A stretch of DNA of 64,000 nt from Prochlorococcus sp. MIT 1300 (GTDB taxonomy: Bacteria > Cyanobacteriota > Cyanobacteriia > PCC-6307 > Cyanobiaceae): the NCBI RefSeq assembly GCF_034092375.1, contig NZ_CP139302.1:1488001-1552000 (forward strand), given 5' to 3'. The position numbers and the translations under genes are program-made. The notes under the pieces are model-generated. The model made no database searches, was not told where the DNA came from, and worked only from the letters and a program-made list of their open reading frames with translations. This document shows, in pieces, positions 1-64,000 of this stretch (positions are counted from its first letter, which is position 1; each line of letters opens with the position of its first letter).

Positions 1-2
1 CA

Positions 3-560
3 GTTAAATTCCCAGAAAAGTACGTCGACAACACCGTCCGACCAGGTGACATCGGAGTGGCCGATCAGTGGGCTGTAAAGCCTGCTGCAGATCCTTGTGT
101 TGGTGATTTGGCTACTCCTGTGAATAGTGGCTATTTCACTAAAGCTTGGCTTAACAACCTTCCTTTTTATCGGCCTGGGTTGTCACCAAACTTCCGCGGC
201 CTAGAAATAGGTGCAATGTTTGGTTATGCCTTATATGGACCATTCGCAATAACAGGTCCATTCAGGAGTTCAGACTATGCATTGACAGCTGGTTTGTTGA
301 GCACAATTGGTGCAGTCCACATCTTGACTGCTTTATTGGTTCTTTATAACTCTCCTGGCAAAGCACCGGCAGTTCAACCCCCTGATTGCACGATTGATAA
401 TCCGCCAGCAGATTTGTTTACCAAACATGGTTGGGCAGATTTCACCAGTGGTTTTTGGTTAGGTGGATGTGGGGGTGCACTCTTTGCATGGTTACTATGT
501 GGAACCTTGCATCTTGATGCATTACTGAGAGTTCCACTCAGTGCTTGGAGTGTTGGTTGA
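3..560 (+). CDS. psaL: Photosystem I reaction centre subunit XI (PsaL), 5' end cut by window
   Basis: PsaL is a membrane subunit of photosystem I that forms the contact region between monomers in PSI trimers. The reading frame is open from base 3, the left edge, and the residues encoded before the GTG at 57 (ending TVRPGDIGV) continue the family N-terminus, so the GTG at 57 is internal and the true start lies outside the window; 185 residues are visible. The hallmark stretch [17 protein letters not shown], the loop [18 protein letters not shown], and two hydrophobic helices (around [19 protein letters not shown] and [20 protein letters not shown]) are present. A strong intrinsic terminator follows at 609-642. 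The gene is convergent with psaB, with one small unknown gene between them. The identification is secure. Confidence 0.96.
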
Positions 561-608
561 CTTTAGAAAAACTAGTAATTTCTTCAGAACCAACTTATTT
601 GCCTTTTT

Positions 609-642
609 CCTGATGAGCCTAATGCTCATCAGGAATTTTTTT
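609..642 (+). terminator. Rho-independent terminator after psaL
   Basis: A perfect 10-bp stem (CCTGATGAGC at 609-618, GCTCATCAGG at 624-633) with the loop CTAAT is followed by a run of T. It lies about 50 bases after the psaL stop and should end the psaL transcript before the small gene that follows. Confidence 0.9.
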
Positions 643-708
643 ATCATCTTTTGCCTGCAGGGCTAGAAATCAACTACCTTGATGTTCATTTCGTTCAGCA
701 AAGGTTGT

Positions 709-918
709 ATGCAGATGGCCTTTTTAGGCTCGTTATTTTTTAGTCAAGGCTCATCAGGAGAGCTAACAGCACAGCTTTTAAATATTACTCACCCTATAGA
801 GGGTACTTTGTGTTTAGTTGTCCTCGGAGTAGTTGTCAGGTGGAGGTTTCCAGACTTTTGGAATCACTTGCTCGAAAAACTGTCTGTCGGTAATGATGAT
901 ATAAATCCAGACCTTTGA
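709..918 (+). CDS. Small hypothetical protein with one hydrophobic segment
   Basis: This short ORF of unknown function lies between the psaL terminator and the psaB terminator. From the ATG at 709 it encodes 69 residues; a longer reading from the ATG at 682 (78 aa) is possible. The 709 start is preferred because AAGG lies a few bases upstream. A hydrophobic stretch (TLCLVVLGVVVRW) could be a single membrane helix, and the C-terminus is acidic (GNDDINPDL). It is not PsaI: it is longer and lacks the PsaI pattern. The strong terminator upstream implies it needs its own promoter. No domain was recognised, and it could be non-coding. Confidence 0.45.
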   Translation: MQMAFLGSLFFSQGSSGELTAQLLNITHPIEGTLCLVVLGVVVRWRFPDFWNHLLEKLSVGNDDINPDL

Positions 919-1093
919 CTATAATCTTGTTTGATTTTTTCCCATAAGAGATTAGTGCTTAATTAGTTATTTGTTGTGAGCAAAAATAATTAACCTATCG
1001 ATTCTGAGAGCAGTTTTTGTGAATTTATCAATGTCTCGAATTTAGGGCTTCAAGTAAGCAGCTCTCGATTCTTTGAGTTAATTATTTAGGCGC

Positions 1094-1130
1094 AAAAAAA
1101 ACCTCGCCAGATTATCTGACGAGGTTTTTT
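1094..1130 (-). terminator. Rho-independent terminator of psaAB
   Basis: Read on the minus strand, a stem CCTCGTCAGA / TCTGGCGAGG with the loop TAA and one G-T pair is followed by a T run; it lies about 25 bases after the psaB stop. The plus-strand reading also ends in T residues, so it may work in both directions and close the small upstream gene too. Confidence 0.88.
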
Positions 1131-1151
1131 GGAGCTTAAGGCAAATCAGTT

Positions 1152-3380
1152 TTATCCGAATTTACCAGCGGTGGATGCAATTACGAATGCAGCAAATGTG
1201 ACCGCCGTACCCACAACAAAGTGAGTTACTCCTACAAGTCGAGCTTGAACAATTGATAAAGCTACTGGCTTGTCTCTCCATCCAATCAAGTTGGCAATTG
1301 GAGTACGTTGATGAGCCCAAACGAGTGTTTCGATGAGTTCTTGCCAGTAACCTCTCCAGGAAATCAGGAACATGAATCCTGTTGCCCAAACCAGGTGTCC
1401 CCATAGGAACATAAATGCCCAAGGAGATAAAGCGTTAACGCCAAATGGGTTGTAGCCATTGATTAACTGTGAACTATTGAGCCACAAATAATCTCTAAAC
1501 CAACCCATTAAATAGGTCCCAGATTCATTGAATTGGGCAACATTTCCAGACCAGATGGCTAGATGTTTCCAATGCCAGTAGAACTGAACCCAAGCAATTG
1601 TGTTAACTGCCCAGAACAATGCCATGTAGGTTGCATCCCAAGCGGAGCTATCACATGTGCCGCCTCGACCAGGTCCATCACAAGGGAAGGAATAGCCGAA
1701 GTCTTTTTTGTCTGGGATTAACTTTGAACCCCTGGCATCAAGTGCACCTTTGATAAGGATTAATGCCGTTGTATGGACGCCGAGTGCAATGCCATGGTGA
1801 ACCATGAAGTCAGCGGGGCCTATAGGTAGGAAGTTGGTTGTTGCATCTGGCGCATTAACCAAATCCATCCAATAGTGATTGCCAGGTATGTTTGCTGCTG
1901 CAAGGGTGGCAGCGCTATTACTACTTGAAAGCAGTGTGTCAAAGCCATACATGACTTTTCCACTGAATCCCATAAGCATTTGAGCAAAAATTGGCTCAAT
2001 TAGGATTTGCTTTTCAGGAGTACCAAAAGCAATACATACATCGTTGTGTACATATATGCCCAGAGTGTGGAAGCCAAGAAGCATAGTTACCCAACTTAGA
2101 TGGCTAATTAGTGCTTCTTTAGTTCCTAGAACTCTTGCAAGAACATTGTCTTTGTTTAGTTCTGGGTCATAATCTCTGACGAAGAAAATTGCTCCGTGAG
2201 AGAAGGCTCCAACCATCAATAAAACTGCAATGTACTGATGGTGTGTATAAAGAGCTGCCTGAGTTGTGTAGTCCTGAGCAATGTATGCGTAGGAAGGAAG
2301 CGCACCCATGTGGTGAGCGACAAGGCTACAAGCAACACCTAAACAAGCCAGAGCAAGTCCAAGTTGGAAGTGCAATGAGTTGTTGACAGTTTCGTAGATA
2401 CCGTTGTGGTTAATACCGAAGTAACCCTTATGAGGATCATTTGGGTGACTGGTGTTATGGCCTTCGGTGATCTCCTTAAGGGTGTGACCTATGCCAAAGG
2501 TGTTTCGGTACATATGACCACCAATAATCATCACTACACCTAGAGCTAGATGGTGATGAGCTATATCGGTTAGCCAAAGTGAACCGCTTCCAGGGTGCAT
2601 GCCACCAAGGAAAGTCAGGATTGCTGTACCTGCTCCAGTAGTACTACCAAATACGGCATCCACAGAATCTGGATTCTGTGCGTATGCGCCCCAGTTTCCA
2701 GTAAAGAAAGGAGCTAGACCATCTGGATGAGGAAGAACTTCAAGCCAGTTGTCCCATCCGACATGCTGACCACGTGATTCAGGGATTGCCACATGAACAA
2801 GGTGTCCAGTCCATGCGATGTTGCTAAATCCGAATAAGACAGCGATGTGGTGGTTTAGCTGCGCTTCAGCGTTTTTGAACCATGCCAAAGATGGACGGAA
2901 CTTGGGCTGAAGATGTAACCAGCCTGCAAATAGCAGCCAGCACACCATGATGTTGATGAAAATGGCGCCCTGATAGAGCTCAACATTGGATCTCATTCCA
3001 ATTGTGTACCACCAGTGGTAGAGACCGGAATAAGCAATGTTGACTGGGCCAGATGCACCAGCTTGAGTTAATGCAGTAGTTAGGCCTTCACCGAGGTGGG
3101 GGTCCCATACTGCGTGAGCGATTGGGCGAACATGAGTTGGGTCGGCGACCCAAGCCTCGAAGTTGCCCTGCCAGGCGATGTGGAACAGGTTTCCTGCAAC
3201 CCATAAGCCGATAATTGCAAGGTGTCCGAAATGAGTAGCAAAAATCTTTTGATAAAGCTGCTCTTCGGTGACACCGTCATGACTCTCGAAATCGTGAGCC
3301 GTGGCGATGCCATACCAAATACGGCGGGTTGTAGGGTCCTGTGCCAGACCCTGGCTGAACGAAGGAAATTTCGTGGCCAT
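1152..3380 (-). CDS. psaB: Photosystem I P700 apoprotein A2 (PsaB)
   Basis: PsaB is one of the two large core subunits of photosystem I in the thylakoid membrane. With PsaA it carries P700, the primary acceptors and most antenna chlorophyll. The 742-residue product starts [20 protein letters not shown] as in the family. The conserved loop [12 protein letters not shown] spans residues 565-576, and its two cysteines (567 and 576) supply half the ligands of the FX 4Fe-4S cluster. The C-terminal region [16 protein letters not shown] and the ending STAGKFG are typical. The gene follows psaA after 20 bases, so the two form one operon, and a terminator lies downstream. Confidence 0.99.
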
Positions 3381-3400
3381 AGGGGAAAGGTCAGGAAAGG

Positions 3401-5650
3401 TCAGCCGAGCCCAAGAAGGCGGGCATGGAAGAAGGTCCAGGTGGTGACAATACCTCCAAGAAGGAAGTGAGTAACACCCACTGCACGACCTTGTGTAATT
3501 GATAGGGCACGTGGCTGGATTGTTGGAGCAATCCTTAGCTTGTTATGAGCCCAAATGATTGACTCAAACAACTCTTGCCAGTAACCACGGCCGGTGAATA
3601 GGAACATCAGGCTGAAAGCCCAGATGAAATGTCCACCAAGGAACAACAAGCTATAAGAACTTATCGAAGTGCCATAGCCAGTTAGTACCTGTGAAGACTG
3701 AGCCCATAAGTAGTCACGCAACCAACCATTGATTGTGATTGAACTTTGAGCGAAGTTGCCTCCAGTTAGTCCCCATACGTCGCTTTGCATCTTCCAGGAG
3801 AAGTAGAAGATGATTACTGATATGGAGTTGTACATCCAGAAAAGGCCTAGGAACACATGGTCCCAAGAAGAAACCTGACATGTACCACCTCTACCTGGTC
3901 CATCACATGGGAAGCGGAAACCTAGTTGAGCTTTGTCTGGAATCAGACGAGAGCTTCTGGCATACAGCACCCCTTTAAGGAGGATGAGGACAGTCACGTG
4001 AATCGTGAATGCATGGACGTGGTGAATCATTAAGTCGGCAGTCCCTAAAGGAATGTCGAAAGCTTCACTTACGCCGCCAGGAAGGTTTCCAGCTCCAACA
4101 GCAGCGGCGGTGCCGACTGATGAATGCCAAATGTTCTGAACCCATTGAGCTAAGAATGGCTGAAGCTGAATAGCGCTGTCACTAAACATGTCCTGAGGGC
4201 GTCCCAGGCCACGCATCACATCGTTATGGATGTACAGGCCAAAGCTATGGAAGCCAAGGAACATGCAAACCCAGTTGAGGTGACTAATCAACGCATCACG
4301 TGCTTTGAGAATTCTGTCAAGCACGTTGTCAATATGAACTGCTGGGTCGTAATCCCGCACCATTGCTATACCACCGTGTGCAGCAGCTCCACAGATCATC
4401 AGACCACCAATCCACATATGGTGAGTAAATAGTCCAAGCACAGTTGCATGGTCTATTGACAGGTATGGATATGGAGGTAGCGCATACATATGATGCGCAA
4501 TGATGATGCTTGCTGAGCCAACACAAGCAAGGTTGATGCTCAGCTGAGCATGCCAGCTATTGCTGAGGAACTCAAAGATTCCGTCGTGGCCATTGGGTGC
4601 TGGGAAAAGAATGGGATCGCCTTTGGCGTTCGCCATGATTTCCTTCATGCTGTGGCCTACACCCATAGTGTTGCGCCACATGTGTCCGCCGAAGATAGCG
4701 AAAACACCCCAGGCCAAATGGTGATGAGCAATGTCAGTTGCCCAAAGGCTTCCAGTAACTGGATTTAACCCTCCATTGTTGGTGAGGAAATCGCTGAAGG
4801 CCCACCAATTAAGACTGAAGAAGTTTCCTACTCCAGATGCAAGACCAGGGAAGATCTGGCCCACGAGGTTTGCGTTATAGAGCTCATGGGGGAGTGGGAT
4901 GTCTGCAACGCTTGCAATTGTTTGACCATTTAGTACAAGCGGATTGCCTGCATCAATGGCATCAAGCATTGCGTTAGTGGGATTGGCCACATGTATTAAG
5001 TGACCTCCCCAGCCAATAGAACCAAGACCAATCAGACCAATCTGATGGTGCTGGAGCATCGACTCGATCTTTTGGAACCACTCCAGCTTTGGAGCTGCTT
5101 TGTGGTAGTGGTAGATCCCTCCATGGAGCACTAAGGCTGCCATTACAAGTGCACCAATGGCTAGAGCCATTAGTTCAGTTTCACTTGTAATACCCCAGGC
5201 TCTCCACATTTGGAAAATTCCTGAGGTGATCTGAAGGCCTTGGAAATTGCCCCCTAAATCAGCATTAAGGATTTCTTGGCCGACTATTGGCCAAACCACC
5301 TGCGCACCTGGTTTCACGTGCGTGGGGTCGGCTAGCCAACCTGAGTAGTTGGAAAAGCGGGCACCGTGGAAGAAGGCACCACTCATCCAAATAAACACAA
5401 CAGCCAAGTGGCCGAAGTGGGCCGAAAAGATTTTTCGGCTCGTTTCTTCCACATCACCGATGTGGGTTTCAAAATCGTGAGCGTCTGCGTGGAGGTTCCA
5501 AATCCAGGTTGTGGTTTTGGGACCTTTGGCGAGGCTTCTAGACCAGAAACCGGGCTGTCCGGCTTTTTCAATGTCGGCTGGGACGGGGTCCCTGTCGACA
5601 GGCTGGTCGTAAATAGCCTTCGTCCCACGCTCTGGTGGGCTAATGGTCAT
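3401..5650 (-). CDS. psaA: Photosystem I P700 apoprotein A1 (PsaA)
   Basis: PsaA is the partner of PsaB in the photosystem I core. The frame is open up to 5800, but the family N-terminus MTISPPERG begins at the ATG at 5650, preceded by GAGGAACC, so the start is set there (749 aa). The FX loop [12 protein letters not shown] spans residues 580-591, with cluster cysteines at 582 and 591. The lumenal loop before [12 protein letters not shown] is short compared with my recollection of other cyanobacterial PsaA proteins, and the total length is a little below the roughly 765-775 residues usual there. The sequence resembles the divergent Prochlorococcus form. The gene heads the psaAB operon and is divergent from the gene at 6134. 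Confidence 0.99.
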
Positions 5651-6133
5651 CGAGAGGTTCCTCGAGGTACGGGTATCGAGGTGGAGGGCCACCCCTTGGA
5701 CAGGCACATAGGTCCTGCCAGGGCCCCGAGATCGCAATTGCATAAAGCAAAAATGAACTCGGGCGCCAGTGATAGTGGAGGTAGAAACCTGCCTTTTCAC
5801 TGGAGCGAGTGGGCCCCTGTAAGGGGACCGCTCCCGAAAGCATAAATGCGACAGCCGGTCACTACTGAAGCCAGTAACAAATGTTCTATCCGTCCGTTAA
5901 TCAGTCTGGGCCTGGAGTCTTCAGAAGAGTCTCGGCTAGCCCTTGATACTTAATTCACGTAAATTTACATCTACCAGGCAAGAGTATGTTTGAGGCCTAA
6001 GTAACATAAATAAAGAAATCAGTCATAATAAGACTTTGTGGCGGATTTTCTTCCTCTTTGCAGAGCTCTCAAGATGCCCAAATTGCTCTGTTGCCCCTAG
6101 GTTGAAGTTGGAGGGGGTTGTTGAGGTGATGTT
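5651..6133. promoter_or_regulatory. Intergenic region with divergent promoters and the psaA leader
   Basis: This 483-base stretch lies between divergent genes and must hold the promoter of psaAB (-) and of the gene at 6134 (+). The psaA-proximal 200 bases look GC-rich and contain a stem near 5811-5829 (GGGCCCC, loop TGTAA, GGGGACC, with one mismatch), placing it about 160 bases before the psaA start. The distal part, about 5980-6060, is AT-rich. ORFs cross the region on both strands, but none looks like a protein. Exact promoter elements were not assigned. Confidence 0.5.
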
Positions 6134-7225
6134 TTGAAAAGCAATTTTTGCTTGTTATCCCGATTAATTAAATTTTTCCAAATTCTCTCTCTAGTTTGTT
6201 TACTGATCTTCGCTTCGGCATGGTCTGTTGATGGCTTGCCTGCCTTTCAGTTCAAAGACGAACAGGAAGCCTTCGCAGAGCTGGACTCTTTTCATTTGGA
6301 AGAAGTCCCCCCTTCCGCGGTTGTGGAGCAATTGCGCAATGAACTCGATGAATATCAGCCAACTTTGAGTCTCCTAAGTCCCTCTAGTGGAGATGTCTTG
6401 CCAACACAAGATTGGGAATTGTTGATGCAAGTAAAAGATTGGCCTATCAATAATGATAGGGAACTTGGGATAGGACCCCATGTGGTTTTGCAAGTTGATG
6501 ATGCTGAACCAGTTCGATTAACTGATGAAAACGATGGAGAACTTAGAGTCCTTATGAAAGCTTTAAAGCCAGGGACTCATAGACTGTCTGCTTATCTCGC
6601 ATACCCATGGGGAGAAGCTGTAAGAAGTCCTGGTAGTAGGCTTCAGTGGCGCCTGCATTCATTACAGTCATTAGAAGGCACTCAGCCGGAGGATGATCAA
6701 CCTTGGCTTACTGTTGTGAGCCCTTCTGATTTAAGTAGTATTGAACCTATTTTAATTGACTGGATACTTTGGAATGCTCCTTTGCAGAATCTGATTGAAG
6801 GAGACATAGTTTGGCGCATGAGAATAACGCTTGATGGAGAGAGTTTCCTTTTGTCTTCTGAAGAGCCGATTTGGATAAAGGGGTTTGGGGATCAAGCAAG
6901 TACTGTCCAATTTGAATTATTAGATGGAATGGGTGAGGCGATAGAGCCTGTCTTTAATAAACAATTAGTGGAACTTAATTCAACTGAATTTGATAATAAA
7001 CCCATTTGGATGAATTCAGACATTAGTGATAAATCTGTTGCCAGACTCTTAGGCCAAGGCCCTCAGGACTTAGAGAAATCCTCCACCATTGAGCAAATGA
7101 CTTTTAGTTCTGATCAGAGTTTGTTCAATAAAGAAGAGTTGCCAATTCCTGAGGAGAGCTTAGATGTTATGAGCTCCAAGGTATTAGACCCACCTAAAGA
7201 GAGTATTAAGGAGTCTTCCCCTTAA
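6134..7225 (+). CDS. Hypothetical secreted or lipid-anchored protein
   Basis: A 363-residue protein of unknown function. It starts at TTG 6134 with GAGG 7 bases upstream; the nearby ATG at 6129 is out of frame and stops at once. Residues 1-35 look like a signal peptide: a basic start, a hydrophobic core (ILSLVCLLIFASA) and a possible cleavage site near the DGLPA residues. The mature part is acidic, with beta-rich stretches such as HVVLQVDDAEPVRLTDEN and LKPGTHRLSAYLAYPWGEAVRSPGS, which suggests Ig-like or carbohydrate-binding folds. The C-terminal 100 residues are polar and low in complexity. It is divergent from psaA, and the frame stays open after its stop into cobJ, 78 bases on, suggesting co-transcription. 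No family was recognised. Confidence 0.75.
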   Translation: MKSNFCLLSRLIKFFQILSLVCLLIFASAWSVDGLPAFQFKDEQEAFAELDSFHLEEVPPSAVVEQLRNELDEYQPTLSLLSPSSGDVLPTQDWELLMQVKDWPINNDRELGIGPHVVLQVDDAEPVRLTDENDGELRVLMKALKPGTHRLSAYLAYPWGEAVRSPGSRLQWRLHSLQSLEGTQPEDDQPWLTVVSPSDLSSIEPILIDWILWNAPLQNLIEGDIVWRMRITLDGESFLLSSEEPIWIKGFGDQASTVQFELLDGMGEAIEPVFNKQLVELNSTEFDNKPIWMNSDISDKSVARLLGQGPQDLEKSSTIEQMTFSSDQSLFNKEELPIPEESLDVMSSKVLDPPKESIKESSP

Positions 7226-7303
7226 GAATTTGCTCAGCATTTTGAAAGTCCTCTTGATATTGTTCCCCTGAAAAAAACATCAGCTAAATCTCACTCCGAT
7301 CGA

Positions 7304-9103
7304 TTGGCTCTTGGCCTTTCAGCGAGTTCATGGCCTTTGCTGCAAAGACTAAGGGATAGGTCTTTTGTTTATAGCTTGGCACTAACAGCTAGGGCAGCTT
7401 TGGCGGTTAAAAATTTGCCCGAGGATGTATTTGTAGGGTCCGCAAGTGAAATTATTGAGAAACATTGGGTTAAAGGAGGAACAATTTTTGTTGTTGGAGC
7501 TATTGGCGCAGTTACACGATTAATAGCTCCTTTGCTAAAGAACAAAGTAGATGATCCAGCTGTGATTGTTCTTGATGCTTTCCCTTTGAATATTGTCCCA
7601 CTAGTTGGTGGTCATCAGGCTGGGGCTGAAGATTTAGCACATCAGGTGGCTGCTGCGTTTGGCGCTAAAGCTGTGATAACTGGAGATTCGTATTTTCATA
7701 GAAGATTGGCCTTAGATAGTTTTGGAGAAGCGTGGGGATGGTTGCCGGGAGGTAGCTCAGAAGCTTGGCAAGATTTAATGCTGAGACAAGCGTCTTTTGA
7801 AAAAGTTTGTCTAGAACAAAGCTCAGGTACGAAATTGTGGCAATCCACTCAAGGCTTTTTTAATTCTTTTATCTCAGCGAATGAAGAGAGATCATTGACT
7901 GGCGGAAACCTACACATTGGCCCTTGTTCAGTCAGACAATGTGGATGGCATCCTGCAACCTTATGGCTTGGGATTGGTTGTGAGCGCGCTACTAGTTTTG
8001 AATTGTTGGAGGAAGTGGTTACTCAAACTTTGCAGGAAGAAGGCTTTGCTCCAGAAGCTGTTGCAGGTATCGCAACTATTGATTTGAAATCAGATGAGCC
8101 AGCTCTAATCACTTTGTCAAAAGAGAAAGCTTGGCCAACAAGATTTTTTAATGCAGTTGCTCTTTCTAAAGTTCCAGTTCCAAACCCTTCAGTTGCAGTT
8201 CAAAAGGAAGTGGGTACTCCTTCTGTTGCAGAAGCTGCCGCAATTCTTGCGGCTCAAAACAGCAATGGTTTAAGAGTTCAGAAACAGATATATCGCGCTA
8301 GAGCTGGTCAACAAGGTGCAGTCACTATTGCTATAGCTGAATCAGAAGCACCCTTTGCCCCAAGAAGAGGTGAGTTGCATTTGGTTGGTAGTGGTCCTGG
8401 CGATTTGTCCATGCTTACTCAAGATGCTCGTTTTGCGCTTGCCAGGTCAGTCGTTTGGGTCGGATATACCCCTTATTTGGATTTATTGGAACCATTACGA
8501 GGGTTTCATCAAGCCCGTGTAGAAGGGAAATTAACCCATGAAAAAGATCGTTGCAAACAAGCACTTGACTTGGCTATGCAGGGAGTTCGAGTCGCATTGA
8601 TTTCTTCGGGCGATAGTGGAATTTATGGAATGGCTGGCTTGGCCCTTGAGTTTTGGATGAGATTGCCTATAGAGGCTAGGCCATTATTTCAAGTACATCC
8701 CGGTGTCTCTGCATTCCAAATGGCGGCTGCCCGATCAGGAGCTCCTCTCATGCAGGACTTTTGTGCTATTAGTCTTAGTGATTATTTGACTCCATGGAAG
8801 ACAATTGAGTCTCGCTTGCATGCTGCAGCACAAGGAGATTTTGTGGTTGCGCTATACAACCCAAGGTCTATAGATCGTGAGTGGCAATTAAAGAAAGCCA
8901 TAGAAGTTTTTTTAGAATATAGAGCTACGAATACACCAGTTTTATATAGTCGACAACTTGCACGTCCAAACGAATATGTAAAGCTATTTACCCTTGCAAC
9001 ATTGCCTATTGAGGAAGTTGATATGTTGACTTTGGTCCTTGTAGGAAATAGTGCCAGTTCTTCTAAGGATGGGATTTTTCTGACCCCTCGGGGGTATTCC
9101 TAA
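7304..9103 (+). CDS. cobJ: Fused CbiG / precorrin-3B C17-methyltransferase (CobJ/CbiH)
   Basis: A fusion protein of corrin-ring synthesis (599 aa). The N-terminal half resembles CbiG (cobalt-precorrin-5A hydrolase): GAIGAVTRLIAPLLK and LVGGHQAGAEDLA near residues 65-125, then the CbiG C-terminal signatures LGIGCERATS and VPNPSVAVQKEVGTPSVAEAA. From about residue 355 it is an SAM-dependent tetrapyrrole methylase: GELHLVGSGPGD, SSGDSGIYGMAG, HPGVSAFQMAAARSGAPLMQDFC, VALYNPRS and LVGNSAS. Marine picocyanobacteria make pseudocobalamin by this cobalt-early route. The start is uncertain: TTG 7304 lacks a clear ribosome-binding site, and the frame is open back to the stop at 7225. Confidence 0.93.
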   Translation: MALGLSASSWPLLQRLRDRSFVYSLALTARAALAVKNLPEDVFVGSASEIIEKHWVKGGTIFVVGAIGAVTRLIAPLLKNKVDDPAVIVLDAFPLNIVPLVGGHQAGAEDLAHQVAAAFGAKAVITGDSYFHRRLALDSFGEAWGWLPGGSSEAWQDLMLRQASFEKVCLEQSSGTKLWQSTQGFFNSFISANEERSLTGGNLHIGPCSVRQCGWHPATLWLGIGCERATSFELLEEVVTQTLQEEGFAPEAVAGIATIDLKSDEPALITLSKEKAWPTRFFNAVALSKVPVPNPSVAVQKEVGTPSVAEAAAILAAQNSNGLRVQKQIYRARAGQQGAVTIAIAESEAPFAPRRGELHLVGSGPGDLSMLTQDARFALARSVVWVGYTPYLDLLEPLRGFHQARVEGKLTHEKDRCKQALDLAMQGVRVALISSGDSGIYGMAGLALEFWMRLPIEARPLFQVHPGVSAFQMAAARSGAPLMQDFCAISLSDYLTPWKTIESRLHAAAQGDFVVALYNPRSIDREWQLKKAIEVFLEYRATNTPVLYSRQLARPNEYVKLFTLATLPIEEVDMLTLVLVGNSASSSKDGIFLTPRGYS

Positions 9104-9122
9104 TGAGGGTTTAGTTTTGAAG

Positions 9123-9196
9123 TCGGGATGACAGGATTCGAACCTGCGGCCCCTTCGTCCCGAACGAAGTGCGCTACCAAGCTGCGCTACATCCCG
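9123..9196 (-). tRNA. tRNA-Pro (anticodon CGG)
   Basis: Read on the minus strand this 74-base gene starts CGGGATGTAGCGCAGCTTGG and folds as a cloverleaf: acceptor CGGGATG/CATCCCG, anticodon stem CTTCG/CGAAG with the loop TTCGGGA (anticodon CGG), T loop GGTTCGAATCC and discriminator A. CCA is not encoded. It stands between cobJ and lipA, against their direction. Confidence 0.96.
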
Positions 9197-9270
9197 ATAT
9201 TGGTCTTTATAAGAAGGGGCTTGGACTGTGGCCAGTTGCTTCTTAAAGTTGCTTTATTAGGAGGGAAGTC

Positions 9271-10140
9271 TTGTTAAAACCAACTTGGCTAAGAGTAAAG
9301 GCTCCTCAGCATGAGCGTATTGGGGATGTAGCGGAATTGCTTTCGGATCTCAATTTAAATACTGTTTGTCAAGAAGCTAGTTGCCCAAATATTGGGGAGT
9401 GTTTTGCAGGTGGTACAGCTACCTTTTTAATTATGGGACCAGGCTGTACAAGAGCCTGTCCTTATTGTGATATTGATTTTGATAAGAGTAAAAGAGACCT
9501 TGATTTAACCGAACCTCTTCGCCTTGCTGAGGCAGTGGCTAGGATGAGGCTGCGTCATGTTGTTATTACATCGGTTAATCGTGATGATCTAGGGGATGGT
9601 GGAGCCAGTCATTTTGTAGCTTGTGTTGAGGCAGTTCGGAAGAAATCGCCTAAGACTTCTGTTGAATTATTAATACCAGATTTTTGTGGGAACTGGGATG
9701 CACTAGAGCAAGTAATGACATCTTCACCAGAAGTTCTTAACCACAATATTGAGACTGTGCCAAGACTTTATTCAAAAGCCCGACCACAAGCAGAGTACAA
9801 AAGATCTTTAGAGCTTTTGAGCAGGGTAAAAGTTGATAGCCCAAAGGTATATACTAAATCTGGTTTAATGGTTGGTCTAGGTGAAACAGATGATGAGGTT
9901 TTAGATGTATTGGCAGATTTAAAATCCCATAATGTTGATATAGTAACTATTGGTCAATACCTTTCTCCTGGAGAAAAGCATTTGCCAGTTGAGCGTTTTG
10001 TTCCCCCAACACAGTTTGAGGTGTTTCGTGTAAAAGGTGAAGAGGAATTGGGCTTTCTTCAGGTTATTAGTACACCACTTACTCGTAGTAGTTATCATGC
10101 GGGAGAGGTTCAGTCTTTGATGGAGAAATTCCCTCGATAA
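9271..10140 (+). CDS. lipA: Lipoyl synthase
   Basis: LipA is a radical SAM enzyme that inserts two sulfur atoms into octanoyl groups on lipoyl domains of dehydrogenase complexes and the glycine cleavage system. The protein has 289 residues, the usual length. The auxiliary-cluster cysteines 33, 38 and 44 ([12 protein letters not shown]) and the radical SAM cysteines 59, 63 and 66 (CTRACPYC) are present, as is the C-terminal RSSYHAGE, whose serine ligates the auxiliary cluster. The start is TTG 9271, supported by AGGAGGG just upstream. The methionine-encoding TTG is therefore likely real rather than a mis-call. Confidence 0.98.
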
Positions 10141-10144
10141 ATAT

Positions 10145-10450
10145 TTATATTAGTGAACCTATAACTGGAATCCATTCTTGTATTTCCCATGTGACTAAAC
10201 CTGCAACAATCATAGGGTCTTGTTTAATTAATATCGTTGCAGTTTCGATATCTTTTGATTCAAGGACTAATAATCCACCTCCTCCTGGTTTGCCTTGTGC
10301 ATCGACTAAATACCCACTAGATATATTTAACCCTTGCGACCTTAAATGATTAACCCAACTCTTATGGGCATTAATATAATGTTTTTTTTTCTGAGGAACT
10401 AATTCTAGAGCTTTTGGCTTGAAGATCTCTGTTTTTATAAATAAGGGCAT
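10145..10450 (-). CDS. YciI-like (YCII domain) protein
   Basis: A 101-residue protein with the pattern of the YCII family, a ferredoxin-like alpha/beta fold of unknown catalytic role: a conserved His near the N-terminus in the AHKSWVNHL helix, the glycine-rich turn DAQGKPGGGGLLVLESKD, and the DPMIVAGLVTWEIQEW ending, where the DP pair is typical. It starts at ATG 10450, two bases after the stop of glutamate synthase, so the two are probably co-transcribed. It is convergent with lipA. The substrate is unknown. Confidence 0.85.
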   Translation of the reverse strand: MPLFIKTEIFKPKALELVPQKKKHYINAHKSWVNHLRSQGLNISSGYLVDAQGKPGGGGLLVLESKDIETATILIKQDPMIVAGLVTWEIQEWIPVIGSLI

Positions 10451-10452
10451 AT

Positions 10453-13400
10453 TTAAACTGCAACTTTTTCTTTTTCAGCCAAGCCAACTTTGGCCCTTTC
10501 GCTTGGGGGTACAAGAACCTTAAACTTCTTGCTCCAAAGCTCCCAATCTAAAAGAATTTCCTTTGCTTTGTTGCTATCAGTTTCTTTGGCATGAGACTCG
10601 AGTAATGGCTTTATAAGTAATTCTTGTTCAGGAGTAGTTAGGTCGAAAATGTCTACATTATCTTTGTTGACGCGCAAGTTTGCACGCTGATCTTCGTCCA
10701 GTAGAAAAGTGACACCACCAGTCATGCCTGCTGCGACATTCCTTCCTGTAGATCCAAGGATTACTACTATGCCGCCTGTCATATATTCGCAGCAGTGATC
10801 TCCAGAACCTTCAACTACCGCTTGGGCACCACTATTCCTGACTGCGAATCTCTCACCTACTCTTCCTAGGGCGAATAGCTTGCCACCAGTAGCTCCGTAG
10901 AGACATGTATTTCCAAGAATTACTTGTTTGCTTTTATTGGAGACTTCTTGAGGAGGTATAACAGTTATGAGCCCACCATTAATACCCTTGCCTACATAGT
11001 CATTGGCTTCACCAACTAATCTGATATTCATGCCCTGTATTAGAAATGCTCCAAAGCTTTGCCCCGCAGAACCATTAAAGGTGAGATCTAATTGGCCTTT
11101 GAAGCCTTTATTTCCATATAGTTGAGCTATTTCTCCAGAGACCCTTGCACATACACTTCTGTCAGTATTTTTTATACTAATAGATCTAAAAATTCTCCCA
11201 TGGTTATTAACTGCAGTTCGAAAATCTTGGTCATTTAGCAATTTTTCCTCCAATATCGGACCATTGCTATGAGCATTTTTATCATGAATGACCCAATTTC
11301 GATTGTTTGCTTCTTCGATTGGCGTAAGTAAACAAGTAAGATCTACAGCCTTTGTCTTTGTTAGTTCAACTTCCCTAGGTTTAAGTAGTTCTGTGCGACC
11401 AATCAATTCTTCTAATTTCTTATAGCCAAGTACACTCATTATTTGCCTTACCTCTTCGGCAATAAAGAGGAAGAAATTAACAACGTGTTCAGGTAGACCC
11501 GGAAATCTTTTTCGTAGATTCGCTTTTTGCGTTGCTACACCTACAGGGCAATTATTGGTATGACAAACTCTGGCCATAATGCATCCCTCTGCAATCATAG
11601 CTACGGATCCAAATCCATATTCTTCGGCTCCAAGTAATGCGGCTATAACTACATCCCAACCTGTTTTTAAACCACCGTCCGCGCGAAGTAAAACTCGATC
11701 TCTTAATCCATTTTCAAGAAGAGATCTATGTACTTCCGTAAGTCCCAATTCCCAAGGGCATCCCGCATGCTTGATGGAACTAAGAGGGGAGGCCCCAGTC
11801 CCGCCGTCATGACCTGAGATTTGAATAACATCAGCATTGGCTTTTGCAACTCCAGCAGCAATAGTTCCTATACCAATTTCAGCAACAAGTTTTACGCTAA
11901 CTTTGGCAGTGGGGTGAATTTGGTGTAGGTCGTGGATAAGTTGTGCGAGGTCTTCTATGGAATAAATGTCATGGTGAGGAGGTGGAGAAATAAGTGCTAC
12001 GCCAGGCTTGCTATTGCGTAATTTTGCTATATATGAATCAACTTTTGGGCCTGGCAGTTGCCCTCCCTCCCCAGGTTTTGCCCCTTGAGCAACTTTTATT
12101 TCAAGCTGCTTTGCACTTCGAAGATATTCAGGCGTAACTCCGAAACGGCCAGAAGCAACTTGTTTTATTGCTGAACATGCAGTATCTCCATTTCGGAGAC
12201 CATTAATGGTTGGTAGGGTCTGTGAATGACTTTCGTTGTCAACATCATCAAGGATTTTGAACCTAGCTGGGTCTTCTCCACCTTCACCACTATTACTTTT
12301 ACCTCCAATTCTGTTCATAGCTATAGCGAGAACTTCATGAGCTTCTCTTGACAATGCTCCGAGGCTCATGCCTCCTGTGCAAAAACGTTGGCAAATGCTT
12401 TCAACACTTTCAATTTGATCAAGTGGAATTGGATTTTGTGCAAGCTTAAAAGTAAGTAGATCTCTAAGAGCTGTAGAAGGCCTATTTTCTAAAAGTGTTT
12501 TATAAGTTGAAAAATGATCGTAACTTGGGCCAGCTTTTACTGCTTCATGCAGAGCTTTGGACATTTCGGGAGTATTAAGGTGAAACTCTCCACCATTTCG
12601 ATATTGAACGAATCCCATAAATTCGAGCTTCTTGCGGTCTAGTTCGGGAAAAGCTTTTGTGTGGAAGCAAAGTGTTTCTATGGCCAAGTCATTAATAGTT
12701 AGGCCTGCAATACGACTAGTTGTTCCTTGGAAGGCCAAGTTAATCAGGTCGGCGCCAATGCCTATAGCTTCAAAGATTTGAGCTCCGTGGTAACTTGCCA
12801 ACATTGATATTCCAATTTTTGAAAGTATTTTTCTCAAACCATCTTCTAAAGCCTTTTGTAAGTTTTTTTGTGCCTCTTCGATTTTAAGATTGGGTAACTT
12901 GTTTGTTTCTATAAGTTTTTGTGTTCGAGGAAGTTTCCACCAATGTCTAGTGGTTTCTAATGCAAGCCAGGGGCAAACTGCACTTGCTCCATAGCCAATT
13001 AAACAAGCTAAATGATGCGTGCTCCAACATTGAGCAGTGTCAACTACAAGAGAGGTATTTAGGCGAAGCCCTTTCTTAAGTAGATAATGGTGAACAGCTC
13101 CTACTGCAAGAAGAGGAGATATATAAGTGGTTTTTGCATTAACTCCGCGGTCTGAAAGGATAAGAATTTGAACTCCCTCTAGAACAGCATTTTCTGCTTT
13201 TTTGCATAACTTTTCAACTGCTTCCGTGAGGCCTTGAGGACCATCTTCTACAGAAACTAGAGTTGAAATAGTCTGTGTAGAAAGTTTCTGGTTAGATAGT
13301 GTATTGAGTTCTGATTCGTTAAGTACTGGACTTTGTATATGTATTACTGAAGCTGCTGAAGACTCTGGCTGAAGAGAGCATCCGCGTTTGCCTAGATGCA

Positions 13401-15039
13401 TCTCTAGACTCATGACTAATTTTTCTCGAAGAGGATCAATGGGTGGATTGGTAACTTGTGCAAATCGTTGTTTAAAATAGTCAAAAAGTAAATGAGGTTT
13501 TGTAGAAAGAATGGCAAGAGGAATGTCATCTCCCATGCAATATGTTGGTTCTTTCGCTCCCCCTGCCATTGCGTCAATGACAAGGTCAAAATCTTCCGCG
13601 GTAAAGCCGAAGGCTGTTTGTTGTTGAAGTAAATCTAGATCTGACAGCAATGTGTTTTCTTGCCATGGTTGAGGAGTGAGAGTTTTTCGATTTTCGGAAA
13701 GCCATTGGGCATATGGATAACGAGAGGCAGTTTCTTCTTTCACATCCCAATTACGAAGAAGCCGCCTTTCTTGCAGGTTCACTGCAAGCATCTGGCCCGG
13801 ACCAAGGCGTCCTTTTTCAATGATTTGATTGTCTTCTAATTCCACAACTCCTGTTTCAGAGCCCATAACAACAAACCCGTCACGGGTGATGCAATAGCGG
13901 GCAGGACGCAGCCCATTGCGGTCTAAGGTCGCACCAACGTAATTACCGTCTGCAAAAACAAGCAATGCTGGACCGTCCCAAGCTTCTTGGGTACAGGCTG
14001 AATACTCGTAAAAGGCTTGTATCTCTGGTTTTTCCTTTAGCTCGGGCTGATTGCGAAATGCCTCTGGAACGAGAGTTAGAAGACTGTCTGTAATCGGTCG
14101 CCCACTGCGCACTAATAGCTCGAGCGTGGCATCTAGATTTGCGGAGTCGCTGAATTGTGGATTGACAACTGGTTTTATGTCATTCGCATTATTTTCCCAA
14201 ACTTTTTGAAGATTTACTTCTGTAGCTTTTGCCCAATTCAGGTTCCCTAAAAGAGTATTTATTTCCCCGTTATGTCCTAATAGGCGCATTGGCTGAGCTA
14301 GTGGCCAACGTGGAAGAGTATTAGTGCTAAATCTGCGGTGATATACGGCAAAAGCTACTTCAAATCTAGGATCTTGCAGGTCCGTGAAAAATCTGGATAA
14401 GACTTCTGAGCGGACCATTCCTTTGTAAACAATCGTTTGGTTGCTTAGAGAACTTATGTATAGCTGTTCTGCGTCAATACCCCAGGCGCACCTTGTTCTT
14501 TCTCCTATACGGCGTCTGAGTCGAAACAATAAAGCTTCTAGCTCTTTGCCTGTTTGGGTGCCAGTAATAAGCCATTGCTCAATTCTTGGTGCGGTTTTTA
14601 GTGCAAGAGGGCCAAGCTCGCTGCTATTGACTGGTACCTGCCTCCAACCAATGGAGTTGAGGCCTAGGGAAACAGCTTCTTCTTCGCAAAAATTCTTGGC
14701 TTGCCTCCTTTTGGCTTTGTCTTGAGGGAAAAAGATCATGCCTAGACCAGATGAACTGGTATTAAGCGGTTCAGCTTCTTTCCAAATTGCTTTTAAATAG
14801 CTCCAAGGAATTCCGCAGAGAATTCCTGCTCCATCGCCAGAATCGCTATCACCGCCGCAGCCTCCTCGGTGTTCCATGCATTCCAGGCCGCGAAGGGCTT
14901 GTTTTAGAACCCAATTACTTTTTTCTCCTTCGATATGAGCTAAAAAGCCGACACCGCAGGCATCTTTCTCACCGGCTACTGCTAGCGGAGCATGGCTATC
15001 GCAGTAGGGCCATTCATGTTCATTGAGGACTTGAGACAT
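10453..15039 (-). CDS. gltB: Ferredoxin-dependent glutamate synthase (Fd-GOGAT)
   Basis: This enzyme makes two glutamates from glutamine and 2-oxoglutarate using reduced ferredoxin, and is the main entry of nitrogen after glutamine synthetase. The 1528-residue length fits the large GltB/GlsF class. A short propeptide precedes Cys28 (ACGVGFLAHIEG), the N-terminal nucleophile of the type II glutaminase domain after processing. Later come the FMN-binding synthase domain (GGMSLGALSREAHEVLA, SNSGEGGEDP, KPGEGGQLPGPKV), the 3Fe-4S cysteine set GCIMARVCHTNNCPVG, and the C-terminal beta-helix with repeated G-rich turns. No small NADPH-subunit gene is nearby, consistent with the ferredoxin form, also named glsF. 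Confidence 0.97.
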   Translation of the reverse strand: MSQVLNEHEWPYCDSHAPLAVAGEKDACGVGFLAHIEGEKSNWVLKQALRGLECMEHRGGCGGDSDSGDGAGILCGIPWSYLKAIWKEAEPLNTSSSGLGMIFFPQDKAKRRQAKNFCEEEAVSLGLNSIGWRQVPVNSSELGPLALKTAPRIEQWLITGTQTGKELEALLFRLRRRIGERTRCAWGIDAEQLYISSLSNQTIVYKGMVRSEVLSRFFTDLQDPRFEVAFAVYHRRFSTNTLPRWPLAQPMRLLGHNGEINTLLGNLNWAKATEVNLQKVWENNANDIKPVVNPQFSDSANLDATLELLVRSGRPITDSLLTLVPEAFRNQPELKEKPEIQAFYEYSACTQEAWDGPALLVFADGNYVGATLDRNGLRPARYCITRDGFVVMGSETGVVELEDNQIIEKGRLGPGQMLAVNLQERRLLRNWDVKEETASRYPYAQWLSENRKTLTPQPWQENTLLSDLDLLQQQTAFGFTAEDFDLVIDAMAGGAKEPTYCMGDDIPLAILSTKPHLLFDYFKQRFAQVTNPPIDPLREKLVMSLEMHLGKRGCSLQPESSAASVIHIQSPVLNESELNTLSNQKLSTQTISTLVSVEDGPQGLTEAVEKLCKKAENAVLEGVQILILSDRGVNAKTTYISPLLAVGAVHHYLLKKGLRLNTSLVVDTAQCWSTHHLACLIGYGASAVCPWLALETTRHWWKLPRTQKLIETNKLPNLKIEEAQKNLQKALEDGLRKILSKIGISMLASYHGAQIFEAIGIGADLINLAFQGTTSRIAGLTINDLAIETLCFHTKAFPELDRKKLEFMGFVQYRNGGEFHLNTPEMSKALHEAVKAGPSYDHFSTYKTLLENRPSTALRDLLTFKLAQNPIPLDQIESVESICQRFCTGGMSLGALSREAHEVLAIAMNRIGGKSNSGEGGEDPARFKILDDVDNESHSQTLPTINGLRNGDTACSAIKQVASGRFGVTPEYLRSAKQLEIKVAQGAKPGEGGQLPGPKVDSYIAKLRNSKPGVALISPPPHHDIYSIEDLAQLIHDLHQIHPTAKVSVKLVAEIGIGTIAAGVAKANADVIQISGHDGGTGASPLSSIKHAGCPWELGLTEVHRSLLENGLRDRVLLRADGGLKTGWDVVIAALLGAEEYGFGSVAMIAEGCIMARVCHTNNCPVGVATQKANLRKRFPGLPEHVVNFFLFIAEEVRQIMSVLGYKKLEELIGRTELLKPREVELTKTKAVDLTCLLTPIEEANNRNWVIHDKNAHSNGPILEEKLLNDQDFRTAVNNHGRIFRSISIKNTDRSVCARVSGEIAQLYGNKGFKGQLDLTFNGSAGQSFGAFLIQGMNIRLVGEANDYVGKGINGGLITVIPPQEVSNKSKQVILGNTCLYGATGGKLFALGRVGERFAVRNSGAQAVVEGSGDHCCEYMTGGIVVILGSTGRNVAAGMTGGVTFLLDEDQRANLRVNKDNVDIFDLTTPEQELLIKPLLESHAKETDSNKAKEILLDWELWSKKFKVLVPPSERAKVGLAEKEKVAV

Positions 15040-15481
15040 AACCTTTTAACCAAGCTGTCTTTCTTGCTTGAGCGGAAGAGGAACTAACTGGGGAAACATC
15101 AACTGTTAATCCTAGAGATGTGCCTTCCTAAAAAGACCTGCATTGAATGAGGTGGTTGACTTCCACCGTCTTTCATTAGGCTTTTCTACTAGCTTAATTT
15201 TCCATTGGAAAATTGGGTGAGAGGGTTTTGTATTGGTAATCGTTTTAAGGGAATTCATTGTTGTGCTTAAAGTTTTTTTTTGCTGACATGCTTTAGCTTT
15301 CTTTAACAAGGGTCATGTCTCAGCATGCTCTCAATCAAATCAAGGCCTTCTTGCAAGGCTCTGTAGCTTTTCAGTTTTAACCATTTAGTCATGAGCAAAT
15401 GCAACTCCTTTTAGGGAGGTGACCAAGTATTGTGGGAGATTGTGAAAACCGGTCGGACATCCGACCATATGTTTATCGTCG
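15040..15481. promoter_or_regulatory. Divergent gltB / rpsL intergenic region
   Basis: This 442-base region separates two divergent genes and should carry both promoters. A purine-rich GGGAGGTGA occurs at 15414-15422 but is too far from rpsL to be its ribosome-binding site. A tight hairpin lies just before rpsL (see 15451-15466). No glutamine riboswitch pattern was found on the gltB side. A 65-codon minus-strand ORF (15112-15309) has no protein-like features. Confidence 0.5.
15451..15466 (+). other. Hairpin in rpsL leader
   Basis: A perfect 6-bp GC-rich stem (GGTCGG at 15451-15456 and CCGACC at 15461-15466) closes the tetraloop ACAT, ending 15 bases before the rpsL ATG. There is no T run, so it is not a terminator. 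Its position over the ribosome-binding region suggests control of translation of the str operon, which is inference only. Confidence 0.6.
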
Positions 15482-15856
15482 ATGCCAACTATCCAACAGC
15501 TGATTCGTACTGAGCGACAGCGACTCACACGTAAAACCAAATCACCTGCTCTGCGTGCTTGCCCTGAGCGAAGAGGAGTCTGTACAAGGGTTTATACCTC
15601 AACCCCTAAAAAGCCCAACTCAGCTTTGCGAAAAGTTGCTCGTGTAAGACTCACTTCGGGCTTTGAAGTAACTGCCTATATCCCAGGTATTGGTCATAAT
15701 CTTCAAGAGCACTCGGTAGTACTTATTCGAGGTGGAAGAGTTAAGGATCTTCCTGGTGTTCGATATCACATCATTAGAGGGACTCTTGATACTGCTGGAG
15801 TTAAAGATCGTCGTCAGGCTCGATCTAAGTACGGAGCAAAGTCACCTAAGGAGTGA
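15482..15856 (+). CDS. rpsL: 30S ribosomal protein S12
   Basis: S12 sits at the decoding centre of the small ribosomal subunit. The 124-residue sequence is nearly canonical: [72 protein letters not shown]. Lysines in the KKPNSALRK loop, where streptomycin-resistance changes occur, are wild type. It heads the str gene block and is followed by rpsG after 62 bases. The immediate upstream sequence has no clear Shine-Dalgarno motif but does contain a hairpin. Confidence 0.99.
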
Positions 15857-15918
15857 CCAACTTCTATTAATTTGAATCTTTTCTTAGCTCTTAATTAACT
15901 TCAAACACTTTCTTATCT

Positions 15919-16389
15919 ATGTCTCGCCGTAATGCTGCTGAGAAACGTCCAGTTCTTCCTGACCCTCAGTTTAATAATCGATTGGCGACCATGATGGTTG
16001 CACGTTTGATGAAGCATGGGAAGAAATCAACCGCTCAGCGAATCCTTTCTCAAGCATTTGGATTAATCAATGAACGGACTGGTTCCGATCCAATTGAGTT
16101 ATTTGAAACCGCAGTAAAGAATGCCACGCCCCTTGTAGAAGTCAGAGCTAGAAGAGTGGGTGGAGCTACCTATCAGGTCCCTATGGAAGTGCGGCAGGAA
16201 AGAGGAACTGCTATGGCATTGAGGTGGCTAGTTAATTTTTCACGAGCAAGAAACGGCAGGAGCATGGCTCAAAAGCTTGCTGGAGAACTCATGGATGCAG
16301 CTAATGAAGCAGGTAGTGCGGTTCGAAAAAGGGAGGAAACCCATAAGATGGCAGAAGCCAACAAGGCTTTTGCTCACTACCGCTATTGA
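15919..16389 (+). CDS. rpsG: 30S ribosomal protein S7
   Basis: S7 is a primary 16S rRNA binding protein that organises the head of the 30S subunit and lies near the exit site. The 156-residue sequence has the family pattern [23 protein letters not shown], the conserved [15 protein letters not shown] and the basic C-terminal helix ending [14 protein letters not shown]. It lies between rpsL and fusA in the same orientation, the conserved bacterial str order. In Escherichia coli S7 represses this operon by binding its mRNA; whether that holds here is unknown. Confidence 0.99.
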
Positions 16390-16487
16390 CCTACATCAGC
16401 CTTTCTAGGAACTCGTCAATTGAGTGAGAAGAGGGCCGACATGTAGAGTCTCAGATCGTTTTAACGCACAACCCCGGAGAGATTGCT

Positions 16488-18560
16488 GTGGCTCGCGCCT
16501 TCCCATTAGAACGTGTACGTAATATAGGTATCGCTGCGCATATAGACGCTGGGAAAACAACCTGTACAGAACGAATCTTGTTCTATTCAGGAGTTGTGCA
16601 CAAGATGGGAGAGGTGCATGATGGCGCTGCAGTCACTGACTGGATGGCTCAGGAGAGAGAGCGGGGCATTACCATTACTGCCGCAGCAATTTCAACCACC
16701 TGGCAAGATCATCGAATCAACATTATTGATACACCAGGTCACGTTGATTTCACAATAGAAGTTGAGCGCTCTATGCGAGTGCTGGATGGCGTAATTGCTG
16801 TCTTTTGTGCAGTTGGTGGAGTACAGCCTCAATCTGAAACGGTTTGGCGCCAGGCCGACCGATATTCAGTTCCAAGAATGGTCTTTGTTAATAAAATGGA
16901 TCGGACTGGGGCTGACTTCTTAAAGGTCTATAAGCAAATTAAAGATCGATTAAAAGCAAATGCAGCACCAATTCAGTTACCTATAGGTGCTGAAAATGAC
17001 CTTAAAGGAATTGTTGATCTTGTTAAGAACAAGGCTTTTATCTATAAGGATGATCTTGGTAAGGACATCCAAGAGACTGAAATACCTGAGGAGATGATTG
17101 AGCTCGCAGCTGAATGGCGTGCAAAATTGATGGAGTGTGTTGCTGAAACAGATGAGAGCCTTATTGAGGTTTTTCTTGAGACAGGAGAATTAAATCAAGA
17201 CCAACTTGAGGCAGGTATTAGAGAAGGTGTGCTTAAGCATGGCTTGGTTCCAATGCTTTGTGGCTCCGCATTTAAAAACAAGGGTGTTCAATTGCTGTTG
17301 GATGCTGTTGTGGATTATTTGCCTGCTCCAGTTGATGTTCCACCAATTCAGGGTTTATTGCCTTCAGGAGATGAGGCTGTACGCCCTTCCGACGACTCTG
17401 CCCCATTCAGTGCGTTGGCTTTCAAAGTAATGGCTGATCCTTATGGAAAACTTACCTTTGTGAGGATGTATTCCGGAATTCTTGAGAAAGGAAGCTATGT
17501 ATTGAACTCAACTAAAAATGAGAAAGAGAGGATCTCTAGGTTGATTATCCTTAAGGCAGATGATCGAGAGGAAGTTGATGAGTTGCGAGCTGGTGATTTA
17601 GGGGCAGTTCTTGGATTGAAGAACACAACAACTGGAGACACTCTTTGTGCGACAGAGGATCCAATTGTGTTGGAAACTCTGTTCATCCCAGAACCGGTTA
17701 TTTCAGTTGCTGTTGAGCCAAAAACCAAGGGTGATATGGAAAAGCTTTCCAAGGCACTCACAGCATTAGCTGAGGAAGATCCCACTTTCCGGGTTAGTAC
17801 AGATCCTGAAACTAGTCAGACAGTTATTGCTGGAATGGGTGAACTTCACCTTGAAATTCTTGTGGATCGCATGCTTCGAGAGTTCAAAGTTGAGGCAAAT
17901 ATTGGAGCGCCTCAGGTCTCTTATAGAGAGACGATTAGAGCCAGTTCGCGAGGTGAAGGAAAATTTGCCAGACAAACAGGAGGTAAAGGTCAATATGGCC
18001 ATGTTGTTATAGAAATGGAACCTGGAGAGCCTGGTTCAGGATTCGAATTTGTAAATAAGATTGTGGGTGGTGTTGTCCCCAAGGAATTTATTAAGCCAGC
18101 CGAATCAGGAATGAAAGAGACTTGTGAATCAGGTGTGATAGCTGGATATCCATTAATTGATGTCAAGGTGACAATGGTTGATGGGTCTTACCACGATGTT
18201 GACTCATCTGAAATGGCTTTCAAAATTGCAGGTTCGATGGCCTTTAAAGATGGAGTAAAGAAGTGCAGTCCAGTACTCCTTGAACCTATGATGAAGGTCG
18301 AAGTTGAGATTCCTGAGGATTTCCTTGGGTCGATCATCGGAGACCTTTCTTCTAGAAGAGGTCAAGTCGAAGGACAGTCCATAGATGATGGATTGTCTAA
18401 AGTGCAGTCCAAAGTGCCACTAGCCGAAATGTTCGGTTACGCCACTCAACTCCGATCTATGACACAGGGTCGGGGTATCTTTTCCATGGAGTTCAGCCAC
18501 TATGAGGAAGTTCCTCGCAACGTAGCTGAAGCCATCATCTCCAAGAATCAGGGCAATTAA
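16488..18560 (+). CDS. fusA: Elongation factor G
   Basis: EF-G is the GTPase that drives translocation and, with RRF, ribosome recycling. The protein has 690 residues. The P-loop AHIDAGKTT is at residues 17-25, switch [12 protein letters not shown], then DTPGH and NKMD complete the GTP-binding motifs, and domain IV carries GKGQYGHV. The start codon is GTG 16488 with CGGAGAGA upstream. It lies between rpsG and tuf in the str block, with 98 and 45 bases of spacing. A single EF-G of ordinary length, with no unusual features. Confidence 0.99.
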
Positions 18561-18605
18561 TTCCTGATCTCTACAATTCAATCCTTATCCCCGATTCTTT
18601 AACAA

Positions 18606-19805
18606 ATGGCACGCGAGAAGTTTGAGAGGAACAAGCCTCACGTCAACATCGGTACTATTGGCCACGTTGATCACGGCAAAACCACCCTTACAGCAGCAAT
18701 TACTAATGTGCTAGCTAAAAAGGGCCAGGCAAAAGCCCAGGACTATGGCGATATTGATGGCGCCCCTGAAGAAAGAGAGCGCGGCATCACTATCAATACT
18801 GCTCATGTTGAGTATGAGACAGATGGCAGGCATTACGCCCATGTTGATTGTCCTGGCCACGCAGATTATGTGAAAAACATGATTACTGGTGCTGCACAGA
18901 TGGATGGAGCAATCCTTGTCTGTGCTGCAACTGATGGACCAATGGCTCAAACCAAGGAGCACATCCTTCTTGCTAAGCAAGTTGGTGTTCCTGCACTGGT
19001 AGTAGCACTTAACAAGTGCGACATGGTCGATGACGAGGAGATCATCGAGCTTGTTGAGATGGAAATTCGTGAGCTGCTTAGTAGTTATGACTTCCCTGGG
19101 GACGATATCCCAATTGTTCAAGTGTCAAGCTTGAAGGCATTAGAGGGTGATTCAGCTTGGGAATCAAAGATTGAAGAGCTGATGACCGCTGTAGATTCCT
19201 CTATCCCAGAGCCAGAGCGAGAGGTGGATAAGCCCTTCCTTATGGCAGTGGAGGATGTTTTCTCAATTACTGGTCGAGGAACTGTGGCCACAGGTCGCAT
19301 AGAGCGCGGCAAGGTAGTTGTTGGTGAAGAAATAGAAATAGTCGGGATTAAAGACACCCGTAAAACAACTGTTACTGGTGTGGAGATGTTCAGAAAGCTT
19401 CTAGATGAAGGAATGGCTGGTGACAATGTTGGTTTACTACTTCGGGGTATTCAAAAAGAGGATATTGAGCGGGGTATGGTTCTTGTTAAGCCAGGATCAA
19501 TTACTCCACACACAAAGTTCGAAGGCGAAGTTTATGTACTGAAAAAAGAAGAAGGTGGCAGGCACACCCCTTTCTTTGCTGGTTATCGACCTCAGTTCTA
19601 TATCCGTACAACTGATGTGACCGGTCAAATCACTGCATTTACTTCTGATGATGGAAGTAACGTGGAAATGGTTATGCCTGGTGATCGCATCAAGATGACA
19701 GGAGAATTGATTTGTCCTGTTGCTATTGAGCAAGGTATGAGGTTTGCCATACGAGAAGGGGGGCGGACTATTGGAGCAGGGGTTGTATCAAAGATTCTTG
19801 AGTAG
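18606..19805 (+). CDS. tuf: Elongation factor Tu
   Basis: EF-Tu delivers aminoacyl-tRNA to the ribosome as a GTP complex. The 399-residue protein begins [20 protein letters not shown]; the P-loop GHVDHGKT is at residues 19-26, followed by [27 protein letters not shown] and the domain 2/3 sequences [13 protein letters not shown] and [13 protein letters not shown]. It is 45 bases after fusA. A hairpin without a T run follows before rpsJ, so part of the transcript may continue or be processed there. Confidence 0.99.
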
Positions 19806-19818
19806 ATAGATCTTTTCT

Positions 19819-19863
19819 TTTTAGGGGCAGAGAAGGCTCTAGAGTTTTCTCTATCCCCTAAAA
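19819..19863 (+). other. Hairpin between tuf and rpsJ
   Basis: An interrupted inverted repeat pairs TTTTAGGGG (19819-19827) with CCCCTAAAA (19855-19863), with an inner AGAGAA/TTCTCT stem. It is not followed by a clear T run, so it is a weak terminator, a processing site or an mRNA stabilising element rather than a classic terminator. Confidence 0.6.
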
Positions 19864-19950
19864 TAATTTATAGGCTTATTTGCATAAAGCACCTAGAAAA
19901 TTAATTCACCCCCCTTTCTATTAAGAGAGGGGACATCACCTTTGATTCCC

Positions 19951-20271
19951 ATGTCTACGGCTATCGCACAGCAAAAGATTCGGATCCGACTTAAGGCGTT
20001 TGATCGACGTATGCTTGATCTCTCCTGTGACAAAATCATTGAGACGGCTGATACAACTGCTGCTTCCGCTATAGGTCCTATCCCTTTGCCTACAAAACGG
20101 AAGATCTATTGTGTCCTTCGTTCACCACATGTGGATAAGGATTCAAGGGAGCACTTTGAGACTCGGACACATCGTCGGATAATTGATATTTATAGCCCTT
20201 CTGCGAAGACTATTGACGCATTAATGAAACTTGATCTCCCTAGTGGAGTTGATATTGAAGTTAAGCTTTGA
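19951..20271 (+). CDS. rpsJ: 30S ribosomal protein S10
   Basis: S10 is a small-subunit protein that also pairs with NusB in antitermination. The start at ATG 19951 (106 aa) is chosen over the in-frame TTG at 19942 because it gives the normal cyanobacterial N-terminus [20 protein letters not shown] and has GAGAGGGGA upstream at a longer spacing. The motifs [20 protein letters not shown] and [11 protein letters not shown] are diagnostic. In cyanobacteria rpsJ follows tuf rather than heading the S10 cluster, as here. Confidence 0.98.
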
Positions 20272-20335
20272 GAATCACAAAACATACAAAGCGAGATTAT
20301 TTAACTAAAATTCAACTCTGTTCAGGACGATTTCC

Positions 20336-20998
20336 GTGACGGATATTTCAGTCAGGGAATTGCCCTTATTCCCATTGCCAGATTTGGTTCTATTTCCGCA
20401 GGAGGTACTTCCTTTACATATCTTCGAATCTAGATATCGCATCATGCTGCAAACAGTGTTGGAAGGTGATGGACGTTTTGGAGTATTGAGGTGGGACCCT
20501 GAAAAGAAGACAATGGCTGAAGTTGGCTGTTGTGCAGAAGTTGTTCAACATCACACTTCTGAGGATGGGCGCAGTTACATCGTTACCATTGGTCAGCAGC
20601 GGTTTCGTACTCTCGATTTGATTAGGAAAACACCCTTTCTAACCGCAATGGTCACCTGGATTGAGGACGAAGAGATAACAGATCAAGAAGCACTTTCTAA
20701 GTTGGCTATTCAGGTTGAATCATCTCTTCGAGATGTTGTTGGTCTTACTGCAAAGTTGACTGATTCTGAGATGTTTTTGCCAGATGATCTTCCAGATCTG
20801 CCAAGAGAGCTTTCCTTCTGGGTTGCTGCGCATCTTGATGGCCCAGTGTCCGATTTGCAGCAATTATTGCTTCAAAGTACTGATACTAAGGGACGCTTAC
20901 AGCGCGAGTTAGAGATGTTGGATCACACAAAGCGGCAATTGGCTGCAAGAACAGCTTTAAAGGATACTTTTTCTAATGTTGACCAAGCTAATAGTTGA
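20336..20998 (+). CDS. Lon N-terminal (LON substrate-binding) domain protein
   Basis: A 220-residue stand-alone protein with the N-terminal domain of Lon protease: RELPLFPLPDLVLFPQEVLPLHIFESRYRIML is the usual opening, followed by FGVLRWDP, the beta-strand IVTIGQQRFRTLDL and a helical second half. The ATPase and protease domains are absent, so it is not itself a protease; such proteins are common in cyanobacteria and their role is not settled. The start is GTG 20336. Its stop overlaps the next start as TGATG, which implies translational coupling with the methyltransferase. Confidence 0.88.
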   Translation: MTDISVRELPLFPLPDLVLFPQEVLPLHIFESRYRIMLQTVLEGDGRFGVLRWDPEKKTMAEVGCCAEVVQHHTSEDGRSYIVTIGQQRFRTLDLIRKTPFLTAMVTWIEDEEITDQEALSKLAIQVESSLRDVVGLTAKLTDSEMFLPDDLPDLPRELSFWVAAHLDGPVSDLQQLLLQSTDTKGRLQRELEMLDHTKRQLAARTALKDTFSNVDQANS

Positions 20999-21930
20999 TG
21001 TTACTTAGATCAATAGTCTCCATTGCTTTTGTTAGTTGCATATCAATGCTTTTGATATGGCTTATTAGAGATCGTAAATATCAATCTATAAATACGGTCG
21101 CGACTGCTTATGACAAGTGGACTAAAGATCAGTTGCTTGAAAGATTGTGGGGCGAGCATATACACCTTGGCTTTTATGATGCCTCTTCCCAAAAGATGGA
21201 TTTTCGAGAGGCAAAAGTTGCTTTTGTGCACAAGTTGGTCCAGTGGAGTGGTTTGGATCAATTGCCCAAAGGCTCCAGGATTTTGGATGTTGGATGTGGT
21301 ATTGGTGGGTCTACTAGAATCCTTGCCAAGGATTATGGCTTTGAAATTATAGGAATAAGCATTAGTTCTGCTCAGGTTAGACGTGCTTCTGAACTCACAT
21401 CAGATCAATTAACTTGTAGTTTCCAGGTAATGGATGCATTGGATTTGAACTTTCCTGAAAGTACTTTTGATGGTGTTTGGAGTGTTGAAGTAGGCCCACA
21501 TATTCAAGATAAACAGAAGTATGCAGATGAGTTGTTGCGGGTTTTACGGCCAGGGGGTGTTTTAGCAGTTGCTGATTGGAATAAACGTAATTTACAAGAT
21601 GGGGAGATTGTTGGGATTGAAAAGTGGGTTATGCGCCAGTTATTAAACCAATGGGCTCACCCTGAATTTGCAAGCATTTCGGGCTTTAAAATGAATCTTT
21701 TAAGAAGTCCTTTTTGCGGAGGTGGAGTAGATACTGAGGACTGGACACGAGCAACACTACCTTCATGGAATGAGTCGATCATGGAAGGGATTCGTAGGCC
21801 TAAAGCTGTATTTGGTTTAGGCCTATTTTCAGTAATTAAAGGTCTTCGAGAAATACCTACGATTTTACTTATGAGATGGGCTTTTGCGAAAGGACTGATG
21901 CGTTTTGGGGTATTTCGTTCTCGTGGCTAG
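20998..21930 (+). CDS. MPBQ/MSBQ-type methyltransferase (tocopherol/plastoquinone pathway)
   Basis: An SAM-dependent methyltransferase of 310 residues. After an N-terminal membrane helix (SIVSIAFVSCISMLLIWLI) come TVATAYDKWTKDQLLERLWGEH, the SAM motif ILDVGCGIGGSTRILAK, GVWSVEVGPHIQDK and LRVLRPGGVLAVADWN, and a C-terminus EIPTILLMRWAFAKGLMRFGVF. This layout matches, from memory, Synechocystis Slr0418, the 2-methyl-6-phytyl-benzoquinol methyltransferase, more closely than gamma-tocopherol methyltransferase. It would act at the thylakoid or inner envelope membrane in making tocopherol and plastoquinone. The ATG overlaps the upstream stop; a TTG one codon earlier is also possible. No promoter space separates it from the Lon-domain gene. 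Confidence 0.85.
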   Translation: MLLRSIVSIAFVSCISMLLIWLIRDRKYQSINTVATAYDKWTKDQLLERLWGEHIHLGFYDASSQKMDFREAKVAFVHKLVQWSGLDQLPKGSRILDVGCGIGGSTRILAKDYGFEIIGISISSAQVRRASELTSDQLTCSFQVMDALDLNFPESTFDGVWSVEVGPHIQDKQKYADELLRVLRPGGVLAVADWNKRNLQDGEIVGIEKWVMRQLLNQWAHPEFASISGFKMNLLRSPFCGGGVDTEDWTRATLPSWNESIMEGIRRPKAVFGLGLFSVIKGLREIPTILLMRWAFAKGLMRFGVFRSRG

Positions 21931-21940
21931 TTTTTTGACT

Positions 21941-22783
21941 TTAAATCATTTGATCGCTTGGGTATGCCCCAAAATTAGCAAGATGTTCACATAAGGGATC
22001 TAAACTTTGCAGAAGTTCCACAAGCAAATGATCTATTTGGTTTGGTAATTCAACATCTACAAAGAACACATATTCACCTAGTTCTCTTTTCGAAGGTCGC
22101 GATTCTATACGACTCATGTTTAGACCTAATTTGGCTATACATTTTAGGGCTTTGAGCAGAGCCCCTGGGGAATTGGCATGCAGAGAAAAGGCAATGCTTG
22201 CAATATCCGCTTTTCTTGATGGCTCATCATGAGAGAGAAGAAGGAAGCGAGTCCTGTTTCCTGGTAAGTCATTTATAGGGAAAGCTAGCTCTAACAGTCC
22301 CATAGGATTGCCTGAATTTTTTGAAGCTATGGCAGCCCTGAATTTGCTGCCTTTGATCATTCGTACTGCATCTGCTGTTGAGGTGGTTGGCAACTGAAGT
22401 GCATTAGGTAAATGCTTGCTTAGCCAACCGCTACATTGAGCGAGTGCTTGTGGGTGAGAGAGAACTTCAGAAATCTCCTGGATTTGACCACTACCTATTA
22501 AGGAATGTTGGATGGGTATTACTAAGGCTCTTTGAATAAAGAGTTCAGGATATAACCAGAGTGCATCAAGGCTTGCCGTTACTCCTCCTTCTACCGAATT
22601 TTCTATAGGGATTACTGCTCCATCACAATTTTTTTTTGCAACATGCTCTACTACAGAGTGCAATCCTTGACAGGGCACCAGTTCAATTTCTTGCAGTCCT
22701 TCCAGTTCTGCCAAGGAAATAGCAGCCTTCTCGGCGTAGGTCCCCTCAGGACCTAGAAAAGCTAAGCGTTTAAGCATTCTCAT
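21941..22783 (-). CDS. pheA: Prephenate dehydratase
   Basis: This enzyme turns prephenate into phenylpyruvate in phenylalanine synthesis. The 280-residue, stand-alone form has the catalytic domain (LAFLGPEGTYAEKAA, PIENSVEGGVTASLD, TSTADAVRMI and the hallmark NRTRFLLLS), then an ACT regulatory domain (SPGALLKALKCIAKLGLNMSRIESRP), where ESRP is part of the phenylalanine-binding site, so feedback inhibition is expected. No chorismate mutase domain is fused. The start is ATG 22783; ATG 22777 two codons on is equally plausible. It is convergent with the methyltransferase gene, 10 bases away, and divergent from the DUF1997 gene. Confidence 0.96.
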   Translation of the reverse strand: MRMLKRLAFLGPEGTYAEKAAISLAELEGLQEIELVPCQGLHSVVEHVAKKNCDGAVIPIENSVEGGVTASLDALWLYPELFIQRALVIPIQHSLIGSGQIQEISEVLSHPQALAQCSGWLSKHLPNALQLPTTSTADAVRMIKGSKFRAAIASKNSGNPMGLLELAFPINDLPGNRTRFLLLSHDEPSRKADIASIAFSLHANSPGALLKALKCIAKLGLNMSRIESRPSKRELGEYVFFVDVELPNQIDHLLVELLQSLDPLCEHLANFGAYPSDQMI

Positions 22784-22830
22784 TTTCTAGCAGAAAGGCC
22801 GATAAAATCATTAAGCGTTACCCGCCGGTT

Positions 22831-23355
22831 ATGTCTCTGGCGTTCAGAGCCTGTCAGAAATTAGATTTACCGTTCAGAGACAATGTTGAACGGTTGCCTG
22901 ATTACTTGCTTCAGCAGGAGAGAGTAGTTGGTGCAATGCTTGATTCGAAAAAACTTACTCTTCTAGGCCCAGGCAGCTATCGATATACCGTAACTAGCCT
23001 GCAGGTTTTTCAATTACAAGTGAATCCAGTAGTTTCTATAGGAGTTGTTAATTGCGAGGATGGCAAGCTCAGAATGCATGCCACTGATAGTGAGTTGAAA
23101 GGCTTGGGCTTGGTAGATGATTTTGTTCTTGGTTTGGAGGCTACCCTAGAAGCCACCCAAAAAGGACTTGAGGGCGAAGCTCTTCTCTCGGTAACAGTTA
23201 GTCAGCCTCCTTTATTAAGACTAATTCCCGCTTCAGTTCTAGAAAGCACTGGTCGTTCAATATTAAATGGCATTTTATTAGGAATTAAAGCAAGAGTTGG
23301 GCAGCAACTTGTGGAAGACTTTGAAGATTGGTGTCGTGAATCATCAAAAAGTTAA
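22831..23355 (+). CDS. DUF1997 family protein
   Basis: A 174-residue protein of the DUF1997 family found in cyanobacteria and plants, without a known function. The pattern [39 protein letters not shown] and the C-terminal [22 protein letters not shown] with a helix of charged residues is characteristic. No signal peptide or membrane segment is seen. It starts at ATG 22831, 47 bases from the divergent pheA start, and its last four bases overlap the end of rnhB on the other strand. Identification comes from pattern recall. Confidence 0.8.
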
Positions 23356-23963
23356 CTGATAACTTTATTGAGTTTTTTTTGGTTATAGAGCTTTTTTAGA
23401 AATGTCTTTCTATGCAATGAAGTTGCTCCTAATGTAAGTAATGAACTTCTATGTAAGGCTGTGCCATAGCCAACGTGTTTTTCTAGCCCATATTTGGGAA
23501 ATTGATTTGATAGCCGCTTGATTAATTCGTCTCTTGATTGTTTTGCAAGAACACTGGCTGCGGAGATTGCAATGTTAGAACTATCTCCATTGACTATGGT
23601 TTTTTGAGGCCCTTCCCAATTACTGATAGGTAATATTCCATCCACAAGTACAAGGTCAATTGGCTCGGAGATTTTTTGTAGGGCTCTTATCATTGCTGTT
23701 TCGGTAGCAAGTCTTATGCCGAAGGTATCAATCTCTCTGGCAGAAGCTTGTCCAAGGCCCCAAGCTGTAGACAACTTTTCAATTTTAGGCACTAGAAATG
23801 CTCTATGTTTTTTGGACATAGCTTTACTATCAGTAAGCCCTAAGTCTTGTAGGGTTTTCCTGGCAGTCTCATTTAAAACAACTGCACCTGCGAAGACAGG
23901 CCCAAATAAACAGCCGCGTCCAACTTCATCTACGCCAGCTATTTTTTGGGATTGAGAGATCAT
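23352..23963 (-). CDS. rnhB: Ribonuclease HII
   Basis: RNase HII cleaves RNA in RNA-DNA hybrids and removes single ribonucleotides from DNA. The 203-residue protein opens with [23 protein letters not shown], giving the catalytic D12 and E13, followed by [18 protein letters not shown] and [12 protein letters not shown], whose aspartate completes the metal site. It begins one base beyond the end of the RNase E gene and shares its direction, so the two RNases are co-transcribed. The last bases overlap the DUF1997 stop. Confidence 0.97.
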
Positions 23964-23964
23964 C

Positions 23965-25875
23965 TCAATTTGCTGCTGAAGAACGTCTTCTTCGTCGACG
24001 AGGATCCTCAGGTTCAGGAGCAGATTGATTCTCAGGAGAAGGGCTTTGCGTTGAAGCTTCTTCAGATGTGTCTTTATCTTCTAGTGGTGTAATTTCTACG
24101 CTTAGAGCATGTTTATTTTCTTCTGCTTGTTCTAATCTTTCTTTTTCGATTGAGTCAGCATTTGCTGCAGTTGATGCTTCTGGTATTGAACGATTTGTTC
24201 CACGCCCACTATTCCTTCCTCTACGTCTCTTCCTATTTGAAATTGTTGAGAGATCTTGTCTAGCTTCTTCAAGTATTTGCTCAGTACTTTCCCCTGGTCT
24301 AATCACTCTTACCACTAGGTTCTCACTGTCTGGAGTTGGGTCTAGAAGCAGAGCTGGACTAAGTCCCAACGCACTAAAAACTATCTCTTCTTGTTCATTC
24401 ATTTCTACTGGAATGATATCAGGTTCTTGGCGGTTGTTATTTACTTCTGAAGAAGAATTTTCTTCTTGGTTCTCATTGCTACTGCCTGTGGCTTCGAGGC
24501 TGCTTTCTAAGGTGGAGAGCTCGTTTGGAGATCGGCTACGACCCCCACGTTTGCGGCGAATATTATTACTTTCAAGTGAATTTTGCAAGTCAAATTTTAT
24601 TGAACTAGTTGACTTAACAAGGCCAGCTTCTTGCACTATTGGCTTCGCTAATTCGTCACCAGGTAGAACACTGGTAAGACCTAGCCCATGACAGTGAGGA
24701 CAAGACTTGCCAAAAAGTTCATATATATTTTGCCCTTGTCTCTTTCGAGTAAGCTCAACAAGGCCTAGTTCAGTAAGTTGTGCAATTTGAGGTCGTGCTG
24801 AGTCGTCTTTTACTGCTGATGTGAAATGTTCTAGTAATTGCAGCTGATCTCGTCTTGACTCCATATCTATAAAATCAATAATTATGACTCCCCCGATGTT
24901 CCTAAGTTTAAGTTGTCTTGCGATTTCTATTGCGGCCTCACAGTTGGTCCAAAGTACGGTCTCTCTTGCATTCGCTGAGCGTGTAAAAGAACCAGAATTG
25001 ACATCAATAACGGTTAAAGCTTCCGTTGGCTCAATAATTACGTATCCACCAGAGGGCAGGTCTACTCTTGGTCTTAGAGCATCTTGAATAGCTGAATTAA
25101 TTCTAAAATGCTCTAGAAGACTATTAGATCCAGAATGCGCTTCTACTAATGTATTTGGGCTGTCTTGCTCAAGAAAATTACTTACTCGTTCAATAGCATT
25201 TGGATTATCTAGAATAACTCTGACTAAATCTGGACAGATATGATCACGGAGTATTCGGTAAATAAAATCCTCATCACGATTTAAAAGTATTGGAGGTTCA
25301 GATAGCTCTGCAGCTTGTTGAATTGCTTCCCATTGTTTAAGTAGGCATTCAAGATCATCGATAAGTAAGTCATCGCTAATTCCCTCTGCTTCTGTTCTAA
25401 CTAATAGGCCAGTCGCTGGAGGCTTAACTAGAACTCCAAGTGCTCTTAATCGGTTCCTTTCCCCTTCAGAACTAATCTTCCTGGATATATTTACACCTTG
25501 ACCATGAGGTTGAAGGACTAAATATCTTCCTGGGAGAGCAAGATTTCCTGTAAGACGAGGCCCTTTTGTGCCAGTTGGCTCTTTCATGACTTGAACCAAC
25601 ACTTTTTGGCGCGGTTCAAGCAATTCAGTAATTCCTGCAGCACTCTTCTTCAGACGAAGAGGGCCTAGATCACTGACATGAATAAATCCGTTTTTTTCAC
25701 TTTCACCAATATTGACAAAGGCTGCATCAATACCTGGCAGGACGTTTTCCACTGTGCCGAGGTAGACATCCCCAATTTGATAGCGCCCTTGAGCAACGAT
25801 CAATTCATCTACTCGTTCATCGGTGAGCAATGCTGCGATACGCAACTGCTCCGCGATAACAATTTGTTTGGGCAT
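23965..25875 (-). CDS. rne: Ribonuclease E/G
   Basis: RNase E is the main endonuclease for mRNA decay and rRNA processing. The start at ATG 25875 (636 aa, [17 protein letters not shown]) is preferred to the earlier frame opening at 25914. An S1 domain ([26 protein letters not shown]) and the DNase-I-like catalytic region ([25 protein letters not shown]) are followed by the zinc-link CPHCHGLG. The C-terminal 200 residues are low-complexity and charged and end [12 protein letters not shown], containing the nonapeptide RRRRRRSSA described in cyanobacteria as the polynucleotide phosphorylase contact. The gene has a 265-base upstream region, likely a long leader. It is followed directly by rnhB. 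Confidence 0.96.
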
Positions 25876-26141
25876 AGAAAAGAAGGTGAGAAGCCCTACT
25901 TGGCTATTTACCAATCAATCGCCTTCAGACGCACTGTTGAAGGCTTAGCTAATGGTTTTCAACCAGAAGGTTGTTCAATAAATACACGGAGTCGAAGCTC
26001 CTATGATTTGCCGGTTACTTACCCGGAAACGTCGTACCGGAATGAGTAATGAAGCTGTTGGCCTAGCTTTTCTCGAGTGTGGGTTGAGAAGGCCTGTGAT
26101 TGCCAAGTCGCATTTTGCTAGCTACTCGGCCTACGTCAACA

Positions 26142-28847
26142 CTAGCATTTTATTAATCTCAGCTTTTCTCTTTTAACATCATTGACTCGTATTGGTTGGT
26201 TTAGATTTTCTCCTATCCAATGTCTTATATGGTCAGGTTTCAGGCTCCGGCCTAATTTATCGATTTGTGCGTCTAGTTGCAGGTTTACTCCGCGATAAGC
26301 ATTCTTCTGCTCGTTTTTGTCTATAAAACAATTGAGTTGAATCGAACGAAGTACTGAACGACAGTCTCGTTCGCGAGGCCTTCCTTTTTTATCTTTGTCT
26401 TTCCATATGAGTTGAGTTGATTTGAGGATAGATTTGATTGCATTTTCCCATTCAAGAGCTGTTGGGTAATGACTTGTTTCTACTTCGAGGTTGAAATTCC
26501 ACAATGCCCCATCTAGTTCTTGCGATAGGCTTTTGCTTTTTAAAGGTATCTTGATTGCATTTTGCAGTACTAATCCTTGCGGTAGCTTCGATTGAAGTTC
26601 TGTTTGTACAAAATGGGCATCAACATATTTGGTGAATTCAATATCCATTAGTTCCTGGAATGCCTGAACTCCTAGAGGGAGTGCTAGGGCAATTTGTAAT
26701 CGTGGTAATGGGTGGTAGCCACCCGTGAAACTTACTGGCAGATTGCTTCTCCTAAGTGCACGTTCGAATAGTCGCACCATGTCGAGATGACTTAAAAAAG
26801 ACATGGCTCCAGTTTTGGAGAAACGAAGGCGAATTTTGCAAGCTCGTTCACTGGGAGGAGCTTTTACCTTTAGTTTTGCTGGAATTGGTGGAGGCGGGAT
26901 TATTTCATTGTGACCTAGCTCTGGGCCACAAACGCCACAGCTGCTACAAGCTCCAAATGAACAATCAGGTATTACAGATCCTTGAATTGCTCGTTGAAGA
27001 TCCTTTGATAACCAGTCTTTCTCCACCCCACTATCAATGTGATCCCATGGAAGTGCTTGGGCACAAAACTGTTCTAATTGTTCATGTTTAAGAGCCTTGA
27101 CTGAGTTCCAGTTACCGAGCTCAATATCCCTGTATTGGCCTTCCAGATTGGCAGATTTTATTGCTTTATTCCAAGCTGCATATGCCTTGTCAAGTGATTC
27201 AAACCATGAGTCCATTCCTGCACCAGCCTTCCATGCTGCTTCAATAACAGGTGCAAGTTTTCTATCTCCACGCCCTACGAAATCCTCCATTGCAGAGATA
27301 CGAACATCCGTGAAGTTTGCTTTTATACCTTTTAAGAGCCTTAATGCCTGGCGAAGGATTTGTTGTCTTCGTTCAAATTCAGTTGTAGAGACGCTATGCC
27401 ATTGGAAAGGTGTATGAGGTTTTGGGGTGAAATTGCTAATAGTTATGTTTAGTTTTAGTTGGCCTAGGTCCTTACATTTTTGTTGGAGCATTTTGCAGGT
27501 TTCGGAAATGCCGAGCACGTCTGAATCATTTTCTCCTGGCAGACCAATCATGAAATATAATTTGACTTTTTTGAATCCATTTACCATTGCTTTGCGGATA
27601 CCTTTAAGTAGCTCATCGTCCGTCAGCCCTTTGTTTACAATATCTCTTAGGCGTTGAGTGCCTGCTTCTGGCGCGAAGGTTAAACTGCCTTGCCTTGCCC
27701 CTCCTACTATATGAGCAATATCATCATCAAATCTATCAACTCGTTGACTTGGAAGCTGCAAAGTTACATTTTTGTTGGCTAGTCGATTGCGAAGTTGAAC
27801 TCCTACTGAAGGCAGTGAAAGATAATCACTACAACTTAAAGAAAGTAGTGAAAAGTCACTGTAACCTGTTTTTTTCATACCTTCTTCTACTGCATCTATT
27901 ACGGCATCTGGATCAACATCTCGTGCGGGCCTAGTTAACATTCCTGGCTGACAGAAACGGCATCCTCGAGTACATCCTCGTCTTATTTCAATTGTTAACC
28001 TGTCATGGACGGTTTCAATATTTGGTACCAATCCCATCGCGTATTTTGGCATTGGTGTTGCGACTCTTCTGAGTATTCGTTTAGGCAAGGAATCATCCTT
28101 GGGGATTATTGTTACTCCATCTTTGCTTAGTAGATATAGTGAGGGTACATATACTCCAGGAACATGGGCTAATTCTCGTAAAGTTTCTGATCTAGATAGT
28201 TTTAGCTTCTTTGAGTATGAAACTATTAACCCAATTTCGGGTAATAGTTCTTCTCCGTCTCCTAGCGCGATGAAATCAAAAAAAGCTGAATATGGCTCTG
28301 GATTACTCGTCGCTGTTGGCCCACCGGCAAATATTAATGGAGGAGAGTTGGGATCATTGAGTGGAAGATCACCACGTTGATGTGAGTAGAGAGCTATTTG
28401 GGCCAGATCAAGCATCTCTAAAATGTTTGTGGCTCCAAGCTCATAACTCAGGCTGAAACCCAAAATATCAAAAGCGATCAGTGGTCTTCGACTTTCAACA
28501 GCAAATAACTTCTCTTTGGATTCGCGAAGTCTTTTTGAGAGGTCTGCAGCAGGTAGATATGCGCGATCACAGAGTTGGTTCGGGATTGAGTTCAGAATTG
28601 AATAAAGAATGATATGTCCAAGATTGCTTGCGCCCACTTCATAAAGCTCTGGGTAAGTTAGTGCCCAGCGCACTGTTGCTTTATCCCAGTTATGTGGCTC
28701 TACGCCAAGTTCATTGCCTATATAACGAGCTGGCTTGTGTATTCCAGTATCTACTAACTTCTCAAAGGCGACAGGCTTGGATAGGTGGTTTTCAAATGCT
28801 TGGTTTTTTGAGGTAGGACTCACTGTTAAAACTTTCCCTTGCTTCAT
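26142..28847 (-). CDS. B12-binding-like radical SAM protein fused to DUF2344
   Basis: A 901-residue fusion protein. Residues about 30-620 belong to the TIGR03960-type radical SAM family: a Rossmann-like N-terminal part (ILGFSLSYELGATNILEMLDLA, IFAGGPTATSNPEPYSAFFD), then the cluster motif RRGCTRGCRFCQPG and SLTFAPEAGTQRLRD. A cysteine-rich linker CSFGACSSCGVCG leads into a DUF2344 (TIGR03936) domain, IRLRFSKTGAMSFLSHLDMVRLFERALRR. The substrate is unknown; fusions like this are common in bacteria. The start at ATG 28847 is chosen because the longer frame opening at 28916 abuts the divergent dapL start and leaves no promoter. It ends at TAG 26142. Confidence 0.87.
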   Translation of the reverse strand: MKQGKVLTVSPTSKNQAFENHLSKPVAFEKLVDTGIHKPARYIGNELGVEPHNWDKATVRWALTYPELYEVGASNLGHIILYSILNSIPNQLCDRAYLPAADLSKRLRESKEKLFAVESRRPLIAFDILGFSLSYELGATNILEMLDLAQIALYSHQRGDLPLNDPNSPPLIFAGGPTATSNPEPYSAFFDFIALGDGEELLPEIGLIVSYSKKLKLSRSETLRELAHVPGVYVPSLYLLSKDGVTIIPKDDSLPKRILRRVATPMPKYAMGLVPNIETVHDRLTIEIRRGCTRGCRFCQPGMLTRPARDVDPDAVIDAVEEGMKKTGYSDFSLLSLSCSDYLSLPSVGVQLRNRLANKNVTLQLPSQRVDRFDDDIAHIVGGARQGSLTFAPEAGTQRLRDIVNKGLTDDELLKGIRKAMVNGFKKVKLYFMIGLPGENDSDVLGISETCKMLQQKCKDLGQLKLNITISNFTPKPHTPFQWHSVSTTEFERRQQILRQALRLLKGIKANFTDVRISAMEDFVGRGDRKLAPVIEAAWKAGAGMDSWFESLDKAYAAWNKAIKSANLEGQYRDIELGNWNSVKALKHEQLEQFCAQALPWDHIDSGVEKDWLSKDLQRAIQGSVIPDCSFGACSSCGVCGPELGHNEIIPPPPIPAKLKVKAPPSERACKIRLRFSKTGAMSFLSHLDMVRLFERALRRSNLPVSFTGGYHPLPRLQIALALPLGVQAFQELMDIEFTKYVDAHFVQTELQSKLPQGLVLQNAIKIPLKSKSLSQELDGALWNFNLEVETSHYPTALEWENAIKSILKSTQLIWKDKDKKGRPRERDCRSVLRSIQLNCFIDKNEQKNAYRGVNLQLDAQIDKLGRSLKPDHIRHWIGENLNQPIRVNDVKREKLRLIKC

Positions 28848-28916
28848 GGTATTGACGAACTGACCACATAAGTACCCTTTGCATAGCAAGATGATTGCTG
28901 AACTTGCAGCATTCAA

Positions 28917-30143
28917 GTGGTACAGGTCAACGACAATTACCTAAAACTCAAGGCAGGCTATCTTTTCCCCGAGATAGCTCGCAGAGTTAAGGCCTTTAGT
29001 GCAAATAATCCTGATGCTCAATTGATTCGTTTGGGCATAGGCGATGTCACAGAACCATTGCCTAAAGCTTGTAGAGAAGCGATGAAGGTTGCAATTGATG
29101 ACATGGGAACGGTTGAAGGTTTTCATGGCTACGGCCCAGAACAGGGTTATTCCTGGTTGAGGGAGAAAATTGCTAAGCATGACTATCAGGCCAGGGGCTG
29201 TGAAATAGTCGCGGATGAAATCTTTGTGTCCGATGGCTCGAAATGTGACAGTAGCAATATTTTGGACATTCTTGGTTTTGGAAATCGAATAGCTGTTACT
29301 GATCCTGTATATCCAGTATATGTAGATAGCAATGTTATGGCAGGAAATACGGGGCCAGCCCAAAAGTCAGGTCGTTATGATGGACTAATTTATCTGCCAA
29401 TTAGTGCGGAGAATAATTTTCAAGCAAGTTTACCTGAAGAGAAGGTTGATATAATTTATCTTTGTTTTCCCAATAATCCAACAGGTGCTGTATGTAGCAA
29501 GGAAGAACTGGCGAAGTGGATAGCCTATGCAAAGAGTAATGATGCTCTTATCCTTTTTGATGCAGCCTATGAAGCATTTATTCAAGATGAGAATCTTCCG
29601 CATTCAATTTATGAGGTTGAAGGGGCCCGTGAGTGTGCAATTGAGTTTCGTTCTTTCTCTAAGAATGCGGGATTTACAGGCACAAGATGTGCCTTTACAG
29701 TGATACCAAAAAGTCTGTCTGGTATAGGTATTGGTGGTAAGTATGTTGATCTATGGAGCCTCTGGAATCGTAGGCAAAGTACTAAATTTAATGGTGTTAG
29801 TTATATTATTCAACGTGGTGCAGAAGCTGTTTATTCACCTGAAGGAAGCTTGCAAGTGAAGGAATTAGTAGCCTTTTATATGCAAAATGCAAATATAATT
29901 TGTAGCGAACTTTCGAATGCAGGTTTTTCAGTATTTGGAGGTAAACATGCACCATATGTTTGGCTCAGGGTCCCTGATGGAATGGATTCATGGGGTTTCT
30001 TTGACGACCTTTTGACAAAGGTCAATGTGGTTGGCACCCCGGGTAGTGGCTTTGGTTTTTCTGGTGAAGGATATTTCCGACTTTCAGCGTTTAATAGTCG
30101 GGCTAATGTTGAAGAGGCTATGCGACGTATATCTTCCTTATGA
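28917..30143 (+). CDS. dapL: LL-diaminopimelate aminotransferase
   Basis: DapL converts tetrahydrodipicolinate to LL-diaminopimelate in one step, for lysine and peptidoglycan synthesis, in cyanobacteria and plants. The 408-residue PLP fold I protein begins [21 protein letters not shown] and has [31 protein letters not shown] and [12 protein letters not shown], with the PLP lysine in [18 protein letters not shown]. The start is GTG 28917; there is no strong ribosome-binding site. It is divergent from the radical SAM gene with 69 bases between them. Confidence 0.97.
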
Positions 30144-30215
30144 GGTCTCTCTGGAGTTCAGTAATTTGGTTTGATCCGCTAGCCATCTAGATTGTCTTGT
30201 AGATAATTCCTGAGC

Positions 30216-30530
30216 ATGTCCGTTGACACCCCGATTCGGAGTCCCGGTGGTGCTGCTGTGATTGAGAAGCAGACTGAAAGGATCCGAAAGCCGTCACCGC
30301 TTTATAAAGTCTTACTTCACAATGACCCGGTAAACACTATGGAATTTGTGGTGCTTACTCTTCGCCAAGTTGTCCCTCAGCTTAGTGAGCAAGATGCTAT
30401 GGCTGTCATGCTTGAAGCACATCAGACAGGCGTTGGTCTTGTCATTGTCTGTGATTTGGAACCCGCAGAGTTTTATTCCGAGACATTAAAGGGGAAAGGC
30501 CTAACCAGCACAATTGAACCAGAAAACTGA
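30216..30530 (+). CDS. clpS: ClpS protease adaptor
   Basis: ClpS passes N-end-rule substrates to the Clp protease. The 104-residue protein has a short disordered N-terminus and the core PLYKVLLHNDPVNTMEFVVLTL, with the HND motif that contacts the substrate N-terminus, then AVMLEAHQTGVGLVIVCD, the helix that binds the ClpC N-domain. It starts at ATG 30216, 72 bases after dapL. Cyanobacteria can have two ClpS paralogues, and this one resembles the standard form. Confidence 0.96.
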   Translation: MSVDTPIRSPGGAAVIEKQTERIRKPSPLYKVLLHNDPVNTMEFVVLTLRQVVPQLSEQDAMAVMLEAHQTGVGLVIVCDLEPAEFYSETLKGKGLTSTIEPEN

Positions 30531-30586
30531 AAAACCTTTCATTTGCCACTTTTTGGACTTCTTGGCTCTCCATTAGGCCTCGATGG

Positions 30587-31420
30587 GTGCCAACACTTTC
30601 CTTGATCCCTTGCCTGTACCTTTTGGGCTGGTTGATAGTGCAACCATTCAGGCTATATAGATCAGATTTATTACCTGAAGAACTTGCGTTGTTTGGCACT
30701 TTAATAAGCTTTATTTCCTTTCTTTTTTTCATGCCTGGATGGGCAAAGGTTAGATGGAAAACATCTTCTCCTTGGATATATCTGGGTTTAGTAGAAAAGA
30801 AAAAATCATTGAACTTAGCGCTTACAAAATTTTCAAGAGGTTTATTGCTCGCAGCTTTTTTGTTGGTTCTTTTAATGGGGCCAATCTTACTATTTGGGTG
30901 GGGAGAATGGCTTGGCAGTTGGAGCCCAAGACTTGTGGTAGATGCCTTGCTCCTGGTCGTTTGGGGTTTGTTAGAAGAATTGATATTTAGAGGGTGGTTA
31001 TGGCATGAGCTTGAGTATTTGATTTCAGCTAGGTTGGCTATATTCACGCAAGCAGCAATCTTTAGTGTTGCACATATTAGATTCACTTTTAATTTTTGGG
31101 ATTTATGGCTATTGCTCTTGGGGTTATTTGTGCTTGGTTTGATTTTGGCTGCCAGAAGGATTTTAGATAAAGGTTCTTTATGGGGTTGTATAGGCTTGCA
31201 TGGAGGGTTGGCTGCAGGATGGTTTGTTCTTACAAATGGGCTGATAAGCCTTTCTTCTAATGCTCCTATATGGTTGGTTGGCCCTGCAAACCCTATTGGG
31301 GGAGGCGTACCTATTGCTGTTTTATGTGTAATTCTTTTGCTTCAAGTAAATGCAGTTCCAATCACTCGTCGACCATCTAATGGAGCTCGTAATGCTTCTT
31401 CTAAGGGGGCGACTCCATAA
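30587..31420 (+). CDS. CPBP (CAAX protease / bacteriocin-processing) family intramembrane protease
   Basis: A polytopic membrane protein of 277 residues with the CPBP signature: EELIFRG near residue 128, whose paired glutamates form the metal site, SVAHIRF with a histidine, and a later helix with GLHGGLAAG, the second histidine. Six or more hydrophobic segments are seen. The target is unknown; some cyanobacterial relatives are linked to membrane protein maturation. The start GTG 30587 is uncertain: the frame is open further upstream without a better start. Its last 79 bases overlap the end of the convergent radical SAM gene. Confidence 0.83.
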   Translation: MPTLSLIPCLYLLGWLIVQPFRLYRSDLLPEELALFGTLISFISFLFFMPGWAKVRWKTSSPWIYLGLVEKKKSLNLALTKFSRGLLLAAFLLVLLMGPILLFGWGEWLGSWSPRLVVDALLLVVWGLLEELIFRGWLWHELEYLISARLAIFTQAAIFSVAHIRFTFNFWDLWLLLLGLFVLGLILAARRILDKGSLWGCIGLHGGLAAGWFVLTNGLISLSSNAPIWLVGPANPIGGGVPIAVLCVILLLQVNAVPITRRPSNGARNASSKGATP

Positions 31421-32973
31421 TCTCGCTCTAGCAAATCAATTACAGTTCGACCAAAATCATTTGGATCTTTGTCAAATGCTTCAAGGCAAATTTTCCCAAA
31501 AGTGCTTCCCATTGGCTCTGGATTCCAGAGTAACTTCTTTGCTGTCCATGGCATCATGCTCATAGGGTTATAGCCTTTTTTGAGTATGCCTTGATCAAAC
31601 CCATATTGTTCTAGGTGTGTATGTGGCTGTAAGCCAATAAAGAAAATTGCTGGGTTAACTTTATCTTGTCCAAATATTTTTTCAAGTTCCCTATGATAAG
31701 CAACAGTTTGACGAATGGTGTCAGGTCTTTCGTCAATTACATTAAATGAATAGTTAACTGAAACGTGTTGATTAAACCCTGATTTTACAAGTAACTTACA
31801 ATTTTCCAAAACTGTACTTAAATTATACCCCATTCTCATTTTTCTTACAAGCTCTTGTGAGCCTGAGGTGATGCCAATCTCGAAGTAATTCATGCCTGTA
31901 TCTACCATCAATTTAGCGAGCTCCTGATCAATATTGTCTGCTCGAATATAGGCGGCCCAGTGAATATCTTTTAGGCCTTCCTGCTGAATCTCTCTGAGTA
32001 GTTCTTTGGCATCATCCATATAACGTCGTGCTGGTATAAATTGTGCATCTGTAAACCAAAAACCACGAACTCCTAAATCATATAATTGACGCATTTCTTT
32101 TACGACTTCTTTAACAGGATTTACCCTAACTTGCTTGCCCTCTACAATTGTATATACACAATAACAACAGTTATGTGGGCAACCTCTTTTAGTTTGAACG
32201 CCTACATAGAAGTCACCACCCTCAAGGTACCAATTCAGCTGTGGCCATATTGATGAAATATATTGATAATTACAGGCTGTCTTTGGCCGAGTGTTTGGCT
32301 TTTCATGTATGAGGCCGTTTCGAGGCTTTTCGCCAACTATGAAACAACGCTCATCATCAAAATTGATTCCACGTAATATCTTTTCTAGTAATGGTTCTCC
32401 TTCACCAACAGAAACTACAGTCCCCTTCGGAAGTGACTTGTCTAATTGTTCGTAAAATACACTTACCGCGCCACCCCCAAGGACTGCTTTTGCTTGGAGA
32501 TTGAAGTTTCGTGCGGCTTTGAGGCCAACTCGTACTAGACGGGTATTTCTTCTCAATTCCCCATAATGACTTGTCATTAAACGAAGCCCCCCTATAGCTC
32601 CTCGTAATCGTTTTATAGGGTTAGCTGAATAAAAAACTTCAAATGAGTTTTGCAGTGGATTCCCTCCCCTCCCATCCACTGGTGCATAAATTTGTATGTC
32701 TCTCCAGGAAAAAACTAGTAGTGTTGGCTGGAATTTATGAATCGCAGCTAATAGTAGTCGTTCAACATCAATAATAGGTAAAGCTGCTAAATCTAATATC
32801 TGTTGGGGTAAGTGAGGAAAGCATTTGTGTAAGTGATCTGCTAAATAGATGGGACCAATAGGAAAGATTGGATTGCATGGCAGGCGAATCAGTAGCACTT
32901 TTGCTTTGCCCGAATCTTTTTTGACAAAGGTTTGGTGCTCTTGGGTCAACAGTTTCGCTTCGGGTGATTTCAT
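31342..32973 (-). CDS. Radical SAM protein of cyanobacterial type, possibly linked to PSII high-light acclimation
   Basis: A 543-residue radical SAM enzyme. The N-terminal part resembles a cobalamin-binding-like Rossmann region (VLLIRLPCNPIFPIGPIYLADHL, VLGGGAVSVF), followed by the cluster motif RGCPHNCCYC (cysteines near 265, 269 and 272), YDLGVRGFWFTDAQF and EIGITSGSQELVRKMRMGY. I recall a cyanobacterial family named after photosystem II high-light acclimation with this layout, but this is memory, not a search; the substrate is unknown. The start is ATG 32973; the frame extends to a TTG at 32982. Its end overlaps the CPBP gene by 79 bases. No operon partners are apparent. Confidence 0.78.
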   Translation of the reverse strand: MKSPEAKLLTQEHQTFVKKDSGKAKVLLIRLPCNPIFPIGPIYLADHLHKCFPHLPQQILDLAALPIIDVERLLLAAIHKFQPTLLVFSWRDIQIYAPVDGRGGNPLQNSFEVFYSANPIKRLRGAIGGLRLMTSHYGELRRNTRLVRVGLKAARNFNLQAKAVLGGGAVSVFYEQLDKSLPKGTVVSVGEGEPLLEKILRGINFDDERCFIVGEKPRNGLIHEKPNTRPKTACNYQYISSIWPQLNWYLEGGDFYVGVQTKRGCPHNCCYCVYTIVEGKQVRVNPVKEVVKEMRQLYDLGVRGFWFTDAQFIPARRYMDDAKELLREIQQEGLKDIHWAAYIRADNIDQELAKLMVDTGMNYFEIGITSGSQELVRKMRMGYNLSTVLENCKLLVKSGFNQHVSVNYSFNVIDERPDTIRQTVAYHRELEKIFGQDKVNPAIFFIGLQPHTHLEQYGFDQGILKKGYNPMSMMPWTAKKLLWNPEPMGSTFGKICLEAFDKDPNDFGRTVIDLLERDYGVAPLEEALRAPLDGRRVIGTAFT

Positions 32974-33254
32974 TGTAAACAACGAATTTAAGTTTAAAAA
33001 ATCTTTTTTCTGAAGTTCAACTGGCCAAACTTCTTATTAAGGGCTTTTAGCCTGAATTGAGAAGTTTTGAGTGATTTCTCGATGCTTAAAATTGAGATCT
33101 TTTGACATCATGAATTCATGTGAGTCTGGTGGGGGGTTTTTATACAAAATTTTTACAGAACCAGTTCCGCAATTTTTATACATGCTCTTCGTATCAACTT
33201 TGAACTCCTTATTCATGATTGCAAAGAGAATTGTTTCAGCAAGTACTGCAGCAG

Positions 33255-33326
<72 letters not shown>

Positions 33327-33353
33327 GACAAGATGAACTTAACATTCTAAATT

Positions 33354-33629
33354 ATGTCTTTTGCATCATTGAGCAAACTCTCATCTTCTTCTGAACCCAA
33401 GCTAACCCCTGAGTTGCGGGAAAGACTCTTAAGGGAGTCCAAGCATCCTTTAAGAGGTTTAAGAAGGGCTCTTTGGGTCGCCTTATTTGGGTCAGCCTCT
33501 ATTGGAGCTTTTGTGATGACTTTTAGAGGGTTGGCTGGTGATGCCGTCTCTTATCGAGATATCTATATCCAAATAGGAGCGTTGATTATCTTTGGTGGAT
33601 TGCTTTGGTTGGACCGTTCTGAAAAATGA
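33354..33629 (+). CDS. DUF3493 membrane protein
   Basis: A 91-residue protein with the DUF3493 pattern of cyanobacteria and plastids: PELRERLLRESKHPLRGLRRALWVALFGSASIGAF, then a second helix QIGALIIFGGLLWL. Two membrane segments are expected, with an N-terminal soluble part. Plant members related to this family are linked to photosystem II accumulation, but its role here is not established. It begins 27 bases after the divergent tRNA-Thr and ends 20 bases from the infB stop, facing it. Confidence 0.85.
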   Translation: MSFASLSKLSSSSEPKLTPELRERLLRESKHPLRGLRRALWVALFGSASIGAFVMTFRGLAGDAVSYRDIYIQIGALIIFGGLLWLDRSEK

Positions 33630-33649
33630 TGAATTTTTTTTAGTTCAAC

Positions 33650-36600
33650 TTAGTTCAACTTTCGTCTTTGGGTTACCAGCTTATAGGCCTTAACTATGTC
33701 TCCTTCTTCCCAGTTCGCAAAGCGATCACACCCAATGCCGCATTCAAATCCTGTTGCAACATCCTTAACATCATCCTTGTTTCTACGTAGTGAATCGAGG
33801 TCGCCTTCGAAAACAAATTGATTTGAACGTTGAACTCGAACTTTGCAATTACGTTGAAGCTTTCCAGTAGTTACATAGCAACCTGCAACGGCACTTTTCC
33901 CTACGGAGAAGATTGCTCTAACTTCAGCCTCTCCTAAGGCTTCTTCTACCATCTCAGGCTCTAGCAATCCTTCCATGGCCATTTGAATATCTTCAAGCAG
34001 CTTGTAGATAACCTCGTAATCTCTTACGTCAACACCAGTAGCATCAGCTGCGCGTTTAGCCCCAGATGCCATTGAAGTGTTGAATCCAACAATGACGGCA
34101 CCTGAGGCGGCTGCTAAATCAACGTCTGTTTCGGTGATTTCTCCTGGAGCAGAAAGTAATACCCGGACTTGAACTTCATCCTTTGGCAATTGCTCTAGAG
34201 AGCCAAGAATGGCTTCAACACTGCCTTGTACGTCAGCTTTCAGAATAATGTTCAGTTCTTTGAGCTCTCCTTCACTTGCTTGCCCTGACATTGCGGAGAG
34301 AGATACACGCCTTGATGCCATTTGTTGGGCTAATCGAGTGGCTCTTGCATCGGATGCCCTTTCGCCAACAACGGAGCGTGCTGCCTTCTCGTCTGGGTAA
34401 ACCTCAAATTCATCACCTGCTGTAGGTACTTCGCTGAATCCCAATGCTTCTACTGCATAAGAAGGTCCAGCGCCTTTGAGTCTTGTTCCATTTTCATCAA
34501 CCATTGCCCGGACTTTGCCAAGAACAGGTCCTGCAGCAAGAACGTCCCCTGTTTTGAGAGTGCCATTTTGAACCAGAAGTGTTGCTACAGGGCCTTTGGC
34601 TTTATCTAGATGAGCTTCTATAACTGTTCCTTTTGCGAGTCGATTGGGGTTCGCTTGTAAGTCTTCAACTTCAGTGACTAAAAGGATCATTTCTAGAAGT
34701 TTGTCTATGTTTTCCCCTTTAATTGCACTCACTGGAACCATCACAACATCTCCTCCCCATTCTTCGGCGAGAAGATTTTGATCAGACAATTCTTGCTTTA
34801 CACGATCTGCTGAGGAACCTTCTTTGTCGATCTTGTTGATGGCGACGACTATGGGGACTTCTGCTGCACGTGCATGACTAATTGCTTCCAAGGTTTGAGG
34901 CCGAACTCCATCATCTGCTGCTACTACTAGAACGGCAACATCGGTAACTTTTGTGCCTCTGGCTCGCATTGCGGTAAATGCTTCATGCCCAGGGGTGTCT
35001 AAGAAAGTGAGCTTTCTCTGCTTCCCATTTTGTTCAACTTCGACTTGATATGCCCCGATGTGTTGTGTGATGCCACCGGCTTCTCCTGCGGCAACTCTGG
35101 CTTTACGTATCGCATCTAGCAAACTTGTCTTGCCATGATCGACATGGCCCATGACGGTGACGACAGGAGGACGGCGAATTAGGTGCTTTAGATCAGCCTC
35201 CTCAATCATTTCAGCAGTTTTCTTCGCTGCTTCTTCAATGTCGTCTTGCAGAACTGGTACCCCAAATTCTTCTGCAACTGTTTCGATTGTGGACAGGTCG
35301 AGTGATTGCGTAACTGTTGCAACTATGCCTTTGAAGAAAAGAGACTTGATGATTTCTGAGCTTTCTACGCTCAGCATGTCTGCAAGTTCTTGAACGGTAA
35401 GATTGTCCTCTGGGACAATTAGCATTTCTGGACGAACTTGCTTAGCTTCTCTAGCTGCTCTTAGTTCCATAGCCCGTCTACGTTGACGCTGACGAGTAGT
35501 TTCTTTTTTGCGCTTACGCATTGCCGCTAAAGGCTTTGCGGCACCTTTTTGTTTAGATTTTGGTTTAGCTGGTCTAGCAAGACTTGCAGAAAGAACAATT
35601 GCTTGTTGCTCTCCTGCAAATCCACTGGTTTCTGTAGTTAGTGCATCATCATTTTCACCGATGATATGTACTTTTTGCCGCTGCTTTTGAGGTGATTTGT
35701 TTCTCAGAGCTTCTAGTTTGGCGCTGTCATCCCAATCTGGTTTACCTGGCCTTCGTGGTGCACCTGCTGGGCCCGCACCAGGTCTGTGACCAGGACGCTT
35801 TGGTGCTGCTGGAGGATTTGGCCTATTCGCTGGAGGAGACGTTCCATCTGAACCGCCTCGAGGACTTACTGTTGTCCCGTCGGGCCGACGGGGCGGTGGA
35901 GTACCAGGCCGTCCTGTTGGCTTTTGGAGTTGCATTAGCTCACCAGGGGCCACTGGTTTACGCATCCCTGATGGCATGCCTTGGCGATTGCCACCACTTG
36001 AGCGATTGCTGGAATCGCGAGGTGGCTGATTACCACTAGAGCGATCTCTACGGATTGGTTTCCCTACAAGCTCAAGGGTATTTCCTGCACCTCTAGGTTG
36101 ACCGGGTTTGCTTTGATTGGGACGAGTCGGTGGGCTTGGACGTTGAGAGGTGCCTGAACGTTGAGGAATGTTGTTTCTCTGATTAGGTCCACCTAGAGGA
36201 CGTGAGCTAATCCCTGGACGCTTTCTATCGGGGCGTTGGCCTCCTTCAGGTCGGGAGGGAGGTGATGTTGGGCGTTTCGGTTGGGGACGACCAACCAACT
36301 CAGGCTTTGTGGTCGAACGCTCTTGCAAATTAGGATTTTTGACTGGTGGCCCATTGCGACGAGAAGCATCAGGAGATTGAGGTTTGGAAACTATCTTTGG
36401 TCGTGGTGCAGGAGAATTTGGAGGTCTATTCCCACTGAAGTTTGTAGATTTCGTATTGTTTATTGCTCTATTCGCAGGAGTTGGTCTCTGTTGTATTGAA
36501 GGCTTTATGGGTGCTTTTGGAGAGTTAGGGCTTTTAGGCCCTTTTGGAGGCGCAGGACGATTTACGGGTGTCTTGGCGGCTTTATTGACAGGATTAGGGG

Positions 36601-37048
36601 AAATGCTTTTTGGTGGCGTTTTTGTTTGTACAAGAACTGGGCGACTTGGAGCTGATGGTCGCTTGGCTGAATCAGCAGCAGCAGGTCTATTGGGACTAGT
36701 AGGTTTTTGCGGAGATGTTGCTTTTGGTTTGGTTGGTTTAGCTGCGACTTGATTGGCAGGAGATGGCTTAGAGCCTGATGTTTGAGTTTTTGTAGGTGTT
36801 GGAGAAGATCCAGCTTTCTTTAAAGAAAGGATCTCCTTACCTGTTGATGAGGGAGGCTTTGTGGTTGAAACTGCTTTCTTGTTGTCTCTTAGAAGCCCCT
36901 TAATGCGTTTTGCCTCGTCCTCGCTAATCGAACTACTGTGACTTTTGACAGGAATAGATAGCTTGTTGGCGGCATCGAGCACGTCCTTATTTTCCAGGCC
37001 AAGATCCCTGGAAAGCTCGTAAATTCTGATTTTGCCGCTGATGGTCAT
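33650..37048 (-). CDS. infB: Translation initiation factor IF-2
   Basis: IF-2 is the GTPase that places initiator tRNA on the 30S subunit. The ATG at 37048 is used ([18 protein letters not shown], 1132 aa) because it has AGGAGACC upstream and matches the family N-terminus; the frame continues to 37108. An N-terminal IF2_N module is followed by a long region (about residues 50-450) rich in Pro, Arg, Ser and Lys, then a second IF2_N module ([18 protein letters not shown]). The G domain has [23 protein letters not shown] and NKID. The last part is the usual domain II-IV. It follows ylxR after 63 bases in the rimP-nusA-ylxR-infB operon. Confidence 0.97.
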
Positions 37049-37111
37049 TAAGGTCTCCTGTCGGACCGGACACTGGGTGCCTCGGGACTCCACACACAGT
37101 GGAGCCATAGT

Positions 37112-37387
37112 TCATCTTGCCTCAGCGGGTAGATCATTGCAGTGATTTACCCGCTGTTTAAGCACCTTCACAATGTTTTCTGGCACCTGACAGCGCAGGG
37201 CTTTTTGTAAACGTTTGCGGCGGTGCGCCTCATTAAGGCAGTCCTCGTTAGGGCATAGATAGGCTGATCTGCCCATTCCTCTATCAAGGACTACTCCATC
37301 CTGATGGTCTCGAATTACTCGTAGAAGCTGTTTGCGATCAATCAGCTTCCTACAGGCAACGCAACGACGCAGGACGGTGGGTTGCAT
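37112..37387 (-). CDS. ylxR: YlxR/RnpM family (DUF448) nucleic-acid-binding protein
   Basis: A 91-residue basic protein of the YlxR family, lying between nusA and infB as in most bacteria. It has RRCVACRK near the N-terminus, GRSAYLCPNEDCLNEAHRR in the middle and RLQKALR near the end. Family members bind RNA; in Bacillus the protein is reported to modulate RNase P, and that role is not shown here. The start ATG 37387 overlaps the last base of nusA, so translation is probably coupled. Confidence 0.94.
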   Translation of the reverse strand: MQPTVLRRCVACRKLIDRKQLLRVIRDHQDGVVLDRGMGRSAYLCPNEDCLNEAHRRKRLQKALRCQVPENIVKVLKQRVNHCNDLPAEAR

Positions 37388-38793
37388 TACCGGGCTCCAT
37401 CCTCTGGTGTTTCAACCTCATTTTCTGCCATTTCAGTTTCTTTGTTGGAGTTTTTTGCTGATTCGGAGTCAGTAGTCTCCTCGTCGTTGAAGTCTTCTTC
37501 ATCCTCGGGAAGAGGATATAACTCTCTTAAACGGGCATCTTCTTCAGCTCGGGCAGTTTGCTCAGCAGCTAGCCTTTCTTCAGCTTCTTTTTGAAGCTCT
37601 TCTTCTTGTTCTCGTTGGGCTATTAATTCCGCTACTTCAGCATCTTCACTAGCTTGGTCATATTCTTGAGAATTCTTGATATCAATCTTCCATCCTGTAA
37701 GTCTCGCCGCTAGTCGAACATTTTGTCCTTCACGACCTATTGCAAGACTTAATTGATCAGGTGGAACTAAAACATGGGCATGTTGCCCTGCAGGATCTAC
37801 TAAACGGACCATTTCAACTCTGGAAGGACTTAAAGAGTTGGCAATGTATTGAGTTGGATCTTGTGACCAGCGAATGACATCTATTTTTTCTCCTCGAAGT
37901 TCATTGACCACTTGTTGAATTCGTGAGCCTCGTGCTCCTATGCAAGCACCTACAGGGTCAACTTCTCTTTCAATGCTGTCAACAGCAACTTTCGTTCGTG
38001 GGCCGACTGAACGTGAAGGAGGGTTTGCTTCTCTTGCGACAGCAACAATCCGTACAGACCCTTCTTGGATTTCAGGTACTTCGTTTTCAAAGAGGTAAAC
38101 AACTAGGCCTGCATTTGACCTGCTAACGAAAAGTTGGGGTCCTCTGCGAGGGATTTCACTAACTTCTTTTAGGAATACTTTGAAGGTTGCATTCGCTCGA
38201 TAGTTGTCATTTGGCAATTGATCACGGCGAGGTAATTCTGCTTCGACCTCAGGGCGCCCTAGGCCAGAACTCACGGCCATAATTACCGATTGCCTTTCAA
38301 AACGTATTACTCGAGCAGTTAAGACAGGATCTTCTAGATCTGCAAATTCTTCCTGAATCATTCGTCTTTGTTGATCTCGTAGCTTTTGGGCCAATACCTG
38401 TTTAGTAGTAGAAGCTGCCATCCGGCCAAAGTCTTCTTTTTCAGGAGTTACATCTAGAACAACGGTGTCACCCACCTGTGCATCTTCTGCTACTTGCATT
38501 ACCTCAGTCAAAGAGATTTGGTGGTCTTCACTTTCTACTTCTTCAACAATAATCTTGCTAGCTAGAACACGATACCCTTCTTCTTCAAGGTCAAGACCAA
38601 CATCAAAGTTACTAAAGTATTCTTCTTCAAAGGGGTCTTCACTTATACCTATATATAGGGTCCTTCTATATCTTTCATATCCTTTTAATAGTGCTTCTCT
38701 AAGAGCAGCTTCCACAACCTGAGGTGGAAGTTTCTTCTCCTCACTAATGTCTTCGATGAGGTTATTGAGGCCGGGGAGGATAACTAGTGCCAT
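37387..38793 (-). CDS. nusA: Transcription termination/antitermination factor NusA
   Basis: NusA binds RNA polymerase and nascent RNA to control pausing, termination and antitermination. The 468-residue protein has the N-terminal RNAP-binding domain (LIEDISEEKKLPPQVVEAAL), the S1 domain (ARVIRFERQSVIMAV), and two KH domains (VDPVGACIGARGSRIQQVVNELRGEKIDVI, LAIGREGQNVRLAARLTGWKIDI). The C-terminal 90 residues are acidic and glutamate-rich, as in other cyanobacteria, and there are no E. coli-type AR repeats. It follows rimP with about 49 bases between and runs into ylxR. Confidence 0.97.
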   Translation of the reverse strand: MALVILPGLNNLIEDISEEKKLPPQVVEAALREALLKGYERYRRTLYIGISEDPFEEEYFSNFDVGLDLEEEGYRVLASKIIVEEVESEDHQISLTEVMQVAEDAQVGDTVVLDVTPEKEDFGRMAASTTKQVLAQKLRDQQRRMIQEEFADLEDPVLTARVIRFERQSVIMAVSSGLGRPEVEAELPRRDQLPNDNYRANATFKVFLKEVSEIPRRGPQLFVSRSNAGLVVYLFENEVPEIQEGSVRIVAVAREANPPSRSVGPRTKVAVDSIEREVDPVGACIGARGSRIQQVVNELRGEKIDVIRWSQDPTQYIANSLSPSRVEMVRLVDPAGQHAHVLVPPDQLSLAIGREGQNVRLAARLTGWKIDIKNSQEYDQASEDAEVAELIAQREQEEELQKEAEERLAAEQTARAEEDARLRELYPLPEDEEDFNDEETTDSESAKNSNKETEMAENEVETPEDGAR

Positions 38794-38842
38794 CGAAGAT
38801 GGGTGGGAAGGAATTTAATGTGGTTGGAGGGGGGCAAGCTTA

Positions 38843-39361
38843 TTAGCTTTTGGAGGTTGTTAGTCGAACACTAATGACTTCCTCCCTTGGGATCTGTTTA
38901 ATTTGCCCTTTGATGTTCAGGTGAACATGAGTTTCTGATCTCTCGTGCAAAAGACCTGTTCTTGAAAGATTAGATCCGCTGTCGTTTTGAATGGTTACTT
39001 CTATAGGAAATCCTTTGAAGGTCTTGAAATCTTTATCAGTTTTAAGTTGCTCTCCTATCCCTGGGCTACTGATTTCAAGTACGTAACCTTGATCTAGAAG
39101 TTCTGATGCCTCAATCGCGTCTCCCATAGGTTCACTGAAACGTGCGCAATCGTCTAATGAAACGTCGCCGCCATCACTATGACGAATTTGAACCTGCATA
39201 GTCATTGGAATCAAATTCGTATGCAAATGCAAACCGCAGAGATTAAAACCATTTTTTTCAGCTGTTGCTGAAGCAATGGTCTCCAGTTCAGCAAGGATTG
39301 GATGAGACAACTGGCGGGAGGGGGGTGGAGCTTCGCACCCGACCGTTTTAAGAGTTGACAT
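38843..39361 (-). CDS. rimP: Ribosome maturation factor RimP
   Basis: RimP helps assemble the 30S subunit. The 172-residue protein has the two-domain fold: a helical/beta N-terminal domain (HPILAELETIASATAEKNGFNLCGLHLH) with the conserved DDCARFSEPMGDAIEAS, LDQGYVLEISSPGIGEQLKTDKDF, which is the family hallmark, and a C-terminal SH3-like domain. The extension of about 20 residues before the first helix could be over-called. It opens the rimP-nusA-ylxR-infB operon and is divergent from the protease at 39515. Confidence 0.94.
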   Translation of the reverse strand: MSTLKTVGCEAPPPSRQLSHPILAELETIASATAEKNGFNLCGLHLHTNLIPMTMQVQIRHSDGGDVSLDDCARFSEPMGDAIEASELLDQGYVLEISSPGIGEQLKTDKDFKTFKGFPIEVTIQNDSGSNLSRTGLLHERSETHVHLNIKGQIKQIPREEVISVRLTTSKS

Positions 39362-39484
39362 GCCCCCTAATACACGAGGGTCCAGCCAGGCACTAGATAA
39401 TCTACTTGATTGGGATCTACTTTGTCCGCTTTAAATTTTGCAGATGTTGGATCTCTGCTCTTTGGAGGAAGCAGTTGCCATTAG

Positions 39485-40669
<1,185 letters not shown>

Positions 40670-40704
40670 AGACTTTGCTACGTTCACGCGGAGACTTTTT
40701 CAAC

Positions 40705-41421
40705 ATGGCTGATTTACAAACTCAGATGAAGCAAGCAGTAGCTGAAGCTGCTGTGCAACAAGTTTCTGATGGCATGGTGCTAGGGCTAGGGTCAGGATCT
40801 ACGGCTGCTCTGGTGATAAAAGCGCTGGGAGAGAAACTTGCTGCTGGTGAAATTAATAATATTGTTGGCGTTGCAACTTCGTTTCAAGGAGAAGTCTTGG
40901 CAGCTGAGCTAGGAATACCTTTGCGAGACTTAAATGCTGTTGAACGTATTGATTTGGCGATAGATGGAGCAGATGAAGTAGACCCTGACTTTCAGTTGAT
41001 TAAAGGAGGAGGTGCCTGCCATGTTTTGGAGAAACTAGTTGCAACCAGAGCAGAAAGGTTTGTTGTTGTCGTTGATTCAACGAAGTTAGTTGACAGACTT
41101 AACCTCAACTTTTTATTACCAGTAGAGGTTTTACCAACTGCATGGTGTCAGATAAAGCAAGAGTTAATAAAGATGGGGGGGGAGGCTGATCTTCGTATGG
41201 CTCAGCGCAAAGCAGGGCCTGTGGTTACAGATCAAGGTAACCTTGTTCTTGATGTACGTTTTGAAGGTGGAATTTCGAATGCTTTTTTACTGGAATCTAA
41301 AATAAATAATATTCCTGGTGTTTTGGAAAATGGTCTATTTGTTGATCTGGCTGATGAGGTCTTGGTTGGAGAGATTAAAGATGGATACCCAGGGGTTCGC
41401 TCTCTAAAGAAGCTTAATTAG
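40705..41421 (+). CDS. rpiA: Ribose-5-phosphate isomerase A
   Basis: RpiA interconverts ribose 5-phosphate and ribulose 5-phosphate in the Calvin and pentose phosphate cycles. The 238-residue form starts at ATG 40705, with GGAGA upstream, in preference to the in-frame TTG at 40675. [39 protein letters not shown] with its catalytic Asp, Glu and Lys residues, and GNLVLDVRF are present. Its last 8 bases overlap the end of hisD on the other strand. Confidence 0.97.
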
Positions 41422-42709
41422 CTTGTTTGTTTGAACGGATATTTACTGACTCAGCATGACTATGTAAACCTTCACTATGAGCAAGTTCTTTGATGGCAGC
41501 TTCTGTTGCTTCTAATGCGTTTTGAGTAAACGTAATTAGTGAGGTAGTTTTTAGGAAAGTTTCTACACCTAAGGCACCACTAAACCTTGCTGTTCCGCAG
41601 GTTGGGAGTGTGTGATTAGGCCCCGCTAAATAATCCCCTGCTGCTTCTGGTGTCCAAGGACCTAGAAAAATTGCACCAGCATTTTTGACCTTTTCTGATA
41701 AAGCCTGAGGACGCTCAACTAATAACTCTAAGTGCTCAGGGGCGAATGCATTACTTAATTCGATGCAGTTTTCCAAGCTCTTACATACAACTATTAAGCC
41801 CCAATCACTTAGAGATGACTTGCATATTTCCGCTCTTGGATGATCTTTTAATTGAGCTTCCAAATGACTTGGGAGGGATTTCGCCAGATTGTCGTCTGTG
41901 GTAAGCAATATCGCCGATGCAAGTGGATCATGTTCAGCTTGTGCAAGTAGGTCAGCGGCAACATGTTCTACTAGCGCTGTATGGTCGGCAATGATGAGGA
42001 CCTCACTTGGGCCTGCAAGTGAGTCGATCCCTACTTGCCCATATACAGATTTTTTAGCAAGGGTGACATAGAGGTTGCCAGGACCACTTATTACATCCAC
42101 TTTTGGTACTGACTCTGTGCCAAAAGCAAGCGCACCAATTGCTTGTGCGCCTCCTATGCGATATACCTCTTCGACCCCTGAGAGGTGAGCCGCTGCCATC
42201 ACTGTTTTATTTAGTGCACCTGTTGCTCCTGCTGGTGAAGTCATCACAAGGCGCTTTACTCCAGCGACCTTGGCTGGTATGGCATTCATAAGAACGGTGC
42301 TTGGATAAGAGGCTCTGCCTCCAGGTACATAGATTCCAGCTTTTTCAACAGGAAGCCATCTGCGAGCTAGTACTTCGCCATGTAATCCTTCATAGCTAAG
42401 ATCTTTAGGCTTTTGGCGCGAATGAAAATCGCTTATTCGGCGATGGGCTAACTGAAGTGCTGACTTGAGTGCTTCAGGTGTTTCTTCCCATGCTTGTTTG
42501 AGGGTTTGGGGGGGGATGCTGATGGGGTCGGGGAGAAACCCATCAAATCGTTGGGTATAGGTTTTGACTGCCTTGTCACCATTAACTCTTACGTTCTCAA
42601 GAATTTCCTCTACGGCTTGTATAGCTTTTCTTTGTGGTTCGCCAGTAGTTCTCCTTGACAGCCTTTTCAGCTGATCCTTAGCAATTGTTTGATCTCTAAT
42701 ACATCTCAT
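41414..42709 (-). CDS. hisD: Histidinol dehydrogenase
   Basis: HisD performs the last two steps of histidine synthesis, oxidising histidinol to histidine with NAD. It has 431 residues from ATG 42709; the frame extends to a TTG at 42760, but that adds residues not usual in the family. The signatures [72 protein letters not shown] and [21 protein letters not shown] include the zinc-binding Gln, His, Asp and His sites. It stands alone, away from other his genes, as is common in cyanobacteria. Confidence 0.96.
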
Positions 42710-42884
42710 TAGAGTTGAAATTGGTTTTTGATAGGTGTGACTTCTAGCCAATTTTTGCAACGGCCACTTGTCCTCAAATTAGATCCTTCTAGCTGCAGGT
42801 GGACCATAAATGGAGCTTTTTAGAGGAATCTTGGTTGAGAGAAGAGATGCTGAGTTATTGTGTTGGATTATTGAAATAGCCTAA

Positions 42885-43193
<309 letters not shown>

Positions 43194-43239
43194 TTTTTTC
43201 CCTTCAAGCCTTCTAAAATCAGGGTCATTATCAAATCAA

Positions 43240-44025
43240 GTGTCTTCTTCAACACTTATAGACAGTCACTGTCATATTGTTTTTCGCAATTTTGACGATG
43301 ACTTGGATGAAGTAGCAGAACGGTGGCGTGCAGCTGGTGTTACCGCTCTTTTACATGCTTGTGTTGAGCCTTCTGAAATACCTGCCATTAGATCGTTAGC
43401 TGATCGATTCTCTGAAATGAGATATTCGGTAGGAGTGCATCCATTGGATACAAAGCATTGGAATGTTGATACACAAGAAACCTTGCGAAAGGCTGCAGGG
43501 GAAGATTCTCGCGTTGTTGCTATAGGGGAGCTAGGCCTGGATTTATATAGAGACTCCAATCTTGAAGAACAGTTGAGTGTCCTAAGACCTCAACTGGATT
43601 TGGCAATGGAGTTGGATTTGCCAGTCATTATTCATTGTCGAGATGCCGCGGATCAAATGTTAGAAGAGCTACGAGCGCGTCATAAGAATCATCAATGCCC
43701 TAAAGGTGTAATGCATTGTTGGGGAGGAACCCCTGCAGAGATGGAGGGTTTCCTTGAATTAGGTTTTTATATAAGTTTCAGTGGCACGGTTACTTTCCCT
43801 AAAGCCACAGCAATTCATGATTGTGCTCGAATGGTACCTGATAATCGTTTCTTAGTAGAGACTGATTGCCCCTTTTTGGCCCCTGTCCCTCGAAGAGGCA
43901 AACGAAATGAACCAGCTTTTGTAGAAGCTGTTGCTGCAAAAGTTGCTGAAATTCGTGCTCAGCCCTTTGCCAGTGTCGCTAAATGTACTAGCGAGAATGC
44001 TAGGAGTTTGTTTGCACTTCCTTGA
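43240..44025 (+). CDS. tatD: TatD-family metal-dependent hydrolase
   Basis: TatD proteins are metal-dependent deoxyribonucleases or hydrolases of the amidohydrolase fold. The GTG at 43240 (261 aa) gives the normal family length; a TTG at 43171 would overlap rpsT and add about 23 residues of low quality. The metal ligands are visible: DSHCHI near the N-terminus, SVGVHPLDT, IGELGLDLY with the key Glu, VIIHCRDA, GVMHCWGG and ETDCPFLAPVP. The biological substrate in cyanobacteria is not defined. It lies between rpsT and rpoB. Confidence 0.93.
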   Translation: MSSSTLIDSHCHIVFRNFDDDLDEVAERWRAAGVTALLHACVEPSEIPAIRSLADRFSEMRYSVGVHPLDTKHWNVDTQETLRKAAGEDSRVVAIGELGLDLYRDSNLEEQLSVLRPQLDLAMELDLPVIIHCRDAADQMLEELRARHKNHQCPKGVMHCWGGTPAEMEGFLELGFYISFSGTVTFPKATAIHDCARMVPDNRFLVETDCPFLAPVPRRGKRNEPAFVEAVAAKVAEIRAQPFASVAKCTSENARSLFALP

Positions 44026-44321
44026 TTTGTCAGCATGATTGCTTGATTTTGTCCGGTTAGGTGTAAGATCGTTGTTTGCTGTGGCAAAGACGCAGAACTC
44101 TGTGTCACTGCCTTCAGAAAGAGTCCATTCCAAATCTTGTGCATTGTCGACGTCGGCTGAATTGACCCAATTCCTTTGAGATTCTGAGCACACTAACTAT
44201 GTCCCTTTGCTAGGGCGTAGTTTGTTTTGTTTGTGAATTCCTCAATCGCTTGGTTTCACCAAAAGATGTTCCTCTAGTGGACAAGTAATTCCATCCTCAC
44301 TTCTCAACTGCAGGTCTACGC
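44026..44321. promoter_or_regulatory. Region before rpoB, expected promoter and leader
   Basis: This 296-base stretch holds no convincing gene. It should contain the rpoBC promoter and leader. A 33-codon GTG ORF at 44081-44179 has no protein-like features. No terminator hairpin or obvious operator was picked out. Confidence 0.4.
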
Positions 44322-47300
44322 ATGGGTAGAAGCGCGATTCAGGTCGCCAAGACCGCAACTTATTTGCCCGATTTGGTTGAGGTACAGAGGGCCAGTTTTA
44401 AGTGGTTTTTAGAGAAAGGGTTAATTGAGGAGCTGGAAAGCTTCTCCCCAATAACTGATTACACAGGGAAGCTTGAGCTTCATTTTGTTGGTAGTGAATA
44501 TCGACTCAAGCGACCTAGGCATGATGTAGAGGAGGCTAAGAGGCGAGATGCAACATTTGCATCTCAAATGTATGTGACTTGCCGATTGGTTAACAAGGAA
44601 ACAGGTGAGATTAAAGAACAGGAAGTATTTATAGGTGAGCTGCCCCTCATGACAGAAAGGGGAACATTCATTATTAATGGTGCTGAAAGGGTTATTGTTA
44701 ATCAAATTGTACGTAGTCCAGGAGTTTATTTTAAGGATGAGCAGGATAAAAATGGCCGTAGAACTTATAATGCCAGTGTTATTCCAAATAGAGGTGCTTG
44801 GTTAAAGTTTGAGACTGATAAAAATGATTTACTCCATGTTCGAGTAGATAAAACACGGAAAATAAATGCTCATGTGCTAATGAGAGCAATGGGTCTTTCT
44901 GATAATGATGTAATAGATAAACTGCGACATCCTGAATATTACAAGAAGTCAATTGATGCTGCTAATGATGAGGGGATAAGCTCTGAAGATCAAGCACTTT
45001 TAGAGCTTTATAAGAAATTACGACCTGGCGAACCTCCTTCAGTAAGTGGTGGTCAGCAGCTACTCCAAGCAAGGTTTTTTGATCCAAAACGATATGACTT
45101 GGGCAGGGTTGGCCGTTACAAAATAAACAAAAAACTTCGACTAACTATCCCTGACACGGTTAGAACACTTACTCATGAGGATGTTCTATCGACGCTGGAC
45201 TATTTGATTAACTTAGAATTAGATGTTGGTGGTGCAAGTCTTGATGATATAGATCATTTAGGTAATCGCCGCGTACGATCTGTTGGTGAGTTGCTCCAGA
45301 ACCAGGTCCGTGTTGGGTTAAATCGTTTAGAGAGGATTATTAAAGAAAGAATGACTGTGGGTGAGACAGATTCTCTTACCCCTGCACAATTAGTGAACCC
45401 TAAGCCACTTGTTGCGGCTATCAAGGAGTTTTTTGGGTCTAGCCAATTAAGTCAGTTCATGGATCAGACTAATCCGTTGGCTGAATTAACTCATAAAAGA
45501 CGTATTTCTGCTCTTGGGCCAGGAGGCTTGACAAGAGAGCGTGCAGGATTTGCTGTTAGAGATATTCATCCTTCTCATTACGGCCGTTTATGCCCAATTG
45601 AAACTCCTGAAGGGCCAAATGCGGGATTAATTAATTCATTAGCAACTCATGCAAGAGTAAATCAGTATGGATTTATTGAAACCCCATTTTGGAAAGTTGA
45701 AGATGGTCGAGTAATAAAAGAAGGAGACCCTATTTATCTCTCCGCTGACCTAGAAGATGAATGTCGTGTAGCTCCTGGAGATGTAGCTACAGATTCGGAA
45801 GGCAAGATTCTTGCGGACCTAATACCTGTGAGATATCGCCAGGACTTTGAGAAAGTTCCCCCAGAGCAGGTTGATTATGTGCAGCTTTCTCCTGTGCAAG
45901 TTATTTCTGTTGCAACATCTCTGATTCCTTTCTTAGAGCATGACGATGCAAACAGAGCCTTAATGGGATCCAATATGCAAAGGCAGGCTGTCCCTCTTTT
46001 GCGACCTGAACGACCTTTGGTAGGTACCGGCCTAGAAACTCAGGTCGCGAGAGATTCAGGAATGGTTCCTATTTCTAAAGTTAATGGAACGGTTACTTTT
46101 GTTGATGCAACTGCCATTGTGGTTCGTGATGAAGAGGGGGCTGACCATACCCACTACCTTCAAAAATATCAACGTTCAAATCAGGATACTTGTCTTAATC
46201 AACGTCCAATAGTCCACCAAGGAGATTCAGTAATTGTTGGTCAGGTGCTGGCTGATGGCTCTGCTTGTGAAGGTGGTGAAATAGCCCTTGGCCAAAATGT
46301 TCTCGTGGCATACATGCCTTGGGAAGGATACAACTATGAGGATGCAATTCTTGTAAGTGAGCGACTAGTTAAAGATGATTTGTACACTTCTGTTCATATT
46401 GAAAAGTATGAAATTGAAGCTAGGCAAACTAAATTAGGGCCTGAAGAGATTACACGTGAGATACCAAATATTGCAGAGGAAAGTCTTGGCAACCTAGATG
46501 AATTGGGGATAATTAGAATAGGCGCTTTTGTAGAAAGTGGAGACATACTTGTTGGTAAGGTTACCCCTAAGGGTGAGTCAGATCAGCCACCAGAGGAGAA
46601 GTTGTTGCGTGCAATCTTTGGAGAGAAAGCTCGAGATGTACGAGATAATTCTCTAAGAGTTCCTAGTACTGAAAGAGGAAGAGTTGTTGATGTTCGTATA
46701 TACACAAGAGAGCAAGGTGATGAGTTGCCGCCAGGCGCGAACATGGTTGTTCGTGTATATGTTGCTCAGCGTAGAAAGATACAAGTTGGTGACAAGATGG
46801 CAGGGAGACATGGCAATAAAGGAATCATTAGTCGGATACTTCCGCGGGAGGATATGCCCTATCTGCCAGATGGTACCCCAGTGGATATTGTTTTAAACCC
46901 ACTTGGCGTTCCGAGTCGTATGAACGTCGGCCAGGTCTTTGAATGTTTGATGGGATGGGCGGCAGCAAATCTTCAATGCCGTGTAAAAGTTGTTCCCTTT
47001 GATGAGATGTATGGGGCTGAGAAATCTCAACAGACTGTAGAGGCTTATTTAAAAGAAGCTGCTAAACAACCTGGCAAGGAATGGGTCTACAACCCTGACA
47101 ACCCTGGCAAGCTTCAATTGATAGATGGTCGCTCAGGTGAACCTTTTGATCAGTCAGTAACAGTCGGTTATGCCCAAATTTTGAAGCTTGTTCACTTGGT
47201 AGACGACAAGATTCATGCAAGGTCTACTGGCCCATATTCATTGGTTACCCAACAGCCTCTTGGAGGTAAAGCTCAACAAGGAGGTCAGCGTCTTGGAGAG

Positions 47301-47615
47301 ATGGAAGTTTGGGCGCTTGAAGCCTATGGAGCAGCTTATACATTGCAAGAGCTCCTTACGGTTAAATCCGATGACATGCAAGGCAGGAATGAGGCACTGA
47401 ATGCAATAGTCAAGGGCAAGCCAATACCTAGGCCTGGAACTCCAGAGTCCTTCAAGGTTTTGATGAGAGAGCTTCAGTCCTTAGGCTTGGATATCGCTGT
47501 ATATACAGATGAAGGTAAGGAAGTTGATCTTATGCAGGATGTTAATCCTCGTAGGAGTACACCTAGTAGACCTACATATGAGTCCTTAGGAGTCACGGAT
47601 TATGACGATGATTAA
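44322..47615 (+). CDS. rpoB: DNA-directed RNA polymerase subunit beta
   Basis: RpoB is one half of the catalytic centre of RNA polymerase. The 1097 residues are close to the usual cyanobacterial length and shorter than in E. coli, as lineage-specific inserts are absent. Key regions are [43 protein letters not shown] (the rifampicin and fork region), [30 protein letters not shown]-type (here [17 protein letters not shown]), and the end switch region. No unusual change in the rifampicin-binding stretch was noticed. It is followed by rpoC1 after 47 bases. Confidence 0.99.
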
Positions 47616-47662
47616 TCATTTGATGTAACCATTTTTGTTCTAACTTTATCTACTAACTGGCT

Positions 47663-49567
47663 ATGACTAACAGCAACTTACGTACCGAAAACCACTTTGA
47701 TTACGTCAAGATAACCCTTGCTTCTCCAGACCGTGTAATGGAGTGGGGGCAAAGGACATTGCCTAATGGTCAGGTTGTAGGTGAAGTTACTAAGCCTGAA
47801 ACTATTAATTACCGCACACTGAAGCCAGAGATGGATGGCTTATTTTGCGAAAAGATCTTTGGTCCGTCTAAGGATTGGGAGTGTCATTGTGGTAAATACA
47901 AACGTGTTAGGCATCGTGGAATTGTTTGTGAGCGTTGTGGCGTTGAAGTTACTGAAAGTAGAGTACGCAGGCACCGTATGGGGTTCATTAAACTTGCGGC
48001 CCCTGTCTCACATGTTTGGTATCTAAAGGGTATCCCAAGTTATGTTGCTATTTTGCTTGATATGCCCTTAAGGGATGTTGAGCAAATTGTTTATTTTAAT
48101 TGTTATGTTGTTCTTGATGCAGGAGACCATCAAGACCTGAAGTACAAACAGTTGCTAACAGAGGATGAATGGCTTGAGATAGAAGATGAGATATATGCAG
48201 AAGATTCAACTATAGAAAATGAGCCTATAGTTGGTATTGGTGCAGAGGCTTTAAAACAATTATTGGAAGACTTGGAGTTGCCAAAAGTCGCAGAAGAATT
48301 ACGTGAGGAGATCGCAGGTAGTAAAGGGCAGAAAAGGGCCAAGCTGATTAAGCGCCTTAGGGTTATTGATAATTTTATTGCTACTAATGCAAATCCAGAA
48401 TGGATGGTATTAGATGCAATACCAGTCATACCTCCAGATCTGCGCCCTATGGTGCAACTTGATGGAGGTAGATTTGCTACTTCTGACTTGAATGATTTAT
48501 ATAGAAGAGTAATTAATAGGAACAATCGTTTAGCTAGACTTCAAGAAATTCTTGCCCCTGAAATTATTGTTCGTAATGAAAAGAGAATGCTTCAAGAGGC
48601 AGTTGATGCCTTAATTGATAATGGACGGCGTGGGCGGACTGTTGTTGGGGCTAATAACCGACCTTTGAAATCTTTAAGTGACATTATTGAGGGCAAACAG
48701 GGGCGATTTAGACAGAATTTGCTTGGGAAGAGGGTCGATTACTCAGGACGCTCTGTGATAGTTGTTGGGCCAAAATTAAAAATGCATCAGTGTGGTTTAC
48801 CAAAGGAAATGGCAATTGAATTATTTCAGCCATTTGTAATTCATCGCCTTATTCGTCAAAACATAGTTAACAACATTAAAGCAGCTAAGAAATTGATTCA
48901 GCGGGCTGATGATGAAGTTATGCAGGTCTTGCAGGAGGTGATTGAGGGTCACCCAATACTTTTGAATAGGGCCCCTACCTTGCACCGTTTAGGTATTCAG
49001 GCTTTTGAGCCAAAACTTGTAGACGGTAGAGCAATTCAATTACATCCACTAGTTTGCCCAGCTTTTAACGCAGATTTTGATGGAGACCAAATGGCCGTCC
49101 ATGTACCTCTGGCTATAGAAGCTCAGACTGAGGCGAGAATGTTGATGTTGGCGAGTAATAACATCCTTTCCCCAGCTACTGGTGATCCAATTATTACTCC
49201 TTCCCAGGATATGGTTCTTGGCTCTTATTATTTGACTGCTTTAAAGCCTGGTGCTCCTCAACCAGAATTTGGAGATAGATCTAAAACCTTTGCGAGTCTT
49301 GAGGATGCCATTAAAGCTTTTGAGGATAAAAGAGTTCATCTTCATGATTGGGTTTGGGTCCGTTTCAGCGGTGAAGTAGAAGACGAGGATGAGTCTGAAG
49401 TTCCAATTAAGGCTGAGAAACTTTCAGATGGAACTCGCTTTGAGCAATGGACGTATAGGAGAGATCGACTAGATGAGGAAGGAGCTTTGATAAGCCGCTA
49501 CATTCTCACAACTGTTGGGAGAATCGTGATGAACCACACCATTATGGATGCTGTGGCAGTTACATAA
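47663..49567 (+). CDS. rpoC1: RNA polymerase subunit gamma (RpoC1, N-terminal part of beta')
   Basis: Cyanobacteria and plastids split beta' in two, and this is the gamma subunit of 634 residues. The zinc-binding site [43 protein letters not shown], the switch region [16 protein letters not shown] and the catalytic [15 protein letters not shown], whose three aspartates hold the active-site magnesium, are all present. It lies between rpoB and rpoC2, which supplies the rest of beta'. Confidence 0.99.
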
Positions 49568-49592
49568 CTAACTTCTATAGATTCACACTTAA

Positions 49593-53753
<4,161 letters not shown>

Positions 53754-53812
53754 TTGGGTGAATTCATCCTCATTCATTTGCTGTTCATTGGTTTAATTTC
53801 TCTCTCTACTAA

Positions 53813-55025
<1,213 letters not shown>

Positions 55026-55038
<13 letters not shown>

Positions 55039-56345
55039 TAATTAGTAGAATCTCGTTTGGGGTCAAATGCACCTCTTGGAATAGCTTCTTTCCATGGTGT
55101 TACGATTGTCATTAAGAGAAAAGATGGTACCGCAGTAGCCATACTTAGAGCAAAAAAACTACTCCAACCAATTTGATTTGCTACAAAGCCTCCAGGTGTT
55201 GATAGTAGAGATCTGCTAAGAGCATAGATACCTGACAAAAGGGCATATTGGGAAGCTGAGAATCTCGGATTGCATAAACTCATAAGGAGAGCCAGGAAGG
55301 CACTGACCATCATTCCGCTACAGAAGTTTTCGACGGTAACTGCGATTAGAAGCCTTTGAATAGTCCCCCCAAAATGGGCAAGTGCCCAATATGCAAGGTT
55401 GCTTATTGCGCCTACTATTCCATAAATCCAAAGAGCCTTATTTAGGCCTAGTTTGCTAAAGAAAATTCCGCCAGTTGCAGTGCCTAACATTGTGGCTGCT
55501 ATCCCCCAGCCTCCTTGGATTGCGCCTATGAGTTCTGGTGTGAAACCAGCTTGAATAAGGAATGGCACTGACATAAGACTGAGTAATCCATCGGGCCAGC
55601 GATATAGCAATACAAGAGTTAATAATTGTATGGCTTTACGTTTTCCAGTGCGTCCAACAAATTCATATGCAGGGCCTAAAACTGCCTCTCTTAAGGTAGG
55701 AAGAGAGTTCTCTATTTGGGTTAGCTTTGGTGCTAATAGAGTGAAGGGTGAGATCGCTAACATAAGTATTCCCGCTAGTAGAAATGCAATTCGCCATCCA
55801 AATATTCCAGCAATAAAAAAGCCTCCTGCACCAATGAACAGCATTGCCAGGCGATATCCCAGACTTGCTGCTGCAGCACCTCCTCCTCTTTCTTTTTCTG
55901 GCAATAAGTCTGTTCGGTAGGCATCTACAACAACATCTTGTGAGGCACTAAGTATTGCTACTAATAAGGCGGCTAAGCCTACTAAAAATAGATGAAAAGG
56001 TTCTTCGTTGGGTTTAAGGCTAAGGAATGCAATTAGATTGATCCCTATCAATATTTGAAGTATTGCTATCCAGCCTCTACGCCTATCTGGCCATGGAATT
56101 GCCCACTTGTCCATTAAGGGGGCCCAGAAAAGTTTGAGAGTGTATGGAAGTTCAATTAGCCCTAACAGTCCAATCATCTCAATAGGGATTCCAAGAGCAG
56201 TTAGCCAGCCTTGAAGGAGCTTGCTAATCGTCATTAACGGCAATCCGCTTGCGAAACCTTCAATGCCGACTGTGAGTGTTCTGACAGCCTGGCCTGCCTG
56301 AGGAGAAAATTTTGATTTGAGGTTTTGAAATCTTTTGCGCATCAT
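55026..56345 (-). CDS. AmpG-like MFS transporter
   Basis: A 439-residue protein with about 12 membrane segments in the MFS layout. The opening [52 protein letters not shown] matches the AmpG family, which imports muropeptides for cell-wall recycling in gram-negative bacteria; [11 protein letters not shown] is the usual loop between helices 2 and 3. The transported compound in cyanobacteria has not been shown. Its end overlaps rlmN by 13 bases and it is divergent from the 41-codon gene at 56384. Confidence 0.86.
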
Positions 56346-56383
56346 TAGTGTTAGGAACAGAACAGAATGTCCAAAAAATTGCT

Positions 56384-56509
56384 GTGTCTTTCTTCCGTTC
56401 CACTTTGCTCCCTTTAATTATCGTTCTTATCTTTGGGTTGGCATTTATTGCCGTTAGTGCCCGTATTTGGCTGCCGGGTGACATGATTGCTCCGGCTCCA
56501 ATTGGTTGA
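56384..56509 (+). CDS. Small membrane peptide, 41 aa
   Basis: A short ORF beginning GTG 56384. The 41-residue product has a basic start (SFFRS), one hydrophobic helix (TLLPLIIVLIFGLAFIAVSA) and a short C-terminal tail ending GDMIAPAPIG. It sits in the gap between the divergent AmpG-like gene and the HEAT-repeat gene, 33 bases before the latter. No family was recognised, and no clear ribosome-binding site was seen, so it could be a chance ORF; the single neat helix argues for a real peptide. Confidence 0.45.
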   Translation: MSFFRSTLLPLIIVLIFGLAFIAVSARIWLPGDMIAPAPIG

Positions 56510-56542
56510 GATCACTCCACAAAAGCCTTTACGATCTACCGC

Positions 56543-57355
56543 ATGACAGATGCTTCAGATCAGATAACAGATGAGGGTTTGGTCAATTTGGCCATTGATC
56601 CAGATGTCTTGGCACAAGAGTTGGCTGCTGAACTTCTTGGAGACCCATTAGATGAAATTGACCCTGAAAGTGCAGGCCCTAATGCGTTAAGCGTCGCACG
56701 CGAGTGTGAATTGGGTTTGGATTGGCTGCAAAAAGGACATCAAGAGCGCAGACTTCAAGGACTACGTGTTTTTTGTGAGCACCGGGATCCACGAGCTCTT
56801 CCTCTTCTTATCCCTTTATTGCGTGAGCCTTGCCCTGTGGAGCGGATGAGTGCTGTTTATGCATTGGGTAGAAATCCTTGCCCTAGAGCTGTTGAAATTT
56901 TGGTTCAGTTATTGAAAACAGATGGTAATGCTTATGTTCGTAAAGCTACGGCTTGGAGTCTGGGAAATTATCCAGATGCCTCTGTCTTGCAGCCACTAGT
57001 AGATGCTCTTCAGCATGATGTTGCTGCAGTGAGGCTTTGGGCAGCTGGCTCGTTAGCAGAAGTAGGAGGTAATTCATTGAAGAATGCAGAATCCGCAGCA
57101 GATCAGTTGTTAATCAGTCTAAGAATTGACAGTGAACCTTTGGTTAGGAGTAATTGTATTTGGGCTCTTGGTCGTCTACATGACAAGTTGCCTGAGAGTT
57201 TGAGGGCTCAGATGGTGGATGTTTTTTTTAATGTTTTGTTGAATGATCTAGAAGCATCTGTACGTGATGAGGCGAGCATCGCGTTAGAGCAATTAGAGAA
57301 CCCACAAGTCATAGCAAGGCTTAAGGGGCTGATCGATGAAGGACTTTTGGTTTGA
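56543..57355 (+). CDS. HEAT-repeat / PBS-lyase-repeat protein
   Basis: A 270-residue helical repeat protein. From about residue 55 there are repeats of 30 or so residues with the pattern DPRALPLLIPLLREPCPVERMSAVYALGR, then AVEILVQLLKTDGNAYVRKATAWSLG, VRLWAAGSLAEVG and VRSNCIWALGRL. Related proteins include phycobilin lyases (CpcE/F) and scaffold proteins; phycobilin lyase function is not implied. Its last bases lie just before DUF2997, and it seems to open the run of genes to the aldo/keto reductase. No membrane segment. Confidence 0.88.
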   Translation: MTDASDQITDEGLVNLAIDPDVLAQELAAELLGDPLDEIDPESAGPNALSVARECELGLDWLQKGHQERRLQGLRVFCEHRDPRALPLLIPLLREPCPVERMSAVYALGRNPCPRAVEILVQLLKTDGNAYVRKATAWSLGNYPDASVLQPLVDALQHDVAAVRLWAAGSLAEVGGNSLKNAESAADQLLISLRIDSEPLVRSNCIWALGRLHDKLPESLRAQMVDVFFNVLLNDLEASVRDEASIALEQLENPQVIARLKGLIDEGLLV

Positions 57356-57444
57356 GAGGTTTTTTCAAAACACAGCCTTGTTACAACAGTCGCAAAATTT
57401 TGGTCAGAGTTTCTATAACATCATGGTCTTTGAAAGACAGATGC

Positions 57445-57648
57445 ATGCCACAACGCACTCTGCGATTCCGCATTCGACAGGATGGTCGGGTTGAAGAGAG
57501 CGTTGAGGGAGTGATCGGTGAGGACTGTAATCAGCTCACTGAAAAGCTTGAGGCCGCTTTGGGCTCAGTTGAGCACAGAGAACGGACCTCAGAGTCTTAC
57601 CTCCGTCCCCAGGACCAGGCACAGTCCATCCCTGCAGAAATCCTCTGA
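57445..57648 (+). CDS. DUF2997 family protein
   Basis: A small 67-residue protein of the DUF2997 family. The start is ATG 57445, giving MPQRTLRFRIRQDGRVEESVEGV; the frame stays open upstream to 57352, but those residues do not fit. Family members are beta-rich (RFRIRQDGRVEESV) and usually sit beside DUF1257. Its TGA overlaps the next ATG (TGATG), so it is translationally coupled to Ycf35. Function unknown. Confidence 0.85.
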   Translation: MPQRTLRFRIRQDGRVEESVEGVIGEDCNQLTEKLEAALGSVEHRERTSESYLRPQDQAQSIPAEIL

Positions 57649-58043
57649 TGTCCCACTTCAGCACACTAAAAACCCAACTGCGAAAGCTCGAACCGCTTGT
57701 ACAGGCCTTACAGGAGTTAGGGCATGTTCCAAACTTAGGCGAGCATATAATTCGTGGTTACCGTGGCCAGACTGTTAAGGCCGAGCTGGCAGTTCAAATG
57801 GCCAATGATGGTGGTGATATTGGTTTTCGATGGAATCCCTCCACAGAGTCGTATGAATTGGTTGCTGACTTGGACTTGTGGAAACATACGGTCCCAGTAG
57901 AGCGCTTTTTGGCACAATTAACTCAGCGTTATGCACTCAATACTGTTCTTGCAGCAACCGCACAAGAGGGTTTTGAGGTCTCAAAGCAAAGTAGCAACAT
58001 CGATGGCTCTATTGAATTGGTCGTAACCCGTTGGGACCCCTGA
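57648..58043 (+). CDS. ycf35: Ycf35 (DUF1257) protein
   Basis: A 131-residue protein of the Ycf35 family, kept in red-algal plastids and cyanobacteria without an established function. Recognisable parts are MSHFSTLKTQLRKLEPLVQALQELG, the middle RGYRGQTVKAELAVQM and the C-terminal NTVLAATAQEGFEVSKQ. No signal or membrane segment is seen. It overlaps DUF2997 at its start and the ferredoxin at its end (13 bases), so the three are one translational unit. Confidence 0.9.
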   Translation: MSHFSTLKTQLRKLEPLVQALQELGHVPNLGEHIIRGYRGQTVKAELAVQMANDGGDIGFRWNPSTESYELVADLDLWKHTVPVERFLAQLTQRYALNTVLAATAQEGFEVSKQSSNIDGSIELVVTRWDP

Positions 58044-58438
58044 CTCGGGAATCCGATCCATCAAAGGCGTTTTTAGCCAATTCTCAAAGTGAATTTTCAC
58101 GTAATGGCTTTGAACCGTGCTTGGGTGGAAAATTGCGCGAAAAGGCTGTTTGGGTCGACGAATCAGCTTGTATAGGATGTCGTTATTGTGCTCATGTTGC
58201 TACCAACACTTTTGTGATAGAGAGTGATTTGGGGCGTTCAAGGGCAGTTCGGCAAGATGGAGACAGTTCAGAGCGAATCCAGGAAGCTATAGATACATGC
58301 CCTGTTGACTGTATTCATTGGGTTCAGTTCGAAGAACTTGCAGATTTACGTTTGCAGTTAGATCAACTTGACTTACATCCTCTTGGGACGTTGCCCAGGG
58401 TGCCTAAAAGACTTAAGCCTCGAAAAAAAAATCAATAA
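58031..58438 (+). CDS. 4Fe-4S ferredoxin of the Ycf35 cluster
   Basis: A small ferredoxin of 135 residues. Cysteines 47, 50 and 53 (CIGCRYC) and Cys90 (TCPVDC) form the 4Fe-4S site; the usual second cluster is not evident. An N-terminal 40 residues without a signal peptide precede it, and the C-terminus is basic (PKRLKPRKKN). The TTG start at 58031 overlaps the end of ycf35. It resembles, from memory, the ferredoxin found beside ycf35 in other Prochlorococcus genomes. Its redox partner is not known. Confidence 0.88.
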   Translation: MGPLTRESDPSKAFLANSQSEFSRNGFEPCLGGKLREKAVWVDESACIGCRYCAHVATNTFVIESDLGRSRAVRQDGDSSERIQEAIDTCPVDCIHWVQFEELADLRLQLDQLDLHPLGTLPRVPKRLKPRKKNQ

Positions 58439-58445
58439 TTTTAGT

Positions 58446-59651
58446 GTGCCCACTTCTATTCCTTGCCGTCGCTTTGGTCGTTCAGAGATAGAAATACCAA
58501 TTTTGTCTCTTGGTGGAATGCGATATCAACAGAGCTGGTCTGATCTGGCTTTGGATGAAATTTCTTTTAATGAGCAATCTCATGTGGAAAATATTTTGGA
58601 GGCAGCTGTGTCCTGTGGTTTGCATCATGTAGAAACTGCAAGGCATTACGGAAGTTCTGAGCTGCAGCTTGGTAGGGCAATGCAGAAGATCTCTGATTCA
58701 AAGCGTTTGCTTCAGACAAAAGTTCCTGCGAATGATGATCCCCATTCTTTTGAAAAAGAGTTGGAGTTGAGTTTTGAAAGACTTAAATGCAAAAGGGTTG
58801 ATCTGTTCGCAATTCATGGTCTGAATCTCCCTGAGCATCTGGATCAGACTCTGCGCCCAAATGGGTGTATGGATGTTGTTCGTAGATGGCAGGATGACGG
58901 GAGAATTGGGCATGTTGGTTTCTCTACTCATGGTCCAGTAGATCTAATTATTGAGGCGATTAAGACAGGCCATTTTGATTACGTGAACCTTCATTGGTAT
59001 TACATTTGGCAAGAGAATTCACTTGCTTTAGATGTTGCGAAAGAATATGATTTAGGCGTTTTCATAATTAGCCCTACTGATAAGGGAGGACATCTTCATA
59101 ACCCTTCTTTAGAACTTATTAAGTTGTGTGCTCCCCTACACCCTATTGTTTTTAATGATCTCTTCTGCTTAAGTGATCCAAGGGTACACACTATTAGTGT
59201 AGGTGTAGCCAACTTGCAAGATTTTGAGAAGCACCTTGAAGCAGTAACACTTTTAGATAGTGTTCAAAATTATTTGCCGGAAATAAAGGCACGTTTGTAT
59301 TCTGCTGCACGAATGAAGTTAGGCGATGCTTGGTTAGATAGCTGGAAGGTAGGTCTGCCAAGTTGGCAAGAAACCCCAGGCCATATAAACCTTCATGTTT
59401 TGCTTTGGCTTCATAATCTGCTTGAGGCATGGGATATGGAAAGTTATGCAAAGGCTCGCTATTGCTTGTTAGGTAATGGGGGACATTGGTTTCCAGGTAG
59501 TAATGCTGATGTTTTAGATAGTGAGGTTAGTGAAATAAGTTTAAGGGAAGCTCTTTGCAATAGCCCTTGGCGAGATGATATCCCTTTATTGCTGAGGAAT
59601 CTCCGAGAACGAATTGGTGGGCAATCTAGGCAAAGGCTTTCTAGTGCATAG
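58446..59651 (+). CDS. Aldo/keto reductase family protein
   Basis: A 401-residue member of the aldo/keto reductase barrel family: RRFGRSEIEIPILSLGGMRY, then ETARHYGSSELQLG, where the usual catalytic Asp is replaced by Glu but Tyr is kept, LQTKV with the catalytic Lys, DLFAIHG with the His, and GRIGHVGFSTHG. The C-terminal 100 residues are less typical. The GTG at 58446 is preferred to an earlier in-frame ATG that would overlap the ferredoxin by 71 bases. It is downstream of the ferredoxin and may be part of the same operon. Its end overlaps rsmG by 11 bases. The substrate is unknown. Confidence 0.85.
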   Translation: MPTSIPCRRFGRSEIEIPILSLGGMRYQQSWSDLALDEISFNEQSHVENILEAAVSCGLHHVETARHYGSSELQLGRAMQKISDSKRLLQTKVPANDDPHSFEKELELSFERLKCKRVDLFAIHGLNLPEHLDQTLRPNGCMDVVRRWQDDGRIGHVGFSTHGPVDLIIEAIKTGHFDYVNLHWYYIWQENSLALDVAKEYDLGVFIISPTDKGGHLHNPSLELIKLCAPLHPIVFNDLFCLSDPRVHTISVGVANLQDFEKHLEAVTLLDSVQNYLPEIKARLYSAARMKLGDAWLDSWKVGLPSWQETPGHINLHVLLWLHNLLEAWDMESYAKARYCLLGNGGHWFPGSNADVLDSEVSEISLREALCNSPWRDDIPLLLRNLRERIGGQSRQRLSSA

Positions 59652-60396
59652 TGCCTAGGGGCCTTTTCGTTGGTATACCTATCGACCTTGGGTAAATAGT
59701 TGGACATTCTGAATCTTTTTTTACTCTTATCTGATGACGTAAACCACGATTATTTGGGAGCTGAATACTTTCTACTTTAATTATTTTAGATTTTAATGGT
59801 TTTAAAGCTTCAATGAGTTTCTTCTCTTCTACTAGGTTCCACTGACCACGAAATAATAATGCTTCTTTGTTTGTTTTGATTAAAGGTATTAAATATTCAG
59901 CTAAAACCGGACAACTTGCTACTGCGCGTGCCATGGCTAAATCAAACTTTCCACGACAAGCTTTATCATGACCAGTAGTCTCTACACGCTCCGTACGAAC
60001 AGTTACTCTTGGATTTAATCCTAAATCTTTAACCATTCCCTTGAGAGCATCCGTTTTCTTCCGGACAGATTCTATGAGTGTTAACTTTGCTTTAGGTAGG
60101 GCTATTGCAACTGCAAGTCCAGGGAAGCCACAACCGGTGCCTACATCAATAATGCTGAGGGGTATTTGTGGGGTCGACAGTTCATGACTAAGAGGCCAGA
60201 GGCTGTCAAAAATTTGTGAAATCCAATAATCTTCACCTTCTATGAGTTTTGTCAGATTTATTTGTGAATTCCATTTTTGTAGTGATGTTTGAAGAGTTCT
60301 CATTTGCTCAAATTGTTGATTTGATGGTTCCCATTGCATCGTTTCCCAAATCGATGGACTCGGCTGTGAAAAATCTGTATGGCTATGTAACTGCAT
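59641..60396 (-). CDS. rsmG: 16S rRNA (guanine527-N7)-methyltransferase RsmG
   Basis: RsmG (GidB) methylates G527 of 16S rRNA; loss can give low-level streptomycin resistance. The 251-residue protein has the family motif IIDVGTGCGFPGLAVAIALP, then LIESVRKKTDALKGMVKDLG and KFDLAMARAVASCPVLAEYL, which carry the SAM site. The N-terminus may start at an internal methionine about 20 residues in. It is convergent with the aldo/keto reductase and divergent from the J-domain gene. Confidence 0.95.
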   Translation of the reverse strand: MQLHSHTDFSQPSPSIWETMQWEPSNQQFEQMRTLQTSLQKWNSQINLTKLIEGEDYWISQIFDSLWPLSHELSTPQIPLSIIDVGTGCGFPGLAVAIALPKAKLTLIESVRKKTDALKGMVKDLGLNPRVTVRTERVETTGHDKACRGKFDLAMARAVASCPVLAEYLIPLIKTNKEALLFRGQWNLVEEKKLIEALKPLKSKIIKVESIQLPNNRGLRHQIRVKKDSECPTIYPRSIGIPTKRPLGTMH

Positions 60397-60469
60397 TTCT
60401 GGGTTGATCTCTTTAGGATGTGGAAGAAGGGGGATTCTTGGATTTGTTTTTAAGATTTTGATTTTAGAT

Positions 60470-60985
60470 TTGACTGCTCTCCCTAACTATTACGAACAAT
60501 TAGAAGTCTCTCGCTCTGCAGATAATGAGACACTTCGGAGAGCGTTCTGTCGATTGAGTAAGACTCTTCACCCAGATACGACTTCTTTGCCGCCTGAAAC
60601 GGCTTCTGAGAAATTTCAAGCACTAAAAAAGGCTTATGAGTTTCTTTCTGACCCGGCTCTGAGAAAGTCCTATGACGAAAGTCTTGATCTAGAGATTTCA
60701 ATAAAATCATCATCAAGCTCAAAGTTGATGGAGACTCGCTTTAAGGGTCAACGAAAGAAAGAAGAAGTTCGCCGACCGCTCTCAGGAGGAGAGCTTTTCT
60801 CACTTTTGCTACTTGGCTTGGTCTTATGCATAAGTTTGTTGGTGGCAGGCGGAATTTCTCTGGTACAGGGACGGGAGTTGCAGGTGCGACCAAGCTGGCT
60901 CATAGTTGATTGGATTGTTGTTAAGGCTTCTCCACAGCAAGATGGTCGATCACCTACTTCCTTCTTCGGATATCCCACTGAATAG
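60470..60985 (+). CDS. J-domain membrane protein
   Basis: A protein with an N-terminal J domain and a single membrane helix. From TTG 60470 (171 aa) it begins TALPNYYEQLEVSRSADNETLRRAFCRLSKTLHPDT; the HPD motif at residues 34-36 is intact, so it should stimulate an Hsp70. A basic linker is followed by the helix LLLLGLVLCISLLVAGGISL. Earlier in-frame starts (TTG 60404 and 60458) would add residues that do not fit a J domain. It is followed by DUF3143, 10 bases later. Confidence 0.86.
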   Translation: MTALPNYYEQLEVSRSADNETLRRAFCRLSKTLHPDTTSLPPETASEKFQALKKAYEFLSDPALRKSYDESLDLEISIKSSSSSKLMETRFKGQRKKEEVRRPLSGGELFSLLLLGLVLCISLLVAGGISLVQGRELQVRPSWLIVDWIVVKASPQQDGRSPTSFFGYPTE

Positions 60986-60995
60986 ACACTCTTTA

Positions 60996-61211
60996 ATGTC
61001 TATAGAAAGGTGGCTGGCTGAGTTGGGAGCTGAGCAAAGTGCAGAGGATCTTTCGCGATGGAATTGGGAAATGCCTGAATGGTCAGCAGAAATAAAGATC
61101 GACCAAGAGGAACTGATAGTTATTTGGAGATGTGATGTTGAGCGACGATGTGCTTTCCCCTATGGGCTTTCAAGACAAGATGTAGAAGCAGCACTTATTC
61201 AGGGCCCTTGA
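60996..61211 (+). CDS. DUF3143 family protein
   Basis: A small 71-residue acidic protein of the DUF3143 family, which is mainly found in cyanobacteria. ATG 60996 gives MSIERWLAELGAEQSAEDLSRW, and the rest (EWSAEIKIDQEELIVIWRCD, FPYGLSRQDVEAALIQGP) fits the usual beta-rich pattern. An earlier frame opening at 60906 runs into the J-domain gene and is not favoured. It probably shares a transcript with the J-domain protein. Function unknown. Confidence 0.85.
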   Translation: MSIERWLAELGAEQSAEDLSRWNWEMPEWSAEIKIDQEELIVIWRCDVERRCAFPYGLSRQDVEAALIQGP

Positions 61212-61231
61212 TTCCTATTGACTGAAACAAA

Positions 61232-62524
61232 CTAAAAGCAGTCTAGCCCTTTTTTGATAGCGAAATAGCACTTTTCTAGTTGATCGTCGGTGAGACAGAG
61301 AGGAGGCAAAAGGTAAACGACTTGACCTAATGGCCTTAGAAACACCCCGTGCTCCAAAGCCTTTGCTTGTAATACTTTCCCGGTATGATTTAGATATCCT
61401 TTTTGATCATTTACTGCTAAGTCAAATGCTGCTATTGAGCCAATTAGTCTAGGTTTAGAGACTTTTGAATGTGTTGAAAGCTCTTCAAGATGGGGACGGT
61501 GGCGTTCTTCAAATTTTTCGAATAAATGAGGCTCTTTGGCCAGTAAATCCAAGCTTGCATTGGCTGCTGCACATCCTAAGGGGTTAGCAGTAAAGCTATG
61601 CCCATGCCAAAGAGTAACTCGGGGATCTTCTCCAATAAATGTTTCGAATATTGATTCTTTAGCCATCGTCACTCCCATTGGTAGGAATCCAGCAGTGAGG
61701 CCTTTGGATAATGAAATTAGATCAGGAGTGATCCCGGCTCTTTGAAATGCGAAAACTTGCCCGCATCGTCCGAACCCTGTAAGTACTTCATCGGCTATAA
61801 GTAATGCCCCAGATTTGCGGACAAGGTTTTCAAGAGATTGTAAAAACTCTTTCCTGACTATTTTCATTCCTCCAGCGCCTTGAATTAAGGGCTCAAGAAT
61901 TACCGCAGCAGTGGGAGTCTTGAGGAGTTTTTCAAGTTGTTGAAGAACTAACTGTTCCTTATTTTCAACGTTCTGATCATCCCACCAAGTGTGTGGCCAA
62001 GGTAATCGACTTACTGGAAACAATAAACCCTCAAAGGCTTCATTAAATAAATTTCTTTCCCCAACTGCCATCGCTCCGAAAGTGTCCCCATGGTACGCGC
62101 CCTCGAAAGCAATAATTTGTTGGCGTGGTTCTCCTTGATTAGCCCAAAACTGGTAGGCAATCTTCAACGCAACTTCTACCGCAGTCGAGCCATTGTCTGA
62201 AAAAAAGAGTCTTTCTAACCCTGTTAAAGCACTTAGACGAGTAGCAAGTTTTTCCGCTTGTGGGTGCACAAAGTTTGCAAAAATAACTTGTTCAAGTTGT
62301 TTGGCTTGCTCATAGATTGCAGATGCAATTTCTGGATGAGCATGACCGTGAAGAGTTACCCACCAGCTACTGATGGCATCAATAAGTGATTCTGAGTTTT
62401 CGAGATGCAGGATGGCTCCATCTCCTCCAAGAACTCGTATAGGTGGAGATGCTGAAATGATTTGAGTAAATGGTGGCCAGAGATGTGGGCCCCAAGGGTT
62501 TTTCTTAGATGTTGTTGAGCTCAT
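61232..62524 (-). CDS. bioA: Adenosylmethionine-8-amino-7-oxononanoate aminotransferase
   Basis: BioA makes 7,8-diaminononanoate from KAPA in biotin synthesis, using SAM as the amino donor. The 430-residue PLP enzyme has the family start HLWPPFTQI, WWVTLHGHAHPEI, FFSDNGSTAVEVALKIAYQFW, FEGAYHGDTFGAMAVG, LIADEVLTGFGRCG and SLSKGLTAGFLPMGVT with the PLP lysine. Its start overlaps the bioD stop by one base (TAATG), making it the last gene of the cluster. Confidence 0.97.
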   Translation of the reverse strand: MSSTTSKKNPWGPHLWPPFTQIISASPPIRVLGGDGAILHLENSESLIDAISSWWVTLHGHAHPEIASAIYEQAKQLEQVIFANFVHPQAEKLATRLSALTGLERLFFSDNGSTAVEVALKIAYQFWANQGEPRQQIIAFEGAYHGDTFGAMAVGERNLFNEAFEGLLFPVSRLPWPHTWWDDQNVENKEQLVLQQLEKLLKTPTAAVILEPLIQGAGGMKIVRKEFLQSLENLVRKSGALLIADEVLTGFGRCGQVFAFQRAGITPDLISLSKGLTAGFLPMGVTMAKESIFETFIGEDPRVTLWHGHSFTANPLGCAAANASLDLLAKEPHLFEKFEERHRPHLEELSTHSKVSKPRLIGSIAAFDLAVNDQKGYLNHTGKVLQAKALEHGVFLRPLGQVVYLLPPLCLTDDQLEKCYFAIKKGLDCF

Positions 62525-63171
62525 TAGCCAAGAAGTTTTTTGAAGCTGTCTTCAATCTTTTGTCTTTCCCATTCTCTTCTAAGGCTGTCAGCATTCAGAG
62601 AATTCAAAAAGGGCAATTGAGCAATCACCGGAACCCCCCCAAATTGTTCAAGTGTGGTGGGATTGTCTGGGTGAAGTGGACCATTGAGAACAAGGCCAAG
62701 AACAGAAATTTTGCGCAATTGCAGTGCTTCAAGACTGAGAAGGGTGTGATTAAGTGTCCCTAGACCACTTTTGGCTACTAGAACGATTGGCAGTTGCCAT
62801 TTCTCAAGCTGATCAATTTGTAGCCAGTCTCTAGTGAAAGGGACCATGAGCCCTCCAGCAGTTTCTATAACTAATGGACTTTTGCTTATTGGCAAAGTTA
62901 AGTTTTCAGGTTTGATTACACTGTTTTCTTGCTCTGCTGCCCAGTGAGGAGAGACAGGAGCTTTAAAGATATAGGTCTCTGGAAGACATCGTGTAGTTGG
63001 AAGATTTAGTAGTCGGCAAATTGTTTCTCTATCCACCTCACTATTAGATCCTGTTTGTACTGGTTTCCAATATTGGGCCTTTAGTCCTTGCACTAGTAGA
63101 GCACTGACAATTGTTTTCCCTACCTCTGTACCGGTTCCACATATCACGAGGCTTTTCATAGAAGATTTCAT
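62524..63171 (-). CDS. bioD: Dethiobiotin synthetase
   Basis: BioD closes the ureido ring, from diaminononanoate and CO2 to dethiobiotin, with ATP. The start ATG 63171 (215 aa) overlaps the bioC stop as ATGA; the frame open to 63375 is not used because it runs across bioC. The P-loop CGTGTEVGKTIVSALLVQGL, YWKPVQTGSN with the carbamate lysine, the VIETAGGLMVPFT segment and VLVAKSGLGTLNHTLLSLEAL are present. Confidence 0.97.
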   Translation of the reverse strand: MKSSMKSLVICGTGTEVGKTIVSALLVQGLKAQYWKPVQTGSNSEVDRETICRLLNLPTTRCLPETYIFKAPVSPHWAAEQENSVIKPENLTLPISKSPLVIETAGGLMVPFTRDWLQIDQLEKWQLPIVLVAKSGLGTLNHTLLSLEALQLRKISVLGLVLNGPLHPDNPTTLEQFGGVPVIAQLPFLNSLNADSLRREWERQKIEDSFKKLLG

Positions 63172-63923
63172 TTTCTGGCCAGTAATAATTGAATCACCCA
63201 GGTAAGTTTTCGTTGGTTTTTCTCTGCTTCTTGTGGCCAAGTCTTTATGAGACGTCGTAATTCGCCAACCTTTAATGTCTGGCTTTGACTGGCATGCGCA
63301 CCTATTTGGCGTATAGGACGTAATAGAGAAATGACTTCTTTGTTGTGTTGGGTGACTGTGTGAGCAACTTGCCATTGGATGGCATGGGAGGGGATGGATT
63401 TGAATAATTGAGACTTAGATGGCAATTGAAGTGCGGTGCAGGGAACTGCTGCGTTATTTGCTGCAAGACGCCATTCGGGAAAACTATCTGCTCTAGGAAC
63501 GGCTATTGCAAGCCAACCCCCGGGGGAGAGCGCTTCAAACCATTCTTTTACTTTGTATTCGACATTTGGGAACCAGTGAAGGGCAAAACTTGATGCAATT
63601 AGATCAGGAGGTTTTGGCCATTGTGGTAAACCAAGATTTAGGTCCCATAATTGGGTGTAACTATTGGAAGTTTGCTGTTCTAACATTCTCATACTTCCAT
63701 CTATTCTTATTACCTTTTGGAATGGATGTAGTTTTTCAATTGCATCGGCTAGGAAACCAGTACCTGCTCCGAGATCCACCCAAAACCCTTTAGAAATATT
63801 TTGTGCCGCACAATTTTTAGCGAGTAACTTTGCAATATCCTTTTGAAGTTGAGCATGGGTGCTATACCTGTGAGCGGCAAGATCAAAGTTGGAGATAACC
63901 TTCCTAGACCATTTTTCAGCCAT
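63168..63923 (-). CDS. bioC: Malonyl-ACP O-methyltransferase BioC
   Basis: BioC methylates malonyl-ACP so that fatty acid synthesis can build the pimeloyl chain. The 251-residue SAM-dependent methyltransferase has FDLAAHRYSTHAQLQKDIA, the SAM motif VDLGAGTGFLADAIEKL, SSFALHWFPNVE and LSPGGWLAIAVP, which are typical of BioC. It overlaps the previous gene's stop by 8 bases and is followed by bioD. Confidence 0.95.
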   Translation of the reverse strand: MAEKWSRKVISNFDLAAHRYSTHAQLQKDIAKLLAKNCAAQNISKGFWVDLGAGTGFLADAIEKLHPFQKVIRIDGSMRMLEQQTSNSYTQLWDLNLGLPQWPKPPDLIASSFALHWFPNVEYKVKEWFEALSPGGWLAIAVPRADSFPEWRLAANNAAVPCTALQLPSKSQLFKSIPSHAIQWQVAHTVTQHNKEVISLLRPIRQIGAHASQSQTLKVGELRRLIKTWPQEAEKNQRKLTWVIQLLLARK

Positions 63924-64000
63924 TTTTCTGTTCTAGCCAATCACAAACTTTTTCGATTACTTCTGAGGTCATGAGAGTGTGACCTCCCTCTTCAATAATC
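63916..64000 (-). CDS. C-terminal end of an alpha/beta hydrolase (BioK/BioH-like), cut by window
   Basis: Only the last 28 codons or so are in the window, ending at a TGA (63916-63918). They read IEEGGHTLMTSEVIEKVCDWLEQKNG, in which GGH resembles the catalytic histidine of an alpha/beta hydrolase. Placed directly before bioC, it is likely the esterase that removes the methyl group from pimeloyl-ACP methyl ester; in cyanobacteria that role is given to BioK. The name depends on gene position, as most of the protein lies outside. Confidence 0.7.
   Translation of the reverse strand, partial: IIEEGGHTLMTSEVIEKVCDWLEQKNG

Follow-up and report, generated by a model that had tools for sequence, protein, structure and literature searches.

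What do the products of ycf35 and its neighbours do, and which of these neighbours belong to one system? Many red algal plastid genomes retain this old plastid gene, which is without known function (PMC5940233). We analyzed a 64,000-nucleotide stretch of the Prochlorococcus sp. MIT 1300 genome (the window), in which ycf35 lies within a gene cluster (Table 1). The original prediction of five genes running in one direction was borne out, as all five lie on the plus strand at 56543-59651 and each gives a Pfam match. The TGATG junction is also as described, the DUF2997 stop codon TGA (57646-57648) and the ycf35 ATG (57648) sharing one base; of six genomes in the window's family, five show this overlap as -1 and one as -14. 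The supposed 13-base overlap of ycf35 and the ferredoxin gene holds if the ferredoxin starts at the TTG at 58031 but not if it starts at the CTG at 58040, and the two starts are equally compatible with the relatives (DPxxAF...). The HEAT stop is followed by an 89-base gap before DUF2997. The aldo/keto reductase (AKR) gene most likely starts at GTG 58446 and, because this codon is only 7 bases past the ferredoxin stop, looks co-operonic with the ferredoxin gene in this family, probably in this family only.

Table 1 Features of the ycf35 locus and its surroundings, in window coordinates; values after Pfam accessions are whole-protein E-values
Feature	Position	Strand	Basis
HEAT-repeat protein, 270 aa	56543..57355	+	PF13646 (HEAT_2) 8.7e-34
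DUF2997 protein, 67 aa	57445..57648	+	PF11211 5.5e-19; start ATG 57445
Ycf35 (DUF1257), 131 aa	57648..58043	+	PF06868 3.6e-34
Fed7-type single [4Fe-4S] ferredoxin	58031..58438	+	PF13370 (Fer4_13) 1.8e-16; start TTG 58031 or CTG 58040
Fed7 N-terminal motif NGFEPCLGGKLREK, one copy	58103..58144	+	motif count in Fed7 sequences
Aldo/keto reductase (AKR), 401 aa	58446..59651	+	PF00248 1.2e-17
Membrane-type J-domain protein, neighbour	60416..60985	+	PF00226 3.8e-18
DUF3143, after J-domain gene	60906-61211		

The DUF2997-ycf35-ferredoxin association itself is already known. It is the published cluster g, which is tricistronic in Synechocystis (PMC4284462), and the window carries DUF2997, DUF1257 and fed7 in that order on one strand. 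The ferredoxin has the Fed7 features of a single PF13370 domain and five cysteines in a CxxCxxC...CPVxC arrangement (CIGCxxC...CPVDC in the window), the pattern being present in all 36 Fed7 sequences of its cluster. Among the matches listed, and with the limits of classes A and B taken as score bands chosen after the lists were seen, all 64 class A genomes encode Fed7 on the same strand within 1.2 kb of ycf35, and 62 of them have DUF2997 no more than 1 kb away (the 67 Fer4_13 rows entered in the adjacency count, 64 linked to Ycf35 and three others, are a selection). The comparison of gene order thus carries the ycf35-Fed7 adjacency well past close relatives, into many families. Given this adjacency and the DUF2997/ycf35 overlap kept within the family, the cluster exceeds chance, and the middle trio forms a conserved overlapping unit, as had been proposed. 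Relative to cluster g, the window's family adds the HEAT gene upstream and the AKR gene downstream, and the window Fed7 has one EPxLGG copy where most others have two.

These additional genes appear to be linked mainly by position, the view taken in the original prediction. HEAT upstream of DUF2997 and AKR next after Fed7 is the order in all six sampled genomes of the window's family, whereas only one of 20 loci, drawn one each from 20 other families, has both nearby (G036, where AKR is one gene further from Fed7). We rejected both as core parts owing to their absence from the other 19 loci. The J-domain gene occupies the same place in the six family genomes and is also found beside Fed7 in G019; in the window, rsmG on the opposite strand separates it from the five-gene cluster. 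Synechocystis Fed7 has a two-hybrid partner, the DnaJ protein Sll1384, encoded between suhB and hisZ (PMC4284462). We downgraded the identification of the J protein near the locus with Sll1384 since its gene neighbours differ from that setting. To judge by gene order, HEAT, AKR and DnaJ are local neighbours, the HEAT gene being a lineage-specific one.

Sequence and model properties of the pair are as follows. All 39 members of the DUF2997 cluster have the motif G-x(2-5)-C-x3-T-x3-E, and one cysteine is invariant in 65 of 65 aligned rows; the AF2 model has a pLDDT of 80.4. The Ycf35 AF2 model has a pLDDT of 90.0 and a pTM of 0.81, and 38 of the 52 members of its cluster contain no cysteine. Used as a Foldseek query the model gave no match at E<=0.001, and the best VIA-align match, Chk1 KA1 (Z 6.8, 79 residues, 3.1 A), in a list headed by the KA1/AMPK group, is below the trustworthy level. 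Long frames around DUF1257/DUF2997 in loci L056, L057 and L246 were not convincing as gene fusions (Rosetta stones).

The relatives of Ycf35 point to a machine. A second Ycf35 paralogue, class B DUF1257, has 61 copies in its score band among the matches listed, and 57 of these immediately follow a Ycf46-type AAA+ gene, the four exceptions being three copies in genomes outside Cyanobacteriia and one class C-like copy. None of the six genomes sampled from the window's family has class B. All 14 loci from outside Cyanobacteriota have DUF2997 and/or a Ycf46-type AAA+ next to DUF1257 (AAA+ in 10, DUF2997 in 12, Hsp70 in six, one of them weak, and GrpE in two). The full set of 80 loci of relatives gave AAA+ in 54, DUF2997 in 31, Hsp70 in 32, GrpE in 21 and Fed7 in none, the absences carrying little weight because many loci are cut by contig ends. 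A 4Fe-4S radical-SAM protein is encoded in nine of 18 distant DUF1257 loci (Pfam-checked in three), and no Fe-S gene was recognised beside class B copies in four loci. The three DUF1257-linked ATPases scanned are classical AAA proteins (PF00004, AAA_lid_3). These data point to a DUF1257-DUF2997-AAA+ locus type of bacteria and Asgard archaea, often with Hsp70 and often with a 4Fe-4S radical-SAM protein, for which a full-text literature search of partial coverage gave no description.

Class A loci are different in this respect. Among the matches listed, none of the 64 genomes has an AAA+ gene within 1.2 kb of class A ycf35 on the same strand, and 20 class A loci, each viewed over about 16 kb, contained no AAA+, Hsp70 or GrpE gene. 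The MIT 1300 genome has five AAA+ matches, the nearest of which, the only full-length Ycf46, is about 158 kb from the locus; we therefore do not class the window locus with the AAA+/DUF1257/DUF2997/Hsp70 type, with which it shares only the adjacent DUF1257-DUF2997 pair. Class B loci have the RHH-AAA+-DUF1257 order of the Synechocystis slr0373-slr0374(Ycf46)-slr0376 operon (PMC7496141, PMC7283877), from which we infer that slr0376 is a class B DUF1257. Unlike the window locus, that operon lacks DUF2997 and a ferredoxin; it responds to iron and oxidative stress (PMC7496141). Some chaperone-based conflict systems (PMC7159879) use Hsp70/GrpE, FGS, GUN4 and repeat domains, as do class C neighbours, but are built on MoxR-vWA or GTPases, whereas the DUF1257-linked AAA+ proteins are classical AAA in the three scanned. 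We rejected an anti-phage defence label: neither Ycf35 nor DUF2997 was matched by PADLOC, whose IetA and TRIP13 models matched the AAA+ proteins over the ATPase region.

The pair also travels without Fed7. Viral contigs gave no match when scanned with the single window protein as query, whereas an alignment query gave 444 confirmed relatives, and we retained 80 of them. Of the 75 viral loci with room upstream, 74 have DUF2997 immediately before ycf35 and overlapping it. Marine viruses carry the DUF2997-ycf35 pair alone, and no AAA+, Hsp70 or GrpE gene was found in the 80 loci. The viral Ycf35 copies group as a single clade (99/92) nested within the class A clade of the hosts (100/96). Since Fed7 is missing from these loci, the pair must serve at least one purpose other than a Fed7 encoded with it. 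PHROGs 23133 and 20456, with function unassigned, are DUF2997 and Ycf35, respectively; by the count of confirmed relatives both are common in marine viruses.

A candidate for what the pair recognises is the N-terminal [DE]PxLGG motif of Fed7; of 44 distinct Fed7 sequences, eight carry it once and 36 carry it twice. A profile of this tail matched only Fed7 in the 59 genomes with matches, except for a weak second match in G011. A different, tandem-LGG tail is found on FGE-sulfatase, WD40, GUN4 and HEAT/LRV proteins, the C-terminal domains of which are mutually unrelated, and it accompanies class C DUF1257. The tail was found in 11 of 11 genomes with class C versus one of 135 without (leaving out one partial 22-residue match in G127), in 47 of 49 versus 12 of 161 new genomes and, in a further count, in 54 of 56 versus 12 of 196 genomes, the last two among the matches listed and with class C cut at >=128.9 bits, a limit set after the list was seen. 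By genus, the level at which kinship was handled, the figures are 24 of 25 versus six of 98 (matches listed). In the 12 tail-bearing genomes that lack class C among the matches listed, any DUF1257 is nearby in one of seven loci viewed.

One explanation of the tandem tails is that they are a spreading N-terminal cassette unrelated to Fed7 EPxLGG, neither being read by DUF1257. This concerns the tail step only, is compatible with the other readings and seems to us nearly an even bet. Apart from LGG the two tails differ: a profile comparison did not support their homology (probability 0.3%, E 0.24, four letters alike), and the resemblance may be coincidental. Linkage explains part of the co-occurrence, because 24 of 36 tail genes are within 20 kb of class C DUF1257, and the 12 genomes having tails but not class C fit a cassette as well. 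The other 12 tail genes, far off or on other contigs in three genomes, fit it less well, as do the unrelated C-terminal domains. The opposite view, that Ycf35-DUF2997 reads N-terminal LGG tags (EPxLGG of Fed7, an Fe-S sensor which would become a client of Ycf46/Hsp70, and, via class C, tandem LGG on unrelated sensor or effector domains), with Prochlorococcus marine viruses carrying the bare pair to take over the host version, we consider unlikely.

Our working proposal, offered tentatively, is that Ycf35 and DUF2997 together form the adaptor of a remodelling machine of the AAA+/Hsp70 type, for which Fed7, with its tail, is the Fe-S sensor or client. The two proteins would be an obligate unit, co-produced from overlapping genes, that serves a Ycf46-type AAA+/Hsp70 protein-remodelling machine as adaptor or regulator. 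The cyanobacterial housekeeping copy would be dedicated to Fed7 by binding its [DE]PxLGG motif, and the labile [4Fe-4S] cluster of Fed7 would report iron or oxidative status. Upon loss or rearrangement of the cluster the pair would hand Fed7, or a Fed7-bound protein, to a J-protein/Hsp70 or AAA+ for release, remodelling or repair. As class A loci have no nearby AAA+ among the matches listed, we assign the housekeeping copy its machine partner by analogy with the paralogues, and in MIT 1300 the unlinked Ycf46 would serve the pair. Sequence evidence establishes the pair as such, its tie to Fed7, the AAA+/Hsp70 surroundings of the relatives and the invariant DUF2997 cysteine. If correct, the proposal gives ycf35 a first testable idea of function: it names DUF2997 as the partner and Ycf46-type AAA+ and Hsp70 as the kind of machine, and offers a motif on Fed7 as the candidate for what is recognised. 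The AAA+ setting, distant loci, viral pair and LGG motifs are new relative to cluster g; the accessible parts of PMC4284462 contain no mention that we found of AAA+, the LGG motif or phage copies.

Somewhat unlikely, in our estimate, is a redox relay in which Fed7 carries electrons or disulphides along the published Fed1-FTR-Fed7-glutaredoxin 2 route, while DUF2997-Ycf35 serves as a small accessory that docks Fed7 or is reduced via the DUF2997 cysteine, with no remodelling machine. Synechocystis Fed7 has FTR, glutaredoxin 2 and a J protein (the DnaJ two-hybrid partner) among its partners and has a role in iron and oxidative stress (PMC4284462). The FTR and glutaredoxin 2 partners allow a plain electron-transfer reading, a point against the adaptor model. 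The invariant cysteine, the adjacency to Fed7 in 64 of 64 genomes among the matches listed and the 4Fe-4S proteins beside distant relatives also fit a relay. However, it leaves unexplained the AAA+ beside the class B paralogue in 57 genomes (matches listed), Hsp70 in 32 and GrpE in 21 of the 80 loci, and the viral pairs without Fed7. The original suggestion of a small redox system or maturation complex fares in a similar way: an Fe-S or redox theme stands, on Fed7's published partners, the DUF2997 cysteine and the radical-SAM neighbours, but the redox system describes only the cyanobacterial form of a family whose usual partner is AAA+, often with Hsp70/GrpE, and which viruses keep without Fed7. 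A maturation complex may exist, but this reading gained no specific support.

In its explicit form, the pair would act as scaffold or metallochaperone and draw on AAA+/Hsp70 energy to load or repair the [4Fe-4S] clusters of Fed7 and, elsewhere, of a radical-SAM activase, which we regard as improbable. The loading of Fe-S clusters by Hsp70/J systems is established in other pathways. A 4Fe-4S protein is encoded beside the pair in cyanobacteria (Fed7) and in nine of 18 other loci, and both fed7 expression (PMC4284462) and the slr0374 operon (PMC7496141) are iron-responsive. Nevertheless, with one invariant cysteine in DUF2997 and none in most Ycf35 cluster members the pair has too few cysteines to suit a classical Fe-S scaffold, and the class B loci viewed gave no recognised Fe-S gene. 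An ordinary operon, giving co-expression without joint function, is very improbable: although joint function of the products is argued here from sequence, adjacency in 64 of 64 genomes (matches listed) across many families would hardly arise without it, nor would compact viral genomes be expected to keep the two overlapping genes.

Chloroplasts have DnaJ-ferredoxin fusion J-proteins (the DJC76/77/82 clade and CDJ3-5; PMC3720927), called Fed7-like in PMC4284462. Their likeness to the present case is the combination of ferredoxin and J domains, the difference being that they are fused and nuclear-encoded.

The five genes of the original prediction, for HEAT, DUF2997, Ycf35, ferredoxin and aldo/keto reductase (AKR) proteins, are present as it described, by both coordinates and Pfam, in a one-contig genome of 1.855 Mb. 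One base (TGATG) is common to the DUF2997 end and the ycf35 start. The ferredoxin begins either at TTG 58031, which gives a 13-base overlap with ycf35, or at CTG 58040, and its stop lies 7 bases before the AKR GTG. A small HLI-like gene sits between rpoC2 and an rlmN-like gene, a position shared by most sampled genomes of the family.

Genes of the window and examples from fetched loci (L-numbers)
Feature	Location	Basis or remark
HLI-like gene, small	53816-53974	Chloroa_b-bind, below cut-off
HEAT	56543-57355	Pfam
DUF2997	57445-57648	Pfam
ycf35 (DUF1257)	57648-58043	Pfam
Ferredoxin (Fed7)	58031 or 58040 to 58438	Pfam
AKR	58446-59651	Pfam
rsmG	between AKR and J-domain gene, opposite strand	named by eye
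J-domain protein with hydrophobic segment, then DUF3143	60416-61211	after rsmG
DUF2997-ycf35 pair, phage P-SSM2	L032:5802-6381	
DUF2997-ycf35 pair, phage P-SSM7	L033:5832-6384	
Tandem-LGG tail proteins (examples among others)	L043:8486-9742, L044:9001-9789, L045:7658-9613, L204:9181-10365	
Fer4_12/radical-SAM proteins near DUF2997	L186:2275-2847, L239:6897-7664, L247:4803-5468	

The triad of DUF2997, ycf35 and fed7 is known. Passages of PMC4284462 name it "cluster g" and place Synechocystis fed7 in a tricistronic operon; as cluster g was already published, adjacency of the triad alone is not a discovery. Elsewhere, sections of PMC8875361 list ssl1263, fed7 and ycf35 among SigD-dependent transcripts, and sections of PMC8141849 report that Ycf35 rises upon copper or iron deduction. 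We sampled 146 genomes of the phylum and banded DUF1257 scores into classes, with limits set after the lists had been seen. Among the matches listed, class A, that of the window's Ycf35, occurs in 64 genomes (58 other Cyanobacteriia and six of the window family), with a Fer4_13 ferredoxin within 1.2 kb on the same strand in all 64, and DUF2997 no more than 1 kb from ycf35 in 62 and no more than 2 kb away in the remaining two. In all six sampled family genomes the HEAT, AKR and J-protein genes keep the same order. Over about 16 kb in each of 20 further families, HEAT and AKR recur near the triad once (genome G036) and the J protein lies directly 3' of Fed7 once (genome G019). These three are lineage neighbours, not triad neighbours. 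The original interpretation of a small redox system or maturation complex, with AKR and HEAT perhaps linked only by position, is partly supported: the triad is conserved, and the linkage of AKR and HEAT is mainly positional.

Four aspects are new and make ycf35 function testable: the AAA+/Hsp70 setting of the DUF1257 family, the viral pair, a recurrent 4Fe-4S partner and the co-occurrence of tails. Among the matches listed, the class B band (73-86 bits) has 61 copies, and in 57 of these the gene immediately upstream encodes a full-length Ycf46-type AAA+ ATPase; of the other four, three come from genomes that are not Cyanobacteriia and one is class C-like. The order in the four class B loci read (small RHH-type gene, AAA+, DUF1257) matches the slr0373-slr0374(Ycf46)-slr0376 stress operon, as portions of PMC7496141 and PMC7283877 give it, and we infer that slr0376 is a DUF1257 protein. 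AAA+ adjoins class C (121-132 bits) in 8 of 11 copies among the matches listed. At three class C loci (L042, L043 and L045) DUF2997 and GrpE are also near, with Hsp70 in two of these, and plasmids carry similar gene sets. A species-genome scan confirmed 168 relatives, of which 80 were kept. By record title 14 lie outside Cyanobacteriota, including Chloroflexota, Acidobacteriota, Nitrospirota, Verrucomicrobiota, Desulfobacterales and two Asgard archaea. AAA+, DUF2997 or both lie near each of the 14 (AAA+ 10, DUF2997 12, Hsp70 6, one of them weak, and GrpE 2). Fed7 was found in none of the 80 loci, many of which are truncated at contig ends. Of 18 distant or plasmid loci, nine also have a Fer4_12/radical-SAM protein (Pfam-checked in three), and several have it shortly after DUF2997; hence, with Fed7 in the triad, the pair keeps company with a 4Fe-4S protein in two settings that differ greatly.

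The candidate motif [DE]PxLGG precedes the Fed7 cluster domain in two copies in 36 of 44 distinct sequences and in one copy in the other eight; the window family has one copy (6/6). The Fed7-tail profile gave one match in each of 59 genomes, plus a weak second match in genome G011. Many proteins of class C loci share another N-terminal tail, the tandem-LGG sequence QPREYDAVLGG...AVLGGIEGVKxRL, on unrelated domains (FGE-sulfatase, LRV/HEAT, GUN4, WD40). Among the matches listed, this tail occurs in 11/11 sampled genomes with class C versus 1/135 others (leaving out a 22-residue partial match in genome G127), in 54/56 versus 12/196 of 252 Cyanobacteriia genomes, in 47/49 versus 12/161 of the 210 new genomes only, and by genus in 24/25 versus 6/98. 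Of the 36 tail genes in the 146 genomes, 12 lie away from the DUF1257 gene. The Fed7 and class C tails did not align as profiles, and in genomes without class C six of seven tail loci have no DUF1257 nearby; both results count against a single story.

The reading to which we give most weight makes Ycf35-DUF2997 the adaptor pair of an AAA+/Hsp70-type machine and Fed7 a tailed sensor or client. The pair would use the unlinked Ycf46 of the window's genome and the [DE]PxLGG motif would be bound. That Ycf46 (498 aa; L270:3562-5058 = G000:C1:1704561-1706057), the only full-length one there, lies in a housekeeping neighbourhood, its neighbours resembling serS and yidC by eye; no DUF1257 is linked to it. 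What can be read from sequence is the pair, its coupling, the settings of its relatives, the motif and the cysteine, the last being one DUF2997 residue invariant in 65/65 rows. The DUF2997 model (pLDDT 80.4) combines a hairpin with a helix. The Ycf35 model is confident (pLDDT 90.0, pTM 0.81) but has no clear match in the PDB; KA1-type domains come top at Z 6.8, a score not decisive for fold. PMC4284462 reports a DnaJ protein and FTR as two-hybrid partners of Fed7, and a role for Fed7 in oxidative, metal and iron stress; the J-protein contact and stress roles are others' published results. Nearly as likely as the adaptor pair is a plain redox relay via FTR/Grx2, and Fe-S repair is a further option.

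Ycf35 is encoded in 15 phage records, and of 444 confirmed viral contigs with relatives 80 were kept. DUF2997 lies upstream of and overlaps ycf35 in 74 of the 75 viral loci with room upstream; Fed7, AAA+, J protein, Hsp70, GrpE, HEAT and AKR were found in 0/80 within the stretch examined. PHROGs 23133 and 20456, of unknown function, are DUF2997 and Ycf35. In a tree whose bootstrap is not fully settled, the ten viral rows group together (99/92), nested within a clade (100/96) that also comprises class A, the window family and two plasmid rows, and this nesting argues that the viral pair was most likely acquired once from the host pair. On a Treponema succinifaciens plasmid, a DUF1257 gene (L078:6001-6408) lies within a phage tail/baseplate cluster.
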